Of a stretch of DNA of 64,000 nucleotides, positions 1 through 64,000 are shown in pieces. Under the pieces are notes generated by a model that saw only the letters and a list, made by a program, of their open reading frames with translations, was not told where the DNA came from and made no database searches. Location of the stretch: positions 4,016,001 through 4,080,000 of the forward strand of contig NZ_CP097329.1 of the NCBI RefSeq assembly GCF_030323025.1. The letters are read 5' to 3'. Within the stretch, counting starts at the first letter, position 1. Each line of letters begins with the position of its first letter. Made by a program: the position numbers and the translations under genes. Source of the DNA: Pseudanabaena mucicola str. Chao 1806 (GTDB lineage Bacteria; Cyanobacteriota; Cyanobacteriia; Pseudanabaenales; Pseudanabaenaceae).

Positions 1-454
1 CAGAAAATTAACTTTACCAACTTTCGATGCTTGGATTACCTCTTGATCCATGCCCAGAAAGGTCATGAATCAAGAGATGATTGACAAAAGATACCAACTT
101 AAAAACAAAAGTTGGTATCTCTTGCCGCAAAAATTTTATCGTTTTTTATGAAAGGCTATTTTGTCTACAATGCATACTGGACAAGAGTTCCAGACTTAGC
201 GTTGTTTTTTGTCTATTTACTACGTGATCCCCTTTTTGCATGACGACAACTAACGGGCAGAGATACCCCTTCAATATATAACAACGCGCCGACCAAAACC
301 CTGAAACCTTGAAAACGGGTTGACAGCACTAAATATAAATACTCATTGATTTAAATTTAATGACAGATAATGGATCATTATTTGTTCTAAGATAAATCTG
401 TGACGAATTAGGCTTTGTGTTAGATTTTCTAATATCATTTACTAAATTTGACTA
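1..454. other. Intergenic stretch with one hairpin
   Basis: No convincing gene is visible in this stretch. It holds one perfect hairpin at 89-120 (listed separately) and is otherwise AT-rich. A TTGACA hexamer at 320-325 is followed by AT-rich DNA and may belong to the promoter of the gene at 455, but no clear -10 box at good spacing fixes this. Confidence 0.5.
89..120. terminator. Hairpin, possible terminator
   Basis: A perfect 12-bp stem (arms 89-100 and 109-120) surrounds an A-rich 8-base loop. Only a short T-poor tail follows on the + strand, so termination for a gene lying left of the window is plausible but not proven. Confidence 0.4.
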
Positions 455-769
455 ATGAGTGGCAATCTAACTGAGGCTTATAAGCTAGGAATGCAGGCTT
501 ACGATCAGTGCCATACTCCAACTGTGCGATCGCTTTGGGATGCGTTTTGTTCTGAATTCAGCGAGTTGTTTGCTGAACCTTCACAAGATGAGGCTTGGGA
601 TGTTTTACATTCCTTTGGACGCTTAACTTGGAAGTTAACGGGTATTCCGCTGTTTTGGTTGGCTAAACCAACAGTTGAGAAACATGGGCGGAGGTTTGCT
701 GAGTCCGGCTGTATTCGCAGTTCGCGTAATTGTTTGGGTAACTGTTGCCAAAAGGCTTCTGATGACTAA
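455..769 (+). CDS. Hypothetical protein, 104 aa
   Basis: This is a small soluble protein with no family I recognise. The first 75 residues are acidic and aromatic (several Trp and Phe), as in a small helical domain. The last 25 residues are basic and carry a cluster of Cys (CIRSSRNCLGNCC), which could be a metal site or disordered. It starts at an ATG just after an AT-rich stretch and ends 54 bp before the Rieske oxygenase on the same strand, so the two may be co-transcribed. A HIP1-like GCGATCGC within the reading frame suggests long residence in this genome. Function is unknown. Confidence 0.6.
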   Translation: MSGNLTEAYKLGMQAYDQCHTPTVRSLWDAFCSEFSELFAEPSQDEAWDVLHSFGRLTWKLTGIPLFWLAKPTVEKHGRRFAESGCIRSSRNCLGNCCQKASDD

Positions 770-823
770 ATCTATTCCTGATCAGTGCAGAAAGTAATAG
801 ACTAAAGCCCCTAATATTAATTC

Positions 824-1795
824 ATGCTAAAAAATTTCTGGTATGCCGTTGAATTCTCAGATGCAATTACATCTACACCCAAGCGTATTAAAGTGCTGAA
901 TCAATATTTAGCGGTCTATCGCACGGATTCTCAGCAGATTGTCGCTATGCAGGATCTATGCCCTCATCGTGGTGCAGCTTTATCTAGTGGACGAATCAAA
1001 GGTGAATGTATCGTCTGCCCCTATCACGGCTGGGAATATCATGCGGATGGAACCTGCATAAATATTCCTGCAAATTTACCTGATACACCTATCCCCATTA
1101 GAGCTAAAGTCAAGGTTTATGAAGCTCAAGAAAAGTATGGATGGGTATGGTTATTCATGGGTGATGTACTTGAATCAGAACGTATCTCCATTCCTGAATT
1201 ACCTAACTTTGATGATCCTAAGCTCAAATCTCTTCATGGGGATTTTCTCTGGCATACCCACTACAGCCGTGTTATGGAAAATGCCTTAGATGTTGCTCAC
1301 GCACCTTTCGTTCATGCTGGTTCCTTTGGCGATAAAGATCGTCCGCAGATTGCTGAATTTACAGTAGAAAATTATCCAACTGGTGCAGGCGCAACTGTGA
1401 TGGTCAATGCGTCACCACCTAAAGGTATTTGGGGCTTTTTGGCATCGAAGCAACCTTCAGTAATCAAAACTCGAACAGCTTTCTTTATGCCGAATATTAC
1501 TGTGCTAGAAGTAAATTTAGTATTTGGTAGATTGCTTATTTACAGCGCTCATGTTCCGATTGATGACCAGACAACCGTAAGTAAATGGATTAATCTACGG
1601 AGCTTTTTTACTGGTAATTGGGCAGATGTAGATTCACGTAAACGGGTCTTAAAGGTTTTCAATCAAGATAAACCGATTGTCGAATCTCAACATCCCCAGA
1701 TTGTCCCCTATGACCTTAATGCCGAATTGCACGTTCAATCAGATGCTTTACAGATAGAATATCGAAAAATGCGCCGTCAGTTTTTTAAGGATTAG
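824..1795 (+). CDS. Rieske [2Fe-2S] non-haem iron oxygenase
   Basis: This is a single-component alpha subunit of the aromatic ring-hydroxylating oxygenase family, 323 aa. The N-terminal Rieske domain has both cluster-binding pairs, C46-x-H48 and C65-x2-H68. The mononuclear iron site follows as E152-x3-D156-x2-H159-x4-H164. Such enzymes use O2 and electrons from a reductase to hydroxylate, demethylate or open a ring. Cyanobacterial and plant relatives include chlorophyllide a oxygenase, pheophorbide a oxygenase and Tic55-like proteins, and bacterial ones include vanillate demethylase. No transmembrane C-terminus is evident. The substrate cannot be told from sequence alone. No reductase gene is nearby. 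The 3' end meets a degraded transposase on the other strand. Confidence 0.9.
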   Translation: MLKNFWYAVEFSDAITSTPKRIKVLNQYLAVYRTDSQQIVAMQDLCPHRGAALSSGRIKGECIVCPYHGWEYHADGTCINIPANLPDTPIPIRAKVKVYEAQEKYGWVWLFMGDVLESERISIPELPNFDDPKLKSLHGDFLWHTHYSRVMENALDVAHAPFVHAGSFGDKDRPQIAEFTVENYPTGAGATVMVNASPPKGIWGFLASKQPSVIKTRTAFFMPNITVLEVNLVFGRLLIYSAHVPIDDQTTVSKWINLRSFFTGNWADVDSRKRVLKVFNQDKPIVESQHPQIVPYDLNAELHVQSDALQIEYRKMRRQFFKD

Positions 1796-1858
1796 TCGCT
1801 CTGCCATCCACATATCGGACAATTCCAATCACTAGACCGATCGCTCTTACTTTTCCCG

Positions 1859-2338
1859 TTAAGTACTAATTTGGGCAAGAAGCCAGCCTTGACAAAGGTC
1901 GCGTAAATTAGACCAGCCACGCCAGAGGACTTGAATATCAATGGGAGACTTACGACGATGCTCAAGATAGCCGCCAAGGAAAGCAATGGATTCGATATTA
2001 ATCCGTTGCCTCCATTTCCTGTTGATCCATACCCTTCCTGTTTAGCTTTGATTTTGCCATAATCTAGATAGGTGGTATCTCCTATGCATAACACCACTTC
2101 TTGTTCTTCCACGGCTTCACTGGTCATTTCACAGTGCGGTTTTATGATCTTGCTAAATTCTGTTTTGCGATTGCCGAAAACTCATAAGCCCTTTTCAATT
2201 CAGACCCACTCTTAAATATCTCGGACAACGCTTTCCCAAATCCTTCACTTATTTTTTGCCGATTGATTACCCTCGGTTGCTGAGTCTCTCATCTCCTAAT
2301 TCACAACTTGCAAAATTCTTGTCCCACCAGTTCATCAT
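1859..2338 (-). pseudogene. IS4/Tn5-type transposase remnant
   Basis: Four blocks of an IS4-family, Tn5-like transposase can be read on the minus strand in different frames. From ATG at 2338 comes an N-terminal block containing ELGDERLSNR. After a frameshift near 2275 there is a block ending in KRAYEF. After a one-base frameshift near 2176 there is a block with the first catalytic Asp (GDTTYLDY) and GNGGNGL. Then, near 2000, the sequence jumps to the C-terminal block LWRGWSNLRDLCQGW, which ends at a stop at 1859. About 200-250 codons of the catalytic core are missing, including the other two DDE residues. A 111-codon open frame at 1792-2127 runs through this wreck, but its second half is out of the transposase frame and should not be called a gene. 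No clear terminal repeats were identified. Confidence 0.8.
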
Positions 2339-2569
2339 TTTTCTTGCCTGCTTTTGTTTGCTTTTTACTACTTTAACTCCTTCTGAACCCTTTACCTGAA
2401 AATCCCTTCTCGTCTACCTTTTAAAGATGCCGTGAAAAGTAAGGACTGCCCCCTTGTACGGAAGTTCTCCAAATTTTTGAATCTTTTAATATTAACGGAC
2501 ATATCGAATGGAAAAAGTAGTGTTAGAGATACACGTTGATGATTCGTTCTATGATCTTTGATGTTGCAG

Positions 2570-4996
2570 TTACAAAGGATAGATTTTGATAGGTAAAAGT
2601 CTCATCAGAGCTTGTCCTAAGCGATAGGCTTGAGTGTCATACATAGGAAGCTCGATCGCCGCAGGTAGTTTTTGCATAAAGCGACGCGCAAGCTCAAGAT
2701 CACATCCTGAAATATTTTTGAGTTGATTACCCGCATCAAGTAATACACTGGAATTAAGAGGTGGTTTAGCACGTAACTGCCACTGTTTTGGTGTATGTAG
2801 ATTTCCTAATTCAATGCGACGTAATCCTGAAATAGAAGCTAATACTGTTAATCGATCGCCTGCCTTCATCACATCATCATCCGACGGCATAAAAAACTCA
2901 CTAACTCCATTAACTTTTGGCTCACTGGTTTTTAAGTAAATTGGCACAACAGTATAGCCATAGGCAATTTGTGATAAGTTTTTGCCTACTAAAGTATCAT
3001 TCTCAGAAATTAGATATTCGGCAACTAAAACTGTGCGTTGATTCAGTCGAAACAGGCTTAACATATTTTCACCAAAGGCTGCTCCTGCAAATGCTTCGGC
3101 AGAGAGGGCATATGCACAAAAAGACTGAGATTGTGGTAATAGCTCGACTAAGTTTTCGCTAAAGTAGTGATCGTAAGTACGAATAGCTAAATTGATCTCT
3201 CGATTCACCTTTTTGGCTGCATCACGCGCTAATAGAGCCACTTCGAGGTTTAACATTTGATCATCAGTAACTGTGAGAATACTTTTAGCTTGTGCAAGAT
3301 TGATTTTGGATAACTCTTCAATGATATTGCCAGTAAGCCAAGGAACTTTGTCGGCAAGGTCACAATCGTAGGCTCGTTCACTGACAATCACAAGGGGAAT
3401 TTGCAACTTAAAAAGTAGATCTGCTATACGCTGCCCAAGTCTACCAAATCCGATCAGGATAATGTGATCACGAGTTGGCAAAGGTAGCGATCGCTTAAAA
3501 AATTCAAATTTAGAGCTAAGAATACTATCGGCAATTAGTCCAATCACTCCCAAAACGAATAGCAAACTGATGAGCGTAATGGTGATACAAAAAAGCATTA
3601 TCCATAGAGGCACTTGATCTTCACCAACTAGTCCGCCGAACACATCACCATAGCCTCCTAACAGTAAGATCACACTAGTGGAGATAGACTTTTGCAAAGA
3701 AATATTCGGTACATTCAAATAGAGGACGGTGGAACTCAGACCTAATAGAACAGTTGCAGTAATCATGCCCCATAGAACTAAACTCCGAGATCGCTTTGCT
3801 TGAATCCAAGTAAAAAGCTTTTTCCATTTAGATTTGCAGATAGATATCAAAAGAGAAGGGTGGATCAATCTTTTAACCGATTGATGAATTTTTTGGATTG
3901 TAGTAAAGTGACTACTGTCTAACTCAGAATAAGAATTTACCTTTTCAAGAAAATTAGAGGCAAAGTTATGCTCAACATATTCAATAATTGCCACCTTATC
4001 GCCAACTTGCACAAACTGGTTTGGTTGCCATTGAAAAAATAAGCGATCTGGATGAAGTTCAGCAATACTCAAAAGCCGAGATTGTTTTTTATGCAATAGA
4101 TAGGCAGGAGCTCTCACCAGATGATAGTCATCTGGCTTAACGATAGATTCCACTACACGAAATTTACGTTCGCCGAGTTGAAATAATCCTAATGTTCCTT
4201 TACCTAATCCTGCCACAGCAAATGACGCAGCAGGTAAATCAACTGGATCGAGGGCAACAAAACTGCCTAATTGCTCTTTTAATAGCTGATTGAGATTTTG
4301 GCGGGATGAGCGTACTACGATATGAACATTGGGATTAAGTCGGCGAGCAGTAATGGCTGCCTCAATATTGACATTCTCATTACTAGTGACTAGTAAGATT
4401 GCACGACAGTTGTGGATACTAGCATTAATTAAGACTTCAGAACGACGGCAATCTCCTAAAATTATTGGTTCATCAAGTAGTTCTGAGAAATGATCAAGTT
4501 CTACTATTTCTGGTTGGGCTTTATCGATTGCACAGATTTTGACTTCGTATTCACCATAGGCAAATTTCTTGAGGTTGAATACTGAATATTGTCCTAAGCT
4601 ACCTAAACCACATATGATAAAGCGATCGCATATGGTTGTACCATTCGATACTTCTGCTGCAACTAAGTTTCTGCTAGAACCTAAAGCTTCTTTTTCAGCT
4701 AAAGTTTTTTTCTCCTCGTGAGTAATATTTCCAAGTTTGTGATGATTTAACTTAATTTGTTCTGACCAAATCGGTAATGGCTGACCGAATAAAAACGCAT
4801 AAACTTTAGCTAATTCTAAATAATCATCAAGATCATCAAAACATTTAGTGATTTCAGCTAATAAATTGTTTTGATCGCCAAAGTAGGTAGACTCTAGCAA
4901 AATATGTATTTCCTGAAGCTTTTGTCTAACTGTAACATTTACTTTAATCCCTAAATCAAGCAGATGATTTTTGATGAGAGTAGCAAGCGATCGCAT
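2570..4996 (-). CDS. Potassium-channel-like protein with two RCK/TrkA-N domains
   Basis: An 808-aa membrane protein with order RCK1, pore, RCK2. Residues about 124-345 form a TrkA-N Rossmann domain (G130-x-G132-x2-G135) with its C-terminal subdomain. Two hydrophobic helices at about 405-428 and 464-492 flank a pore-loop-like segment whose filter reads L446-G447-G448-Y449-G450-D451 instead of the usual TVGYGD. A second TrkA-N domain starts at about 508 (G516-x-G518-x2-G521) and is followed by a TrkA-C-like region to about 740. This resembles ligand-gated two-helix K+ channels, or a related NAD-binding ion conductance. The N-terminal 120 residues are unassigned. It is a single gene with a long upstream intergenic region. 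Confidence 0.8.
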   Translation of the reverse strand: MRSLATLIKNHLLDLGIKVNVTVRQKLQEIHILLESTYFGDQNNLLAEITKCFDDLDDYLELAKVYAFLFGQPLPIWSEQIKLNHHKLGNITHEEKKTLAEKEALGSSRNLVAAEVSNGTTICDRFIICGLGSLGQYSVFNLKKFAYGEYEVKICAIDKAQPEIVELDHFSELLDEPIILGDCRRSEVLINASIHNCRAILLVTSNENVNIEAAITARRLNPNVHIVVRSSRQNLNQLLKEQLGSFVALDPVDLPAASFAVAGLGKGTLGLFQLGERKFRVVESIVKPDDYHLVRAPAYLLHKKQSRLLSIAELHPDRLFFQWQPNQFVQVGDKVAIIEYVEHNFASNFLEKVNSYSELDSSHFTTIQKIHQSVKRLIHPSLLISICKSKWKKLFTWIQAKRSRSLVLWGMITATVLLGLSSTVLYLNVPNISLQKSISTSVILLLGGYGDVFGGLVGEDQVPLWIMLFCITITLISLLFVLGVIGLIADSILSSKFEFFKRSLPLPTRDHIILIGFGRLGQRIADLLFKLQIPLVIVSERAYDCDLADKVPWLTGNIIEELSKINLAQAKSILTVTDDQMLNLEVALLARDAAKKVNREINLAIRTYDHYFSENLVELLPQSQSFCAYALSAEAFAGAAFGENMLSLFRLNQRTVLVAEYLISENDTLVGKNLSQIAYGYTVVPIYLKTSEPKVNGVSEFFMPSDDDVMKAGDRLTVLASISGLRRIELGNLHTPKQWQLRAKPPLNSSVLLDAGNQLKNISGCDLELARRFMQKLPAAIELPMYDTQAYRLGQALMRLLPIKIYPL

Positions 4997-5066
4997 TATT
5001 TATGTTGAAGAATTTGGATAAATTATCAGATGTTGATCATAGACTACAAATATTAATAGAAGGTTA

Positions 5067-5157
5067 TATAGCAGTCCTAAATTATTTGAATATTTTGAGG
5101 TTTGTGGAAGTGCAAACCTTTGGTTCGTGCTTCCACAAACCATTTAGGATTTCTATA
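5067..5157. repeat. MITE-like element (family F)
   Basis: Imperfect 16-bp terminal inverted repeats lie at 5067-5082 and 5142-5157 (two mismatches) around an internal hairpin with 12-bp arms (5099-5110 and 5130-5141). A single matching end, reading the same 16-bp terminus, occurs at 36290-36305. No coding potential is present. Confidence 0.55.
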
Positions 5158-5178
5158 TGACAATCCTAAATGGTTTAT

Positions 5179-5265
5179 GACTTACGCAAACCGAACGAAT
5201 TTATTAGGATTGAGGTAGATGTGGTGCGGGCGAAGCCCGCACCACATCTACCTAATGCGTAAGTC
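5179..5265. repeat. MITE-like element (family D, copy 1)
   Basis: Perfect 10-bp terminal inverted repeats (5179-5188 and 5256-5265) enclose a 19-bp perfect stem (5213-5231 and 5235-5253) with a GAA loop in a GGCGAAGCC core. A second, degenerate copy with the same termini and the same internal segment (GAATTTATT followed by GG) lies at 13366-13452. Confidence 0.65.
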
Positions 5266-5403
5266 CTATGGTTTATAAAAAATAGGGTTTCGACTTCACT
5301 CAGCTATCGGTATATGATGGCTGAGCGAATTCAAAGCCAGTCTCAACTCATTGCAGTTTGCTAGATAGTATTTCTCATTTTGTAAGGAAATAGAAATCCT
5401 CAT

Positions 5404-5444
5404 AAGTCATGAAGTATCGCACAGAGCAAGGTACTTCATGACTT
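5404..5444 (+). terminator. Hairpin with T-run upstream of purS
   Basis: Arms 5404-5416 and 5432-5444 pair nearly perfectly and the right arm runs into TTTTT. It lies about 85 bp upstream of purS on the same strand. It could terminate an upstream transcript or act as a leader attenuator; the sequence alone does not decide. Confidence 0.45.
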
Positions 5445-5528
5445 TTTGGGGATCGTCTTGCTATATGATCGATTACATAGTTCCGCGATAAAATCTATGG
5501 TAGTCCGCTCCACCATTCACTATTCAGC

Positions 5529-5780
5529 ATGAAGTATCAAGCCCGTATATTTGTTACCTTACGTCCCTCCGTTCTCGATCCCGCAGGCACTGCTGTACAG
5601 TCTGCTCTCAAACAAATGGATTATCACGTTGACTCCGTTCGCATCGGTAAGTATGTGGAAATAGTCCTAGATGCAGATAATGAAACTGAGGCATCTCAGA
5701 AACTTGATGAAGCTGCGGACAAGCTATTGGCAAATCCAGTCATCGAAAATTACCGTATTGAGCTAAATCAGACCACTTAG
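5529..5780 (+). CDS. purS: FGAM synthase subunit PurS
   Basis: This small subunit of phosphoribosylformylglycinamidine synthase works in step four of purine synthesis. At 83 aa it has the usual PurS length and begins with the typical beta strand (ARIFVTLRPSVLDPAG), followed by RIGKYVEI. In the PurS/PurQ/PurL complex it dimerises and helps couple glutaminase and synthetase. purQ follows after 12 bp on the same strand, consistent with one operon. purL is not in the window. Confidence 0.95.
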   Translation: MKYQARIFVTLRPSVLDPAGTAVQSALKQMDYHVDSVRIGKYVEIVLDADNETEASQKLDEAADKLLANPVIENYRIELNQTT

Positions 5781-5792
5781 GATATTGACAGT

Positions 5793-6491
5793 ATGAAATT
5801 TGGTATTTTCGTATTCCCTGGTTCCAACTGCGATCGCGATGTAGCTACAGTTACTAGCGGAATTTTGCAACAGCCCACAAGATTAATCTGGCATAGTGAC
5901 ACTGATATTAGCGATTGTGATGTCATCGTTGTTCCAGGGGGATTTAGCTATGGTGATTACTTACGCTGTGGAGCGATCGCAAGGTTTGCGCCTGTGATGA
6001 AATCTTTGCAAGAACATGTTTCCAAAGGGAAGTATGTTCTTGGCATATGTAATGGGTTTCAAATTTTAACAGAATCAGGCTTATTGCAAGGTGCATTAGT
6101 CAGAAATCGCGATCTGCACTTTATTTGTGATCGAGTACCTTTGCGAGTAGAGCGCAATGATTTACCATTCACCAAGAAATATCAACATCAGCAAGTAATC
6201 TCTTTACCGATCGCTCACGGTGAAGGTTGCTACTTCGCGGATGCGGATACGCTCAAGGAACTGGAAGATAATCATCAAGTTGTATTCCGTTATAGCGATG
6301 CGATCGGCAATATCACAAATGACGCTAATCCTAACGGGTCAGTATCCAACATTGCAGGAATCTGCAACAAGCAAGGTAACGTTCTCGGAATGATGCCACA
6401 TCCTGAACGAGCTGCTGAAGGAGTTTTGGGTGGTACTGACGGCAAGGCTTTATTTGAAGGACTTCTTGAAGGGTTATTAGTCAATGCCTAG
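5793..6491 (+). CDS. purQ: FGAM synthase glutaminase subunit PurQ
   Basis: This class I glutamine amidotransferase (232 aa) releases ammonia from glutamine for FGAM synthesis. The nucleophile C86 sits in GICNGFQ, and the other triad members are H203 and E205 in MPHPERA. The oxyanion strand [11 protein letters not shown] is intact. It lies in the purS-purQ operon and overlaps the next gene by 8 bp, which suggests translational coupling to the SixA-like phosphatase. Length and motifs match the small-type PurQ used together with PurS. Confidence 0.96.
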
Positions 6492-6987
6492 CATCTATTT
6501 AATCCGTCATGGCATTGCTGAAGATCGTGAGAATTACGAAGATGATACTCTGCGTCCTCTCACCAATGAAGGGCAAAGGAAAACTAAGCAAGTTGCCAAG
6601 CGACTCTATGATCTGGGCTTGCGCTTTGACCTATTGCAAACGAGTCCCCTAGTTCGTGCTCAGCAAACTGCTGAAATATTTACAAATATATTTGGTAGCC
6701 CCATGCAGCAATCCTCGGAACTTGCTCCCAAAGGTAATTTTGAAACATGGCTGCAATGGGCTACAGCATGGATTGCTCAACATCCCCAACCTGCTAGAGC
6801 TTCTCTAGGGATCATTGGTCATGAACCTGACCTGACCACATGGGCAGAAACTCTGATCTGGGGAGAGTCTAAAGGAGCATTGGTGTTAAAAAAGGCTGGC
6901 ATTATAGGCTTAGTACTACCAGAATCTCAACCTTGGACGGCAAATGGAATTCTCTTTTTATCGATTCCACCCAAGTTACTCATATAA
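6484..6987 (+). CDS. sixA: Phosphohistidine phosphatase SixA
   Basis: This 167-aa histidine-phosphatase-superfamily protein has the N-terminal RHG motif (R8-H9-G10) that carries the catalytic His, and a second conserved His in IIGHEPDL. SixA removes phosphate from His of phosphotransfer proteins. The start overlaps the end of purQ, so it is probably expressed with purS-purQ, although no functional link to purine synthesis is obvious. It ends just before a strong hairpin that separates it from the convergent rpe gene. Confidence 0.85.
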
Positions 6988-7025
6988 AAATTAGTGGCGG
7001 CGCGAAGCGCCGCCACTAATTTTTT
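6986..7025. terminator. Bidirectional terminator hairpin (GCGAAGC core)
   Basis: An 18-bp perfect stem (6986-7003 and 7007-7024, loop GAA) with A-run on the left and T-run on the right lies between convergent sixA and rpe. A second hairpin at about 7027-7057, also with a T-run, follows and would serve sixA or rpe. The core CGCGAAGCG is shared with other intergenic palindromes in the window. Confidence 0.8.
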
Positions 7026-7070
7026 TGAAAAGAAGTGGTGCATTGCACCGCTTCTTTTTTAATTAATAAT

Positions 7071-7760
7071 TTACGCTGTTACCAACTCAGGACGCTTGCT
7101 GTTGCGAATGCCTTCGATCGCTTTAGCATAGTCAGGGGCATTAAATACCGCCGAACCAGCAACGATCGCATTAGCGCCAGCTTCTAGAACCTGCCAAGTA
7201 TTATTTGCCTTCAGACCGCCATCAACTTCGATCCAAGGATCAAGTCCGCGATCATCACACATTTGACGCAATTTTGCAATCTTAGGAATCACGTTAGGAA
7301 TAAAGCTCTGACCACCAAATCCTGGGTTAACGCTCATGATCAAGACCAAATCGCACAGTTCGAGGACGTACTCAATAAAGCTCAAAGGTGTGGAAGGATT
7401 CAGGGATACACCAGCTAACTTGCCGAGTTCTTTGATTTGGCAAAGATTGCGATGTAAATGAGGACAAGCGGTATGCTCTGCATGAACAGTGATGATATCT
7501 GCTCCAGCTTTAGCAAATTCAGGTACATATCTCTCTGGCTCAGCAATCATCAAATGCACGTCTAAAATTTTAGTAGTAACAGGACGGATTGCCGACACAA
7601 CCAATGGACCAATGGTGATATTTGGAACGAAACGACCATCCATCACATCAACGTGAATCCAATCTGCACCCGCCGCATCAACTGCACGAATGTCGTCACC
7701 CAAACGGCTAAAGTCAGCAGACAGGATCGAGGGAGAAATAACTGTGGACTTCTTAGGCAT
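7071..7760 (-). CDS. rpe: Ribulose-phosphate 3-epimerase
   Basis: This enzyme interconverts ribulose 5-phosphate and xylulose 5-phosphate in the Calvin cycle and the pentose phosphate pathway. The 229-aa TIM barrel has the family signatures: [12 protein letters not shown] near the start, metal ligands H37 and D39 in HVDVMDG, H69 in LDVHLMI, the [10 protein letters not shown] loop, and WIEVDGG with the second catalytic Asp. Length matches the family. It is a single gene, convergent with the purS-purQ-sixA operon. Confidence 0.97.
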
Positions 7761-7961
7761 ATGATTTACGGGGGGCTTAGCTTTACAAAGATCTAAAAAA
7801 CAGTAGAAAAGTGTAGTTTTGACTACATCCTTATGTTAATTATTAATTAAATTTAGCAGTTTCGAGCGTAAGTAGCACAGTAATATTTGCCAGTATTGAC
7901 TTAAGGTTAGGGGCAAAGCATTGCCGATCTAAAAATGCAATGAAATAAAGAGGCTAATTAA

Positions 7962-9065
7962 TCAGTCTAAAGTGGCTGTCAGTCTTTTCAACATATCAAG
8001 TGCCCATTTCCCTGAATCTTCAGGACTCGCACTATATGGCAAACTGTCATTTTCACCTATATAGATAAGTCTATTTTTTTCACTGTTGAGTTTAAACTTT
8101 ATTTTGCGATCATTAACCCAATCTTCGACTTGTTTAGAAGTCCTCTTAAGCTTAAGATCAAAGAAGTCCAAATACCAACCTTTCGGAGTTAGCACTACGT
8201 TGAATTGTAATGACAAGGAATCACTTATGACAATTGTGTACCAAGATACAGCCACCAAATAAGCCGAAGGCAACCAGAAGCCAGATTTGATCGGGTAAGG
8301 GGATTGGGAAAAGACATCATCGGAAAGAACAACTTCATTTAATTGCTTTACTTTTTTTCTCATATCCTTTTGCATCTCAATCACTTCAGCAAGTAGTTTT
8401 GAAATACTTTTCTGATTATCAGCAAAATATAGTAATCGTTGTTCATCCATAGAAGTTGCCTCTTGTAAATTTTGTATGGTTTGGATAAAGTCACGCAAAA
8501 ATATTGTGTGTGGCTCACGACTAGTCAGAAAATAAGAGCCAATATTCGCGATCACTTGCTCAAATAGCAATTGATAAGTAATAGGCTTAAATCCATATAA
8601 ATCAATCTTTGATGTATCTACAGGGAAGACCGATAGTAATACCTTGTAAACTTGACGATCTTTCCGCAAGTACTTATCAAGATGTTCTGCATACTTATCG
8701 AATCGATTATAAGCATCAGCAAAAATCTTGTTTTCTATCCCCAAAAGAAAATCATCTGATTCGATTATTAGATCAATACGTTTACCTTCAGAGGTAGATT
8801 CTTCACGTCGCACATCAATATTTTGACCATTAATTACTACCTTTTCATTCTTTTCATTGATGAGTGTAAACAGCGAATCTAACAGAAGTGAACCAAATCC
8901 ATGTTCGTTAGATGGTTGAAGATAAAACTGAAGTATATTGCTACAAACATTCTCGAAGTGTGGATATCCCGCAATCTCCATAAATGTCTGTTCTTGCTTT
9001 CGTAAAGGCGGCAAGCTTTTTAAACCATTGAGGAGATGCGTTATTTGATCTAAAGATAAAGTCAC
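7962..9065 (-). CDS. PD-(D/E)XK nuclease-like protein
   Basis: A 367-aa protein of the PD-(D/E)XK superfamily, of the type often annotated as PDDEXK_4. The nuclease core is in the N-terminal half: D98 in RIDLII and E111-x-K113 in GIENKIF. This is followed by a helical region with conserved DKYAEHLDKYL. The C-terminal 130 residues (about 240-367) look like a separate beta-rich domain. Proteins of this group are scattered in bacterial genomes, often singly, and their substrate is unknown. No partner methylase lies next to it, so a classical restriction role is not supported. Confidence 0.75.
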   Translation of the reverse strand: MTLSLDQITHLLNGLKSLPPLRKQEQTFMEIAGYPHFENVCSNILQFYLQPSNEHGFGSLLLDSLFTLINEKNEKVVINGQNIDVRREESTSEGKRIDLIIESDDFLLGIENKIFADAYNRFDKYAEHLDKYLRKDRQVYKVLLSVFPVDTSKIDLYGFKPITYQLLFEQVIANIGSYFLTSREPHTIFLRDFIQTIQNLQEATSMDEQRLLYFADNQKSISKLLAEVIEMQKDMRKKVKQLNEVVLSDDVFSQSPYPIKSGFWLPSAYLVAVSWYTIVISDSLSLQFNVVLTPKGWYLDFFDLKLKRTSKQVEDWVNDRKIKFKLNSEKNRLIYIGENDSLPYSASPEDSGKWALDMLKRLTATLD

Positions 9066-9285
9066 AATTTTGCTTAATCAGGGTTTTGCAAGCTACCAAG
9101 AAAATCAGATTAACATAAAATATATTAAATCACGCAATGTAATTACATAAGCTATCCAGACAGATTAGAAACCTATGAAGAAGATAAACTGATAACTCAA
9201 AAACAATTGAACAAAAATTTACCCATGATAGAAAACTTGCGATCGCTACTGATATGAATAGTAATTTCGCTTCGGATTCGGGCAA

Positions 9286-10743
9286 CTATATAAGTAATAA
9301 TCCAAGAGAATATGTGCTGAATCCCAGCAAAATGCAACTTGGTAATGTCAATAGCCAAGCTAGCAAAAGATTTTTCAAAGTATCGACTTGCACGCCTGAA
9401 CGGTTAGCGACCATTGATCCTGCTATACCTGATGAAAGTATATGGGTAGTACTCACAGGTAATCCGAAATAATCGGCAGCACTAATTGTCGTCATCGTGA
9501 TTAGCTCGGCAGATGCTCCTTGAGCGTAATTCAGATGCTCTTTGCCAATTTTCTCACCAACAGTAACGACAACTCGCTTCCAGCCAATCATTGTTCCTAA
9601 ACCAAGAGCTAGAGCAATAGTGATTTTGATCCAATAGGGGATAAATTTGGTGAGATGATCTAATTGATTGCGATAGTTGGTGATTATTTCTGGATGCTCA
9701 AAATTAGCTAACTGTTGTTGCTTTTCTAATTTGGTAATAGTATTTGCGACAAGATAAATATCATCTCTAACTTGGTGGCGATCGCTTTCGGCAATTTCCA
9801 TCAAACTGTTATTAATTGATAACTTTTTAGCAATAATTTGACACTCATCAACTAGCGATCTCCAGATATTTTCATTCACTTGTCCCTGTGGTTTCAGAAA
9901 TTGACTAAGTTCGTTTCGACTATTCGGAAAAGAGTAATCTTGATTCGTATCAGTAAGAAATTGCGAAGATAAAACGGGAATCACAGAATTTGATGAGGCA
10001 ACTAATTGGGCGATCGATTGAGGACTCGTCTGCAAATTTAAAGAAAAAAAACTAGGTAAAATCGCTACTAAAATTAGCATCATTAGACCCATGCCTTTCT
10101 GTCCATCGTTAGACCCGTGGGCAAAACTCACACCCGAACAGGTCAAAACTAAGACAGCACGCACCCATAGCGAAGGAACATTCTCTTTTGGCGCAGTATA
10201 AAGTTCTTCTTGTCGGATTAGATATTTAGCAGTTAAAAATAAAATTGCGGCTCCACAAAATCCCAGTAATGGTGAAATTACAAGCGAAATCAAGATTTCC
10301 TGCATCTTCAGCCAATTAATACCGTCCCACCAATAGCTATTCGCAGAAGAAAAGGAATTAATTACAGAATTAGCAATCCCAATTCCAGTAATTGAGCCAA
10401 TTAAAGTATGGGTGCTGGATACAGGTAATCCCAAATACCAAGTTCCTAAATTCCAGATAATTGCTGACAGGAGTAAAGCGATCGCCATGACCAAGCTCTG
10501 TGATGTTGAACTATGCACCACCAGATCTACTGGCAACAGCGCAATAATCGCAAAGGCAACTGTCCCACTCGAAGTCAAGACTCCCAATAAATTACAAATT
10601 CCCGATAGGACAACCGCATAGGTTGGCTTTAGAGTATTTGTATAAATAACTGTAGCCACAGCATTAGCCGTGTCATGAAATCCATTCACAAACTCAAAGC
10701 CAATTACTAGAGAGATAGCTAAACCAAAAAATAGATATTCCAT
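9286..10743 (-). CDS. PiT-family inorganic phosphate transporter
   Basis: A 485-aa inner-membrane symporter of the PHO4/PiT family. Both halves carry the duplicated signature: FVNGFHDTANAVA near the N-terminus with GLPVSSTHTLIGS, and a C-terminal GASAELITM with GLPVSTTHILSSG. Around ten hydrophobic segments flank a soluble central loop (about 235-365). It would import phosphate with H+ or Na+ (or metal phosphate). It is not next to a PhoU-like gene. A gap of about 100 bp separates it from mreD, so it may be transcribed separately. Confidence 0.93.
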   Translation of the reverse strand: MEYLFFGLAISLVIGFEFVNGFHDTANAVATVIYTNTLKPTYAVVLSGICNLLGVLTSSGTVAFAIIALLPVDLVVHSSTSQSLVMAIALLLSAIIWNLGTWYLGLPVSSTHTLIGSITGIGIANSVINSFSSANSYWWDGINWLKMQEILISLVISPLLGFCGAAILFLTAKYLIRQEELYTAPKENVPSLWVRAVLVLTCSGVSFAHGSNDGQKGMGLMMLILVAILPSFFSLNLQTSPQSIAQLVASSNSVIPVLSSQFLTDTNQDYSFPNSRNELSQFLKPQGQVNENIWRSLVDECQIIAKKLSINNSLMEIAESDRHQVRDDIYLVANTITKLEKQQQLANFEHPEIITNYRNQLDHLTKFIPYWIKITIALALGLGTMIGWKRVVVTVGEKIGKEHLNYAQGASAELITMTTISAADYFGLPVSTTHILSSGIAGSMVANRSGVQVDTLKNLLLAWLLTLPSCILLGFSTYSLGLLLI

Positions 10744-10846
10744 CTGTTTATTTTAATAGCTCTGATTGGCAAAGGTTTTAGCCTTCTTATGTATGTAATG
10801 GATTGCCACCAACACATTATTCTCAAATCTATGCAAAGCAAAGTTT

Positions 10847-11392
10847 TTAATCTTCTTGCCTGTCCATAGATCGCCACCAACGGCTAAGCGGGAAATAAAT
10901 CACTGGTGACCATAAGCTGCTTAAAATTGCGGAGCTTAGGGCAATTCTTTGTTGCAAAATCCATACATTATCCATTTTTGCACCCATTATGGTTAGCTGG
11001 ACTGCGTGCATTGTCTCCACAACTACCGCCATCCCAAACACAATTAAGGCGATCGAAATAAAATCTTCTTGTACGTATCGCTGCTTCTGCAAGAGCGATG
11101 TAATTCCACCAGCGATCGCCAGTCCTAAAACATGGGTTGGTGCAACTCTTACATCTGCAAAGGTCATTCCATCCTGAACCATACCCAAAGCAATCCCAAC
11201 CATCACCGATAAAAAAACAGGACGATTGACACTCCAAGCGACCAACCAAATTAGTAACCAGTTAGGCGCAATTCCCATCAAAGTCATGCCAGGGAATCGG
11301 GTATACATCCCTAAAATACATGCAAATAGTGAACCTAGTGTCACCACCCAGTTTAAAAATTTTTTAGATAAGGAAGCCTTGCGATCGAGCAT
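10847..11392 (-). CDS. mreD: Rod shape-determining protein MreD
   Basis: A 181-aa polytopic membrane protein with about five hydrophobic helices, immediately downstream of mreC (adjacent coordinates). MreD links cytoplasmic MreB to the cell-wall elongation machinery. The sequence is poorly conserved, as usual for MreD, so the call rests on hydrophobic pattern, length and position in an mreB-mreC-mreD order. Confidence 0.88.
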   Translation of the reverse strand: MLDRKASLSKKFLNWVVTLGSLFACILGMYTRFPGMTLMGIAPNWLLIWLVAWSVNRPVFLSVMVGIALGMVQDGMTFADVRVAPTHVLGLAIAGGITSLLQKQRYVQEDFISIALIVFGMAVVVETMHAVQLTIMGAKMDNVWILQQRIALSSAILSSLWSPVIYFPLSRWWRSMDRQED

Positions 11393-12139
11393 TTAGCGCT
11401 TGTCTTGAAAAGGATAAACTCTTACATATTCTAGTAGACCAAGAGGACTTGAAAACTCAACAATCGCTTCAGGTGAAGGTTGTTTATCGAGGTTAATAGA
11501 TTTAATACGTCCTACAGGCACGTTTTCAGGGAACAGCGTACTAAATTGCGAAGTATGCACAATATCACCAACCTTAACATCAGGATCTCGCTCAAAGAAT
11601 TCTAAGATCGCAGTGTTTTGGCTTTGTCCCTTCAGCATTCCACTAAAACGACTTCGGCTAACAATGACACCAACTTGACTATTAGGATCGCTGACTAGCA
11701 AGATTTGACTGCTATTAGGAGAAACATGGGTCACTCGCCCCACTAAGCCCCCGGGGGCAACCACAACTGCCCCAGCTCTAATGCCATCATTACTGCCTTT
11801 ACCAATTAGGATTTGATTCCACCAAGAATCAGCTCCACGACCGATTACCGTCGCCCAAACTCCAGCATCTGTAGAACTAGCTGTGACTTTGAGCAGCTCT
11901 TTCATGCGTTGATTTTGTGACTCTAGTTCAGTCAATCGGTATTTCAACTCTCGTACCTGGGCATCTTGCAATAGCTCTTGCTTGGATACAGATGGCTGGA
12001 AAGGCTTGCTCAGAAACTGATATGTTTCCATAATCACCACGCCTTGAGTTTGACGAATTACCCAAGCTAAACCAATGCCAACAGTAACAATAGCAGTCTG
12101 AAAGCTATAGCGCTCCCACCAACTCCGAATTGAATCCAT
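11393..12139 (-). CDS. mreC: Rod shape-determining protein MreC
   Basis: A 248-aa bitopic protein: a short cytoplasmic N-terminus, one transmembrane helix at about 14-30, a coiled coil at about 60-85 and a periplasmic double beta-barrel domain. Family motifs such as GRGADSWWNQILIGKGSNDGI and VAPGGLVGRV are clear. It scaffolds elongation-specific cell-wall enzymes. The gene sits 11 bp after mreB, and mreD follows directly. Confidence 0.95.
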   Translation of the reverse strand: MDSIRSWWERYSFQTAIVTVGIGLAWVIRQTQGVVIMETYQFLSKPFQPSVSKQELLQDAQVRELKYRLTELESQNQRMKELLKVTASSTDAGVWATVIGRGADSWWNQILIGKGSNDGIRAGAVVVAPGGLVGRVTHVSPNSSQILLVSDPNSQVGVIVSRSRFSGMLKGQSQNTAILEFFERDPDVKVGDIVHTSQFSTLFPENVPVGRIKSINLDKQPSPEAIVEFSSPLGLLEYVRVYPFQDKR

Positions 12140-12150
12140 GAAAAATTTAC

Positions 12151-13176
12151 CTATAAACTTTTCAAACGGCTAGTTAAGACACGACCAAGATTCTTGTAAT
12201 CTTCGAGTACACGACCAGCACCAATCACCACACAGTTAAGCGGGGCTGGTGCAATATGCGTTACAATTCCAGTCTCGTGACTGATGAGAGTATCAATGCC
12301 ATTGAGCAATGCTCCACCACCAGCTAGCATGATGCCGCGATCAATAATATCGGCAGCAAGTTCGGGCGGTGTGCGTTCGAGAGTGCGCTTAACTGCTTCG
12401 ATAATGACTGAGAGTGGCTCACTCATGCTCTCACGAATTTCCGAAGACTTGACAGTAACGGTACGAGGCAAACCTGACAATAGGTGTAAACCTCTTACTT
12501 CCATCGAAGTTTCTTCTTTGATGGGATAAGCAGAGCCAATTTTAATTTTGATCTCTTCGGAAGTACGTTCCCCGACAACGAGGTTATGTACGGTTTTCAT
12601 GTACTTCATAATCGCTTCGCTGAGCTCATCCCCTGCAACACGCACGGATTCGCTCAATACGATCCCTTGTAAACTCATAACCGCAACTTCAGTAGTACCA
12701 CCACCAATGTCAATGATCATGTTGCCTGTTGCTTCAGTTACAGGCAAACCTGCACCGATCGCTGCGGCAATGGGTTCATCAATTGGGTAAACTTCACTAG
12801 CTCCAGCTCGACGTGCAGCATCCATGACCGCACGCCATTCCACCCCTGTAACTCCGCTAGGAATACCGATCGCAATGCGCGGATTGAAAACACCTTTTTT
12901 GACTTTTTGGATGAAGGCTCGCAACATTAGCTCCGCTGAGTCAAAATCAGCAATTACACCGTCTTTAAGAGGACGCACGGCAATGATGTCACCAGGTGTG
13001 CGTCCAATCATTTTGTTGGCTTCATCTCCAACTGCATAGGCAGTCTTATCTCGTTGATCGATCGCAACAACTGATGGCTCTTGCAGCACGATACCTTCAC
13101 CAGACACATATATAAGTGTGTTTGCAGTACCAAGATCAATGCCTATGTCTTTTGTAAAATGGCGTAATAAACCCAC
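12151..13176 (-). CDS. mreB: Actin-like protein MreB
   Basis: A 341-aa actin-fold ATPase that polymerises on the inner membrane and guides lateral wall synthesis. It shows phosphate 1 loop DIGIDLGTANT, connect and phosphate 2 motif NMIIDIGGGTTEVA, and adenosine motif MLAGGGALLNG. The N-terminal MGLLRHFTKD may give a membrane-binding helix. It heads the mreBCD operon, and its 360-bp upstream region should carry the promoter. Confidence 0.97.
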   Translation of the reverse strand: MGLLRHFTKDIGIDLGTANTLIYVSGEGIVLQEPSVVAIDQRDKTAYAVGDEANKMIGRTPGDIIAVRPLKDGVIADFDSAELMLRAFIQKVKKGVFNPRIAIGIPSGVTGVEWRAVMDAARRAGASEVYPIDEPIAAAIGAGLPVTEATGNMIIDIGGGTTEVAVMSLQGIVLSESVRVAGDELSEAIMKYMKTVHNLVVGERTSEEIKIKIGSAYPIKEETSMEVRGLHLLSGLPRTVTVKSSEIRESMSEPLSVIIEAVKRTLERTPPELAADIIDRGIMLAGGGALLNGIDTLISHETGIVTHIAPAPLNCVVIGAGRVLEDYKNLGRVLTSRLKSL

Positions 13177-13535
13177 AGTAAACTCTTCCAGTGGTCAAAC
13201 TAGCTAATCAATTTAAAATTTTATTACGATTGTTGTCACTTAGTCTAGTCTTATGACTATTCCCTAAGCGGTACATTACTTTCACGATTATTACCACACT
13301 TACCTAAAAATATATATGTGACAACACTTTTCACCACCTAGCTTTACAACAATAAATCCTTTTAGGTCTTACACAATGCTGGTGAATTTATTGGGTTTTG
13401 AGTGAATGTGGCGCAAGTGAAGCCTGTGCCGTATCCACTCGATGCGTAAGTCCTATCTTTTCCGTTTTAGGACTGCCCGAAATCTGAGATATGATTGATC
13501 ATAGATAACAATTATTAACAATTAACTATTATCCA
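13177..13535. other. Intergenic region with MITE-like repeat
   Basis: This gap lies between the divergent mreB and SRPBCC genes. It includes the degraded family D repeat (13366-13452). The first 150 bp beyond mreB are AT-rich and would hold the mreB promoter; no specific boxes are claimed. Confidence 0.5.
13366..13452. repeat. MITE-like element (family D, copy 2)
   Basis: The termini 13366-13375 and 13443-13452 match those of the copy at 5179-5265, with two mismatches in the left end, and the element shares the internal GAATTTATTGGG-type segment. Its internal palindrome (centre near 13420) is degenerate compared with the perfect stem of copy 1. Confidence 0.55.
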
Positions 13536-13997
13536 ATGAGTGACTGGCTAGAACATACCGTCCAAACTGAAGTATCTATTCCCGTGGAATATGCGTGGTC
13601 GTTATGGTCAGACTTAAGCGCAATGCCACGTTGGATGAAGTGGATTGATTCTGTCGTCATTACAGAAGACCCTGAAATATCAGCTTGGAAACTTGGTACA
13701 AACGGTTTAACCTTTACTTGGAAATCTCGGATCCTTAAGCAAATCCCCAATCAAATTATGCAATGGGAGTCAATTGGGGGATTGCCTAATCGTGGTGCAG
13801 TGCGCTTTTACGGTCGTCCTAACAATGTAACAATTGTGAAGTTAAGTATTTCCTACGCTATGCCTGCGATCGGGCAGCTTATGGATAATTTATTTTTAGG
13901 ACAGTTAGTAGAATCTACACTACAAGAAGATTTAGATCGATTCCGTGTTTATGCTCAAGAAGACTTTGCCAAGCAAAATCGCGCAACAGCTAGCTAA
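13536..13997 (+). CDS. SRPBCC (START-like) family protein
   Basis: A 153-aa protein of the polyketide cyclase/dehydrase (SRPBCC) type. The start (WLEHTVQTEVSIPVEYAW), the segment MPRWMKWIDSV and the C-terminal amphipathic helix fit this helix-grip fold, which binds hydrophobic ligands in a deep cavity. Cyanobacterial members are soluble proteins of unknown ligand. It is a single gene ending 44 bp before the convergent Fur-family gene. Confidence 0.85.
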   Translation: MSDWLEHTVQTEVSIPVEYAWSLWSDLSAMPRWMKWIDSVVITEDPEISAWKLGTNGLTFTWKSRILKQIPNQIMQWESIGGLPNRGAVRFYGRPNNVTIVKLSISYAMPAIGQLMDNLFLGQLVESTLQEDLDRFRVYAQEDFAKQNRATAS

Positions 13998-14041
13998 AAC
14001 ACACTTAAAAACATTTAAACTTTAAACATTAAAAAAAACAT

Positions 14042-14503
14042 TTAAAAAATTGATCGCTGTCCTTCTGGACTAACACCAATAATCGTCAGTTGGCAATCTA
14101 AAACTGAAAAACCATATTTATCCGCTACTTTTTTGCTAATGGTAAGGATCTGGTCATTTTTAAACTCGATCACACGATTAGTTTTGACACAAACTAAATG
14201 GTGATGGTGGTGTGGTTTAGGCTGATTAATTTCGTAATGTTTATGATCTTCGGTCAGTTCCAGTTCGCGCAAAATTCCCATACGAGCCATCATTTTGACC
14301 GTGCGATAGATTGTGGAAAGGCTAATATTTTCACCTTGATTCTTTAGTCGCTCATAGAGATCTTCGGCGCTAAGATGTTCGCCTTCGGGTAGGGTTTGGA
14401 ATGTATTGAGGATCACCTCGCGCTGGGGTGTCATCCGACAACCTTTTGAGTTGAGTTCAGCCTTGAGGGCTTCAGGTGAATAGGTGGTCTCCACAGAAGT
14501 CAT
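14042..14503 (-). CDS. fur: Fur-family transcriptional regulator
   Basis: A 153-aa repressor of the ferric-uptake-regulator family. The winged helix contains RMTPQREVIL and SLSTIYRTVKMMARMGIL. The His-rich hinge HHHHH (98-102) and the downstream region match cyanobacterial FurA-like proteins, which control iron uptake and redox genes. Unusually, neither CxxC pair is complete: C105 is followed by T108, and the C-terminal pair is replaced by S145 and G148, leaving only C22, C105 and C137. The structural zinc site of typical members may be absent. A 26-bp palindrome lies in the upstream intergenic region. Confidence 0.88.
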   Translation of the reverse strand: MTSVETTYSPEALKAELNSKGCRMTPQREVILNTFQTLPEGEHLSAEDLYERLKNQGENISLSTIYRTVKMMARMGILRELELTEDHKHYEINQPKPHHHHHLVCVKTNRVIEFKNDQILTISKKVADKYGFSVLDCQLTIIGVSPEGQRSIF

Positions 14504-14595
14504 AGCATTATCAATAATGATCGCTTCTTGAGAATAGCATAATTAAAAGCCGCGCTTAGCAATGCATTTATAGCTGTTGCCATTCTTGAGGACAT

Positions 14596-14650
14596 AAAGC
14601 CCAAATATCGTGAGGCGACGCGAAGCGTCGCCTCACGATATTTGGGCTTT
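14596..14650. repeat. Long perfect palindrome (GCGAAGC core)
   Basis: A 26-bp perfect stem (14596-14621 and 14625-14650) with a GAA loop lies between the divergent fur and methyltransferase genes. It cannot be a simple 3' terminator for either flanking gene. It belongs to the GCGAAGC-centred class found several times in this window. Confidence 0.8.
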
Positions 14651-14738
14651 GATTTGTCTTTTGCGCGTGCGCCACAGTTATTGGAGTGTAGCTACTTATG
14701 CTATTGTTAAAAACTTGTGTAAATTGAAGTAATTAGCT

Positions 14739-15938
14739 ATGCCATCGTTGCCCCGTGCGATTATTCATCGTAAAAAAGTCGATGCGGTTCAGCGTTTTCA
14801 TCCTTGGATCTTTTCAGGAGCGATCGCCAAAATACAAGGTGAAGTCAGTGATGGCGACTTAGTAGAAGCCTATAGTGAAGATGGCAAGTTTTTAGCAATC
14901 GGCTTGTGGGGTATGGGTAGCATTGCGATTAAGGTGCTATCGTTTCAGCCTGTGGAGTCGATACAAAGTTTATTGCGCGATCGCCTACAGCAAGCTTTTA
15001 TTCTGAGAAAGCAACTAGGGTTAATTGATAATCCAGAGACAAATTGCTATCGCTTGATTAATTCGGAAGGTGATGGTTTAGCAGGATTAATTATTGATGT
15101 TTATGGTGATACGGCGGTTTTGCAGTGCCATTCTTTGGGAACTTATCGCTATCGTCAGGATATTGCAGAAATTTTGAAAGAGATTTATGGCGATCGCCTG
15201 CAAGCAGTTTATGACAAAAGCTCGGCAACCCTTTCGCGCAAATCCCAAACCCAGTCTCAGGATGGTTTATTAATTGGCGAGAAATCTACCGATAGTGCGG
15301 AAGTTTTGGAATATGGACATCGCTTTATTGTCGATTGGGAAAAAGGTCAGAAAACAGGCTTTTTCTTAGATCAAAGGGAAAATCGGCGGATGTTTGGTAA
15401 ATATGCGACTGGTAAAAAAGTTTTAAATACCTTCTGCTATTCGGGTGGTTTCTCGGTTTATGCAGTGGCATCGGGGGCAAAGGAAGTACATTCAATCGAT
15501 AGTTCGGCGAAGGCGATGGAATGGACAGAGCGCAATATTGCTGCAAATTTTGATCGCGATCGCCAAGCAATTCATCAATCCTTTACAGGCGATGTCTTTG
15601 ATTTTTTAAAGCAATGCGACTCTGATTATGAGGCGATCGTGCTTGATCCTCCTGCATTTGCCAAGAGCCTATCCGCAAGGCATTCGGCGATGCAGGCATA
15701 CAAGCGATTAAATTTACAGGCGATGTCTAAGCTAAAAAGTAGTGGATTGCTATTTACTTTTTCCTGCTCGCAGGTGGTGAATGTGGAGAATTTCACAGGA
15801 GCAGTGACGGCGGCGGCGATCGAGTCAGGACGGACTATTCGCATTTTGGATCATCTCAATCATCCTGCTGATCATCCCACAAGTATTTTTCATCCTGAAG
15901 GGGCATACCTGAAGGGTTTAGTTTTGAGCGTAACCTAA
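14739..15938 (+). CDS. Class I rRNA methyltransferase (RlmI-like)
   Basis: A 399-aa SAM-dependent RNA methyltransferase similar in length and layout to E. coli RlmI (23S rRNA m5C methyltransferase). An N-terminal PUA domain (about 1-75, with HPWIFSGAIAK) leads to a central beta domain and a C-terminal Rossmann methyltransferase. The SAM site shows LNTFCYSGGFSVYA and the catalytic segment VLDPPAFAKS; a Cys in FSCSQ could be the RNA-attacking Cys. The exact target nucleotide is inferred only from the family. The stop codon overlaps a palindrome shared with the convergent Uma2 gene. Confidence 0.88.
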   Translation: MPSLPRAIIHRKKVDAVQRFHPWIFSGAIAKIQGEVSDGDLVEAYSEDGKFLAIGLWGMGSIAIKVLSFQPVESIQSLLRDRLQQAFILRKQLGLIDNPETNCYRLINSEGDGLAGLIIDVYGDTAVLQCHSLGTYRYRQDIAEILKEIYGDRLQAVYDKSSATLSRKSQTQSQDGLLIGEKSTDSAEVLEYGHRFIVDWEKGQKTGFFLDQRENRRMFGKYATGKKVLNTFCYSGGFSVYAVASGAKEVHSIDSSAKAMEWTERNIAANFDRDRQAIHQSFTGDVFDFLKQCDSDYEAIVLDPPAFAKSLSARHSAMQAYKRLNLQAMSKLKSSGLLFTFSCSQVVNVENFTGAVTAAAIESGRTIRILDHLNHPADHPTSIFHPEGAYLKGLVLSVT

Positions 15939-15970
15939 TGAGTGGCAGCGCGAAGCGCCGCCACTCATTA
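15936..15970. terminator. Bidirectional terminator-like hairpin (GCGAAGC core)
   Basis: Arms 15936-15951 and 15955-15970 form a 16-bp stem with one mismatch and a GAA loop. It begins inside the stop codon of the methyltransferase and ends 3 bp before the end of the convergent Uma2 gene. Confidence 0.7.
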
Positions 15971-15973
15971 GCT

Positions 15974-16624
15974 TTAAGCTGCCATAATCTGCTCGACGGT
16001 GAGATTTAATTCTGGAAATGTTGCCGAAATTAGGCGATCGCTATTTTGAAATCTGGTTATTTGATATTTGCCTTCTGCATCTAAGGTAAATATCAGTACA
16101 GAAGGAAGTTTAGGTTCTCCTAAATAGTTGCGCGAACCGATCGCTAAATAATCCACAATCCAATATTCAGGAATCCCTAAACGCTCGTATTCCTCAAGCT
16201 TGTCAATATAGTCATCTTCCCAATTTGTTGACACCACCTCAACTGCAAGCTGAATTGGTTCGCGGATACCCCGATGATTAAGGCGATCGCTTCGCCAAAC
16301 ATCCCGATTAATTACGCTGACATCTGGATGTCTGCCCTGTTCTTTTCCTTTCTTGTTTATGGTTAAAACTGCGGCTACGTCATTAACCACGTAGTTTAAA
16401 TTTAAACGATCAATCTCTCGGTCAAAGCTTTTCAAAATTAGCCAAGCAACATCGTAATGAATTCTGGTTGCTAAGATTTTTACCATTTTGCCATCCACTA
16501 ATTCATAGCGACCATCTTCAGGACATTGCGCCAAGAACTGGTCAAAATCTAGCTCTAAATTCGTCTCTTGAGATGTTTCTGAATCAGATCTAGGCTGTGT
16601 GAGTGTAATCATAGATTTCCTCAA
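15974..16624 (-). CDS. Uma2-family (DUF820) endonuclease-like protein
   Basis: A 216-aa member of the Uma2 family, a PD-(D/E)XK-fold group vastly expanded in cyanobacteria. Core residues are E41 in RYELVDGKMV, D101 in RHPDVSVI, E129 in LAVEVVST and K142. The segment GIPEYWIVDY is a family hallmark. The biological role of Uma2 proteins is not established. It is one of seven such genes in the window and stands alone here. Confidence 0.85.
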   Translation of the reverse strand: MRKSMITLTQPRSDSETSQETNLELDFDQFLAQCPEDGRYELVDGKMVKILATRIHYDVAWLILKSFDREIDRLNLNYVVNDVAAVLTINKKGKEQGRHPDVSVINRDVWRSDRLNHRGIREPIQLAVEVVSTNWEDDYIDKLEEYERLGIPEYWIVDYLAIGSRNYLGEPKLPSVLIFTLDAEGKYQITRFQNSDRLISATFPELNLTVEQIMAA

Positions 16625-16660
16625 AATGCTTAGCCTAAATTATACCAAAGCCTTATTACA

Positions 16661-16691
16661 TGGATGAGTAGCGCGAAGCGCTACTCATCCA
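16661..16691. repeat. Palindrome (GCGAAGC core)
   Basis: A 14-bp perfect stem (16661-16674 and 16678-16691) with a GAA loop lies between the divergent Uma2 and TPR genes, upstream of both. Confidence 0.75.
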
Positions 16692-16785
16692 TTTGGGTTA
16701 TGTCATAAAAAGTCAGAAAACTTCTAGAAAAAACTGCTTTTATGTCGCTACAATATGTCCACCTTATTGGTGAGGATGTAGGGAT

Positions 16786-17814
16786 ATGTATAGAAAGCGT
16801 CAGAAAATGTCGGTTGCTAACATTGGGGCGACGATTTTGGCAGCCTTTGTTGGGGCGATCATAGTGCCAATGCCAATGCAGTCACAACAAGTAACGATCA
16901 ATCCTGAAAATCGGGCGGTACGAGATGAAGCCGATCGCTTACTGGATGTTGGCTATACGCAACTTAAGGACGGCCAACCCCGTGAAGCAATTAAAACTTG
17001 GCTCTATGCGATCGGTTACTATCGGCGTGTCAATGACCAAGCAGCAATTTCCTATACTCTGGCGCGAGTGAGTGATGCCTATGAATTGCTGGGGGCAAGT
17101 AATGCGGCTCAAGATACCAGTCGTCAGCGCATCGGCTATGCCAATACTTTGCAAGATAATGGAGCAAAGCTCGAAAGCTCGAATAACTTAGTAAGTCTTG
17201 AGATTGCTCAAGGTAAGTTAGAATCTGCCTCAAAACTAAATAAGGCAATCCTAGAGCTATCTATCCAAAACGAGCAAGGAATGAATACAGCGATCGCCTT
17301 GAATAATAGGGGTTTAATTGCAGAGCGCTATGGCAATCATCTAGAAGCTCTCAAACAATATTACGCATCGATTAAAGCGCATCCCATGCGTGAAGCAATC
17401 GGGAAAGGCTATACATACATCAATAGTGGCGATAGTTTAATGGCTTTGGAAAACTACAAAACCGCAATCACTAACTATGGCATGGCATTAGCGATCGCCC
17501 GTCAGTATCGCAATTACAAACTGATGTCAGTAGCTAGCGATCGCATTATTGCCGCTTATCTGGAAGTGCCTAACTTCTATCGTATTGAAGAACTGTTGCA
17601 AAACCGATCTAGCTTGGCTTTGGTGATGGGCGATCCAGAAACAGCGTCAATCGTACAACGATATCTAGGTGATTTGTACCTATCTTTGGGAAATCTACCA
17701 AAAGCACGCGCCGCTTACCAAGAATCCTATGATTTTGCTGCTATGCTAAGAAATAATACAAGCTTGCACCTGCGAGAAGCTTACTATAAATTGCAGGAAC
17801 TAGAAAGATTGTAA
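16786..17814 (+). CDS. TPR-repeat protein, probably exported
   Basis: A 342-aa protein with a short basic N-terminus and a hydrophobic segment (about 9-31) that ends in small and polar residues, as in a signal peptide or anchor. The rest is helical with tetratricopeptide-like repeats: clear units start near residues 44, 165, 185 and 285 (for example YLGDLYLSLGNLPKARAAYQ). TPR arrays bind other proteins. No catalytic domain is seen and the partner is unknown. It is a single gene with a palindrome upstream and a repeat element downstream. Confidence 0.8.
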   Translation: MYRKRQKMSVANIGATILAAFVGAIIVPMPMQSQQVTINPENRAVRDEADRLLDVGYTQLKDGQPREAIKTWLYAIGYYRRVNDQAAISYTLARVSDAYELLGASNAAQDTSRQRIGYANTLQDNGAKLESSNNLVSLEIAQGKLESASKLNKAILELSIQNEQGMNTAIALNNRGLIAERYGNHLEALKQYYASIKAHPMREAIGKGYTYINSGDSLMALENYKTAITNYGMALAIARQYRNYKLMSVASDRIIAAYLEVPNFYRIEELLQNRSSLALVMGDPETASIVQRYLGDLYLSLGNLPKARAAYQESYDFAAMLRNNTSLHLREAYYKLQELERL

Positions 17815-18153
17815 ATATCGAACGATTTTGCCTCGCAAATTCTGTCGATATGTATTTTTTTAATTCAGCTAACAAGAACTTGATTTGGGACTTGCAATTA
17901 ATTAAAGTACCTACGGCTTCAACTTCGCTCAGCCAACGTTGGCAGAAAGAAGTCGAAGCCATACAAATTCCGTAGTACCTTTTTTCACGTCAAGTCCCTT
18001 TCAAGGAGTTGTAACAAAATCGGTATTGCTAAATAGGTCAGGATAGGCGACGCTAAGCATCGATTATCCTGACACTAAAAACTGATATAAAAAACTTAAT
18101 TTCGCTCAATTCTGCTTTTTATTTAAAAAATTTAGTAAAACCCTAATTTTGCC
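17815..18153. other. Intergenic region with a MITE-like repeat
   Basis: No gene is visible. A palindromic element occupies 17887-17998. A smaller imperfect hairpin lies near 18039-18072 (GTCAGGATA and TATCCTGAC arms). The region between them shows nothing else. Confidence 0.5.
17887..17998. repeat. MITE-like palindromic element
   Basis: About 29 bp at each end form imperfect terminal inverted repeats: GGGACTTG at 17887-17894 pairs with CAAGTCCC at 17991-17998, and inside them GTACCTACGG pairs with CCGTAGTAC. An inner pair, GGCTTC and GAAGCC, continues the symmetry. No second full copy was recognised in this window. Confidence 0.55.
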
Positions 18154-19473
18154 ATGCCAGCGATCGTCGTTCCGCGTCGGTTAGATGTAGCTGTGACCGA
18201 TCATGCACTCAATGATCTAGCTACTAGAGCGCAGCTATCTGCGCCTACTCAACATGTTCTACCAAATGGAATTAAGATTATTGCCGAACAGATTCCTGTA
18301 GATGCAGTCAACTTGAGTATTTGGGTTGATGTTGGCTCTGCGGTGGAAACTGATGACATTAACGGAATGGCTCACTTCTTGGAACATATGGTTTTCAAGG
18401 GTAGCGATCGCTTTGCATTGGGAGAATTTGAACAGGCGATCGAGTCGCACGGTGGTAACACCAATGCGGCAACCAGTCAGGACTACACGCATTTTTATAT
18501 TAATGTTGCACCTAAAGATTTCGCAAAACTCGCACCTTTGCAACTGGATGTAGTCCTGAAAGCAAGCATTCCCGATGAAGAGTTTCAGCGCGAACGTCAT
18601 GTGGTGCTAGAGGAAATCCGCCGCAGCGAAGATAATCCCGATCGCCGCATTTATCGCCACATTTCCGAATTGGTATATGAGACTTTGCCCTATCGCCGAG
18701 CGGTGTTGGGTCCCGTTGATGTCATCGAAAAAGTCACATCTAAGCAGATGAAAGCTTTTCATCGCCAGTGGTATGCGCCGCAAAACATGACGATCTCTGT
18801 GGTTGGCAATTTACCCGTGAGCGAGATGATTGGTGTAATTGCTAATTACTTTGAAGGAGATGCGATCGCTGATAAACCGCAACCTAAGACTTTCAATCCC
18901 GAAAAGCCCTTTACCGAAATTGTGCGGCGCGAAGTAACTGATACCAGTCTCAAGCAAGCCCGATTGAGCATGACATGGCGTGTTGCTGGCTTGACCGAGC
19001 TATCAGAAACTTATCCCCTGAGTATTCTTGCCAATATTCTTGGAAGTGGACGCACTTCACGGATGGTGCAGGACTTGCGCGAAAATCGGCGCATCGTCGA
19101 TCGCATTTCTGTCAGTAATTCGGCGATGCGTTGGCAGGGTAATTTCCAAGTATTTGCCAAGTTAAATGTTGAGGATTTAGCGATCGTCGAAGAAGCAATT
19201 CGTGAGCATATTCGCCAATTGCATGAAGTGCCTGTCACCGATGAGGAACTAGCCAAGATTCGCACTCAAGTCAGCAATCGCTTTATCTTCGGCAATGAAT
19301 CACCGAAGGAACGCGCTGGTATTTATGGCTATTATGATCGCATTGTCGGCTCCCTAGAGCCAGCCTTAAATTATCCCGATTTAATCAAATCCATCACCAA
19401 GGAGGAAATCCAAGCTGCCGTTCGCAAGTACTTAAATCCCGATGCCTACGGTATTTTGATTGTCAAACCTTAA
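18154..19473 (+). CDS. M16-family zinc peptidase
   Basis: A 439-aa peptidase of the insulinase/mitochondrial-processing-peptidase family. The inverted zinc motif is H74-F-L-E77-H78, with the third ligand at E153/E154 in VVLEEIRRSEDN, the expected distance downstream. The C-terminal half is the non-catalytic M16 domain. Cyanobacteria often carry such genes in pairs (active and inactive subunits), but no partner is adjacent. The ATPase gene begins 21 bp downstream on the same strand, but its lack of HIP1 sites suggests it is a separate acquisition. Confidence 0.92.
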   Translation: MPAIVVPRRLDVAVTDHALNDLATRAQLSAPTQHVLPNGIKIIAEQIPVDAVNLSIWVDVGSAVETDDINGMAHFLEHMVFKGSDRFALGEFEQAIESHGGNTNAATSQDYTHFYINVAPKDFAKLAPLQLDVVLKASIPDEEFQRERHVVLEEIRRSEDNPDRRIYRHISELVYETLPYRRAVLGPVDVIEKVTSKQMKAFHRQWYAPQNMTISVVGNLPVSEMIGVIANYFEGDAIADKPQPKTFNPEKPFTEIVRREVTDTSLKQARLSMTWRVAGLTELSETYPLSILANILGSGRTSRMVQDLRENRRIVDRISVSNSAMRWQGNFQVFAKLNVEDLAIVEEAIREHIRQLHEVPVTDEELAKIRTQVSNRFIFGNESPKERAGIYGYYDRIVGSLEPALNYPDLIKSITKEEIQAAVRKYLNPDAYGILIVKP

Positions 19474-19494
19474 GTGTGAAATTGTGCGATCGCT

Positions 19495-20700
19495 ATGCTT
19501 AAACACATCAGCATCAAAGGCTTTAAATCAATTAAAGAACTAGATTTAGATTTATCTCCCATCAACGTTTTAATCGGCGCGAATGGTTCAGGTAAATCTA
19601 ATTTTATTTCTTTTTTTAAGTTGTTGCGTTGGATGATACAACGCACTGGACAATTGCAGTTTTTTGTTGGTCAATCAGGAGGAGCAAGCTCTTTTCTTTT
19701 TGACGGATCTGCTGTTACTCCACAAATAGAAGCCGAGCTTAACTTTGAGACTACTTCGGGGAAAGATGATTATTTCTTTAGGCTTTTTTACGCTGCATCA
19801 GATACATTTATATTTGCTGAAGAAAAGTATCGACGTAATATTTACAGTAATTCGACAGGTCAGGGTTTATTAAATATCAGAAATAACAATCTCGGAACTG
19901 CCATACAAAGAAACTATTCTGGCAATTCAGGAAATATAGATATAAGTCCTTTTAGTGGCTTAGCAACTTGGAAATCATTAGATGCTGGGCATAAAGAATC
20001 ACGATTAATTGATGATATAAATTTAGGCAATCAGATTTCTAGAGATATATTTTATCTAATACAAAGCTTTGAAACTCACCAGTTTCATGACACATCTCAA
20101 ACTGCACGATTTAAGCAAAGATGGAGTATTGAAGATAACCAAAGGCTTAAAGAAGACGCTGGTAATTTAGCACCATTTCTTTTAAGGATCAGAGATAATG
20201 AACCTCGTTATTATCAAAGAATAGTAGAAACGCTTTCACAAATTGCACCATTTTTTGCTGATTTTGTATTAGCACCTATGGGTAATACAATTCTTTTGCA
20301 ATGGAGAGAAAAGGGAACTGACTTGATATTTAGTCCATATCAAGCATCGGATGGAACATTAAGAGCAATGGCTTTAGTAACACTTTTGCTCCAACCTCCT
20401 GATAGTCTACCTGATGTTTTAATTTTAGATGAGCCAGAGCTAGGATTACATCCCTACGCTATTAATATTATCGGTAGCTTGATTAATAGCGTTTCTAATC
20501 GTTGTCAAGTAATTTTAGCAACTCAATCACCATTATTAGTAGATTGTTTTGAGCCAGAAGATATTATTGTTGTTGAAAGAAATGACCGAGAATCTTATTT
20601 TAAAAGATTAGATTCATCATCTCTTACAGATTGGTTAGAAGAATACTCATTATCTGAGCTATGGAATAAAAATGTTATCGGTGGGAGACCTAGCCGATGA
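19495..20700 (+). CDS. AAA ATPase, SMC/OLD-like, putative defence protein
   Basis: A 401-aa ABC-type AAA ATPase (AAA_21 group). Walker A is GANGSGKS at 28-35, the degenerate signature is SDGTLR at 285-290, Walker B is VLILDEPE at 308-315 and the switch region is ATQSPLL at 342-348. The central 100-250 region is unassigned. Such ATPases act with a nuclease-like TOPRIM partner in OLD, PARIS and related anti-phage systems. The stop overlaps the start of a DUF4276 gene by 4 bp, so the two form a coupled pair. No HIP1 octamer was seen inside the gene and it is AT-rich, suggesting recent arrival. Confidence 0.85.
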   Translation: MLKHISIKGFKSIKELDLDLSPINVLIGANGSGKSNFISFFKLLRWMIQRTGQLQFFVGQSGGASSFLFDGSAVTPQIEAELNFETTSGKDDYFFRLFYAASDTFIFAEEKYRRNIYSNSTGQGLLNIRNNNLGTAIQRNYSGNSGNIDISPFSGLATWKSLDAGHKESRLIDDINLGNQISRDIFYLIQSFETHQFHDTSQTARFKQRWSIEDNQRLKEDAGNLAPFLLRIRDNEPRYYQRIVETLSQIAPFFADFVLAPMGNTILLQWREKGTDLIFSPYQASDGTLRAMALVTLLLQPPDSLPDVLILDEPELGLHPYAINIIGSLINSVSNRCQVILATQSPLLVDCFEPEDIIVVERNDRESYFKRLDSSSLTDWLEEYSLSELWNKNVIGGRPSR

Positions 20701-21377
20701 TTCGTTTAAACATTATTGTTGAAGGACAAACAGAAGAATTATTTGTAAACAACACTTTGGTCGATCATTTAGGACAATTTCAAATTTCTACATCTGCTTG
20801 CCGCGTAACAACTAGTAAAGCTAAAGGCAAAAAAGGCGGATTAGAAAATTATGCAAAAGTTGAAAATGATATTAATCGCTGGCTAAAGCAACAAAGTAAA
20901 CAAGATGCAAGATTTACAACTATGTTCGATCTATATGCTTTACCAAATGAATTTCCATCATTTGAGCAAGCTAATAAATTATTAGATCCTTATCATAAAG
21001 TTGGATTGTTAGAAACTGCTTTTGCAAATAGTATTAATGATAATCGTTTCATTCCATATATTCAGTTGCATGAAATTGAATCTTTGATTTTTACAAATTT
21101 AGAGGAGATATATAAAAGCTTCCCTGAATATGATACATACCAAAATGAAATCAATCGATTGTCCACAGAATGCAGTAGTTATTCATCTCCTGAACTAATT
21201 AATCAAGGAATAACTACGGCTCCTTCTAAGTGACTTGCAAAAGTTATCCCCAGATACGACAAATTAAAAACCACTTTAGCTCCTCAAGTAATCCAGAAAA
21301 TTGGGTTGGTAAAAATCAGAGAAAAATGTCCACATTTTGATCAATGGGTAACACGTTTAGAGAGATTGGAAATTTGA
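20697..21377 (+). pseudogene. DUF4276 (TOPRIM-like) partner, split by an in-frame stop
   Basis: A DUF4276-family protein whose fold is related to TOPRIM. E9 in IIVEGQTEE, D78 in MFDLY and the HEIESLIF segment (H125, E126, E128) match conserved acidic positions. The reading frame ends at TGA 21231-21233, but the same frame continues for another 48 codons after it (LAKVIPRYDK, then KCPHFDQWVTRLERLE) to a stop at 21377. That extension matches the normal C-terminus of the family, in which APSKR is usual, so a CGA-to-TGA change is the simplest explanation. The product is truncated to 178 aa unless the stop is read through or is an error in the sequence. It overlaps the ATPase gene by 4 bp. Confidence 0.8.
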
Positions 21378-21494
21378 TGTTGTAAGCGGAATGTAAATCT
21401 GAGAAATGCAATACCAATTAGCCGCCAATAACAAAGTTACGTCCGAACTCTAGAGGCTATAATTACACTAAATCTCTACCGATGAGTAAACTTT

Positions 21495-21782
21495 ATGACG
21501 CAAACTTTGACTCTAGAGTTGAATGACCAGTTTTTTGCTGCTCTTCATCAGCAAGCACAAAGTATTGGCATCCCGCCAGAAAATTTAGTTGTAAAGCTGC
21601 TTGAACAAAACTTTTCCCAGATGTTTAAGCTCTTACCAAATGATGCAGAAAAAGAACGTAGAATATCGCAGTTTGAGCGTCATTTTGGAGAAATTGATCT
21701 AGGTATTGCTATGAATTTAGACAATGAAAGTATTGATGCTGACTTAGCAAAAGAATATGCCAGTAATCACGGGGACGAATAA
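21495..21782 (+). CDS. Antitoxin of a PIN-domain pair
   Basis: A 95-aa protein with a strand-helix start (TLTLELNDQFFAALHQQA) typical of short ribbon-helix-helix or AbrB-like antitoxins, and an acidic C-terminus that could block the toxin. The stop overlaps the start of the PIN gene by one base. Identification rests mainly on this arrangement. Confidence 0.7.
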   Translation: MTQTLTLELNDQFFAALHQQAQSIGIPPENLVVKLLEQNFSQMFKLLPNDAEKERRISQFERHFGEIDLGIAMNLDNESIDADLAKEYASNHGDE

Positions 21783-22183
21783 TGCTTCTCGATACATCAG
21801 GGTTGCTTTGCCTCCATTACAAAACTGAACCTCTCCACACGCAAGCTTGTAACGAATATAAAAAATCCGTAACCCGACTGACGCATAGCTATATAGTTGC
21901 TGAATATGTAGCCTTAGCTAACGCGAGAAGACTTCCGCGTGATTTCATGCTTACTTTCATCGTTGATTTATTGGATAACCCAGATATAGAGACAGTTTGG
22001 ATAAATGAACAGTTACATCGAGAAGCCGTTGAGCTATTAACTTTAAGACTGGATAAAACTTACTCTTTATGCGATGCAGTCAGCTTTGTTTTGATGAAGC
22101 AAAGAGGAATTACTGAAGCATTAACAACTGATCGCCACTTTGAGCAAGAAGGTTTTACTCGATTGTTGCGCCCAGAAACTTAA
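21782..22183 (+). CDS. PIN-domain ribonuclease toxin (VapC-like)
   Basis: A 133-aa PIN domain. Acidic residues expected for Mg2+ binding are present: D4 in LLDTSGLL, E41 in IVAEYVAL, D98 in SLCDAVSFVLM and D116 in LTTDRHFEQEGF. VapC-like toxins cleave RNA and are held inactive by the antitoxin encoded just upstream with one-base overlap. Neighbouring ATPase/DUF4276 genes make this a small defence patch. Confidence 0.85.
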   Translation: MLLDTSGLLCLHYKTEPLHTQACNEYKKSVTRLTHSYIVAEYVALANARRLPRDFMLTFIVDLLDNPDIETVWINEQLHREAVELLTLRLDKTYSLCDAVSFVLMKQRGITEALTTDRHFEQEGFTRLLRPET

Positions 22184-22244
22184 ACGCATCCCCTAGCGAT
22201 CGCCTATATGCCAAAATGAGAACACTGAAGATATTGATTTAGCC

Positions 22245-24248
22245 ATGCAGCAGTTACTTTACATCGAGATCCCTACGCCTCAAGTTGAAGCCGTGAAAAC
22301 ATGGCTCCAGACTGAGTACCAACCGCCCTTTGGTAAAAAATCCGTTGCTAAGCATGGCTTTATCCTCGATCGCCAAAATCGTTCAGGAGCGATCGCGCAA
22401 TTATCAGTATTTATTTGGACATTGCAGCGCACGACTTACCTAAAAGTGTTTCGCTGGTCAGATGAGGTCATGGATGGGGAAAAGGAATTTCTTGAGCATT
22501 TTACGAAAGCGGTGCGTCAAGCTTTTCCATACGAGTTTAAACAACCACCTGCGATCGCCCCGAATCAATCAATTTTTGAAGCCTTAGCTGAAGAGTATCC
22601 GCTTACGGTTAAATTCTTCCAACGCATTCCCAATGGCGAATATGATCTCAATCGCGTCTATTGGTGGGAAAAGCGCTGGCGGGAAAGTGTTAAGAATCCT
22701 GAAACTCCCAAACAGGTTATTTTTGAAGATTCACAAACTAATTCTGCGAAACCAGATTTAATCTATGACATCGTGTATCTGGGCGGAGCATTGGGCGCGA
22801 TCCATGCGGCAATGATGGCGAAGTTAGGCTATCGCGTTTGCTTAGTGGAGCGCATTCCCTTTGGACGGATGAATCGGGAATGGAATATTTCGCGTGCCGA
22901 ATTTCAGAATCTTATTGATTTTGGACTCTTCACGAAGGAAGAATTTGAAGCGATGATTACGGCGGAATATGTCGATGGCTTTAACAAGTTTTTTGATAGT
23001 AATAATCCACCACATCTTAAGGCTAAGGTGCTACATACGCCTACGGTTTTAAATATTGCGATCGATACTAATCGTTTGTTGGAAATTTGTAGCAAGAAAT
23101 TACATCAGTACGGAGCCGTAATTTGCGATCGCACCGAGTTCCAAAAGGTAGTTATTGGTGAAAATGACGCGACAATATTTGCTAAGAATTTGGAAACAGA
23201 TACCGAGGTAATTCTCAATTCACGCTTGGTAATTGATGCGATGGGGTCGGCTTCTGCGATCGCACAGCAACTCAATGCTGGGCAAGCCTTTGATAGTGTC
23301 TGTCCAACTGTAGGCGCAGTTCTCGAAGGTTTTGATAAGCACGTTTGGGATTCCCAATATGGTGATGTTCTCTTTAGTCATGGCGATATTTCTCGAGGAC
23401 GACAATTGATTTGGGAACTCTTTCCTGCGGAAAAGGATGAACTGACGATTTACCTATTCCATTATCACCAAGTCCATCCTGATAATCCAGGATCATTACT
23501 GGAAATGTATGAGGACTTTTTCACGATTTTGCCTGAATATCGTCGCTGTGATATGGAGAAATTAACTTGGAAGAAGGCGACCTTTGGATATATCACTGGA
23601 CATTACAGCCTCAATGAGGATTCAAAAAAATGTGCCTTTGATCGCATTTTAGCGATCGGTGATGCAGCTTCTTTACAATCGCCCCTAGTCTTTACAGGCT
23701 TTGGTTCCCTTGTTCGCAATTTGCCCCGTTTAGCAACTTTACTGGATACGGCTCTTAAACATGATTTGCTCAGAGCCGATGATCTGAGCCAGATTAATGC
23801 CTATCAAAGCAATATTGCCGTTACTTGGCTATTTTCTAAGGGAATGATGGTTCCAACGGGAATGCACTTACCACCTGAGCGAGTGAACTCGATGCTAAAT
23901 ACTTTCTTTGGACTGCTTGCTGATGAACCACAACCTGTAAGCGATCGCTTTATCAAAGATCGGCTAGGATGGCTAATGTTTAACCGACTAGCCCTCATAG
24001 CAGCCTTTAAAAATCCGAAATTGGTAATTTGGATTTTGGAAATGGCAGGAATACAGGACTTGCTGAAATGGCTATCCAGCTATGGAGCCTTTACCCGTAA
24101 TTCTTTTGCTAATGCGATTTTGGGTGGATGGATGCCCCAAATAGTCCGCAGTTGTCAAGCATGGCTAGAACCCACTAACCCTCGTCTGTGGCTGCGGTTG
24201 CTCAGTTGGAGTTATGCCATTAACTATTCCGTTGGTAAACCTCGCTAG
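22245..24248 (+). CDS. CruA-like FAD-dependent oxidoreductase, possible lycopene cyclase
   Basis: A 667-aa flavoprotein. The N-terminal 160 residues are a family-specific extension. The Rossmann motif begins near 174 (YDIVYLGGALG, with G180, G181 and G184) and ends with the acidic E202 of VER. The next segment, MNREWNISRAEF, is characteristic of the CruA/CruP group. A second FAD motif, AIGDAASLQSPL, is near residue 473. CruA enzymes cyclise lycopene in cyanobacteria and green sulfur bacteria; CruP is a shorter paralogue with a photoprotective role in plants. Length favours CruA, but activity cannot be read from the sequence. No carotenoid gene is adjacent. Confidence 0.65.
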   Translation: MQQLLYIEIPTPQVEAVKTWLQTEYQPPFGKKSVAKHGFILDRQNRSGAIAQLSVFIWTLQRTTYLKVFRWSDEVMDGEKEFLEHFTKAVRQAFPYEFKQPPAIAPNQSIFEALAEEYPLTVKFFQRIPNGEYDLNRVYWWEKRWRESVKNPETPKQVIFEDSQTNSAKPDLIYDIVYLGGALGAIHAAMMAKLGYRVCLVERIPFGRMNREWNISRAEFQNLIDFGLFTKEEFEAMITAEYVDGFNKFFDSNNPPHLKAKVLHTPTVLNIAIDTNRLLEICSKKLHQYGAVICDRTEFQKVVIGENDATIFAKNLETDTEVILNSRLVIDAMGSASAIAQQLNAGQAFDSVCPTVGAVLEGFDKHVWDSQYGDVLFSHGDISRGRQLIWELFPAEKDELTIYLFHYHQVHPDNPGSLLEMYEDFFTILPEYRRCDMEKLTWKKATFGYITGHYSLNEDSKKCAFDRILAIGDAASLQSPLVFTGFGSLVRNLPRLATLLDTALKHDLLRADDLSQINAYQSNIAVTWLFSKGMMVPTGMHLPPERVNSMLNTFFGLLADEPQPVSDRFIKDRLGWLMFNRLALIAAFKNPKLVIWILEMAGIQDLLKWLSSYGAFTRNSFANAILGGWMPQIVRSCQAWLEPTNPRLWLRLLSWSYAINYSVGKPR

Positions 24249-24254
24249 ATTTTC

Positions 24255-24358
24255 TAAGTAGCTAGACATAAGTAAACTAAAAGCCGAGAGTTTTGTTCCG
24301 CCTGCGTAGAAGGCGGAACAAAACTCAGGTTTGGGTTTTAATTAAGTTGAGCTACTTA
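24255..24358. repeat. MITE-like element (family B, copy 1)
   Basis: Terminal inverted repeats (TAAGTAGCT at 24255-24263 and AGCTACTTA at 24350-24358) enclose a hairpin around 24290-24326. Copy 2 at 49824-49915 has the same termini and about 25 identical bases next to the left end, but a shortened centre. It sits between the convergent CruA-like gene and the response regulator and may act as terminator for both. Confidence 0.65.
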
Positions 24359-24359
24359 C

Positions 24360-25181
24360 TTAGAGTTTATTACTGTTATCCTTCAGGGTGACTGTAAATC
24401 CATCACCTAACTTAACAGCAATGATTTGATAAATGCTGTTAGAGTTAGCTGGATAATTAATTGTCTCGTCTAAGGTATAACCTGTTTCTACTACATCAAC
24501 TAATTTCTGAAATAGATCTGGTTTCACTCGTTTAAGAAACTTTCTGAGTACTAATTTACCAATTAAATCTTCGCGACTGCGATCAAATAGTTTGGCAATC
24601 ACAGGATTAACAACAAGACATCGAAAATCTACAATCTCACATGTATTGGGATCACGCACTGCTTGCAAGGCTGCGATCCCATCAAGCACACTATTGAGAA
24701 CACTCGTAAGTAAAGCCCGAGATTGATACAACATTTCTTCGGTTTCTTTGCGCCGAGAGATCTCATCCTGTAATACTTGTTTTTGCTTTTGAATCGTTAA
24801 TTGATTTTCGAGACGAACAACAACTTCTTCGCTCTGAAAAGGCTTAGCAATATAATCAACTCCCCCTGACCAAAAAGCCTTCACTTTATCAAAAACATCA
24901 TCAAGGGCACTAATAAAAATCACAGGAATGTCCCGTAAATCTTCGTCAGCTTTCAAGGCTTGACATACTTGATAGCCATCCATATCGGGCATTTTAATAT
25001 CTAAAAGAATTAAATCAGGACGTTTTACCTTCGCAGTCTTGAGAGCCATACGCCCACTAGTTACACTTCGCACACTGTAGCCTAGGGTTGTCAATAAATC
25101 ACTGAGGAGTTGCAAATTTTCGGGTAGATCATCTACCAAGAGAATATTACCTGTGATTTCAAGCGAAGGATTATAGCTCAT
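24360..25181 (-). CDS. Response regulator with C-terminal PAS-like domain
   Basis: A 273-aa signalling protein. The N-terminal receiver (about 12-130) has the acidic pair D17-D18, phosphoacceptor D61 in LLDIKMPDMDG and the KPF lysine loop. A short coiled coil joins it to a PAS-like sensory domain (about 155-265, VLNSVLDGIAALQAV). No DNA-binding or enzymatic output is present. It lies 12 bp downstream of the hybrid kinase on the same strand, so it is its likely partner. Confidence 0.88.
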   Translation of the reverse strand: MSYNPSLEITGNILLVDDLPENLQLLSDLLTTLGYSVRSVTSGRMALKTAKVKRPDLILLDIKMPDMDGYQVCQALKADEDLRDIPVIFISALDDVFDKVKAFWSGGVDYIAKPFQSEEVVVRLENQLTIQKQKQVLQDEISRRKETEEMLYQSRALLTSVLNSVLDGIAALQAVRDPNTCEIVDFRCLVVNPVIAKLFDRSREDLIGKLVLRKFLKRVKPDLFQKLVDVVETGYTLDETINYPANSNSIYQIIAVKLGDGFTVTLKDNSNKL

Positions 25182-25193
25182 GAATTAGTAGGT

Positions 25194-27662
25194 TTAAGAT
25201 AGTAGAGGTTCAACTAAATCAATTAATTTCTCAAATTGGAAATTACGAACAAGTTTGGTTAGCGATCGCACTAGGATAGTTTCATTTTCTGGAATTTCTC
25301 CAATTAGGCTCATCACCAGATCCTTATCAGCTTCAAGAGATGATTCGTACAATTGGTTCAGCCATTTATTAGGCATTACTCCTAAATTATCAGATGTTAG
25401 GGGTATTCCTGCGGAGATATCAGTTTCATATTCATAATTAGTACTTGTTTCATATATATATTTCACCCCAAGATGTTTAGTAAGTGTATCAAAAATCATC
25501 TTTTCATTAAACGGTTTTCGCAGAAAGTCATCGCACCCTGTTGACAGTACAACTGCTTTTTCTTCTTCTAAAACACTAGCAGTCAGAGCGATTACGGCTG
25601 TTGCATTCCCCTTAGTTGTCGATTTGATATATTTAGTTGCCTCATAGCCATCCATCACAGGCATTCGCATATCCATCCAGATGAGGTGCGGTTCCCATGT
25701 ATCCCAAATAGCGATCGCTTCTTGTCCATTACTCGCTTCTTTGACCTCAAAACCCATGGGAAGTAATAACTTAGTGAGCAATTGACAATTAACAGGCTTA
25801 TCATCTACTACTAAAATTTTGTAAACGGGTTGGTTTGGGGCAAGCGCCAATGCACGCTTTTTACCGACCTGCTCATTGGCTAATTCTTGACCTAATTTTG
25901 CGTGAATTTCAAATTGGAAAGTAGTGCCTTTTCCCACTTTACTAGCTACGCTAATATCTCCACCCATGAGCTGCACAAATTTACGACTGATCGCTAAACC
26001 TAAACCTGTACCTTCCTGTTTTTCTCGCCCCGCTTGAGCCTGAGCAAAAGAGACAAACAACTCGGATAATTCTGTTGCTACAATACCAACACCTGTATCA
26101 AGGACGCTAAATCTTAGGATACAGTCATTATCCACTGATTTAACATTAGTTATATGAATAAAAACTCCACCTACCTTGGTAAATTTGATCGCATTTCCGA
26201 TTAAATTAATTAATACCTGCCGCAATTTAATAGCATCTGTATAAACATAGCGTGGAACATCATGATCTCGCTCAAATACAAGGTTTAAACCAGCATTAGT
26301 TGCACGTAGCTGGAGCATATCTTCGATATCATCTAATAAAAGATATAAATCAAAATTTTGGGGATTAAGGGTGGATTTACCTGCTTCAATTTTGGACAGA
26401 TCCAAAATATTATTGATTAAGGTCAATAAATAATCGCCGCTACGGTAAATAATACTGGCATTTTCATAATGTTCTGTGGGCAAGTCCTTAGTTCTTAACA
26501 TTAACTGTGAAAAGCCAATGACGGCATTTAATGGCGATCGCAGCTCATGGCTCATATTGGCAATAAAAGCACTTTTAGCTTGATTAGCTGCCTCCGCTTT
26601 TTCTGCAAGTTGTCTTGATTTTGCTTCACTTTGTTGAAGTTCTTGAGTGCGTTCGACTACTCTTTGTTCTAGGTCAATGTTGGCTCTTTGCAAACGGAGA
26701 TTAGCTTGATCATTTTCCGCCACAATTGCAAGCACAGACATGGTAGTAATTGCCATCACACCCATAAATATTTGCAGTAATAACACTGAGTTGCCATTGA
26801 CTTGTGGCTTATAAAAAACGCCAATAGAATTTGCTGTAGCGATCGTGGCGGTCATGGAGACAATCATCACTATCGTGGTAGTGAATTTAGAACCAAAGCG
26901 AAATGCTGACCAGAGCAATGGCGGCAAAAGTAGATATTCGATTGGTTGACTCTTGTAAAAAGCAAGATAAGCAACAATAGTTAAACTAGATAAAACTGCA
27001 AATACTTCCCAACTTAGACAAGACTTAATCTTAGAATCCTTGGGCGATCGCAGCCAAGTAAAAACTAGTGGTGCAAAAAGTAAAATACTAATGGCATCAC
27101 CAACCCACCAATTAAAAAAAATGCTCGGCAAGTCATGCCAAGCCTTGCCCATATGATAAACATAAGAAAGAATGCCGATACTTGCCTGAAATATAACACC
27201 AGTAAATATAGCACAGAGACAAAAAATGACCACATGACGAACTCGACGTATGGGGTAGTTGGTGCGGGTAAACTTTAAAATCAGCGAGACGGTAATCAAG
27301 GCTCCAATCGTGGAACCAATGCTTGCGCCTAAAGGAGGCAAAATCAGAGTAAATCCTCGCCTATGCAGGTTGTAAATAAATGTCGCCAGAAAAACACCAA
27401 ACCATCGCGATCGCCCCCAGACGAGTAATAGCCCGATAATAATTCCTGCTCCAGGCCAGAGAGGAGAAGGGGTGGTAGGATTTTTGGGTATACCATTAAC
27501 CACACCCCAAGATATTGCAAAATAGACCACAATAATGACGATAATTTCGAGCCACCACTGAGGATTTTTGAATTCTAATCCGTTTTGAGCTAGGTTTAGG
27601 TTTAATTTGGCTATTTTGGGCGTAAAGAACATGGCAAAATGATGACTAAAGACGTTCGGCAA
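25194..27662 (-). CDS. MASE1-type hybrid histidine kinase
   Basis: An 822-aa membrane kinase. Residues about 38-315 form a MASE1-like sensor with eight or more helices. After a coiled coil come HisKA (H372 in SHELRSP), HATPase (N490 in NLIGNAIKF, DTGVGI, GTGLGLAI) and a receiver domain with phosphoacceptor D664 in WMDMRMPVMDG. The C-terminal tail (740-822) could be a degenerate HPt-like helical region. It overlaps the end of the ABC-F gene by 17 bp and precedes the response regulator, so the three may be co-transcribed. The signal is unknown. Confidence 0.9.
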   Translation of the reverse strand: MPNVFSHHFAMFFTPKIAKLNLNLAQNGLEFKNPQWWLEIIVIIVVYFAISWGVVNGIPKNPTTPSPLWPGAGIIIGLLLVWGRSRWFGVFLATFIYNLHRRGFTLILPPLGASIGSTIGALITVSLILKFTRTNYPIRRVRHVVIFCLCAIFTGVIFQASIGILSYVYHMGKAWHDLPSIFFNWWVGDAISILLFAPLVFTWLRSPKDSKIKSCLSWEVFAVLSSLTIVAYLAFYKSQPIEYLLLPPLLWSAFRFGSKFTTTIVMIVSMTATIATANSIGVFYKPQVNGNSVLLLQIFMGVMAITTMSVLAIVAENDQANLRLQRANIDLEQRVVERTQELQQSEAKSRQLAEKAEAANQAKSAFIANMSHELRSPLNAVIGFSQLMLRTKDLPTEHYENASIIYRSGDYLLTLINNILDLSKIEAGKSTLNPQNFDLYLLLDDIEDMLQLRATNAGLNLVFERDHDVPRYVYTDAIKLRQVLINLIGNAIKFTKVGGVFIHITNVKSVDNDCILRFSVLDTGVGIVATELSELFVSFAQAQAGREKQEGTGLGLAISRKFVQLMGGDISVASKVGKGTTFQFEIHAKLGQELANEQVGKKRALALAPNQPVYKILVVDDKPVNCQLLTKLLLPMGFEVKEASNGQEAIAIWDTWEPHLIWMDMRMPVMDGYEATKYIKSTTKGNATAVIALTASVLEEEKAVVLSTGCDDFLRKPFNEKMIFDTLTKHLGVKYIYETSTNYEYETDISAGIPLTSDNLGVMPNKWLNQLYESSLEADKDLVMSLIGEIPENETILVRSLTKLVRNFQFEKLIDLVEPLLS

Positions 27663-29562
27663 GTTCTAGCCAACGCTCAGTGGATTGATCGATCGCCTCA
27701 GTGAGTTCAGCTAAACGACTTGCAAGTTTCTGAATCTCCGTATGTCCACTGGGAGGATTGTAATAAAGCTTCTTTTCAATTTGCAGCTTTTCCTCTTCCA
27801 TTTCAGGAATTTTCATTTCTAGTTCTTCATACTCACGCTTCTCTTTGTAGGAGAGCTTCACAGATTTGCGATTATCAGGATTTGGTATAGAAGTCTCAGC
27901 AGGAGTAGCTTTTGTAGACTTTTGTTCTTTCGGAGCAATAACCTGTGTCTCTTCTTCCTCTTTCTTGTAATCTAAATAAACGGAATAGTTACCAGGATAT
28001 AAACGTACTTCACCATCCTTCTCAAACGCAAACACCATATCAACAGTGCGATCCAGAAAATAGCGATCATGGGAAACGACAATCACACAACCATTAAAGT
28101 CTTCGAGGTATTCCTCTAAAACAGCAAGGGTTTGGACATCAAGATCGTTAGTTGGTTCATCAAGAATGAGAACATTAGGCGCTTCCATCAAAACCTTGAG
28201 CAAGAATAAACGCCGCTTTTCGCCACCAGAGAGTTTGTTAATCGGCGCATATTGCTGATTGGGAGGGAAAAGGAATCGCTCTAGCATTTGTGAAGCGGTA
28301 ATGATGCTGCCATCGGCAGTTTTGACCAGTTCCGCTACATCTTTAAGGTAATCAATTACGCGCTGACTACCATGCTCCAGTAAATCATCGGAATGTTGAT
28401 CGAAATAGCCAAAATGGATGGTTGTGCCGATTTCCACTGTTCCTGCGTCGGGCTGTAAGCGACCTGTGATCATGTTCATCAAGGTGGATTTGCCAGCGCC
28501 ATTGCTGCCGATGATGCCGATGCGGTCTTCAGGCGTGAAGTTATAGGAGAAATTTTTAATGAGGGTGCGATCGCAATAGGATTTAGAAATGTGATCGAGT
28601 TCCACCACTTTTTTACCAATCCGTCGTCCTGCGGTAGTGATATCTACCTTGGCATTTGCTTGTTTAAATTCCATAGCTTGCAAGGCATGGGCACGATCTA
28701 TCCGAGCTTTCTGTTTAGTACTCCGCGCCTTTGGTCCTTTTTTCAGCCATTCCAGTTCCCGTCGGAGCAATCCTGCGTGTTTGCGTTGCGTACTTAAGGC
28801 AGACTCTTCCGCCTCCGCTTTTTTTTCTAAATAGTAGGAATAATTACCTGAATAGGAATATAGATCGCCACGATCAATTTCAATAATGCGATTGGTGACT
28901 TTATCTAGGAAATAGCGATCATGAGTAATTAGCAATAACGCACCACGATAACGATTGAGATAGCTCTGTAACCACTCCACTGAGAGGGCATCGAGGTGGT
29001 TAGTTGGCTCATCCATCAGCAAGACATCGGGAGATGAGAGTAATGCAGACGCGATCGCAATACGTTTGCGATATCCACCCGAAAGGCTACCAATTTTGGC
29101 TTCTAAATCATCAATCCCCAACTTCGTTAAAACGATTTTGGCATTGGTTTCCAAATCCCACGCTCCCGTTTGATCCATGCGTTCTGACACGCTCGATAAC
29201 TGCGCTAATAAACGCGCCTGATCTCCATGTCCGTGAGATAACTTATCGGAAATTTCTTCATATTCTTTAACTAAAGCCATCTGTTCGCCACTATCCGCAA
29301 ACACTTGTTCTAAAACCGTCCGTTCTTCATTCAAGTCTGGCTGCTGTGGTAAATAGATAATTTTGGCACTGGAATTGACCCATAGCTCCCCACCGTCACT
29401 AGGCTCTAGTCCCGCAATTATTTTGAGCAACGTGGATTTGCCCGATCCATTTGTGCCGATCAATCCTACTTTGTCACCTTCATCAAGGCTAAAGCTAGCA
29501 TCTTTAAGGATTTCCTTAATACCAAAATCTTTTCGGAGCGATCGCAATGTAAAAAGTGCCAT
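27646..29562 (-). CDS. ABC-F ATPase (Uup/EttA-like)
   Basis: A 638-aa protein with two ABC cassettes and no membrane helices. The first has Walker A GTNGSGKST (36-44) and signature LSGGYRKR, the second Walker A GSNGAGKST near 353 and signature LSGGEKRR. Between them is the ABC-F linker (KARSTKQKAR), and a C-terminal coiled coil (about 560-638) resembles that of Uup. ABC-F proteins bind the ribosomal E site and relieve stalling, or act in DNA-related processes for Uup. It is the first gene of a possible three-gene unit. Confidence 0.92.
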   Translation of the reverse strand: MALFTLRSLRKDFGIKEILKDASFSLDEGDKVGLIGTNGSGKSTLLKIIAGLEPSDGGELWVNSSAKIIYLPQQPDLNEERTVLEQVFADSGEQMALVKEYEEISDKLSHGHGDQARLLAQLSSVSERMDQTGAWDLETNAKIVLTKLGIDDLEAKIGSLSGGYRKRIAIASALLSSPDVLLMDEPTNHLDALSVEWLQSYLNRYRGALLLITHDRYFLDKVTNRIIEIDRGDLYSYSGNYSYYLEKKAEAEESALSTQRKHAGLLRRELEWLKKGPKARSTKQKARIDRAHALQAMEFKQANAKVDITTAGRRIGKKVVELDHISKSYCDRTLIKNFSYNFTPEDRIGIIGSNGAGKSTLMNMITGRLQPDAGTVEIGTTIHFGYFDQHSDDLLEHGSQRVIDYLKDVAELVKTADGSIITASQMLERFLFPPNQQYAPINKLSGGEKRRLFLLKVLMEAPNVLILDEPTNDLDVQTLAVLEEYLEDFNGCVIVVSHDRYFLDRTVDMVFAFEKDGEVRLYPGNYSVYLDYKKEEEETQVIAPKEQKSTKATPAETSIPNPDNRKSVKLSYKEKREYEELEMKIPEMEEEKLQIEKKLYYNPPSGHTEIQKLASRLAELTEAIDQSTERWLELAERL

Positions 29563-29598
29563 GCCTTGTAAATGATGAACTTAGAATCTAGTTTAGCG

Positions 29599-30177
29599 TT
29601 ATTGTCGTCGATGCCCAAGAATCAGATGTAAAGCGCTCCCTGTAAGCACACCATAAATTGTACCGACAAGTAATATCAAGAAATGTCCCAATTTATCCAT
29701 CAACAAACTGCCAATTAAGATACTGACATACCAACTTACGGTTGAGGCAACGATCCACCAGTCAGCAAACTTGTGACATCGCCGCAAAATCAGCCATTGC
29801 GATATTCCCGTTGTCAGTCCCCGCAGACAACCATAGATCACCAGCAGATCCACAGCATCACCATAGGTAATCGCAATCTGAAAACTCGCCCAAGAACTAA
29901 ATGAGCCGCCTAAAGTGCCGCCTAAACATGTCGCCCAGAACCAACCAATCCCTCTAATTTTGGTGCTGAATACCAGCCATTGCATTAAACCAAGCACTGC
30001 ACTGATTACAGCAAAACTGAGAAATAGTCCCCATCCACCCCCTACGGTTCTTGCAACTTCTCCACTAATTAACCCACCAACTGCATAACCGATCGCCGTT
30101 GCCCCAGTCCAGAGCAAGAGAAAACCAGCATGGGAGTTTCTTATAATTTGCCCTTTTGCCCTAAACTGCTTTAACAA
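29599..30177 (-). CDS. Polytopic membrane protein, unknown function
   Basis: A 192-aa protein with five or six hydrophobic helices and small-residue patches (GYAVGGLISGEVARTVGGGWG, LGLMQWLV). The alternating GG and QWLxL motifs resemble membrane proteins of unknown function common in cyanobacteria. No catalytic motif is seen. It is divergent from the glycosyltransferase at 30222. Confidence 0.7.
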   Translation of the reverse strand: MLKQFRAKGQIIRNSHAGFLLLWTGATAIGYAVGGLISGEVARTVGGGWGLFLSFAVISAVLGLMQWLVFSTKIRGIGWFWATCLGGTLGGSFSSWASFQIAITYGDAVDLLVIYGCLRGLTTGISQWLILRRCHKFADWWIVASTVSWYVSILIGSLLMDKLGHFLILLVGTIYGVLTGSALHLILGHRRQ

Positions 30178-30221
30178 AGACTTTATCCTGCTAATGTAAT
30201 TAGCCTTGATGCGCTCTCCCT

Positions 30222-31229
30222 ATGAGAAAACTGTACTTTTTATTACCGGGAACCACAAGTAAATTTGCCTGTGGGGGATTGTGGGCAGAGTTGAAAACCT
30301 TGAAGCTAGTACAGCAAGTTTGTGCTGCGGAAGTGGTCACCTATCGACAACGGGAACCAGAGCATCTATGGCTAAATGATTTACTCAGTAGTGATCATAC
30401 CTTGAGAGCCTTAGATGATGTCATTTTTGTGATGAGTTGGGGCTTTGATGTGGTTAAACTTGCACATAAGTTAAAGCATCTCAATGTAATTTATCATGCT
30501 CATAGTGCAGGCTATGGCTTTAATCTCCCAGCCATTGTACCAATTATCACGGTCAGTCGTAATACCCTTGGTTATTGGGGACAGCGATCGCCCCATTCCT
30601 TGCTTTACTATTTACCCAATGAGATCTCTGACCAATTCCAAAACTGGCATAGCGATCGCGATATTGATGTCCTAGTCCAAGCCCGCAAATCTTCTAGTTA
30701 CTTAATGAATCAATTAATTCCCGCTTTACAAAAGCAATGTCATGTGGAAGTCATTAATGCTTATGTAGAAAATTTAGAGGGATTATTTAATCGTGCCAAA
30801 GTTTATCTCTATGATTCTGCTGAATATTGGGCGATACAGGGTGTAACCGAAGGATTTGGACTGCAACCAATGGAAGCCCTAGCCTGTGGATGTCAAGTTT
30901 TTTCGAGCGTGAATCATGGCTTATCTGATTATTTAGATCCCGCTTTTAATTGCTATAAAATTGCAGGCTATTCTCAAGAATTTGATATCCAAAGAATACT
31001 TAAAGCAATTCATAATCACTCGAAATTCTCTTTGGCAGACTCAGTATTAGCTGAATATCGTTCTGAGCATATTATTCAACGCTTGACTATAATTTTGACA
31101 GAGTTAAATGAATTTTTTGATCATAAACAACAGTATCAAGGAAATATTCCTGAGCTAAGCTATTGGTACATTACAAAGCTGCGATCGCAAAGAATATTAG
31201 CGAAGCTCAAAAAGAAATTCAAGCTTTAA
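30222..31229 (+). CDS. Glycosyltransferase, GT-B type
   Basis: A 335-aa protein of GT4-like type. The donor-binding signature EGFGLQPMEALACGCQVFSS (about 208-227) contains the E-x7-E pair that binds the nucleotide sugar. The N-terminal domain begins with LLPGTTSKFACGG and a Rossmann-like segment. The substrate is unknown. It has no sugar-pathway neighbour, so it may act in exopolysaccharide or glycolipid synthesis elsewhere. A hairpin follows the stop. Confidence 0.75.
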   Translation: MRKLYFLLPGTTSKFACGGLWAELKTLKLVQQVCAAEVVTYRQREPEHLWLNDLLSSDHTLRALDDVIFVMSWGFDVVKLAHKLKHLNVIYHAHSAGYGFNLPAIVPIITVSRNTLGYWGQRSPHSLLYYLPNEISDQFQNWHSDRDIDVLVQARKSSSYLMNQLIPALQKQCHVEVINAYVENLEGLFNRAKVYLYDSAEYWAIQGVTEGFGLQPMEALACGCQVFSSVNHGLSDYLDPAFNCYKIAGYSQEFDIQRILKAIHNHSKFSLADSVLAEYRSEHIIQRLTIILTELNEFFDHKQQYQGNIPELSYWYITKLRSQRILAKLKKKFKL

Positions 31230-31265
31230 ATAATGCATTAGCCTATTGAGGCTTTGAGGAGTACA

Positions 31266-31312
31266 GCAATATTTTTGAAAGTGATGCTTCGTGCCACCTT
31301 CAAAAATATTGC
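31266..31312 (+). terminator. Terminator-like hairpin
   Basis: A 14-bp perfect stem (31266-31279 and 31299-31312) begins 37 bp after the glycosyltransferase stop. The inner part resembles the hairpin found after the kinase gene at about 37617-37643. Confidence 0.6.
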
Positions 31313-31488
31313 AGGATTTAAAGTAAGCGCAAAACGCTATATCTCCATAGATTTCTAGTCAGTATCATTAAGATTGAGCGCTCATGTATCAAATAAATTC
31401 ATTTAGGTGAGCGTAATCTTGGGATGTGCTGAATTGAATAGTACTACTAGAAAAAGCTGCACAAAGAGACATATTTGTCTAAATGTGC

Positions 31489-32340
31489 TTAATTGACGAG
31501 TCCTGTTAAGGGCGAACTGGCACTAGCATAGGCTTTAATAGGAATGCGACCTGATAGGTAGGCTGTCCGTCCCGCTTCACAAGCCATCCCCATAGCTCGC
31601 CCCATAGCCACTGGATTATTCGCACAAGCGATCGCTGTATTAATCAACAAAGCATCTGCGCCTAATTCCATCGCGGCGGATGCTTCACTGGGCACTCCAA
31701 TTCCTGCATCAACCACTACGGGCACTTTCGATTCTTCGATGATGATCCTAATATTGGCAGCATTGTTAATTCCTTGCCCTGAGCCAATGGGTGAACCAAG
31801 TGGCATCACCGTAACACAACCAATTTCCTCAAGGATTTTCGCCAATCTAGGGTCAGCATTAATATAGGGAAGTACCGCAAAGCCCTCTTTCACCAACTGC
31901 TCAGCAGCCTTACAAGTACCGATAGGATCGGGCAGTAAGTACTTCAGGTCAGGAATAACTTCAAGCTTGACAAAATTATTATCTTCCTGCCCTAAAATCT
32001 TTGCCATCTCGCGTCCCAGTCTCGCGACCCGCACCGCTTCCTCAGCAGTTTGACATCCTGCGGTATTTGGTAATAGCCAATATTTGCTCCAGTCGATCGC
32101 TTCCGCCAACCCTTCATGCCCCGCCGCATTAGTTTGCACGCGCCGTACTGCTACGGTGACAATCTCGCAACCACTAACGGCGATCGCTTGACGCATAATC
32201 TCAAAGTTGGCATATTTGCCTGAGCCAGTCATTAAGCGTGAGCGAAATTTACGCCCTGCAATTTCGAGAAGATCGTCCGATGACTCAGTAGGATTCGATG
32301 TTTGGTTAGTTATTGTAAAAAAAGGCGAAGAAGCGACCAT
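31489..32340 (-). CDS. thiG: Thiazole synthase ThiG
   Basis: A TIM-barrel enzyme that forms the thiazole phosphate moiety of thiamine from DXP, a glycine imine and ThiS thiocarboxylate. The 283-aa protein has the Schiff-base Lys K125 in FVKLEVIPD, the segment MTGSGKYAN and the C-terminal motifs [18 protein letters not shown] and NTAIA. About 25 residues precede the family core. It is a stand-alone ThiG, not fused to ThiO. thiS is not adjacent. No TPP riboswitch was recognised upstream. Confidence 0.96.
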
Positions 32341-32370
32341 ATCAAAGGATTAAAAAATTATTTGTGGATT

Positions 32371-32409
32371 TGTGACAATTAGATGCACGTAGTGCATCTA
32401 ATTGTCACA
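32371..32409. repeat. Perfect palindrome in divergent promoter region
   Basis: An 18-bp perfect stem (32371-32388 and 32392-32409, loop GTA) lies 31 bp upstream of thiG and about 195 bp upstream of the ATP synthase gamma gene. Confidence 0.65.
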
Positions 32410-32603
32410 GGAATCAATTTCAAGGATATACAACAGTTTGCAGTTTGAAGGTGCAATTTTTTATTAAGATACTTAAGATACCTTAGTGTCTTCTGTAAAT
32501 ATCCCAAATTTTCCGTAGGCAATGAGCTTAAGCCCATTGTTTCACGAAAACAGTTAATCCCAAATTTTCCATAGTATTCAATAGCAAGTAGCAATTTAGT
32601 TTC

Positions 32604-33551
32604 ATGGCTAACCTCAAATCTATCCGCGATCGCATCGGCACTGTTAAGAATACTCGCAAGATCACTGAAGCAATGCGTCTTGTCGCCGCCGCGAAGGTCA
32701 GACGCGCTCAGCAGCAAGTTTTAGCAACCCGTCCTTTTGCTGATCGCTTAGCTCAAGTCCTCTACCGTCTCCAGCAGCGCATCGCTTTCGAGGATGTCAG
32801 TCTGCCTTTACTCGATAAACGTCCTGTAAAAACCGTTGGTCTACTGGTCATTTCAGGCGATCGCGGTCTTTGTGGTGGCTATAACTCAACGATTATTCGT
32901 CGTGCTGAAGCTCGCGCCAAGGAATTAAAAGAACAAGGTATTAATTACACCTTTATCTTGGTCGGTCGTAAGGCATCTCAATACTTCTCCCGCCGCGATC
33001 AACCGATTGCTGCGAAGTTTACCAACTTAAATCAAATTCCTAATGCGGCTGAAGCAAATGCGATCGAAGATGAAATTACCTCAGCATTTTTGGCTGGTGT
33101 AATTGATCGCGTAGAGTTGATCTATACCCGTTTCGTATCTCTAATTAGCTCACGACCAGTAGTCCAAACCTTGCTACCACTTGAGCCACAAGGTTTAGAA
33201 CCTCAAGATGATGAGATTTTTCGCCTGATCACTCGTGGCGGTAAGTTCCAAGTCGAGCGCGAAAAGGTTGAAATCACCGTGAAGGAATTGCCCAAGGAAT
33301 TGATCTTTGAACAAAATCCTGAGCAAATCCTTGATGCCTTGTTGCCTCTCTACCTCAGTAACCAAATCCTTCGAGCCTTGCAAGAGTCCGTAGCGAGTGA
33401 ACTTGCGGCTCGGATGACTGCGATGAATAACGCCAGTGATAATGCTGTTGAACTAATCAAGACTCTGACCTTGCAGTACAACAAAGCCCGTCAAGCCGCA
33501 ATTACTCAAGAAATCCTTGAAGTAGTCGGTGGCGCAGCCGCCTTGACTTAA
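32604..33551 (+). CDS. atpG: ATP synthase F1 gamma subunit
   Basis: The central stalk subunit of the F1Fo ATP synthase, 315 aa. N-terminal [22 protein letters not shown] and C-terminal [24 protein letters not shown] form the rotor coiled coil. The cyanobacteria/chloroplast-type insertion near residues 200-230 (between LLPLEPQG and VEITVKEL) makes it longer than the E. coli protein. In cyanobacteria this gene is often called atpC and lies at the end of the atpIHGFDAC cluster. Here it is alone, with no other atp gene in the window. A strong palindrome follows the stop. Confidence 0.96.
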
Positions 33552-33590
33552 TACCGAAAAGACAGCGTGATGCATCGCCTTTTTGGTGTC

Positions 33591-33630
33591 AAAATTTGGG
33601 GCTATCCGCTAGCGGATAGCCCCAAATTTT
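33591..33630. terminator. Bidirectional terminator palindrome
   Basis: A perfect 20-bp inverted repeat with no spacer (33591-33610 and 33611-33630) has A-run and T-run ends. It sits between the convergent gamma-subunit gene and the 86-aa gene, so it can terminate both. Confidence 0.8.
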
Positions 33631-33634
33631 ATGT

Positions 33635-33895
33635 TTAACCTTGACGTTGAAGTTCTTGTAGTAGCCATTCATCAATGGGTTGACCATCCTTACGCAGGAG
33701 TTCTATTTCTACATTCATCGAAGAGGCGGAACCAACGGGAGCCATTTTTTGATGAAAGCGAATTATGTAATCTTTGGGATTGTGACTACGCTCTTTGAGC
33801 CAGTCTTGGACTTTGAGTTCAGCAAAGAGGGATTGCCCCTGCTCAAACATCCGCGTAATTTGCATTCTGATCGTAAAAGGATTGTTAATTGGCAT
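33635..33895 (-). CDS. Hypothetical protein, 86 aa
   Basis: A small soluble protein with an amphipathic N-terminal helix (TIRMQITRMFEQ) and mixed strands. No family was recognised. It has a good ATG start and normal codon use, and it ends at the bidirectional terminator. The upstream gene mltA is on the same strand with about 77 bp between them. Confidence 0.6.
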   Translation of the reverse strand: MPINNPFTIRMQITRMFEQGQSLFAELKVQDWLKERSHNPKDYIIRFHQKMAPVGSASSMNVEIELLRKDGQPIDEWLLQELQRQG

Positions 33896-33972
33896 ATTTG
33901 AACATCACTTAGAAAAGCGCAACGAGGAGTCTGTGGCGTGACTACATTACGCCACAAGTCTGGTGAAAATTT

Positions 33973-35217
33973 TTACTTTAGTACAAGATAGTACAACTCA
34001 CCGTCACCTTTAATTAGTCCAGCCCTTTGCTTTGCGCGATCGCCTGTTCCCATAAAAATATCAACGCGCCCCGCACCACGAATTGCCCCACCTGTATCTT
34101 GATCAAGCATAAATCTCTGAACTGGGCGTAATTCTAGCTTGCCAGTCTGGGGATTTTCAAAGGGAATTTCGGTGCGAATGAGACCAATGCCACCAGAGGG
34201 AAATATTTTTTTGTCCGTAGCAATTGAGCGCTCAGCCGTCACAGGTACTCCGAGGCTCCCCGTTGCAGATTGACCGTTAGTTTCACGAAAAAAAACAAAA
34301 CTGGGGTTACGGTTAAGATAAATATTTAAGTCTTGGGGATTTTTTTGGAAATATGCGATCAGGGTTTGCAGGGTCACATCTTCGAGACGCATTTTGCCAT
34401 CCCTGACTAGCTCTGCACCAACTGAGCGATAGAGCTGATCGGTTTTGCCTGCGTAGCCAACAGTTAATAAATTGCCATCGGGTAACTCAAATCTTGCCGA
34501 GCCTTGGACATGCACCAAAAAGGCTTGAAAGCGATCGCTGAGCCATGCAATTTCTAAACCTGCTAACTGCTTGCTCCCCTCTAACATGGCACGAGTGGGA
34601 TGGGGCGATCGCCATTGATCAAAGTCTGATGGTAAACGATAGAGAGGATATTTAAACTCATCGGTACGGGTACGACTTGCCTTATAGACCGCTTCGTAGT
34701 AGCCCGTAAACTGTACTGCCCCAGTTCCATCACGACCAACTGACCGATACAGATCAAACTCACGATTAACCGCCTGTTGTAAATCTTTGGCTGAGCGGGA
34801 CACTTGCACAAGGCGGCGAAATCTCACCAGACTGCGTTCCATGCGATCACGACTAATTCCTGCTACAGGGTAACGACGCTCGGCGGATGGGGTGCGAATA
34901 TATCGAATACTATTGTCGATCGCTTGTAATAGATTAGCTCGATCACGTTCTAGGAGATCATCGGTCAGATCAAGGCTAAGCGGATTAACTGCCTTTGGTG
35001 AAATCGGAGCGATCGCTTTAGCCAGTTGTAATTCCGCCGCCTCAACTGGTGCTTGAAATTCTGTCTGCATATAGCAGGGTGGCACGGCACAAATCAAACC
35101 CACCCAAGTTGCAAATAAAACATCCCCACCACGGTATAACCATGATTGCCATGATGTGGATCGCCCTTTCCCTAATTTTTGATAGGCATGAATGTAGTTA
35201 TGGTTAGAGCCTGTCAC
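33973..35217 (-). CDS. mltA: Membrane-bound lytic murein transglycosylase A
   Basis: A 414-aa MltA-family enzyme that cleaves peptidoglycan glycan strands with formation of 1,6-anhydromuropeptides. A hydrophobic N-terminal segment (about 28-45) suggests export or anchoring. The double-psi-barrel domains carry FTGYYEAVYKASRT, VQGSARFEL, FPSGGIGLIRTEIP and the catalytic-Asp region QDTGGAIRGAGRVDIFMGTG near the C-terminus. No lipobox is obvious, unlike the E. coli lipoprotein. The gene lies near other envelope genes such as the downstream glycosyltransferase. Confidence 0.93.
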   Translation of the reverse strand: MTGSNHNYIHAYQKLGKGRSTSWQSWLYRGGDVLFATWVGLICAVPPCYMQTEFQAPVEAAELQLAKAIAPISPKAVNPLSLDLTDDLLERDRANLLQAIDNSIRYIRTPSAERRYPVAGISRDRMERSLVRFRRLVQVSRSAKDLQQAVNREFDLYRSVGRDGTGAVQFTGYYEAVYKASRTRTDEFKYPLYRLPSDFDQWRSPHPTRAMLEGSKQLAGLEIAWLSDRFQAFLVHVQGSARFELPDGNLLTVGYAGKTDQLYRSVGAELVRDGKMRLEDVTLQTLIAYFQKNPQDLNIYLNRNPSFVFFRETNGQSATGSLGVPVTAERSIATDKKIFPSGGIGLIRTEIPFENPQTGKLELRPVQRFMLDQDTGGAIRGAGRVDIFMGTGDRAKQRAGLIKGDGELYYLVLK

Positions 35218-35266
35218 CCTTAAGAACTCCTCGTTAAAGCTTTTCTAGAACTAATTGCAAACTGTA

Positions 35267-35462
35267 TTATGGCAGCCAATCCAGAGATTGAACAATTTTT
35301 GTTAATTCGTCGGGAGTCATATAGGCTCCTGAGCTACAGAAAATAGTTTTATCATGACGCATTGGCATGGGCAAATGGTGGGACTAATGACACAGCCCCT
35401 AAAGCGCCGATCATCAGAATTGCTCGCAATAGATTGCGGCTGCATGGAAATTTATTTTTCAT
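35267..35462 (-). pseudogene. Small secreted protein, frameshifted
   Basis: An ATG at 35462 overlaps the stop of the glycosyltransferase gene. It encodes 36 codons ending at 35352 that look like a signal peptide: MKNKF, then LLRAILMIGALGAVSLV, then FAHANA. The frame one base away continues with DKTIFCSSGAYMTPDELTK and ends IVQSLDWLP at 35267. A one-base indel near 35354 would join the two into a roughly 65-residue secreted protein. No homologue was identified by eye. It is either a broken small gene or a short leader ORF. Confidence 0.5.
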
Positions 35463-36207
35463 GTTTAGTCTCTAAACTATCTCCATATTTGACGTTAATA
35501 CTAGATTTTTGTTCATACAAACGATTGAGCCATTGAGGATCGATATTGAGGTGATAACAGATTTTTAGTAATTGATTGAGCATAGCGTGGCGATAAACCC
35601 CCCTTTGCTGAAATCTACGCGCTGAAGTTGTCACTGTGCCTTTGATGATCACTGGTCGAGACAATTGGCAAAGGCGATCGCTCAATACCGTATCTTCAAA
35701 AATATCTAGATCGGGTACATTCCCAACCTGCATTAAAATTTGGCGCTTCGCAAATGGACAGTGATCAAAATAGACAATTCCTTTTTGTTTAACTCGCACA
35801 TTGTCGGAATACCAAGAGCTAAAGCGCAATAACCAATGGGAAATATCGAAACTATGCTGAAATGCTCCCCATTGATTACCTGAACCTAATACCTCCTCAA
35901 TTAGCTGTAAGGCAATAATTTCTGGTAATAACGTGGCAGGATGATGTAATAAAATGACTTCCCCCTGACTAACAGTAATTCCCTCATTAAGTCTCTGAGC
36001 ACGATTCCGAGCTAGCGATCGCACAACTCGGATTTCAGCAAACCGAGACGCATATTCCTCTAAAACACTGTCAGTTCCATCATCACTATCACTGACAACA
36101 GCAATAATCTCTTTTTTCCCCTTTTGCAAAACTAAATTATTGAGAATACGTTCTAGATAACCATGGCGAATTTCATTGAGACAGGGAAGAATTACCGAAA
36201 ACTGCAT
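35452..36207 (-). CDS. GT2 glycosyltransferase, TIGR04283-like
   Basis: A 251-aa family 2 glycosyltransferase. N-terminal FSVILPCLNE, the acidic VVSDSDDGT and RNRAQRLNEG followed by EVILLHHPATLLP match the group described as TIGR04283, in which some members are linked to arsenosugar synthesis. That link is a family-level association only; no arsenic gene is nearby. No transmembrane helix is evident. A small secreted-protein remnant starts inside its last codons. Confidence 0.8.
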   Translation of the reverse strand: MQFSVILPCLNEIRHGYLERILNNLVLQKGKKEIIAVVSDSDDGTDSVLEEYASRFAEIRVVRSLARNRAQRLNEGITVSQGEVILLHHPATLLPEIIALQLIEEVLGSGNQWGAFQHSFDISHWLLRFSSWYSDNVRVKQKGIVYFDHCPFAKRQILMQVGNVPDLDIFEDTVLSDRLCQLSRPVIIKGTVTTSARRFQQRGVYRHAMLNQLLKICYHLNIDPQWLNRLYEQKSSINVKYGDSLETKHEK

Positions 36208-36335
36208 AGATTTACGAAATATGAAATATGAAATATGAAATTAGTGGATTTGATGGATTGCTGATCGTCAGGATGTACTCTCTCAAATCATTTAGGACTG
36301 CTATATTATTTTAGAAACATGCTAAGACTTTGGCT

Positions 36336-37607
36336 ATGACTAATCTAGATCCCAATCCAGATTTTAATCAGGAATTACAGAAAATACAAAAAGGGGAAGA
36401 GGGAAAAACAATAAACACTTCTTCAATACTCATCGTTGATGACACCATTTATAATATTCAACTGTTATCCCTAATGCTTATCAGACATGGTTATGTGGTT
36501 GAACAAGCAACAAATGGTCAAGCAGCCTTAGAAAAAGCAGCTAAAATCTTACCTGACATAATTTTGCTTGATATTCGGATGCCTGATATTGATGGTTACG
36601 AAGTTTGCAAAATCCTCAAAGCCAACCCTACAACCCAAGGAATCCCGATTATTTTCATTAGTTCTATTGAAGAACCATCAGAAAAAGTAGAAGCATTTTC
36701 AGTAGGAGGTGTGGACTATATTAGTAAACCATTTCAACTAATCGAAGTCCTAGCTAGAATTGAAACCCATTTGCGATTATGTTCTCTCCAAAAGAAATTA
36801 CAAGAACAAAATGAACAGTTACAACTATCAGCCTCAGTACTGGCGCGATCGCTCACGCAAGAGCGAGAACTTAGTGAAATGAAAACTAACTTTATCTCAG
36901 TTGTCTCCCATGAATTCCGCACTCCTCTGACAACGATTCAGAGTGCTGCCGAGCTTCTAGAACACTACGAATGGACTAAAGAAGAACAAACTGAACAATT
37001 ACATCAAATCCAATCGGAAGTGAAGCATATGACCGAATTAATGGAAGACGTGTTATTCCTCAGTCGGACTAATGCCAATAAAGCAAAGCTAAATATAACT
37101 GAATTTGATCTTTTGAAATTTTGTAAGCAACTACTACGCCAAATCCAAAGAACATTCGGTAAAGAATATAATCTTCATTCATCATTTCATCATCCAGTAA
37201 ATGATATATCAATTGAAAATCCTCACCTTCAACAGGATATTCCTCAATTTCTAGTTCATATGGATGAGAAGCTTTTACGTCAAATCCTCTCAAATCTAAT
37301 CACTAATGCAATTAAGTATTCCCCTAAAAATAAAGATATTGATTTTCAAATAATTGTTGATCAGGAGAAAATCATTTTCATCGTCAGTGATCATGGCATT
37401 GGTATTCCTGAAGAAGATTTAAGTCATTTATTTAGCACATTTCATCGAGGTAAAAATGTTGGTATATTACCTGGTACAGGATTAGGTTTATCAATTGTTA
37501 AAAACTGTGTAGATACCCTCAATGGGTTGATATCTGTCAAGAGTCAATTAAATATAGGAACAGAATTTAGAGTTACCTTACCAATTGATAATCATCTAAA
37601 GACCTAG
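36336..37607 (+). CDS. Receiver-histidine kinase (REC-HisKA-HATPase)
   Basis: A 423-aa soluble protein. The ATG at 36336 is preferred over the TTG six bases upstream. The receiver (about 30-145) has D79 in LLDIRMPDIDG and KPF. A coiled coil then leads to HisKA with H192 in SHEFRTPL and HATPase with NLITNAIKYS, SDHGIGIP and GTGLGLSIV. Such input-receiver kinases often act in phosphorelays. A second receiver-kinase gene lies 147 bp downstream on the same strand. Confidence 0.92.
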   Translation: MTNLDPNPDFNQELQKIQKGEEGKTINTSSILIVDDTIYNIQLLSLMLIRHGYVVEQATNGQAALEKAAKILPDIILLDIRMPDIDGYEVCKILKANPTTQGIPIIFISSIEEPSEKVEAFSVGGVDYISKPFQLIEVLARIETHLRLCSLQKKLQEQNEQLQLSASVLARSLTQERELSEMKTNFISVVSHEFRTPLTTIQSAAELLEHYEWTKEEQTEQLHQIQSEVKHMTELMEDVLFLSRTNANKAKLNITEFDLLKFCKQLLRQIQRTFGKEYNLHSSFHHPVNDISIENPHLQQDIPQFLVHMDEKLLRQILSNLITNAIKYSPKNKDIDFQIIVDQEKIIFIVSDHGIGIPEEDLSHLFSTFHRGKNVGILPGTGLGLSIVKNCVDTLNGLISVKSQLNIGTEFRVTLPIDNHLKT

Positions 37608-37754
37608 AGCGATTCCTGAAAGTACCGCTTTATGCCACTTTCAAAAATTTCTCTACACCTCCTAATTATGCAAGATGCTGTATGTCTAATTTTGAGTAGC
37701 GATCTCTATCGGACTCTATCGGTATAATGTCTTTAAGGATACTGCAAGGCTAGC

Positions 37755-38855
37755 ATGAAAAAAATTCTCCTAATCGAAGATAATCCCAACGTTTTGCAAA
37801 ATACATCAAGAATGCTGCAAGCTGAGGGCTATATGGTAATCACAGCAAATAATGGTCGCCAAGGTCTAGATATGGCTCAACAGCATATTCCTAGCTTGAT
37901 CATTTGCGATATTATGATGCCAGAAATTGATGGCTATGGAGTTATTAGCGCATTACGGAATAATCCTGCAACCACTGCAATTCCTTTTATATTTCTTAGT
38001 GCAAAGTCTGATAAAAATGACTTTCGTCAAGGCATGGAACTTGGTTCCGATGACTACTTGACTAAGCCATTTACCAGAGATGAATTACTTGGAGCAATTA
38101 ATGCTCAGTTTAAAAAGCAGGAGATCATTAATAGTTATTACAAGCAAGAATTAGATAATTTATGCGGCAATATCTCTAAGTCATTACCCCATCAGTTGTT
38201 ATTCCCAGCGATTGAGGTAATGGGTCTAGCAGATATCTTAGTTAAAAATTATCATGCGATGGAAGCTCACGAAGTGCCTGATATCGGTAAGCGCATTCGG
38301 AAAGCAGGTCGCAATATGCATGAGATGGTGAAAAAATTTCTACTGTATGCTGAATTAGAGTCAACCGAAAAAAATGCCGAGTGGATGAGCCAGATCCGCA
38401 ATAGTAAGACAACTTTTTTTGATAATGAGATCTCCAGTTGTGCTAGGAAAATCGCGGAACATTACAATCGCATGTCGGATTTAGTTGTTGAGATTAAGGA
38501 TGAAACCATTCAAATCTCAGATTCTTACTTGAATGTAATCGCTAGGGAAATCATTGATAACGGATTTAAGTTTTCTCCTGAAGGCACAACTGTTAGCGTA
38601 TCGGGGAGCAGCAATCAAACAGAATATTGTCTATGTGTTACCGATCATGGTCAGGGGCTTGAGCCAGTTCAGGTTGCGAGTTTTGGTGATTACATGAAGT
38701 TTGAGAAGAAGCTATATATCCAACAGGGAGCAGGTTTAGGTTTGGCGATCGCCAAAAGATTGATTGAACTACATGGTGGACGCTTAGAGATTGAGAGTAT
38801 TCCCTGCGAACTAACTCAGGTAAAAGTGTTTTTACCAATCATAAAAACAGCATAA
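37755..38855 (+). CDS. Receiver-histidine kinase with atypical H-box
   Basis: A 366-aa soluble protein. The receiver domain shows D52 in ICDIMMPEIDGYG and KPF at 104-106. The middle has no typical HisKA; the segment SLPHQLLFP (H146) takes the place of SHELRTP. The HATPase domain is clear, with EIIDNGFKFS, TDHGQGL and GAGLGLAIAKRLIE. It may use the unusual H-box or act as a kinase-like partner of the preceding receiver-kinase, whose gene lies 147 bp upstream. Confidence 0.88.
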   Translation: MKKILLIEDNPNVLQNTSRMLQAEGYMVITANNGRQGLDMAQQHIPSLIICDIMMPEIDGYGVISALRNNPATTAIPFIFLSAKSDKNDFRQGMELGSDDYLTKPFTRDELLGAINAQFKKQEIINSYYKQELDNLCGNISKSLPHQLLFPAIEVMGLADILVKNYHAMEAHEVPDIGKRIRKAGRNMHEMVKKFLLYAELESTEKNAEWMSQIRNSKTTFFDNEISSCARKIAEHYNRMSDLVVEIKDETIQISDSYLNVIAREIIDNGFKFSPEGTTVSVSGSSNQTEYCLCVTDHGQGLEPVQVASFGDYMKFEKKLYIQQGAGLGLAIAKRLIELHGGRLEIESIPCELTQVKVFLPIIKTA

Positions 38856-38880
38856 GGAACCTTAGTAGTTAAAAAGCTGC

Positions 38881-38929
38881 AAGAAATTTATGGAAAGTGT
38901 GGCGAAGCCACACTTTCCATAAATTTCTT
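38881..38929. terminator. Terminator-like palindrome (GCGAAGC core)
   Basis: A 23-bp perfect stem (38881-38903 and 38907-38929) with a GAA loop lies 25 bp after the kinase stop. It has AT-rich stem ends and belongs to the GCGAAGC class. Confidence 0.75.
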
Positions 38930-39096
38930 GGTGAGTAACAAGCGCTTTAGGTGATTTGCATCACTCCTATCGCTTATTTTAGTCACGAATATGATCTGTG
39001 ATAGTCACAAGTAGAGTTAGTTGGTGATCACTGTGGATAGAAGATAATCGTTAGAACATAGGAATTGTGCAGATCGTCCTATGGGTATCCAAAGTT

Positions 39097-39354
39097 ATGA
39101 TTATTCTATCTTCCTCTGAAATTCAGAAAATCAATTTGCTAACCCCTTGGGGTGATGAAAAAGGAATTTATTATTTGGGTAAAACTTTTTTACCAATTAA
39201 TTTTCATCCCAACCTAGAAGAAGCGATCGCATCTTGTCGTCGTGATTTAGACGAAGGAATGCTCTCTATCGTTGTCGATGAGGGAGATCGGGTCTCTTTA
39301 TGGTGGTATTTTTCTGAATATAGCTTTTTTCAAGCAAGTGAAGTACATGTTTGA
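39097..39354 (+). CDS. Conserved-looking hypothetical protein, 85 aa
   Basis: A small protein with ATG at 39097; a GTG at 39067 would add ten residues and is less likely. Features include TPWGDEKGIYYLGKTFLP and a Cys in ASCRRDLDEG. I know no function; sequences of this style look cyanobacterial. Its 3' end overlaps the left arm of a hairpin. Confidence 0.6.
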   Translation: MIILSSSEIQKINLLTPWGDEKGIYYLGKTFLPINFHPNLEEAIASCRRDLDEGMLSIVVDEGDRVSLWWYFSEYSFFQASEVHV

Positions 39355-39390
39355 TTACCCGCCTTTGACGGGTAATCAAACATGTACTTC
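39340..39390 (+). terminator. Hairpin overlapping a stop codon
   Basis: Arms 39340-39361 and 39369-39390 pair perfectly over 22 bp around a short loop. The left arm includes the stop codon of the 85-aa gene. No clear T-run follows, so it may be an mRNA-stabilising structure as well as a terminator. Confidence 0.6.
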
Positions 39391-39405
39391 ACCAGACTGG
39401 TGAAC

Positions 39406-39514
39406 TATATAGCGGTTTTCAAATGAGTGTGTACTCATTTGAAAACAAAAAATCTGTCCCATTAAGAGTTTTGAGTTTTCATTTTGCCGTAGGCAAAATG
39501 AAAACCGCTATATA
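39406..39514. repeat. MITE-like element (family A, copy 1)
   Basis: Perfect 16-bp terminal inverted repeats (39406-39421 and 39499-39514) enclose two internal hairpins, at about 39417-39446 and 39476-39504. An inverted copy lies at 49914-50010 but lacks the far end. No ORF is present. Non-autonomous transposition is a reasonable inference from the structure. Confidence 0.75.
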
Positions 39515-39568
39515 TACGAGGTTCTGGGATAATCTAAAAATATTGTTCTGCGCTTAAGCTTGGGAACT

Positions 39569-40378
39569 TTAAGAATATGTAATTTGACCGCGTAAAAAAG
39601 TGACTGCCTCACCTTTGAGCAAAACTCGCTCACCGCGATCGCTCACCTCAAGATTACCTGTCCTCTGTGATAATTGTCTGGCTTTGAGACTCACCTTACC
39701 GAGACGTTTTGACCAATAGGGAGTCAGACTACAATGAGCCGAACCAGTGACGGGATCTTCGGGAATTCCCGCTTTGGGGGCAAAAAAGCGTGATACAAAA
39801 TCATAGTCTAGACCTGCATCGGCGATCGCTGTAATAATAAATCCAAATCCGTCTAACTGAGAGATGAGATCATAGGGGGGGACAAAATTTTGAACGGATG
39901 ACTCAGCATCTAAAACTACAGCTAGATAATCCGCACTTTGTCCAAGACAAATATAAGAACGATCACTAAAAATCTGGGCGAGTACCTGTTGCGATCGCTT
40001 TGAGCAATTCTGAAAAAAAGCCGCAGGAAAATCCATCACGATTAGACGTTCTTCAAAACTAACTTGGAGATCGCCACTCAGGGTTGAAAACACAAGAGGG
40101 GTATCAGTAGCGATCGCCTCGATTTCACGGAGATAATGTGCCATCGCAAGGGTGGCATGACCACAGAGTGGAACCTCTTGCTTTGGTGTAAACCAGCGTA
40201 ACTGAAAATGATTTTTACCCAAAGGTTTGACAAAAGCGGTTTCTGATAGATTGATTTCTGCGGCAATTTGCTGCATTTGAGCATCCTTAGGAAATTCACC
40301 AACCAAAGCTGTTGCCGCAGGATTGCCTTGAAAGACCTGATTAGTAAATGCATCAATAATTGCGATCGCCAGTTGCAT
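39569..40378 (-). CDS. PhzF-family isomerase
   Basis: A 269-aa protein of the PhzF family with two hotdog-like diaminopimelate-epimerase-fold domains. The conserved start IDAFTNQVFQGNPAA and E46 in NLSETAF (the acid/base residue of PhzF) are present, as is the DPVTGSAHCSLTPYW segment of the C-terminal domain. PhzF itself isomerises a phenazine precursor, but most family members have unknown substrates and no phenazine gene is here. It is a single gene. Confidence 0.9.
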   Translation of the reverse strand: MQLAIAIIDAFTNQVFQGNPAATALVGEFPKDAQMQQIAAEINLSETAFVKPLGKNHFQLRWFTPKQEVPLCGHATLAMAHYLREIEAIATDTPLVFSTLSGDLQVSFEERLIVMDFPAAFFQNCSKRSQQVLAQIFSDRSYICLGQSADYLAVVLDAESSVQNFVPPYDLISQLDGFGFIITAIADAGLDYDFVSRFFAPKAGIPEDPVTGSAHCSLTPYWSKRLGKVSLKARQLSQRTGNLEVSDRGERVLLKGEAVTFLRGQITYS

Positions 40379-40446
40379 AGATATTTTTGGGATATTTAAG
40401 TGAATGCAAGCAAAGCACCTACTTAAGTGGGACTCTTATTCAAGAT

Positions 40447-41145
40447 TTAAGGAGTTGCAGGAATTGCGATGGTGGGATCAACTTTGTAGCTATTGACAAC
40501 ACGATCAAATGATTCTTTTAAAGCAGGAATTTGATCGGCGACACCACCAGTAGTAATTAGGGAAATTTTGTCACCATTGCGACTGATAAAGCTATTACCC
40601 TGTACTTTGGCCGTGATATTTTTGATGGACTCATCATAGCTCCACACAATTTGAACACTACCGTCTTTTTGTTGGATGGGCTTCTCGGCAGAAAATCCTG
40701 CTCTAGAACCAAAAGTGGATTTAAGGAAGGTTTGCAACAGTAAGGTCAACTGCTCAGTTGTTGTTTCTGTAGGCGCTTTAAAGACATCTACTGATAACAA
40801 AGCATTTTTGCTAGGGTCGAACCATAAAACAATAACTTCATTAGGCTTCTTGTTCTCTTGAGGCTTCCAACCTTTAGGCACATCAATTTGGAATAGCCCA
40901 GAGGGGTGTTTATATGGTTCTAAACCATCGATTTTGACTTTGATAATCCGTGCATCGGACTTTGGTGCAGCATCAGGATTAGTAGCTACACTTTTGGCAT
41001 CTGGGGTTTTTGCAGCACTAGATGCGGTAGGGCTAGCAGATGCACTAGGTTTGGTTTCAGGGGTATTAGGTGTGCAACTTCCAAGTAATCCGCCAAATAA
41101 GGCGATCGTACCCAGAGATGTCACTACAAAATTAGTTTTTCGCAT
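40447..41145 (-). CDS. Lipoprotein with PsbP/DcrB-like domain
   Basis: A 232-aa predicted lipoprotein. The signal peptide ends in the lipobox GLLGSC (C24), followed by a Pro/Ala/Ser-rich linker to about 65. The C-terminal domain begins YKHPSGLFQIDVPKGW, as in DUF1795/PsbP-like folds. It is paralogous to the next gene upstream, which shares the HxSGxxxxxVPKxW opening and follows on the same strand with 23 bp between them. Function is unknown; a lipid-anchored periplasmic or thylakoid-lumen location is inferred. Confidence 0.8.
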   Translation of the reverse strand: MRKTNFVVTSLGTIALFGGLLGSCTPNTPETKPSASASPTASSAAKTPDAKSVATNPDAAPKSDARIIKVKIDGLEPYKHPSGLFQIDVPKGWKPQENKKPNEVIVLWFDPSKNALLSVDVFKAPTETTTEQLTLLLQTFLKSTFGSRAGFSAEKPIQQKDGSVQIVWSYDESIKNITAKVQGNSFISRNGDKISLITTGGVADQIPALKESFDRVVNSYKVDPTIAIPATP

Positions 41146-41168
41146 TTCAGATTTTAAATCGTGAACTT

Positions 41169-41921
41169 TTAAGGAATAGTCAAACTTGCATTCACCGTCT
41201 GGCTGTTGGATATTTTAGCGAAGGAATCTTTCATTTCTATAAATTTGGGTTCGATCGCTCCAAAAGTTAAAATAGCGAACTTGTTATTCACCCTTTGCAT
41301 TTTACTAATGGCTTGAAATTTCAGCTTTTTATTGCTAATCGTTACAGTTGATTTCCATTCGATCACAATATTGCCCGTTGATTCCGCCACTGGCGATCGC
41401 ATCTCGAAGTCAGGCTGATTGCCATACATTCCTTTAACAATTATTTCAAAGACATCACCAAGACGATTTTCTGGGATTTCACTTGGTGGCACAAAAATAT
41501 TTGCGGAGATCGTAGCCCGTCCTGCTTTGTCATTCCAAGTAACAAGTATTTCACTAGGTTTGCTGTTATCTATAACTTGCCAATCCTTTGGTACATTAAT
41601 TTCTAAAATCCCAGAACGATGCTTATACAATTCTAGTTCACCAATCTCTAGCTCAGGAAGCTTGCTGAAGTCAATTGTTGGAGTGGGTTTAGGTGATTTA
41701 GCAAGACTAGTAATTTGATTAGCCGCGTTAGTAAGATTGGGGCTGGGATTGTTTTGGGTACTAGTTGGAGTTGGCGAATCTTTAGTGGTATCAGTAACTG
41801 GCATAGACGCATTACTCTTGCCACCTGTACTAGAGTTACTACAGGCTGTGAATAGCAGCATAGCGATCGCTATTAATGGCAACACTGATATCCTAATCGA
41901 CAACTTTTGATAAAGAAACAT
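41169..41921 (-). CDS. Lipoprotein paralogue with PsbP/DcrB-like domain
   Basis: A 250-aa predicted lipoprotein with lipobox LLFTAC (C27) and a Ser/Thr/Asn/Pro-rich linker. The C-terminal domain starts YKHRSGILEINVPKDW and is clearly related to that of the downstream gene, so the pair arose by tandem duplication. It is first in a two-gene unit. A terminator of pyrC lies just upstream of its start. Confidence 0.8.
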   Translation of the reverse strand: MFLYQKLSIRISVLPLIAIAMLLFTACSNSSTGGKSNASMPVTDTTKDSPTPTSTQNNPSPNLTNAANQITSLAKSPKPTPTIDFSKLPELEIGELELYKHRSGILEINVPKDWQVIDNSKPSEILVTWNDKAGRATISANIFVPPSEIPENRLGDVFEIIVKGMYGNQPDFEMRSPVAESTGNIVIEWKSTVTISNKKLKFQAISKMQRVNNKFAILTFGAIEPKFIEMKDSFAKISNSQTVNASLTIP

Positions 41922-41953
41922 AAATATTGAGTGTGCGTTCTAGTCAAACCCAG

Positions 41954-41990
41954 AAAATTAAAAGCCTTGCAATGCAAGGCTTTTAATTTT
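41954..41990 (-). terminator. Rho-independent terminator of pyrC
   Basis: Arms 41954-41971 and 41973-41990 form an 18-bp perfect inverted repeat with A/T-run ends, 32 bp after the pyrC stop on the minus strand. Confidence 0.8.
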
Positions 41991-42021
41991 TTAAGTTTAT
42001 GTAGTTCATTGTGTCGTTAAT

Positions 42022-43410
42022 CTAGCCAAACTGCAAGGCTTGACCTCGCACATCGGGATTGACTTTTCCATTAGCAAATACCACCTGACCACCGACAATT
42101 GTATTCACTGCCCAACCCGTAAGCTCCCATCCCGCAAAGGAACTCCAGCCACATTTAGTCAATAAATCTTCATTTCGCACAGGTTTATAGCTATGCAAAT
42201 CGACTAGCACTAAGTCAGCATCCCAACCAATGCGAATCTCTCCCTTGTTCGCAATTTTGTATGCTTTTGCAACATTGCGGCTCATCCATTGGCTGACCTG
42301 ATGGACTGTGCAACGACCCTTTGCGGCTTGGGTCAACATTAATGGCAGTGAGGTTTCGACTCCAGGCATTCCCGATGGCACATTGGCTGGTTCTAGCAGG
42401 ACTGTATCCTTTGAAGACTTCTCAGATTGAGGAGATAGCAGATCTTCGCTAGCTGCAAAGCCTTTTTCTGCCAGAGTATGGGGTGCATGGTCAGTCGCGA
42501 TAAAGTCAATTACACCATCGAGCAGGGCTTGCCACAAAATTTCTTGATCGCGAGGCGATCGCAAAGGTGGGTTCATCTGCGCTAGGGAACCAATTTTGTC
42601 GTAAGCACTAATATTCATCAATAAATGTTGCGGTGTGACCTCAGCTGTCACCCATTCAGGCTTCTCTTGGCGTAAAAATTCGGCTTCTTCCGCCGTAGAC
42701 ATATGCAAAATATGCAATCGTCTTTGATATTTCTTAGAAAGTTTGACTGCAAGTTTGGTCGCATTAAGCGCCGCCTGATTATCTTGAATGAGCGAATGTT
42801 TAGCAGGATCTTTACTATCAGCAAATTCGATGCGGCGTTGAGCAATTCTCGCTTGATCCTCGGCATGAACTGCAATTAGGCGATCGCCCTGCGAAAAAAT
42901 CCGATCTAAAATTTCCTCTTGATCGACTAGCAAAGCCCCATGCATCGATCCCATAAATATTTTGATGCCACAGGTGGGATTCGCTGTTAATAAATCTGGC
43001 AAAACCTCCGCCGTAGCCCCAATAAAAAAGCCGTAATTCACCACACATTTACTAGCCGCCCGACTGAGCTTGTCATTTAGTGCTGCTTGGGTAATCGTAA
43101 GTGGACGAGTATTTGGCATTTCTAAAAAGCTGGTCACGCCCCCCTTCGCGCAAGCATGACTCGCCGTTCGTAAATCCTCTTTATGCTCTAGTCCTGGTTC
43201 CCGAAAATGTACTTGGGGATCAATCACTCCCGCTAGCAAAGTTAAACCTGTGGCTTCGATAATTTCTAATGGTTGATCATCAGCGCTTAGATCATCGGGA
43301 TTGAGGGTTGGGGCGATCGCGGCAATTTTGCCATGCTGGACATAAACATCGCCAATCAAAGTCTCGCGATCGGGCAAAATAATCGTGCTTTGTCTAATTA
43401 ATATGCTCAA
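42022..43410 (-). CDS. pyrC: Dihydroorotase-type amidohydrolase
   Basis: A 462-aa type I dihydroorotase-like protein that would cyclise carbamoyl-aspartate in pyrimidine synthesis. It shows GVIDPQVHFREPG (62-74), EMPNTRPL, the MGSMHG region, HILHMSTAEE and FIATDHAPHT. The usual zinc motif HxH reads Q66-x-H68, so one metal ligand is replaced. I recall the same DPQVHF string in cyanobacterial sequences annotated as dihydroorotase, so it may be lineage-typical. It could be the working enzyme or an inactive partner. No other pyr gene is adjacent. Confidence 0.85.
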   Translation of the reverse strand: MSILIRQSTIILPDRETLIGDVYVQHGKIAAIAPTLNPDDLSADDQPLEIIEATGLTLLAGVIDPQVHFREPGLEHKEDLRTASHACAKGGVTSFLEMPNTRPLTITQAALNDKLSRAASKCVVNYGFFIGATAEVLPDLLTANPTCGIKIFMGSMHGALLVDQEEILDRIFSQGDRLIAVHAEDQARIAQRRIEFADSKDPAKHSLIQDNQAALNATKLAVKLSKKYQRRLHILHMSTAEEAEFLRQEKPEWVTAEVTPQHLLMNISAYDKIGSLAQMNPPLRSPRDQEILWQALLDGVIDFIATDHAPHTLAEKGFAASEDLLSPQSEKSSKDTVLLEPANVPSGMPGVETSLPLMLTQAAKGRCTVHQVSQWMSRNVAKAYKIANKGEIRIGWDADLVLVDLHSYKPVRNEDLLTKCGWSSFAGWELTGWAVNTIVGGQVVFANGKVNPDVRGQALQFG

Positions 43411-43473
43411 AATAAAATCTCTATTAGTTAGTTATATAGTTAAGTGATATTTGCAAGAAAGAAGTCATTAAGA

Positions 43474-43677
43474 CTAAGCCTTGTAAGAACTGCCTCTTTC
43501 ATTAGCTCTTTGCAAAGGTTTATTTTTAGCCTTGCTTTCAATTAATTCCCAATCGGCATTTTCTAGCACAGCATCCAATACATCAGATAGATTACAACGC
43601 TGCTCATAGGCAATGCGCCTTAAAATATCGTGATGTTCTGGCAAAACATATACAGGCTTTCTCTGTGTTTGCGCCAT
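43474..43677 (-). CDS. Small protein with ribbon-helix-helix-like fold
   Basis: A 67-aa basic protein. KPVYVLPEHHDILRRIAYEQ followed by NLSDVLDAVLEN resembles the strand-helix-helix of CopG/RHH DNA-binding proteins, and antitoxins often have this form. No toxin is next to it. It is divergent from the cytosine methyltransferase gene, and could regulate it, although this is speculation. Confidence 0.65.
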   Translation of the reverse strand: MAQTQRKPVYVLPEHHDILRRIAYEQRCNLSDVLDAVLENADWELIESKAKNKPLQRANERGSSYKA

Positions 43678-43763
43678 TTTTAACTTAGCAATAAATTAAT
43701 GATCTTCATCATATCACGGCTAAGTATATAATTGGCTAATTAGCTATTCTTGAAGATATAAAT

Positions 43764-44954
43764 ATGAAAAAAACGTTTATAGATTTATTCTCTGGCGCAG
43801 GTGGGATGTCTTGCGGGTTGGAAATGGCTGGTTGGCATTGCTTACTAGGAATTGACCATGATCGCGCTGCCATTGAAACTTTTCAGCATAATCATCCACA
43901 AGCGAAAGCGATCGCTGGCGATATTCGCGAAATATCTAACCAACAAATTCAAGAAATAACCCATCATCAAAAAGTTGACTTAATTTGTGGTGGGCCGCCT
44001 TGTCAAGGATTTTCTACAATTGGACAAAATGATCACCTAGACGAACGTAACTTTCTATTTCTTGAGTTTCTCCGAATAGTAGAAGCCTTAGAACCTGATT
44101 ACATTATTGTTGAAAATGTGACAGGTCTTTTATCCAAAAGAAATGAAAGTGTTTTAAAATCAATAATTAAAAGCTTTACAGATTTGGGCTATACCATTGA
44201 TGTCAAAGTTTTATCAGCGCATCATTATGGAGTCCCAGAAAAAAGAAGACGGACAATATTTTTGGGAAATCACTTTGGCGTAAGAAATATTTATCCAGAT
44301 AAAATTTTTAAGGATTCAGATCAAGATCTTCAAGATTTACCTTTGCCTAGAACTGTTGGATGGGCTTTTGATAATTTATTAGAATCAAACGGTGAAATTT
44401 TAAATCATGATATCAAGCGATCGCAAATTGCTAATGATTTAGAAAGAGAAAGAATTAGTCATATACCCGAAGGAAAAAGCATTAGATATGAGAAAGATCA
44501 GTTAGCATATTTACCTAAAAATCTATGGTTTGATGTCGATTGGTCAAGTATTCATGAAGAGCGCTTTAGAGAAGCCAAATTAAATCGTTTAGATCGTGAT
44601 GATTGTGCAAATACAATTAACACCAGTCGCACCACTTACTATCATCCAGTTGAAAACCGCTATTTAACGGCTAGGGAAGCCGCCGCAATTCAGTCCTTTC
44701 CATCTAATTATTTTTTTTGTGGCACTCTAACTCAACAATGGCGACAAATTGGTAATGCTGTCCCACCAATTCTTGCAAAAGCGATCGGTGAGTCCATACT
44801 TATGTTGGATTCCACTAAAAATAATATGGAAATAACTACCTCAATTGAAGATATTCAATCAATTAGAGCCAAAGCATTTTCTTATAAAGAAAATGCTTTT
44901 AATAAATCTAAAAAACTTGACAAAGTAAAATCTACTCAGCTTGCATTATTTTGA
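43764..44954 (+). CDS. DNA (cytosine-5) methyltransferase
   Basis: A 396-aa C5-MTase. Motif I FIDLFSGAGGMSCGLE binds SAM, motif IV GGPPCQGFS carries the nucleophile C80, motif VI IIVENVTG supplies the catalytic Glu, and the C-terminal RxxxxREAAxIQSFP and QIGNAVPP motifs are present. The target-recognition domain lies near residues 180-300. A PD-(D/E)XK restriction enzyme gene follows in tail-to-tail order, so the two form a type II system. The target sequence cannot be derived from the sequence. The region is AT-rich and mostly lacks HIP1 sites. Confidence 0.95.
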   Translation: MKKTFIDLFSGAGGMSCGLEMAGWHCLLGIDHDRAAIETFQHNHPQAKAIAGDIREISNQQIQEITHHQKVDLICGGPPCQGFSTIGQNDHLDERNFLFLEFLRIVEALEPDYIIVENVTGLLSKRNESVLKSIIKSFTDLGYTIDVKVLSAHHYGVPEKRRRTIFLGNHFGVRNIYPDKIFKDSDQDLQDLPLPRTVGWAFDNLLESNGEILNHDIKRSQIANDLERERISHIPEGKSIRYEKDQLAYLPKNLWFDVDWSSIHEERFREAKLNRLDRDDCANTINTSRTTYYHPVENRYLTAREAAAIQSFPSNYFFCGTLTQQWRQIGNAVPPILAKAIGESILMLDSTKNNMEITTSIEDIQSIRAKAFSYKENAFNKSKKLDKVKSTQLALF

Positions 44955-44973
44955 ATTGTAGAACACATTAAAT

Positions 44974-45636
44974 TTAGATGATTGGGGGAAATATACGCCC
45001 ATCTTTTTGTTCGAGATCATAAAAAGACTTCTGTGGCTTGTCTTTTTTATCTACTTTCAAAACTGCATAGAAACTATACTTATAAACTGGATTACTGTGG
45101 TTAGTCTTAGCTCTCAATCTCAACTTCATCCTACAATTAAGTTGTGGTGTACCTAGATGGAGAATATCTCGTTTGAGATGATAAAACCCGTATCCACCAA
45201 TCTGAATATAGTAACAATTTTTATCACCATAAAAATCATATAAACTATTAATATCGATTTCTAATTTATCTTCAAAAGCTTTTTGATCTTGCTTTTTCTG
45301 TTGCACAGTAATTTCATCTCTGGGTATGGAATATCGATTAGGAATGAGGTTTTTAGCATTAACGATATCTAAAACTCCAACAGATGTATAAAATGCAGTC
45401 ACAGCATCATCAACACACCAACCCCAAATTCCATTATCCCATCGCAACATTTTCTGTCCGTAATCAGCCTCAAGATCGAGTTTAACCTCTAGATTGTATT
45501 CCTGAGAATTGTATAGAAACTTGATATCCGTTGCATTTCCTGCCCCACCTCTAGTTGAGCCAGTCGCAATTAATCCTTTTGAAGACAATAAATCAAAAAT
45601 ATTTTGCTCATAGTTATCACCTTTGTTATATCCCAT
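44974..45636 (-). CDS. Type II restriction endonuclease, putative
   Basis: A 220-aa protein with PD-(D/E)XK-like residues D37 in NATDIKFLY and E50-x-K52 in NLEVKLD. It sits 20 bp from the end of the C5-methyltransferase gene, on the opposite strand, which is a typical restriction-modification layout. Restriction enzymes diverge rapidly, so the assignment rests on the catalytic pattern and on this position. AT-rich composition fits horizontal acquisition. Confidence 0.8.
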   Translation of the reverse strand: MGYNKGDNYEQNIFDLLSSKGLIATGSTRGGAGNATDIKFLYNSQEYNLEVKLDLEADYGQKMLRWDNGIWGWCVDDAVTAFYTSVGVLDIVNAKNLIPNRYSIPRDEITVQQKKQDQKAFEDKLEIDINSLYDFYGDKNCYYIQIGGYGFYHLKRDILHLGTPQLNCRMKLRLRAKTNHSNPVYKYSFYAVLKVDKKDKPQKSFYDLEQKDGRIFPPII

Positions 45637-45705
45637 GATTTTTCTCGCAATAAATTAAGTTATGGCAAGATTACATGAGAGTGACGAAATAAATATCAAA
45701 TGAAC

Positions 45706-46344
45706 CTAAATCAATTTAGTCAAATCATCGATTTCAAAATATTGATGAAATTTTGCCGTTACTTGTAGTACAGACGATCGCCCACCATCTGCCTGTCTTT
45801 TCTTTTTCACAAAGCCTTGCTCGACAAGTTCTTGCACATGTTGATAGGCTCCCGCCCCACGCAGCTCGATCAATTCTGACTGCACAATATTTTTTTTCAA
45901 GGCGATCGCTGCCAAAGTCCGTAAAGCCCCACGCCCCAAATCCACAGGAATGAGCTTATGGACTAAATCCTCAAACTCAGAGCGCAATCGTAACGAAAAC
46001 CCCACATCGGTTTCCACAATTTCTAAAGCGCTATCACGATGGGCATATTCTGTAATCAAGTCGATTAACCCCATTTCCGCATCCTCAACTTCGCAACCCA
46101 AAGCCGCCGCGATCGCCGCCAAATTCATGGGCTGTCCCTTGAGATATAAAACTGCCTCTACCTTTTGTTTAAGTGATTGAGCGATCGGTAATTCTGGTTG
46201 CTCATACAATTCCATTGATAAAGCAAAGGCTTCTTCGTGTTCATCAGGCTCAATAAAATCAGCAGCATCTTCTGAGGTTGAAGACGCTTCAGGCTCTAGC
46301 TCAGTTGGCTCTATGGGTTGTTCAAAAGGCACTTCATTCGTCAT
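45706..46344 (-). CDS. scpB: Segregation and condensation protein ScpB
   Basis: A 212-aa protein of the SMC-ScpAB complex, which organises the chromosome. An acidic N-terminal extension (about 1-55) precedes two winged-helix domains with SLKQKVEAVLYLKGQPMNL and ALKKNIVQSELIELRGAGAYQHV. The start overlaps the region upstream of the divergent CRR7-like gene. scpA and smc are not adjacent. Confidence 0.92.
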   Translation of the reverse strand: MTNEVPFEQPIEPTELEPEASSTSEDAADFIEPDEHEEAFALSMELYEQPELPIAQSLKQKVEAVLYLKGQPMNLAAIAAALGCEVEDAEMGLIDLITEYAHRDSALEIVETDVGFSLRLRSEFEDLVHKLIPVDLGRGALRTLAAIALKKNIVQSELIELRGAGAYQHVQELVEQGFVKKKRQADGGRSSVLQVTAKFHQYFEIDDLTKLI

Positions 46345-46404
46345 GCTAAAATTTTACACACAGACGACACTTCCCAAAAAATTTACAATATTCTGAGAAC
46401 CGAT

Positions 46405-46662
46405 ATGCCAAGCAGCATGATGTACTACGAAGACACTTATGTGGTGCTGCCGCCCGATATGCAAGAACAGTTTGTGACTCAGCCCGAATTAGAAAAGCTT
46501 TTGCATGATTTGTTAGTCGATATGCAAGACGAACTGCCTCGTGATTTACAAAACCTCAAAACGATCCCCGAACAGGTACAACGCCTCATTAAGACTGCCT
46601 GTGATCTTGATTGTGGCGATCGCGGCACATGGCAATGGTATGTCGTCCGTCTTGATAAATAA
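46405..46662 (+). CDS. Chlororespiratory reduction 7 (CRR7)-like protein
   Basis: An 85-aa protein starting at ATG 46405 (a longer frame from 46318 runs into scpB and is less likely). MYYEDTYVVLPP, a region with LPRDLQ and the C-terminal WQWYVVRLDK match CRR7, which in plants is needed for assembly of the chloroplast NDH complex and has cyanobacterial homologues. A role in NDH-1 biogenesis is inferred from the family. It lies convergent with a Uma2 gene. Confidence 0.65.
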   Translation: MPSSMMYYEDTYVVLPPDMQEQFVTQPELEKLLHDLLVDMQDELPRDLQNLKTIPEQVQRLIKTACDLDCGDRGTWQWYVVRLDK

Positions 46663-46667
46663 TATTT

Positions 46668-47321
46668 TTAAAGCCGATTACGAACTAGTTCTCGAAAGGC
46701 ACGTACAGCCGTTCTCTGACCTTCTGCTTGACTACGCTCTAGCAGCATAGGAAATTCAGCGATTGGAAATAAGGGAAAGATCAGACTTGTTGCAACACGA
46801 TCATATTCACCATTTTGCAAAACATAAACCGCGATCGCATTATTTTGAATACGCCATAGTTCAGGTACGCCTAAGGCAGCATATAGCGACAATTTATTAA
46901 TCGAGGAATTTGTATAGTCTGACTCGATCGCTAAATCTGGTGGTGGATTTTCGGGTAAGGAAATGGTGCGTAAGTTGCGAACGACAGCCTCATTCTGAAT
47001 ATAAAAGCAAGTATCTGGCTCGATCGCTTTAGCCAAATCCTCACGATCAAGTCGCAAAGAACCTGCATTTAAGATCTCTAGTCCCAATTCATCGGCGATC
47101 GACTCGATCAGACTAGCCAGAAACCGATTAGGGACTTCATGCTCAAATTTCGGCATACTGATTTCTAGACTGCCACAATCATAGGCAATCCGCCAGTGGC
47201 GATCGCTACCAGCATCCTCAAGGATATTCTCATAGGTTGACCAGCGAATCCCTTCAAGGGTGATGCGATTCTCAGTGGATTCATGATTTTTTAGGATAGG
47301 TGAAGCAATGAGCATGGACAT
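46668..47321 (-). CDS. Uma2-family endonuclease-like protein
   Basis: A 217-aa Uma2 protein of the subtype whose N-terminus reads ITLEGIRWSTYENILEDAG. Acidic core positions lie in AIEPDTCFYI and PPDLAIESDY, and ALGVPELWRIQ corresponds to the family strand. It resembles the protein at 51319 more than the longer coiled-coil Uma2 members. Confidence 0.8.
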   Translation of the reverse strand: MSMLIASPILKNHESTENRITLEGIRWSTYENILEDAGSDRHWRIAYDCGSLEISMPKFEHEVPNRFLASLIESIADELGLEILNAGSLRLDREDLAKAIEPDTCFYIQNEAVVRNLRTISLPENPPPDLAIESDYTNSSINKLSLYAALGVPELWRIQNNAIAVYVLQNGEYDRVATSLIFPLFPIAEFPMLLERSQAEGQRTAVRAFRELVRNRL

Positions 47322-47387
47322 ATCTCCAATTAAATTAGGATGATATATTGAGCAATGATTCTAGCGTAATCAAATTACAGTTTGTCT

Positions 47388-47786
47388 CTACAAAAACAAC
47401 TTAGGATCGACATGAAAGAACTTGCCAAGTGCTTGTGCTTGATTTTTGCTGATTTGCCTTTTGCCGTTGACAACTTCTGACACAACGCCGCTTGAGCCAA
47501 TTACATTCACTAGATCGGCTTGCTTTAAATCATTAGATTCTATTAAATGCAAGAGAATATCCAAAGGTGAAGCATTATTCATTGGATAATGTTCATCTTC
47601 ATATTTTTCAACCAAAGTAAGAAGCAACTGTAGAATCCTTTCTTCTTCGGCTGTAGGTTGGGGAATTGCTAACAGTTTTTCAATATTTTGTAGAGCAATT
47701 TCATTTTCAGCATCATTTGTAATTACTTGAGGCTGAATTTCTGCCAGTAAATCCCCATAGGCTTTTTTATTAATAGTAAGGGTCAT
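47388..47786 (-). CDS. higA: Antitoxin HigA-like, XRE type
   Basis: A 132-aa DNA-binding antitoxin with ATG at 47786; a start 21 bp upstream would also be in frame. The C-terminal half is a helix-turn-helix: LIESNDLKQADLVNVIGSSGVVSEVVNG. The stretch VEKYEDEHYP is typical of HigA-type antitoxins. It overlaps the end of the toxin gene by 17 bp, so the order is toxin first. Confidence 0.88.
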   Translation of the reverse strand: MTLTINKKAYGDLLAEIQPQVITNDAENEIALQNIEKLLAIPQPTAEEERILQLLLTLVEKYEDEHYPMNNASPLDILLHLIESNDLKQADLVNVIGSSGVVSEVVNGKRQISKNQAQALGKFFHVDPKLFL

Positions 47787-48069
47787 TTTTCCACCTACCT
47801 GAGTCATACTCAGCGTGAGTTAGGACATATTTGATATAGATAACTTGTCTTTCATAATCAATGCTGACGATTAGGCGATATTTATTACCTTTGATATTGA
47901 AAATAGTGAATCGTCCCGTCGCATCAGCAGACGAATAAGATTTTTTGACATCTTGGATACTTTGCCATGATGCAGATTTTGCGACTTGATGCCAGCTATT
48001 TAAAGGAGTAACTACATCAGCATGGGTTTTCCCAAATTCATCAAGGGTTTTCTTAGAATAAATTCGCAT
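47770..48069 (-). CDS. higB: mRNA interferase toxin HigB
   Basis: A 99-aa RelE-superfamily toxin of the HigB type. Conserved features are WQSIQDVKKSYSSADA, FTIFNIKGNKYRLIVSIDY and YIKYVLTHAEYD, where the last His is usual in the family. HigB degrades mRNA, generally on ribosomes. The partner antitoxin gene follows with an overlap. A tandem 12-bp repeat begins 47 bp upstream of its start and may include the promoter. Confidence 0.92.
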   Translation of the reverse strand: MRIYSKKTLDEFGKTHADVVTPLNSWHQVAKSASWQSIQDVKKSYSSADATGRFTIFNIKGNKYRLIVSIDYERQVIYIKYVLTHAEYDSGRWKNDPYY

Positions 48070-48116
48070 ATTTTATGCCTTTGAGCTTGAAATTTATTTT
48101 TGGTAGTCATAATTTT

Positions 48117-48198
48117 CAGTATTTATTTCAGTATTTATTTCAGTATTTATTTCAGTGTTTATTTCAGTGTTTATTTCAGTGTTTATTTCAGTGTTTAG
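48117..48198. repeat. 12-bp tandem repeat, about seven units
   Basis: Six full copies and one partial copy of a 12-base unit (CAGTATTTATTT in copies 1-3, CAGTGTTTATTT in copies 4-6, partial in 7) run from 48117 to 48198. It lies 47 bp upstream of the higB start. The A/G change divides the array into two blocks. No ORF is implied. Confidence 0.9.
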
Positions 48199-48230
48199 CG
48201 TTGTTATTTTTAGTGTTTTGACTGACCTAT

Positions 48231-48257
48231 AGCATACTCTCATTTTGAGAGTATGCT
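48231..48257. repeat. 12-bp palindrome
   Basis: A perfect stem with arms 48231-48242 and 48246-48257 and a TTT loop, between the higBA promoter region and devA. Confidence 0.6.
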
Positions 48258-48309
48258 GTCAAGTAAAAAGAAAAGGGACTCTATGAGTCCCTTTTCTTTT
48301 TACTTGACA
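48257..48309 (-). terminator. Long perfect hairpin downstream of devA
   Basis: A 25-bp perfect stem (arms 48257-48281 and 48285-48309, loop TAT) with mixed A/T-rich segments. It begins 18 bp after the devA stop on the minus strand. It is unusually long for an intrinsic terminator. Confidence 0.7.
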
Positions 48310-48326
48310 ATGCTATTCCTGTTTAA

Positions 48327-49103
48327 TCACAACATAAATGTACGTGCATCATTAGTTACATCTGTATTCACGACATTATCTGATTCGAGATTGCCGTCTA
48401 CTAGGTTGATAATGCGATCGGCTACATCAAGAATGCGGTTATCGTGAGTCACCATCAAAATTGTGATGTTTTCCTCCTTCGCCATTTTTTGCATCAAAGT
48501 CACCACATCACGCCCCGATTTTTTGTCTAAAGCCGCCGTTGGCTCATCTGCCAGAATTAACTTAGGTCGATTTACCAAAGCACGTGCGATCGCCACCCGT
48601 TGTTTTTGCCCACCCGATAGCGCATGGGGCTTGTAGTCAACCCTTTCTGCTAGCCCCAATTGTCCGAGAATTTCTGCGGCTCGACGTGCAGGGGCAACAT
48701 TATGAAAATCATTGGGATATAGATCCGTTGACATCATTACATTTTGTCTAGCAGTCAAAGAATGGAAGAGATTATGAGCTTGAAAAATAAAACCAATATT
48801 TTTGCGAATTTGCACCAATTTTTTAGGATGCAAGCTCCTTAACTCTTGCCCCAAAACCTTGAGACTCCCCTCTTGAATTGTGCGTAAAGCCCCTATCAAA
48901 GTTAATAACGTCGTCTTACCCGATCCAGAGGGACCTGTCAGAATCACAATTTGCCCAGGGTAGACATCCAAATTGATATCGAACAAAACCTGCTTAAATA
49001 AATCACCTTCACCGTAGTGAAAATTTAAGTTGCGAATTTGAATCGATGCTTCTATATTTTGATTCAAAGAGACTGGCAAAGGATCAGAAATAGTTTCGAG
49101 CAT
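48327..49103 (-). CDS. devA: DevA-family ABC transporter ATPase
   Basis: A 258-aa ABC ATPase. Walker A is TGPSGSGKTT (56-65), the signature is LSGGQKQRVAIARAL and Walker B is LILADEPTAA. The start RNLNFHYGEGDLFKQVLFDINL and the segment FIFQAHNLFHSLTA match DevA, which energises the DevBCA exporter for glycolipids and other lipids through TolC. DevB and DevC partners are not next to it, so it is orphaned in this window. In non-heterocystous cyanobacteria the family has other export roles. Confidence 0.85.
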   Translation of the reverse strand: MLETISDPLPVSLNQNIEASIQIRNLNFHYGEGDLFKQVLFDINLDVYPGQIVILTGPSGSGKTTLLTLIGALRTIQEGSLKVLGQELRSLHPKKLVQIRKNIGFIFQAHNLFHSLTARQNVMMSTDLYPNDFHNVAPARRAAEILGQLGLAERVDYKPHALSGGQKQRVAIARALVNRPKLILADEPTAALDKKSGRDVVTLMQKMAKEENITILMVTHDNRILDVADRIINLVDGNLESDNVVNTDVTNDARTFML

Positions 49104-49243
49104 AGTCTAACCAACCTAAAACGGCAAAGTACAAGATTTATTCAGATTATTTATGAAGCTCTCAGACTATATTAGCTATGATAGGTATATTTATTGCCTG
49201 TCTTCAGCAATCTAATTTGATTATTTATCAAAGGTTCAAATTT

Positions 49244-49789
49244 ATGGCATCACGAACCTTAGTCAAAAAATATTTAGCCCAATGGATGCAAATGGGTAAA
49301 ACCTTGAGTTTGTCTACACAGAATAAACCAGTGCATATCCATAAAATCCTACAGGGCGAGAGGTATTCAACAATTTTCAACAACCTCTGGTTTAAAATTA
49401 GTACGAATCAAGCTCAAGAAGCTCATTTAAGTGGTACTAGTCAAACTATTAGTGACTTACTGAGCAGTCAATGGGAAATTATTGCTTGTGCCCGTTGTAA
49501 CTTGCTTGTCCCAACCATAGGTATCGGTCCCCGCACTCCTGTTTGCTGTCCATGTGATGATTTGCCAAATCATCCTAATCTTGATTTAGTTTCACCTCAT
49601 GTGCCTGTCAAGCTAGCGACACATCTTGATGCTCTATGCGATCGCCTTGCTCAAAATTCAACAGATCAAGAAGATCAAAAGTCTAATGTCATTCCACCTG
49701 ACGCAACGTACAGTTCTGAGGAAGAAGATGCACAGACAATTACCAACCTTAGGAACTCAGTATTAAAACTGGTTAAATCTAAACCCTAG
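49244..49789 (+). CDS. Hypothetical protein with zinc-ribbon-like Cys pairs
   Basis: A 181-aa protein from ATG 49244. The segment CARCNLLVPTIGIG followed by CCPCDDLP has two Cys pairs about 20 residues apart that may bind zinc. A Lys/Arg-rich helical N-terminus and an acidic Ser-rich C-terminus surround it. The protein seems cyanobacterial, but I recognise no function. A pile-up of repeats follows the stop. Confidence 0.6.
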   Translation: MASRTLVKKYLAQWMQMGKTLSLSTQNKPVHIHKILQGERYSTIFNNLWFKISTNQAQEAHLSGTSQTISDLLSSQWEIIACARCNLLVPTIGIGPRTPVCCPCDDLPNHPNLDLVSPHVPVKLATHLDALCDRLAQNSTDQEDQKSNVIPPDATYSSEEEDAQTITNLRNSVLKLVKSKP

Positions 49790-49823
49790 TAATATGGCTT
49801 AGTGGTGCAGAAAACTCAGGTAA

Positions 49824-49915
49824 TAAGTAGCTAGACATAAGTAAACTAAAAACCGAGAGTTTGTTCCGCCCGCGTAAACTCTCGGTTTTGGGTTTTAATT
49901 GAGTTGGGCTACTTA
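49824..49915. repeat. MITE-like element (family B, copy 2)
   Basis: Same termini (49824-49832 and 49907-49915) as copy 1 at 24255-24358, with one mismatch in the right terminus, but the central palindrome is changed: here the arms are CCGAGAGTTT and AAACTCTCGG at about 49852-49885. It touches the family A element that follows. Confidence 0.7.
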
Positions 49916-50010
49916 TAGCGGTTTTCATTTTGCCGTAGGCAAAATGAAAACTCAAAAACCTTATTGGGATTAGTTTTTTGTTTTCAAATGAGTACGCACT
50001 CATTTGAAAA
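49914..50010. repeat. MITE-like element (family A, copy 2, truncated)
   Basis: This is an inverted copy of the element at 39406-39514. Both internal hairpins are present, but the distal 16-bp inverted repeat has been replaced at about 50011 by another repeat. Confidence 0.75.
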
Positions 50011-50041
50011 CTTACTTTTCACGGCATCTTTGAAAAGTAAG
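50011..50041. repeat. Hairpin repeat (family C)
   Basis: Perfect 10-bp arms (50011-50020 and 50032-50041). The left arm and loop, 21 bases in all, are identical in reverse complement to 2423-2443, beside the transposase remnant. The shared segment suggests a mobile or dispersed repeat. Confidence 0.6.
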
Positions 50042-50081
50042 CGCAGCTACCGCCTCCGCTAATCTTTGCAGATGTCGTTGC

Positions 50082-50417
50082 AATGTTAGTAATATGCCTG
50101 ATTGAATGGTATGGGCAGAAATAATGATCGCCGCAGGTGGTTCGACTAATTGGGAATTGGCTTTTATGGGGTTGCCGAGCATAGAGATTACTATTGCTGA
50201 CAATCAAAAAGCGATCGCTGCTGAGCTAGATCGTCAAGGTGTAGTCATCAATCTGGGTTGGCATCAGGATGTGACTATTGAGCAGATTAGTTTCGCATTG
50301 CAAGAGTTGATCGGCGATCGCCCCAAACGCGAAACCATGAGTAAAAAAGGACGAGAATTAGTCGATGGTAACGGAGCAAAGCGCGTTATCTCAAAAATAA
50401 ACAGTATGTCAGCCTAG
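50082..50417 (+). pseudogene. pseG: pseG remnant (C-terminal part)
   Basis: Homology to PseG, the hydrolase that releases UDP from a pseudaminic acid precursor, is seen in EIMIAAGGSTNWELAFMGLPS and NLGWHQDV. The full protein is about 330-350 aa; here only the last third remains. In the same frame the upstream codons at 50082-50102 read NVSNMPD, the usual PseG pattern, and are followed by TGA at 50103-50105 where a Leu codon is expected. An open frame from ATG 50106 covers the rest. The lost part ends at a pile-up of repeats, suggesting repeat-linked deletion. Confidence 0.8.
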
Positions 50418-50607
50418 TTTTGTCGGGTTTTATGGAGTCTAAACGATGACAACTTCCCTCACATATTCACTTACAGAAGATGCTTTGACCCTAGTGCGAC
50501 TTGGTTTTCATAGTGAGCTTTCCCTCTGAAGCCCCAAGAACCTAGCAATAAGCAATTCTTGAAATATGTTAAATTGATGGCAGATTGGTTTCTCAGGAAT
50601 TACCACC

Positions 50608-51273
50608 ATGACGACCTCACCAATACACACAGCCCCTAAAATTGACTACCCAGATAGTGACGGGCAACCAATGGCAGATAATACACAACAATTTCGTTGG
50701 ATCGTTCTTATCAAAGAAAACCTAGAGCTACTCTTTGCAAACGATAGTAAGGTTTTTGTGGCGGGTGATTTGTTGTGGTATCCAGTGGAAGGGAGTCCCG
50801 AAATTCGTGTCGCGCCTGATGTAATGGTGGCTTTTGATCGTCCCAAAGGCGATCGCGGCTCCTATAAACAATGGCTAGAGGGCAACATTGCTCCACAGGT
50901 TGTGTTTGAAATTCTCTCACCAGGTAATCGCCTCAAAGAGATGACCAAAAAGCTACAATTTTATGATCGCCACGGGGTTGAAGAATATTACATCTATGAT
51001 CCTGAGAGTAATGATTTACATGGTTTGTATCGGCAAGACAAACGACTCAATATCATTGAGGATATTAACAACTGGACAAGTCCCCGCTTACAAATTAGGT
51101 TTACGTTAACCGAAGAAACTCTGGAGATATATCGTCCTGACGGTCAAAAATTTTTGACAACCCTTGAGTTAAGCCAGCGATTTGAGCAAGAGCATCAACG
51201 GGCGGAACAAGAGTACCAACGGGCGGAAAGATTATTAGCTCAGTTAAAAGCTTTAGGTGTTGAACCCAATTAG
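50608..51273 (+). CDS. Uma2-family endonuclease-like protein
   Basis: A 221-aa Uma2 protein. The core has D71 in VAPDVMVAF, E101 in VVFEILSP and a Lys at 114-115. A charged coiled-coil tail (about 185-215) with repeated EHQRAEQEYQRAE ends LKALGVEPN. This tail is shared by other Uma2 proteins in the window. It is preceded by decayed pseG and followed by another Uma2 gene 45 bp downstream. Confidence 0.85.
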   Translation: MTTSPIHTAPKIDYPDSDGQPMADNTQQFRWIVLIKENLELLFANDSKVFVAGDLLWYPVEGSPEIRVAPDVMVAFDRPKGDRGSYKQWLEGNIAPQVVFEILSPGNRLKEMTKKLQFYDRHGVEEYYIYDPESNDLHGLYRQDKRLNIIEDINNWTSPRLQIRFTLTEETLEIYRPDGQKFLTTLELSQRFEQEHQRAEQEYQRAERLLAQLKALGVEPN

Positions 51274-51318
51274 ATTTTTTTATTGGCTGTTTTTTGAAGA
51301 ATTAATATAGGGTTAGTC

Positions 51319-51900
51319 ATGACTGTCGCCATCAGATCTGCAAAAATCAATGACACAAACTGCACTATTCAAGGCGTTAGTTGGTTGCAGTTTGAAAGTA
51401 TAGAAGCCGCCTTTTCTAGCGTTGAGGGCGTGAGATTTGTTTATTTGGATGGTGTGTTAGAAATTATGACTTTGAGTCCTGAGCATGAGGAGATTAAAAG
51501 TACAATTGGATTGCTATTAGAAGCATATCTACGACATTCTGGAATTCGTTTTTATAAACGAGGAAGTGCGACTTTAGGTAGTAGGGATTTAGGCGGTCGC
51601 AAAGAGCCTGATGAATCCTATAATTTTAATCTCAAAAAAGATATTCCCGATTTAATTATAGAGGTAGTCTTAACCAGTGGCTATATTAATATCTTAGACT
51701 TGTATGCAAGGATGGGCATTGCTGAAGTTTGGTATTGGGAAGATGGAAAATTAAAGGTCTATGATTTAGAAGAACAAGTTTACAAAAATGTCAAAGCAAG
51801 TCGATTTTTTCCCAATTTAAATTTAAATATTCTTGCAAAATATATCACTTACTACGATCAGTATGAGGCGATCGCTGATTTTATTAAGGAACTTCAGTAA
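51319..51900 (+). CDS. Uma2-family endonuclease-like protein, short subtype
   Basis: A 193-aa Uma2 protein with IQGVSWLQFESIE at the N-terminus, D98 in RKEPDESY, E115 in DLIIEVVL and RMGIAEVWYWED. It lacks the C-terminal coiled-coil tail of the neighbouring longer Uma2 proteins and is closer to the protein at 46668. It is followed by a DUF29 fragment. Confidence 0.82.
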   Translation: MTVAIRSAKINDTNCTIQGVSWLQFESIEAAFSSVEGVRFVYLDGVLEIMTLSPEHEEIKSTIGLLLEAYLRHSGIRFYKRGSATLGSRDLGGRKEPDESYNFNLKKDIPDLIIEVVLTSGYINILDLYARMGIAEVWYWEDGKLKVYDLEEQVYKNVKASRFFPNLNLNILAKYITYYDQYEAIADFIKELQ

Positions 51901-51968
51901 ATCATATCAATATGTAATGGAGAGGTCATGAAAATGTTAACTCAAGAGAAATTTTTATCTAAAACGAT

Positions 51969-52057
51969 CGCAACTTTCCCTCAGCACTTTTCCCGAAAAG
52001 GCGATCGCCAATCTTGAGCAAATATTAGATGAAAATTGGTTTCCTGATGTTAATTAA
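51969..52057 (+). pseudogene. DUF29 C-terminal fragment
   Basis: The sequence is a near-duplicate of the end of the next gene: AIANLEQILDENWFP here, compared with AIANLEQVLDENWFP there, and the upstream 35 bp also match with a few indels. It ends at a stop at 52057. The rest of the gene is absent, so this is the relic of a tandem copy. Confidence 0.8.
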
Positions 52058-52075
52058 TTTTGAGAAATAAACAGC

Positions 52076-52555
52076 ATGATCACCCAAGTAGAAATGGTAT
52101 CGAAAACGTTATATGATTCTGATTACAACCTTTGGGTACTAGAAACAGTTAAACAATTGGAAAAGCGAGAGTTTAGCGCTCTTGATTTGGAACATCTGAT
52201 TGAGGAGGTTACTGATTTGAGTCGGCGCGATAAACGAAAATTAGAAAGTTTACTGACTCGATTAATTGAACACTTGCTAAAATTAAAATATTGGCAATCT
52301 GAAAGAGAGCAAAATTTTGGACATTGGCAAGCTGAAGTGCGTACTTTTCGCAAGCAAATCAATAAAGAACTAAAAGCTAGTCCTAGCTTGAAAGCATATT
52401 GTCAAGAAATTTTTGAAGAATGTTATCAGGATGCGAGAGAGATTGTCAGTGATAGATCGCAACTTCCCCTTGCCACTTTTCCAGAACAGGCGATCGCCAA
52501 TCTTGAGCAAGTATTAGACGAAAATTGGTTCCCTTCAAATGAATTCAACAGATAG
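52076..52555 (+). CDS. DUF29-family protein
   Basis: A 159-aa helical protein of the DUF29 family, abundant in cyanobacteria and of unknown function. Signatures are LYDSDYNLWVLETVKQLE, LDLEHLIEEV and HLLKLKYW. It follows a truncated duplicate of its own 3' end. The stop overlaps the pseH-like start by 17 bp. Confidence 0.9.
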   Translation: MITQVEMVSKTLYDSDYNLWVLETVKQLEKREFSALDLEHLIEEVTDLSRRDKRKLESLLTRLIEHLLKLKYWQSEREQNFGHWQAEVRTFRKQINKELKASPSLKAYCQEIFEECYQDAREIVSDRSQLPLATFPEQAIANLEQVLDENWFPSNEFNR

Positions 52556-53045
52556 ACCTTTAAAATTGAGAAAAGTTAGGCAAGAAGATTGCAAGCTTCT
52601 TTGGAAATGGGCAAATGATCCAGTTGTCCGAAGCTCCTCTTTTACATCTAACTCAATTGCATGGGAAGAGCATCTTAGATGGTTTAATGATAAACTTAAT
52701 TCATCTAATTGTTATCATTTTATTGCTTTTAATAATCAAGATGTACCAATAGGACAAATCAGATTTGATATTGATGAGCAATTACAATCGATTGTTAGCA
52801 TTAGTCTTGCTAGTAATCAGCGTAATCAAGGTTATGGTAAGTTAATACTACAAATGGCAATTAGCGAACTTTTCCAACGTATATCAGTGACTAATATTCA
52901 AGCCTTGATAAAACCTGATAATTTTGCATCAATAAAATTATTTGAAAATGTAGGTTTTAAGAACGTAGGTTTTACTCCAATTATTTCGGTTGTCCCGAAT
53001 ATTTTAGCACTAAAATATATATATGATATATATGAAAGAAGTTGA
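52539..53045 (+). CDS. pseH: GNAT acetyltransferase, PseH-like
   Basis: A 168-aa GCN5-related N-acetyltransferase. RQEDCKLLWKWANDP, EEHLRWF and GYGKLILQMAI, with the acetyl-CoA loop N-x-R-N-Q-G-Y-G, match PseH, which acetylates C4 of UDP-4-amino-4,6-dideoxy-AltNAc in pseudaminic acid synthesis. It overlaps DUF29 at the start and the pseI remnant at the end by 14 bp, supporting membership in the lost pathway. It seems intact but is probably without its partners. Confidence 0.8.
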   Translation: MNSTDRPLKLRKVRQEDCKLLWKWANDPVVRSSSFTSNSIAWEEHLRWFNDKLNSSNCYHFIAFNNQDVPIGQIRFDIDEQLQSIVSISLASNQRNQGYGKLILQMAISELFQRISVTNIQALIKPDNFASIKLFENVGFKNVGFTPIISVVPNILALKYIYDIYERS

Positions 53046-53193
53046 GATTCAAGGGCGAAAGATTGGGGCTAATCATACGCCATTTGTGATTGCGGAGATG
53101 TCGGGCAATCATAATCAATCTCTAGAGAGAGCATTAGAAATTGTGGAAGCGGCAACGCGATTGGGGTGCAGACAGCAGAAGCATTTATGCTAG
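53032..53193 (+). pseudogene. pseI: pseI remnant (N-terminal 53 codons)
   Basis: The start KIGANHTPFVIAEMSGNHNQ is the conserved N-terminus of pseudaminic acid synthase PseI (NeuB family). After codon 45 the match is lost and the frame stops at 53193, so about 300 codons are missing. It overlaps pseH by 14 bp, as in intact clusters. Confidence 0.85.
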
Positions 53194-53296
53194 GTAGGCA
53201 TATTGCCCCCTAGTCAACCTCAAAATCTCTGGTATTTGGAGACCATTGACTCCTGAAATCCGTGAGCGAAAGCCTTTACAGAAATTGAAAATTTTT

Positions 53297-53921
53297 ATGT
53301 TAATTAAAGACCTATCGGCTCAAAAGCGAAAATTTTTTTTAGGGTTAGCCATCAAACGAGCTAAGCCAGGCAGTGGTAGTTCACTAACTTTTTTGCAAAA
53401 GCGTACATGGAGTTATCCAGTGAATAGCCTACAATCAGTTTTAAAATCTGCCCCATTTGTAGTTGTTGGCGGCGTAGCAACTCGGCTCTATATGCCAGAA
53501 AGGATGACATTAGATATTGGTATTTTGATTAAAGCTAATGATAAAAATTTAATCTATCAGGATTTAATAAATGCTCAAGCCAAGAAAATCGGTGAGTTAA
53601 GTATTGCTGGTAGTCAGTGGCAATTATCGGATAATACCGCGTTAGATGTGCTAGAAGCAGAAGACGACTGGGTTGATGCGGCACTATCAAAGCCGAACTA
53701 TAGCCCAGATAAAATGCCCGTGATCGCTCTGCCCTATTTAGTCCTGATGAAGTTGTCTGCCAGTCGCACCCAAGATCTTGCCGATGTTGAGTCGGATGTT
53801 AGGCTTAGCCTCGGAGAAAGATTTGTCAGAGGTGCGGCAAGTCATCGCCCTTTATTTACCCACAGCAACGGAAGATTTAGACAGTTTGATCGCATTAGGA
53901 AAATTAGAAATCGGTATTTAA
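53297..53921 (+). pseudogene. MNT-type nucleotidyltransferase pseudogene
   Basis: The segment VVVGGVATRLYMPERMTLDIGIL is the nucleotidyltransferase GG-x(n)-TxDIDIL motif with the second Asp changed to Gly. After VVVGG the sequence matches small nucleotidyltransferases of the AbiEii/MNT type. A one-base insertion near 53789 shifts the frame. In the shifted frame the C-terminus continues with RMLGLASEKDLSE and LIALGKLEIGI to a stop at 53921, whereas the unshifted frame runs to 53926. The 5' end is also unclear, since no normal start lies near the first conserved residues; ATG 53297 is a guess. Confidence 0.75.
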
Positions 53922-53961
53922 GCTAATCTACAAATAGCGATCGCTCAACAAGGAGGCAATT

Positions 53962-54744
53962 ATGACTGAAACTGTATTACTTGACATAGACAATTTACCA
54001 AAGTTGGACAATTTGCCAGAAATTGAGATTCCTCCTACCCAAGATCAATTACCTTGCGATGATGGTATACCAATGGAAACAGCTCGTCATAAACTACAGA
54101 TGGATTTGCTCGTGAATCCCTTATCATCTTGGCTGGCAAGCCGTGAGGCTTATGTAGCGGGTAATATGTTTGTTTACTTTAGTCCCAATCAAGTCAAAAA
54201 CCATGATTTTCGCGGACCAGATGTATTTGTGGCGCTAGATGTACCGAAAGGAGAACGCAAAAGTTGGGTGATATGGGAGGAAGGTAAAGGACCTGATGTA
54301 GTAATTGAATTGCTATCTACAAGTACAGCAACATTTGATAAGCAGCAAAAAAAAGAGATTTACCAAAAACGATTGCGAGTACCAGAGTATTTTTGGTTCG
54401 ATCCCTTCAACCCCAACGATTTTGCAGGTTTTTCTATTAAGGATCGTGGTTATGAGCCAATAATTCCCGATGCACAAGGACGGCTAATTAGTCAGCAACT
54501 TGGTTTAGCATTGGTGTATTGGTATGGTTTGTATTTCGACACCACTACTACTTGGTTACGGTGGGCAACACTGGACGGATCTTTGTTACCTACTGATATA
54601 GAGATTGCCAAACAAGCACAGCAACAAGCTGAGCAAGCACAGCAACGAGCCGAGCAAACAGAGTCTCTTTTAGAACAAGAGCGCCAGCTTACTCAAAAGT
54701 TGTTAGCACAACTACGCGCTCAAGGTATCAACCCTATTGAATGA
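53962..54744 (+). CDS. Uma2-family protein with coiled-coil tail
   Basis: A 260-aa Uma2 protein. The core includes D87 in FRGPDVFVAL, E116 in DVVIELLS and K127-K131. A Gln/Glu-rich coiled coil (about 210-250) with AQQQAEQAQQRAEQ ends LRAQGINPIE. It is closely paralogous to the gene at 59992 (shared FRGPD and TSTA segments). Confidence 0.85.
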   Translation: MTETVLLDIDNLPKLDNLPEIEIPPTQDQLPCDDGIPMETARHKLQMDLLVNPLSSWLASREAYVAGNMFVYFSPNQVKNHDFRGPDVFVALDVPKGERKSWVIWEEGKGPDVVIELLSTSTATFDKQQKKEIYQKRLRVPEYFWFDPFNPNDFAGFSIKDRGYEPIIPDAQGRLISQQLGLALVYWYGLYFDTTTTWLRWATLDGSLLPTDIEIAKQAQQQAEQAQQRAEQTESLLEQERQLTQKLLAQLRAQGINPIE

Positions 54745-54978
54745 TTTAACACGGAAGGCGATCGAGGGTACACCCTTAAAATACAAGTTAAAATTTAAAT
54801 AATTCGTAAGTATTCAGGTAAGAATGGGGATGAGGGAGATTGAAAAAGGATCAATCAAAGCTTGACGGAAAAAATCGATAACAGATTTGCCCTGAGCTTG
54901 GTAAAAAGCGATCGCTAGTTTGCTACTATTTGTCTGATAGTACAGCCTTAACTAAAGGGCAATGTAAATAAATATAAG

Positions 54979-56265
54979 ATGTCTGACGTTGTAATTCGAG
55001 TTGAAAACTTAAGTAAGAAGTATATTATTGGACATCAAAAGCAGGAGCGCTATACAGCCTTACGAGATGTCGTTTCCAACGGGGCAAAGTCTTTGTGGCA
55101 AGGATTAACTGGTAATCGAGGTACTGATTCAAGTGATATCAGCGAAGAGTTTTGGGCACTTAAGGATGTTTCTTTTGAGGTAAAGCAAGGCGATCGCATA
55201 GGCATCATCGGACGCAATGGTGCAGGCAAATCTACATTACTGAAAATCCTAAGTCGGATTACGGAGCCAACCTCTGGTAAAATCTCAATCAAAGGTAGAG
55301 TTTCTAGTCTTCTAGAGGTAGGTACAGGTTTCCATCCTGAGCTAACTGGTAGAGAGAATATCTATCTTAATGGCGCAATTTTGGGAATGGATAGGGCAGA
55401 AATCAAAAGAAACTTTGACGAGATAGTTTCTTTTGCTGAAGTCGAGAAATTTTTAGATACACCAGTAAAGCATTACTCGTCAGGTATGTATGTACGACTT
55501 GCCTTTGCGGTAGCAGCCCATCTGGAACCAGAAATTTTAATCGTTGATGAAGTACTAGCAGTAGGTGATGCTCAGTTTCAAAAAAAATGCTTAGGAAAAA
55601 TGAAGGATGTTAGTGGAGAAGGACGGACTGTACTATTTGTCAGCCATAGTATGCCCACGATTACTTCTCTCTGCTCAAATGCAATTTTGCTAGATAAAGG
55701 TAATCTCATCAAAAGAGGAAATGCCTCAGAAGTAATTATGCAGTACTACACAAGTGGAGTATCCTCACCTGCATCCATTGTTTTATCAGAAGAAGATAAG
55801 ATTGTGGGGGATGAGTATGTACAAATGATATCAGGGTGTATTAAAAATAGTTCTGGTCAAATTAGCCCCGAAATATCTATTAATCAGAATGCCTATGTAA
55901 CCCTAAAGTACAAAATTCTTCAAGAATGTAGTTACAAATTTATTCCTAATTTTCATTTCTATACAGCCGATAGTGTTTGTGCTTTTATTGCATCAGACTC
56001 AAAAAGCTCAATTTTGCCCATTGGCGAATATGAAGCTCAATGTATACTCCCAAAGAATTTTCTGAATGAAGGAGCCTATTTTGTTGGATTAGCAATTAGC
56101 TCTTTTGATTCAGGTACTAAAGTTCATTTCTTTGAACCAAACATTCTTTCTTTTAATATTAAAGATCCACTAACAGATAGTGTTGGCAGACAGCATGGGT
56201 ATACAGGGTTAGTACCAGGAGTAGTTAGACCACAATTAGAATGGAAATTATTACAAACTAAATGA
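54979..56265 (+). CDS. Wzt-type polysaccharide ABC transporter ATPase
   Basis: A 428-aa ATPase for export of a lipid-linked polysaccharide. The ABC domain (about 5-245) has Walker A GRNGAGKST (78-86), signature YSSGMYVRLAFA and Walker B EILIVDEVLAVGD. The C-terminal domain (about 270-420) is the sugar-binding beta-sandwich of Wzt proteins. The usual permease Wzm is not next to it; the 234 bp before it hold no gene. It overlaps rfbF by 4 bp, placing it at the head of the sugar operon. Confidence 0.93.
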   Translation: MSDVVIRVENLSKKYIIGHQKQERYTALRDVVSNGAKSLWQGLTGNRGTDSSDISEEFWALKDVSFEVKQGDRIGIIGRNGAGKSTLLKILSRITEPTSGKISIKGRVSSLLEVGTGFHPELTGRENIYLNGAILGMDRAEIKRNFDEIVSFAEVEKFLDTPVKHYSSGMYVRLAFAVAAHLEPEILIVDEVLAVGDAQFQKKCLGKMKDVSGEGRTVLFVSHSMPTITSLCSNAILLDKGNLIKRGNASEVIMQYYTSGVSSPASIVLSEEDKIVGDEYVQMISGCIKNSSGQISPEISINQNAYVTLKYKILQECSYKFIPNFHFYTADSVCAFIASDSKSSILPIGEYEAQCILPKNFLNEGAYFVGLAISSFDSGTKVHFFEPNILSFNIKDPLTDSVGRQHGYTGLVPGVVRPQLEWKLLQTK

Positions 56266-57029
56266 AAGCAGTAATTTTAGCAGGTGGTCTAGGAACTCGG
56301 CTTAGTGAAGAAACGCACCTCAAGCCTAAACCGATGGTTGAAATTGGTGGGAAACCGATTTTGTGGCACATTATGAAAACTTACTCTGTCTATGGAGTTA
56401 ATGATTTTATTATTTGTTGTGGCTATAAAGGCTATGTGATTAAAGAATATTTTGCCAATTACTTTCTCCATATGTCCGATGTCACTTTTGATATGCAATC
56501 TAATCAGATGGAAGTACATCAAAAAAAAGCAGAACCTTGGCGGGTTACTTTGGTTGATACTGGTGACGAAACTCTTACAGGTGGACGATTGCAGCGAGTT
56601 AAAGCTTATATTAACAATGAAACATTTTGTTTTACCTATGGTGATGGGGTGAGTAACGTTAATATTTGTGAATTAATTGATTTTCATCGGCAGCAGCAAA
56701 AATTTGCAACAGTTACGGCTGTCCAACCTCCCGGACGTTATGGAAATATCAATATCGATCAAGGTTTAGTCTTAAACTTTCAGGAAAAGCCCCAAGGTGA
56801 TGGTGGATGGATTAACGGTGGATACTTCGTTTTAGAGCCAGTGGTTTTTGAATTTCTAGAAGGCGATCAAACTAGTTGGGAGGGGCAAACTTTGCCAATT
56901 ATTGCTCAGAAACAAGAGTTATCTGCTTTTAACCACTATGGATTTTGGCAAGCTATGGATACATTAAGAGATAAAAATTATTTAGAGAACCTGTGGGATT
57001 CAGGTAATGCTCCTTGGAAGGTGTGGTAA
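56262..57029 (+). CDS. rfbF: Glucose-1-phosphate cytidylyltransferase
   Basis: A 255-aa nucleotidyltransferase that makes CDP-glucose from CTP and glucose 1-phosphate. The N-terminal ILAGGLGTRLSEETHLKPKPM, the DFIICCGYKGYVIKEYFANYF segment and YGDGVSNVN match RfbF. It overlaps both neighbours (4 bp and 1 bp). It supplies the substrate of rfbG. Confidence 0.96.
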   Translation: MKAVILAGGLGTRLSEETHLKPKPMVEIGGKPILWHIMKTYSVYGVNDFIICCGYKGYVIKEYFANYFLHMSDVTFDMQSNQMEVHQKKAEPWRVTLVDTGDETLTGGRLQRVKAYINNETFCFTYGDGVSNVNICELIDFHRQQQKFATVTAVQPPGRYGNINIDQGLVLNFQEKPQGDGGWINGGYFVLEPVVFEFLEGDQTSWEGQTLPIIAQKQELSAFNHYGFWQAMDTLRDKNYLENLWDSGNAPWKVW

Positions 57030-58111
57030 TGAATCCAGAGTTTTGGCAAGGTAAAAAGGTTTTAATTACTGGACATACAGGTTTTAAAGGTAGTTGGCTA
57101 ACAACTTGGTTACAAATCCTTGGGGCTGAAGTAACCGGCTACAGTTTGCCTGCCCCTACTAATCCATGTTTATTTGATTTGGCAAAAGTGGGCGATCGCA
57201 TGATCTCTATAGTCGGTGATATTCGCGATCTCCATCATCTTGTGCAGGTGATCAAAACCCATCAACCAGATATCGTCATCCACATGGCAGCGCAAGCCTT
57301 AGTACGCGAGTCCTATAAAAATCCCGTGGATACCTATGCTGTTAATGTTATGGGAACTGTGAATATCTTAGAGGCAGCCCGACAAGTCAATAGTATCAAA
57401 GCAATCGTTAATGTGACTTCTGATAAATGCTATGACAATCAAGAATGGGTTTGGGGATATCGCGAATCGGAACCTATGGGGGGATACGATCCTTACAGCA
57501 GTAGTAAGGGTTGCTCAGAATTAGTAACTTCTGCCTATCGTAATTCCTTTTTCCATCCCCAAACATATGCCCAGCATGGTGTTGGGATGGCGACGGCTCG
57601 TGCTGGTAATGTGATTGGTGGAGGAGACTGGGCTAGAGATCGCCTCATTCCCGATATCTTGAGATCTTGGCAATCTGGTCAAAAAGTTGTAATTCGGTAT
57701 CCCCAAGCGATACGTCCTTGGCAGCATGTACTTGAACCATTGTCTGGTTATCTCACACTAGCAGAGCAGTTATATAAAGATGGGATAACCTATGGCGGGG
57801 CATGGAATTTTGGTCCCCATGAGTCTGATGCTAAAACCGTGGGATGGATTGTGGAACGAATGGCAAATTTATGGGGGGCAGAGGCAGGCTGGATCGAAGA
57901 AAATGTGAACCAACCCCATGAAGCCCATTACTTAAAGTTGGATTGCTCAAAAGCACGAAGTCTATTAAGATGGCATCCAAGATTAGATGTGAATAATGCT
58001 CTAACGTGGGTAATGAATTGGACTAAATCTTTACAGTCTGGTGATGATATGAGAGATGTCACCATTGATCAAATCCACCAGTTTATGCTTTTAAAAGCAT
58101 CTGAAAATTAG
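57029..58111 (+). CDS. rfbG: CDP-glucose 4,6-dehydratase
   Basis: A 360-aa short-chain dehydrogenase/reductase that forms CDP-4-keto-6-deoxyglucose. The ATG at 57029, overlapping the rfbF stop, is the better start. NAD-binding GHTGFKGSWLT, the Ser-x-Tyr-x3-Lys-like region VTSDKCYDNQ and YDPYSSSKGCSE, and the substrate segment RAGNVIGGGDWA are present. It provides the key intermediate for the branched and amino sugars suggested by the following genes. Confidence 0.96.
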   Translation: MNPEFWQGKKVLITGHTGFKGSWLTTWLQILGAEVTGYSLPAPTNPCLFDLAKVGDRMISIVGDIRDLHHLVQVIKTHQPDIVIHMAAQALVRESYKNPVDTYAVNVMGTVNILEAARQVNSIKAIVNVTSDKCYDNQEWVWGYRESEPMGGYDPYSSSKGCSELVTSAYRNSFFHPQTYAQHGVGMATARAGNVIGGGDWARDRLIPDILRSWQSGQKVVIRYPQAIRPWQHVLEPLSGYLTLAEQLYKDGITYGGAWNFGPHESDAKTVGWIVERMANLWGAEAGWIEENVNQPHEAHYLKLDCSKARSLLRWHPRLDVNNALTWVMNWTKSLQSGDDMRDVTIDQIHQFMLLKASEN

Positions 58112-58182
58112 CTCGCAAAAAATCAAGATAAATATTTGTGTAAATGTTTATCCAAGTCAAAAAAATTAGAAGTTAGAGGGTT

Positions 58183-59418
58183 ATGACCAAAGCACAATGT
58201 AGGTTTTGCAAAACTGATTTGAAACATACTTTTGTTAACTTAGGTATGTCACCTTTATCTAACTCTTACCTCAAATCTGAACAATTAAATCAATCAGAAA
58301 AATTTTATCCCTTACATACTTATGTATGCTCTAAATGCCTTTTGGTGCAGTTAGAAGAATTTGAATCTCCTGATCATATTTTTAGTGATTATGCCTATTT
58401 TTCTTCCTATTCGGATACTTGGCTAAATCATGCAAGAGAATATACAAACTTAATGATTGAAAGATTTAAATTTTCATCATCAAGCCAAGTGATTGAAATT
58501 GCTAGTAATGATGGCTATCTTTTACAGTTTTTTCAAGAGCAGCAAATCCCTGTTTTAGGTGTTGAGCCAGCTGCTAATGTTGCAGAAGTAGCTAAATCAA
58601 AAAATATACCAACTTTAGTTAAGTTTTTTGGTGTCGCAACTGCTAAAGAACTCGCAGAACAAAATAACAAAGCTGATTTACTGTTAGGTAATAATGTCTT
58701 AGCTCATGTTCCTGATATTAATGATTTTGTTGCAGGGATGAAAACTATTTTGAAGCAAGATGGTGTAATCACTATGGAGTTTCCTCATTTATTGCAACTA
58801 ATCAGTCAAAATCAGTTTGATACTATTTACCATGAGCATTTCTCGTACTTATCTTTGACTACTGTAGAACAAATATTTGCCTATCATGGCTTGACCTTGT
58901 TTGATGTCGAAGAATTAGCTACCCATGGTGGTTCTTTACGGATATATGCTAAGCACAAAGACAACCATGAATTAAAAATTTGCGATCGCCTAGCTTTATT
59001 AAGAGAGAAAGAAAAACAATCAGGACTAGATCGGGTTGAGACCTATCTAGAATTTAATGCTCATGTTATGAAAACTAAGCATAAATTACTAAGTTTTTTG
59101 GTTCAAATCAAAAATGCGGGTCGATCTATTGTGGGTTACGGTGCACCTGCTAAAGGTAATACTTTATTAAATTATTGTGGCATTCGTACAGATTTCCTTG
59201 ACTATACCTGCGATCGCAGTCCCCACAAACAAGGACTATTTCTCCCTGGAACGCATATTCCTATCTATGCTCCTGAACAAATCAAAGTCACCAAACCCGA
59301 TTATGTCTTGATATTGCCTTGGAATCTCAAAGACGAAATTCAAGAACAGCTTAGTTATATTCGCGAGTGGGGCGGGCAGTTTATTGTGCCGATCCCAGAG
59401 GTCGAGGTTTTAGGATGA
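58183..59418 (+). CDS. Sugar C-methyltransferase (TylC3/NovU-like)
   Basis: A 411-aa SAM-dependent methyltransferase with three domains. The N-terminal zinc-binding region has C6, C9, C49 and C52. The central Rossmann domain has IEIASNDGYLL and GVEPAANVAEVA. The C-terminal domain has SIVGYGAPAKGNTLLNYC. This architecture adds a methyl group to carbon 3 of NDP-4-keto-6-deoxy sugars. It follows rfbG after 71 bp and overlaps the epimerase gene by 4 bp (ATGA). Confidence 0.92.
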   Translation: MTKAQCRFCKTDLKHTFVNLGMSPLSNSYLKSEQLNQSEKFYPLHTYVCSKCLLVQLEEFESPDHIFSDYAYFSSYSDTWLNHAREYTNLMIERFKFSSSSQVIEIASNDGYLLQFFQEQQIPVLGVEPAANVAEVAKSKNIPTLVKFFGVATAKELAEQNNKADLLLGNNVLAHVPDINDFVAGMKTILKQDGVITMEFPHLLQLISQNQFDTIYHEHFSYLSLTTVEQIFAYHGLTLFDVEELATHGGSLRIYAKHKDNHELKICDRLALLREKEKQSGLDRVETYLEFNAHVMKTKHKLLSFLVQIKNAGRSIVGYGAPAKGNTLLNYCGIRTDFLDYTCDRSPHKQGLFLPGTHIPIYAPEQIKVTKPDYVLILPWNLKDEIQEQLSYIREWGGQFIVPIPEVEVLG

Positions 59419-59948
59419 AGTTCCTCGAAACTAAGCTCAAGGGAGCTTATGTGATTGAAATAGAACCAATTGTTGATCACCGTGGTTTCTTTGCACGATC
59501 GTGGTGTCAGCAGGAATTTCACGATCGGGGATTAAATGCAAACCTAGTACAGTGTAATATTTCTTTTAATCTTCAAAAAGGCACTTTACGAGGGATGCAT
59601 TATCAATCCCATCCCCATGAAGAAGCCAAACTAGTTAGATGTACTCAAGGAGCAATCTATGATGTGATTATTGATCTTCGTCCTGTCTCGCCAACTTTTA
59701 AACAATGGTTTGCAGTGGAGTTAAGTGCTGCTAATCGTCAGATGATCTATATTCCTGAAGGCTTTGCCCACGGGTTCCAAACCCTAGAAGATAATACTGA
59801 GGTCTTTTATCAGATGGCAGAATTTTTTCATCTTGAGTCCGCACAGGGGATTCGGTGGGATGACCCAGCATTTAGGATAAAGTGGATTAACGATAGCAAG
59901 GTTATTTCACAAAAGGATTTATCCTATCCTTTATGGATAGATGTCTGA
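59415..59948 (+). CDS. Cupin 3,5-epimerase, RmlC-like
   Basis: A 177-aa epimerase of the RmlC family; ATG 59415 overlaps the methyltransferase stop. The motif FNLQKGTLRGMHYQ (with H62) and GFAHGFQTLED are present. It would act on a 4-keto-6-deoxy sugar, most likely CDP-linked here, at C3 and/or C5. It is similar to dTDP-4-dehydrorhamnose 3,5-epimerase, but no dTDP pathway gene is present. Confidence 0.92.
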   Translation: MKFLETKLKGAYVIEIEPIVDHRGFFARSWCQQEFHDRGLNANLVQCNISFNLQKGTLRGMHYQSHPHEEAKLVRCTQGAIYDVIIDLRPVSPTFKQWFAVELSAANRQMIYIPEGFAHGFQTLEDNTEVFYQMAEFFHLESAQGIRWDDPAFRIKWINDSKVISQKDLSYPLWIDV

Positions 59949-59991
59949 AATGCAGGATAGAGCAAGCAAATATGAATAGGAGACTTGATTT

Positions 59992-60747
59992 ATGCCAGCA
60001 ATAACTGCTCAAGAGCTAGAAGCTCAAATGCCCGATGCTAGTCAATTGTTGAGTGATGAACCTGAGATGGAAAGCTCTTTGCATTATATGCAGTTATTAA
60101 TGCTAGTGACCTGCTTGGAACTAGCATGGCAAGATTGTCAAGACTTTTTTATTGGTGCTAACCTAACTATTTATTTCAGTCGTCAACAGCTAAAAAACCG
60201 TGATTTTCGTGGTCCCGACTTTTTTCTCGTCAAAAATACAGAGAGAAAACACCGCAACTCTTGGGTTGTTTGGGAAGAAGATGGTAAATACCCAGATTTA
60301 ATCATTGAGCTACTTTCGACATCTACAGCCAATGTTGATCGATTGCTTAAGCGAGATCTTTATGCCAATCGATTCCATACGCCCGAATACTTTTATTTTT
60401 CACCCGAAACGCTAGAGTTTGCAGGTTTCAGATTGTATCTTGACACATATCAGCCCATTGAGCCAAACGAACAAGGTTGGTTTTGGAGTGAGGTCTTAGG
60501 ATTATTTCTGGGTGTCTATGAGCAACAATTGCGCTATTTTTCTATTGAAGGTACTTTGTTACCAACCCCTCAAGAAGCCATCAAAATTGAGGTTGATAAA
60601 GGTTTAGCCCTATATGAGCAGGAAAGGCTAAGAGCATCTCAAGCGCAGCAGGATGCCGAGCAGGAAAGGCTAAGAGCATCTCAAGCTGAATTTGAGTTGC
60701 AAAAATTACAAGATAAAATGCGATCGCTTGGTATTGCGATCAATTAA
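59992..60747 (+). CDS. Uma2-family protein inserted in the sugar operon
   Basis: A 251-aa Uma2 protein. Core positions: Asp in FRGPDFFLV (about 80), Glu in LIIELLS (about 105), Lys near 115-119. A coiled-coil C-terminus contains a 14-residue direct repeat (QERLRASQAQQDAE then QERLRASQAEFELQ) and ends MRSLGIAIN. It is a paralogue of the gene at 53962 and sits between the epimerase and aminotransferase genes on the same strand. A role in sugar synthesis is not supported. Confidence 0.85.
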   Translation: MPAITAQELEAQMPDASQLLSDEPEMESSLHYMQLLMLVTCLELAWQDCQDFFIGANLTIYFSRQQLKNRDFRGPDFFLVKNTERKHRNSWVVWEEDGKYPDLIIELLSTSTANVDRLLKRDLYANRFHTPEYFYFSPETLEFAGFRLYLDTYQPIEPNEQGWFWSEVLGLFLGVYEQQLRYFSIEGTLLPTPQEAIKIEVDKGLALYEQERLRASQAQQDAEQERLRASQAEFELQKLQDKMRSLGIAIN

Positions 60748-60764
60748 TTTCCTAGGAGTTATTT

Positions 60765-61301
60765 ATGGTAGTTACTCTTTCGCGAATGACACTGCCAGAG
60801 TTTTTGGCGTTACCTGACATAGAAACTTCTCCAGCTTGGGAATTTGTCAATCAAGTAGCAGTGCAGAAATCAATGCCAACTTTATTTCATAGCCGCCTGC
60901 AAAAGCGCTTACTACCAATCATTGACCAATCTGCTCAAGGCTATGAAGCGTTGCCAGAGTTGCGCTGTGTTTTGGCAACGACTTCGGTTGTGCCTGATGT
61001 GACTATTGTTGCCAAAGAACGTTTACCGCAAATTAACCAAGCTATTGAGGGTGCGCCAGATTGGATCATCGAAATTTTGTCGCCAGATCAAAGGGCAACT
61101 AGGGTAATTACAAAAATTCAAGCTTGCCTTGAAGCGGGAACAAAGTTAGCTTGGTTAATTGATCCGTTGGAAGAAGTGGTGATGGTGTTTTGGGCTGATC
61201 GACCTTTAGTGATTTTACGAGGTGATAGTCTATTACCAGTTTTGCCTGACATAAAGTTAGAGTTAACACCGATGGAAATTTTTGCTTGGATGAAAGGCTG
61301 A
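60765..61301 (+). CDS. Uma2-family protein, short subtype
   Basis: A 178-aa Uma2 protein with core D78 in VVPDVTIVAK, E103 in WIIEILSP and K117. It begins 17 bp after another Uma2 gene and overlaps the next gene's start by one base. Two successive Uma2 genes are thus embedded in the sugar operon. Confidence 0.85.
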   Translation: MVVTLSRMTLPEFLALPDIETSPAWEFVNQVAVQKSMPTLFHSRLQKRLLPIIDQSAQGYEALPELRCVLATTSVVPDVTIVAKERLPQINQAIEGAPDWIIEILSPDQRATRVITKIQACLEAGTKLAWLIDPLEEVVMVFWADRPLVILRGDSLLPVLPDIKLELTPMEIFAWMKG

Positions 61302-62407
61302 TGACTAAACCACGCATTTACTACACAAAGCCATCGATTACGGAGCTAGAAGTCGAATATGCTACCGATGCGGCGCGTAATGGTTGGGGCGATCGCTGTT
61401 ATGAATATATCAATCTATTTGAAGAAGCTTTTAAACAACACTTAGGCGTAAATTATGCGATCGCCACTTCAAGCTGTACAGGTGCTTTGCATATGGGGAT
61501 GGCGGCTTTGGGGATTGGTGAAGGCGATGAGGTGATCATGGCTGATACCAACTGGATTGCGACGGCTGCTCCGATTGTGCATTTGGGCGCAAAGCCTGTA
61601 TTTGTGGATATTCTGCCCGATAGTTGGTGCATTGATCCCGATTTAGCGGAGGCAGCCATTACACCACGCACTAAAGCGATCGTGGCGGTACATCTGTATG
61701 GCAATCTTTGCGATATGAATCGATTGCTGGCGATTGGAGAGAAGTACAATATCCCAATTATTGAAGATGCGGCTGAGGCGATCGGCTCTGTCTATCATGG
61801 CAAGCGGGCAGGTAGCATGGGTAAGTTTGGCAGTTTTTCTTTTCATGGGACTAAAACACTGACCACTGGGGAAGGTGGTATGTTTGTCACTAATGATGCA
61901 GAGTTGTATGAAACCGTACTCACGCTCTCTAATCATGGACGTGCTAGGGGGCAAACCAAACAATTTTGGGCAGATATGGTCGGCTTTAAGTATAAAATGT
62001 CTAACATTCAAGCAGCGATCGGTTACGGTCAAATGCAGCGTATCAATGATTTAATTGATCGTAAGCGTGAAATTCTCAAATTTTATAAAGATCATCTTGA
62101 GTCTATTGATGGAGTATCCATGAATCCTGAGCCAGAAGGAACTATTAATGGGGCATGGATGCCTACAATTGTTTTTGATAAAGAAACAGGAGTTACTCGT
62201 GAAAAGTTGCAATCTCTTTTTAAATCAGAAAATATAGACGCAAGAGTTTTCTTTCATCCTCTATCGAGTTTATCGATGTTTGAAGATAAAGAAGTTAATG
62301 TTAATTCATGGAATATTCCAACTAGATCGATTAACTTACCTAGCTATCATGATTTGAACGATGATATTGAGAGAGTTGTGGACGTTATTCGTAAAACAAT
62401 CAGTTGA
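61301..62407 (+). CDS. DegT/DnrJ/EryC1/StrS aminotransferase
   Basis: A 368-aa PLP-dependent sugar aminotransferase. The preferred ATG at 61301 overlaps the preceding stop; a start 15 bp upstream would lie inside the Uma2 gene. PLP-Lys K185 is in SFHGTKTLTTGEGG, and D156 in IIEDAAEA binds the pyridine ring. Similarity in this segment to perosamine synthetase suggests a C4 (or C3) amination of a keto sugar. The His that replaces the Lys in RfbH-type 3-dehydrases is absent, so it is an aminotransferase rather than a dehydrase. Confidence 0.9.
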   Translation: MTKPRIYYTKPSITELEVEYATDAARNGWGDRCYEYINLFEEAFKQHLGVNYAIATSSCTGALHMGMAALGIGEGDEVIMADTNWIATAAPIVHLGAKPVFVDILPDSWCIDPDLAEAAITPRTKAIVAVHLYGNLCDMNRLLAIGEKYNIPIIEDAAEAIGSVYHGKRAGSMGKFGSFSFHGTKTLTTGEGGMFVTNDAELYETVLTLSNHGRARGQTKQFWADMVGFKYKMSNIQAAIGYGQMQRINDLIDRKREILKFYKDHLESIDGVSMNPEPEGTINGAWMPTIVFDKETGVTREKLQSLFKSENIDARVFFHPLSSLSMFEDKEVNVNSWNIPTRSINLPSYHDLNDDIERVVDVIRKTIS

Positions 62408-62419
62408 TTTAGAAGGTAA

Positions 62420-63061
62420 ATGTCAGACATGGAACAAGTAACTGCAACTTTGCATAATCACTATCGTGAAACATTTCTACTTCATGGAGCAACAAGTAAA
62501 GGTGTAGATTGGGGAGAAAAAGAATGGGCATCTCTACTTCGTCAATCCAAAATGCTTGAAGTTATTAACAATACAGGAAAAAGCAATGTCTCACTTCTAG
62601 ATGTTGGTTGTGGCTATGGAGCTTTAGCTGATATTATCAAGAAACAAGAGCTTTCCATCGACTACACAGGCATAGAAGTGGTTAAAGAAATGCTAGAAGT
62701 AGCAAAAAAAAATCATCCGAATCACCAATTTATTCATGGTGATATTCTTGAGGTTGAAATTGGCAGATATGACTATGTAGTGTGCAACGGGATATTGACA
62801 CAGAAGTTAGATACTTCCATATTAGAAATGAACCAATTTGCTCAAAGACTAATTAGGAAGCTATTTGAGATTTGTAATTGCGGCGTTGCTTTCAATTTAA
62901 TGACTACCTTTGTTAATTTTCAAAGTGACAACCTTTACTATCGAAACCCAGCAGAGTTAATGGCATGGTGCATGTCTGAGCTAACACCACATATTCGGGT
63001 TGATTGTGCCTATCAGCTTTGGTATGAGTACACTGTATACCTCTACAAAAAGCCAAATTAA
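62420..63061 (+). CDS. SAM-dependent methyltransferase
   Basis: A 213-aa class I methyltransferase. SAM motif LLDVGCGYGALADII is followed by GIEVVKEML and VVCNGILTQ. It could methylate the sugar or a sugar-linked group, perhaps O- or N-methylation. It lies 12 bp after the aminotransferase and 12 bp before the acyltransferase. The region lacks HIP1 sites. Confidence 0.85.
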   Translation: MSDMEQVTATLHNHYRETFLLHGATSKGVDWGEKEWASLLRQSKMLEVINNTGKSNVSLLDVGCGYGALADIIKKQELSIDYTGIEVVKEMLEVAKKNHPNHQFIHGDILEVEIGRYDYVVCNGILTQKLDTSILEMNQFAQRLIRKLFEICNCGVAFNLMTTFVNFQSDNLYYRNPAELMAWCMSELTPHIRVDCAYQLWYEYTVYLYKKPN

Positions 63062-63073
63062 AAAAGGTGCATA

Positions 63074-63736
63074 ATGACTCAAAAAATGAAACTACTCATA
63101 TTTGGAACTGGAACACTGGGAGAAATCGCAGGATACTACTTCAGTAATGATTCTTCATATGATCTGATTGGATTTGTTGATAGTGCTGATTTTGTGAACG
63201 ATAAAACGCTACTGATGGGGCTTCCTGTGATGAACTGGGATGATGCCTGTAAAAATTTTTCTAGTAATGATGTTCACTTCTTTGTAGCAATAGGCTATAG
63301 AAAAACCAACTCTGTCAGACAAAATCGTTATGAGCAAATCAAGGCTGCTGGATACACCTGTGCTTCTTATATTAGTAGTCGGGCGACTGTTTTAACTCAG
63401 GATATCGGTGAGAACTGTTTTATATTAGAAAATAATGTTTTGCAACCATTTACAGTGGTTGGCAATAACGTGACCATGTGGTCTGGGAATCACTTGGGGC
63501 ATCACTCTATCATTGAAGATAACGTGTTCATTGCCTCTCATGCAGTAATTTCTGGAAAGTGCAGGATAGGAGCTAATTCTTTTTTAGGAGTGAATTGTTG
63601 CCTGCATGATGGAGTTTCAATTGGTGAAAAGTCTGTTGTGGGTGCAGGTGCAATTGTTACTAGATCATGCGAGCGAAGAAGCATATTTTCTCCTGTGGCT
63701 ACTCAATCTAAAGTTATTGATCGTGACTTAATATAA
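63074..63736 (+). CDS. Sugar acyltransferase, PglD/NeuD-like
   Basis: A 220-aa protein: an N-terminal Rossmann-like domain (LLIFGTGTLGEIAG) and a C-terminal left-handed beta helix of hexapeptide repeats (IEDNVFIASHAVISGKCRIG) with the acyl-acceptor His in HLGHHSI. The PglD/NeuD group acetylates or formylates amino sugars at C4. Its position after the aminotransferase fits N-acylation of the new amino group. Confidence 0.88.
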   Translation: MTQKMKLLIFGTGTLGEIAGYYFSNDSSYDLIGFVDSADFVNDKTLLMGLPVMNWDDACKNFSSNDVHFFVAIGYRKTNSVRQNRYEQIKAAGYTCASYISSRATVLTQDIGENCFILENNVLQPFTVVGNNVTMWSGNHLGHHSIIEDNVFIASHAVISGKCRIGANSFLGVNCCLHDGVSIGEKSVVGAGAIVTRSCERRSIFSPVATQSKVIDRDLI

Positions 63737-63743
63737 GAAATTT

Positions 63744-64000
63744 ATGCTAAAGCTACCAAAGTGGGAAAAACAGGGGAAAATTTTCAGCAGAGAAAATGGC
63801 GATTTTTTTAAATCGCACGCGATGCGAGTCATTCCCTATCTCCGAAAAAATGGTGTTCTAAGACTATTTTTCTCTTCGAGATGTATCAATGATATGATGC
63901 ACCCAACCTATATTGACGTAAATCCAGAAAACCCTAAGGAAATCATTGGGATTTGTGAACATTCATTATTAAAAATAGGAAAACCTGGATTGTTTGATGA
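63744..64000 (+). CDS. Beta-propeller glycosidase-like protein, partial
   Basis: The first 85 codons of a gene that runs off the window, starting at ATG 63744, 5 bp after the preceding stop. RVIPYLRKNGVLRLFFSSRC and KIGKPGLFDD resemble the five-bladed propeller proteins (GH32/43-like) seen in surface polysaccharide clusters. Too little is visible to judge catalytic residues. Confidence 0.6.
   Translation, partial: MLKLPKWEKQGKIFSRENGDFFKSHAMRVIPYLRKNGVLRLFFSSRCINDMMHPTYIDVNPENPKEIIGICEHSLLKIGKPGLFD

What the first reader, a model, noticed from the sequence alone, without database searches (positions are those of the whole stretch)
49824..50105. Repeat pile-up at the pseG breakpoint
Three repeat units (family B, a truncated family A and a hairpin C) lie end to end at 49824-50041, directly before the pseG remnant. 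The pseG N-terminal two thirds are missing exactly here. The C-hairpin has a 21-base match next to the transposase remnant at 2423-2443. Recombination or nested insertion between repeats may have made the deletion.
Basis: inference. Interest (0 to 1): 0.52.

Follow-up and report, generated by a model that had tools for sequence, protein, structure and literature searches.

The report
Nested mobile-element scars beside broken pseG
In a Pseudanabaena cyanobacterium, fragments of four mobile DNA elements are packed one inside another where a sugar-biosynthesis gene cluster has been cut short; this is an ordinary but unusually readable record of how jumping DNA erodes surface-sugar genes.

Summary
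Window 49798-50079 is a nest of four mobile-element pieces, not three. B is a 104-bp MITE-like element (internally shortened here). A is a 105-bp MITE-like element sitting on B's terminal TA and lacking its last 7 bp. C is the exact 30-bp tip of an IS4-type insertion sequence (intact copy elsewhere in the genome; decayed copy at window 1846-2443). pseG homology starts at 50080-50082, so the breakpoint joins IS-D to pseG, not a repeat to pseG. A same-species genome (98-99% identical flanks) has intact pseG, pseB, pseC and pseF: 18,266 bp where the window has 298 bp, with none of A, B or C there. Repeat-repeat recombination is therefore not supported; nested insertion with IS-linked deletion is the best account. 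A sharp allele switch inside pseG (28 differences in 232 bp, then none in 104) means cassette exchange may also separate the two genomes, so which state came first is open. New examples of known kinds; low interest.

The parts
49178..49789 (+). Conserved Pseudanabaena gene of unknown function, the intact left flank
   Evidence: 203 aa; 16 homologous loci in genome contigs, the best 98% identical; no Pfam match
49798..49820 (-). Right terminal tip of IS-D (element lies in minus orientation)
   Evidence: 22 of 23 bases match positions 1-23 of the 1301-bp IS-D of L149; 38.1 bits against a best of 28.8 over 1000 shuffles of the 298-bp region, 991 of which gave any match
49824..49915 (+). Family B MITE-like element, internally shortened (92 of 104 bp), ends TAAGTAGCT / AGCTACTTA
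   Evidence: aligned copies; full copy at 24255-24358; fold z -4.6
49914..50011 (+). Family A MITE-like element, lacking its last 7 bp (98 of 105); it starts on B's terminal TA
   Evidence: aligned copies; full copy at 39408-39512; fold z -9.4
50011..50041 (+). C: 30-bp exact left tip of an IS4-family IS (IS-C), plus one base that completes an 11-pair hairpin with the sequence of the right tip
   Evidence: 30 of 30 identical to the start of G000:C1:1480092-1481597, E 1.4e-7; two-tip pattern found only here in 25 genus genomes
50043..50079 (-). Internal fragment of the IS-D transposase gene, antisense; encodes RHLQRLAEAVAA (IS-D: RHLQGFAEAVAA)
   Evidence: 32 of 37 identical to IS-D positions 1084-1120, collinear with the tip at 49798; found in G017 and G020 at E 1.8e-5 to 1.9e-5
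50080..50417 (+). pseG remnant, the last 111 of 344 codons; in-frame TGA at 50103-50105
   Evidence: TIGR03590 positions 213-279; sister pseG 28175-29209 intact; alignment
50082..50313 (+). Part of the pseG remnant that belongs to a different allele from the sister's
   Evidence: 28 differences in 232 bp, then 0 in 50314-50417 and 5 in 2119 bp
52539..53045 (+). pseH-like gene kept on the right of the break
   Evidence: TIGR03585 69.1 bits, below its cut-off of 93.1; 66.9% identical homologue after pseG in G009
53032..53181 (+). pseI N-terminal remnant: the cluster is cut at this end too
   Evidence: TIGR03586 E 5.7e-9 on 50 aa; homologues after pseG in 7 of 8 fetched relatives' loci
1846..2443 (-).
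   Evidence: IS-C 1-448 at 94% and 1356-1506 at 93%
39408..39512 (-). Full-length family A copy, shared with the sister genome
   Evidence: 96% to the A consensus
24255..24358 (+). Full-length family B copy
   Evidence: 91% to the B consensus

Best explanation
This is a stratified mobile-element nest at the edge of an eroded pseudaminic-acid (pse) cluster. An IS4-like element (IS-D) sat, in minus orientation, just after the conserved gene 49178-49789. MITE B inserted beside its right tip, MITE A inserted on B's terminal TA, and a second IS4-family element (IS-C) inserted in the nest. A deletion starting exactly at IS-C's left tip removed the last 7 bp of A and about 1.06 kb of IS-D. IS-C then shrank to 31 bp, possibly by recombination between the short repeat GAAAAGTAA near its left end and its right tip. 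A further deletion joined the IS-D transposase gene to the middle of pseG, removing IS-D's other end and the upstream pse genes. Shown: the identity, order, orientation and exact edges of every piece, and the intact cluster in a same-species genome. Inferred: the order of events, transposase involvement in the deletions, and that the ancestor resembled the sister.
For: Two separate pieces of one IS-D, same orientation and order, bracket B, A and C; shuffles of the region do not reach either score. The A/B junction shares one TA, and the same A-on-B junction recurs in another genome, G009 (L127). IS-C's tip is cut cleanly and is identical over 30 bp to the intact 1506-bp copy. The sister has intact pseG and pseB/C/F in the 18,266 bp replaced by 298 bp. 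pseI is truncated as well. Deletions extending stepwise from an IS are documented in experimental evolution (PMC11708052, section read).
Against: The sharp allele switch at 50313/50314 shows the window is not simply the sister minus 18 kb. No intermediate strain was found. TAGTAATATG occurs only twice in the window, at 49787 and 50087, bracketing the nest (38 of 100,000 simulated left flanks share a 10-mer with pseG), and this model does not explain it. IS-D was not seen elsewhere in the own genome, though only a 171-bp query containing the 37-bp piece was searched there. All 14 deletion-linked IS events in the cited paper involve IS150, not IS4-family elements.
Confidence: 0.55

Rival explanations
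1. Cassette exchange. The two genomes differ because homologous recombination in the conserved flanks (gene 49178-49789 on the left, pseG 3' end and Uma2 genes on the right) swapped an 18.5-kb functional pse segment for the 530-bp decayed segment 49784-50313, or the reverse. The nest marks an old decay and did not cause the difference between these two genomes.
For: 28 differences in 50082-50313, none in 50314-50417 and 5 in the next 2119 bp. Differences also cluster at the left edge (49743-49783). At least six other relatives have the Wzt-like ABC gene next to the left gene, so the slot is variable.
Against: It moves the decay to another lineage without explaining how it happened there. The sister allele is still the closest of those compared (88.3% over 50082-50321, next 84.2%).
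Confidence: 0.33
2. Recombination between dispersed copies of A, B or C deleted the DNA between them and left one hybrid repeat at the joint.
For: A has at least 40 copies in the genome.
Against: No A, B or C copy in the sister's 18.3 kb. No repeat touches pseG: a 37-bp IS-D piece intervenes. A is cut at an IS tip, not joined to another A.
Confidence: 0.05
3. The clustering is incidental: intergenic and pseudogene DNA accumulates these elements everywhere, and the pseG loss is unrelated.
For: 7 of the 39 other scored A places have a B within about 200 bp, some shared with the sister. The same families are nested at an unrelated place in G009.
Against: The pseG edge is directly joined to IS-D sequence, so at least IS-D took part in the break.
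Confidence: 0.07

Closest known systems
Miniature inverted-repeat transposable elements of cyanobacteria (e.g. the 147 MITEs of Anabaena sp. 90, PMC3542288; Nezha, known here only from a citation in PMC10969869)
   Same: Short, non-coding, hairpin-forming, multi-copy, mostly intergenic, terminal inverted repeats; associated with pseudogenes
   Different: A (105 bp, TATAGCGGTTTTC ends) and B (104 bp, TAAGTAGCT ends) were not matched to any named family; no parent transposase was identified here
IS4-family insertion sequences (PMC2266710)
   Same: IS-C: IS4 transposase above NCBI's cut-off, about 1.5 kb, inverted tips CTTACTTTTC. IS-D: 1301 bp, inverted tips CTTAGTGGTGCAGAAAA, 9-bp target duplication, IS4-like transposase
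   Different: IS-D scores below the curated cut-off; in the window only 31 bp of IS-C and 60 bp of IS-D survive at the nest
IS-adjacent deletions of experimental evolution (PMC11708052)
   Same: Large deletion bounded by IS sequence, no target duplication of the IS at the joint, stepwise extension
   Different: Those involve IS150 and intact IS copies; here only scars remain and the order is inferred

Membership tests
MITE (families A and B) | Short, non-coding, terminal inverted repeats | tested here: met
   A 105 bp with 13-bp ends TATAGCGGTTTTC/GAAAACCGCTATA; B 104 bp with TAAGTAGCT/AGCTACTTA
MITE (families A and B) | Multiple dispersed copies | tested here: met
   40 of 40 scored candidates carry A; 14 rows (13 distinct places) of near-full-length B aligned from own-genome and sister loci and the window
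MITE (families A and B) | Defined target (TA) duplicated on insertion | tested here: inconclusive
   Nearly all full copies end in TA, and A's start shares B's terminal TA; no empty site was compared
MITE (families A and B) | Parent transposase with the same tips | not tested
   No search for an autonomous partner was run; a Tc1/mariner-IS630 type partner is a guess from the TA ends
IS4 family (IS-C) | IS4 transposase | tested here: met
   NF033590 268.2 bits against a cut-off of 160; PF14706 DNA-binding domain
IS4 family (IS-C) | Terminal inverted repeats and about 10-bp target duplication | tested here: inconclusive
   Tips CTTACTTTTC present at both ends of the 1506-bp copy; no matching duplication read beside it
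IS4 family (IS-D) | IS4 transposase above the curated cut-off | tested here: not met
   NF033591 E 2.6e-29 but 102.4 bits against a cut-off of 152; called IS4-like only
IS4 family (IS-D) | Inverted tips and target duplication of 9-10 bp | tested here: met
   L149: tips CTTAGTGGTGCAGAAAA at both ends, GGGCAAGAG on both sides
PseG (functional) | Full-length open reading frame over the family cut-off | tested here: not met
   Positions 213-279 of 280, 49 bits against 153.55, stops inside

The most novel reading that the evidence does not exclude
The decayed, element-filled segment is the older state in this species, and the sister regained a working pseudaminic-acid cluster by homologous recombination that used the surviving pseG tail as its landing flank. 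Mobile-element scars would then mark a reusable slot for switching surface sugars.
Probability: 0.2. Interest if true: 0.45.

Novelty: new member of a known kind. Interest (0 to 1): 0.24.

Why it matters
It gives a base-by-base example of how several unrelated mobile elements stack up and erode a surface-glycan locus in a free-living cyanobacterium, with a same-species genome that still has the intact genes. It also warns that a repeat pile-up at a breakpoint need not be what made the break: here the sequence joined to the gene is a short transposase-gene fragment that is easy to miss.

Tried and rejected
Repeat-repeat recombination: rejected because the sister has no copies in the missing interval. 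C as a third MITE family: rejected; it is an IS tip, and the 31-bp two-tip form occurs once in 25 genus genomes, so the shrunken-IS reading rests on one base plus the hairpin. 50042-50079 as decayed pseG: my first reading, dropped when it matched IS-D. C as part of an ISKra4-like transposase gene at 1480092 (the name ISKra4 is recalled, from no call): my first reading, dropped because the tip recurs with other left neighbours. Target duplication of IS-D inside pseG, suggested by the repeated TAGTAATATG: not adopted, because native pseG bases lie upstream of the right copy. Structured RNA: no Rfam match in 49000-51000. Promoter- and terminator-like sites were at the shuffled level (2 against 2.0; 1 against 0.9). 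Papers: a search of the held library for A's tip found no paper with TATAGCGGTTTTC or GAAAACCGCTATA, and the 6 papers holding the shorter TATAGCGGTTT were on unrelated subjects by their titles in the listing; cyanobacteria plus MITE plus Pseudanabaena gave 0 papers. Whether other pse genes exist elsewhere in the genome was not searched, apart from pseG.

Full report
What the place is. The window lies in a 4.53-Mb single-contig genome. Its left-flank gene 49178-49789 has 16 homologous loci in the named genome collection, mostly labelled Pseudanabaena, the best at 98% identity in Pseudanabaena sp. M53BS1SP1A06MG (JADBWH010000084.1, L028). A second listing of what appears to be the same genome is marked 'same species' (G041, identical contig number and coordinates).

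The repeats. Family A copies align as a 105-bp element with ends TATAGCGGTTTTC/GAAAACCGCTATA; the window copy at 49914-50011 stops 7 bp short. Family B copies align as a 104-bp palindromic element with ends TAAGTAGCT/AGCTACTTA; the window copy is 92 bp, shortened inside. A starts on B's terminal TA (CTACT-TA-TAGCGG), so A was inserted on the end of B, or beside it sharing that TA. In the own genome the 218-bp query found A at all 40 scored places, of 321 candidates, and 7 of the 39 other places have a B within about 200 bp. The ranking favours places with both, so this is not an unbiased rate. Adjacent A and B are therefore not special to this locus. Both fold far better than shuffles.

Hairpin C. 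Thirty of its 31 bases are the exact left tip of an insertion sequence whose intact 1506-bp copy lies at G000:C1:1480092-1481597, with a 91% identical full-length copy in one of the 14 other genomes searched. Its transposase scores above NCBI's cut-off for an IS4 family model. The 'transposase remnant' near 2423 is a decayed copy of the same element, 1846-2443. The 31st base makes C a hairpin of left tip plus right tip, which could be what is left after the interior was lost through a 9-bp repeat. That two-tip form was found only here in 25 genus genomes, so this detail is inference.

The missed element. Bases 50043-50079 match, antisense, the transposase gene of a second IS4-like element found in G017 and G020 (32 of 37), and the two translations agree (RHLQRLAEAVAA against RHLQGFAEAVAA). 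The complete element in G017 is 1301 bp with inverted tips and a 9-bp target duplication. Its right tip is also present at 49798-49820, before B (22 of 23). Both pieces are in the same orientation and order, and 1000 shuffles of the region (991 with any match) never reached either score: 28.8 bits at best against 41.7 and 38.1. So B, A and C lie inside one IS-D remnant, which has lost about 1.06 kb from its middle and its other end. Its transposase falls below the curated cut-off (102.4 against 152), so I call it IS4-like only.

The break. pseG homology begins at 50080-50082, after IS-D. The joint is IS-D|pseG, and no repeat touches pseG. The ATG at 50106 follows an in-frame TGA; 111 of 344 codons remain. 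This remnant is the only PseG match in the genome. pseI is also truncated (50 aa left), so the cluster is eroded on both sides.

The sister. It is collinear to 49783 and again from 50082 to 52536 (with one window-only stretch at 47788-48319), and has 18,266 bp between those points (including pseB, pseC, pseF and the front of an intact pseG) against 298 bp in the window. None of A, B, IS-C or IS-D matches in that interval. Of eight loci fetched from relatives, pseB and pseC precede pseG in four (L078, L079, L080, L084); in L081, L082 and L083 the stretch shows pseG without them, and L085 has no pseG match.

Limits. In 50082-50313 the window and the sister differ at 28 of 232 sites; in 50314-50417 at none; in the next 2119 bp at 5. 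The two genomes therefore carry different pseG alleles up to a sharp switch, and a recombination event separates them. Whether the window lost the cluster in place, or one of the two received its version by exchange, cannot be settled with two genomes. At least six other relatives have the Wzt-like ABC gene beside the left gene, so the slot is variable anyway. The 10-mer TAGTAATATG occurs only at 49787 and 50087 in the window; by a first-order simulation 38 of 100,000 random left flanks share any 10-mer with the pseG edge. I have no satisfactory explanation for it.

Verdict. 'Recombination between repeats' is not supported. The parts are ordinary kinds (MITE-like elements, IS4-type scars, IS-linked deletion of the kind described in PMC11708052, whose abstract and one results section I read; the IS4 family from passages and one section of PMC2266710; cyanobacterial MITEs from passages of PMC3542288 and PMC10969869). 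The value is in how legible the layers are.

Noticed in passing
window 49787-49796 and 50087-50096: TAGTAATATG occurs exactly twice in the 64-kb window, bracketing the nest 300 bp apart; it may be a target duplication, a microhomology or chance.
   Followed up: partly
window 50313/50314: Abrupt change from 88% to 99.8-100% identity with the sister inside the pseG remnant, a recombination boundary.
   Followed up: partly
window 47788-48319: About 530 bp, including most of a HigB-type toxin gene (47770-48069, minus strand), present in the window and absent from the sister.
   Followed up: no
window about 40438 (sister L028 about 1693-1793): The sister carries an extra 101 bp with a hairpin core that the window lacks, probably another small mobile element.
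   Followed up: no
L127 (G009:C307) about 1501-1850: An independent nest of the same kinds: an IS-C-like tip, a very short B-like hairpin and an A-like element starting on B's terminal TA.
   Followed up: partly
L078 (G013:C253) 9789-10809: pseG of another relative is split into two open frames (PseG positions 1-98 and 117-279), perhaps another decaying copy.
   Followed up: no
window 51966-52045 and 52455-52534: An 80-bp direct repeat (89%), the second copy inside the DUF29 gene; a partial gene duplication shared with the sister.
   Followed up: no
L114 (G000:C1:765072): A truncated Mutator-type transposase fragment runs straight into an IS-C-like tip, with a matching tip-like sequence about 170 bp on: a possible MITE derived from the IS-C group.
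   Followed up: no
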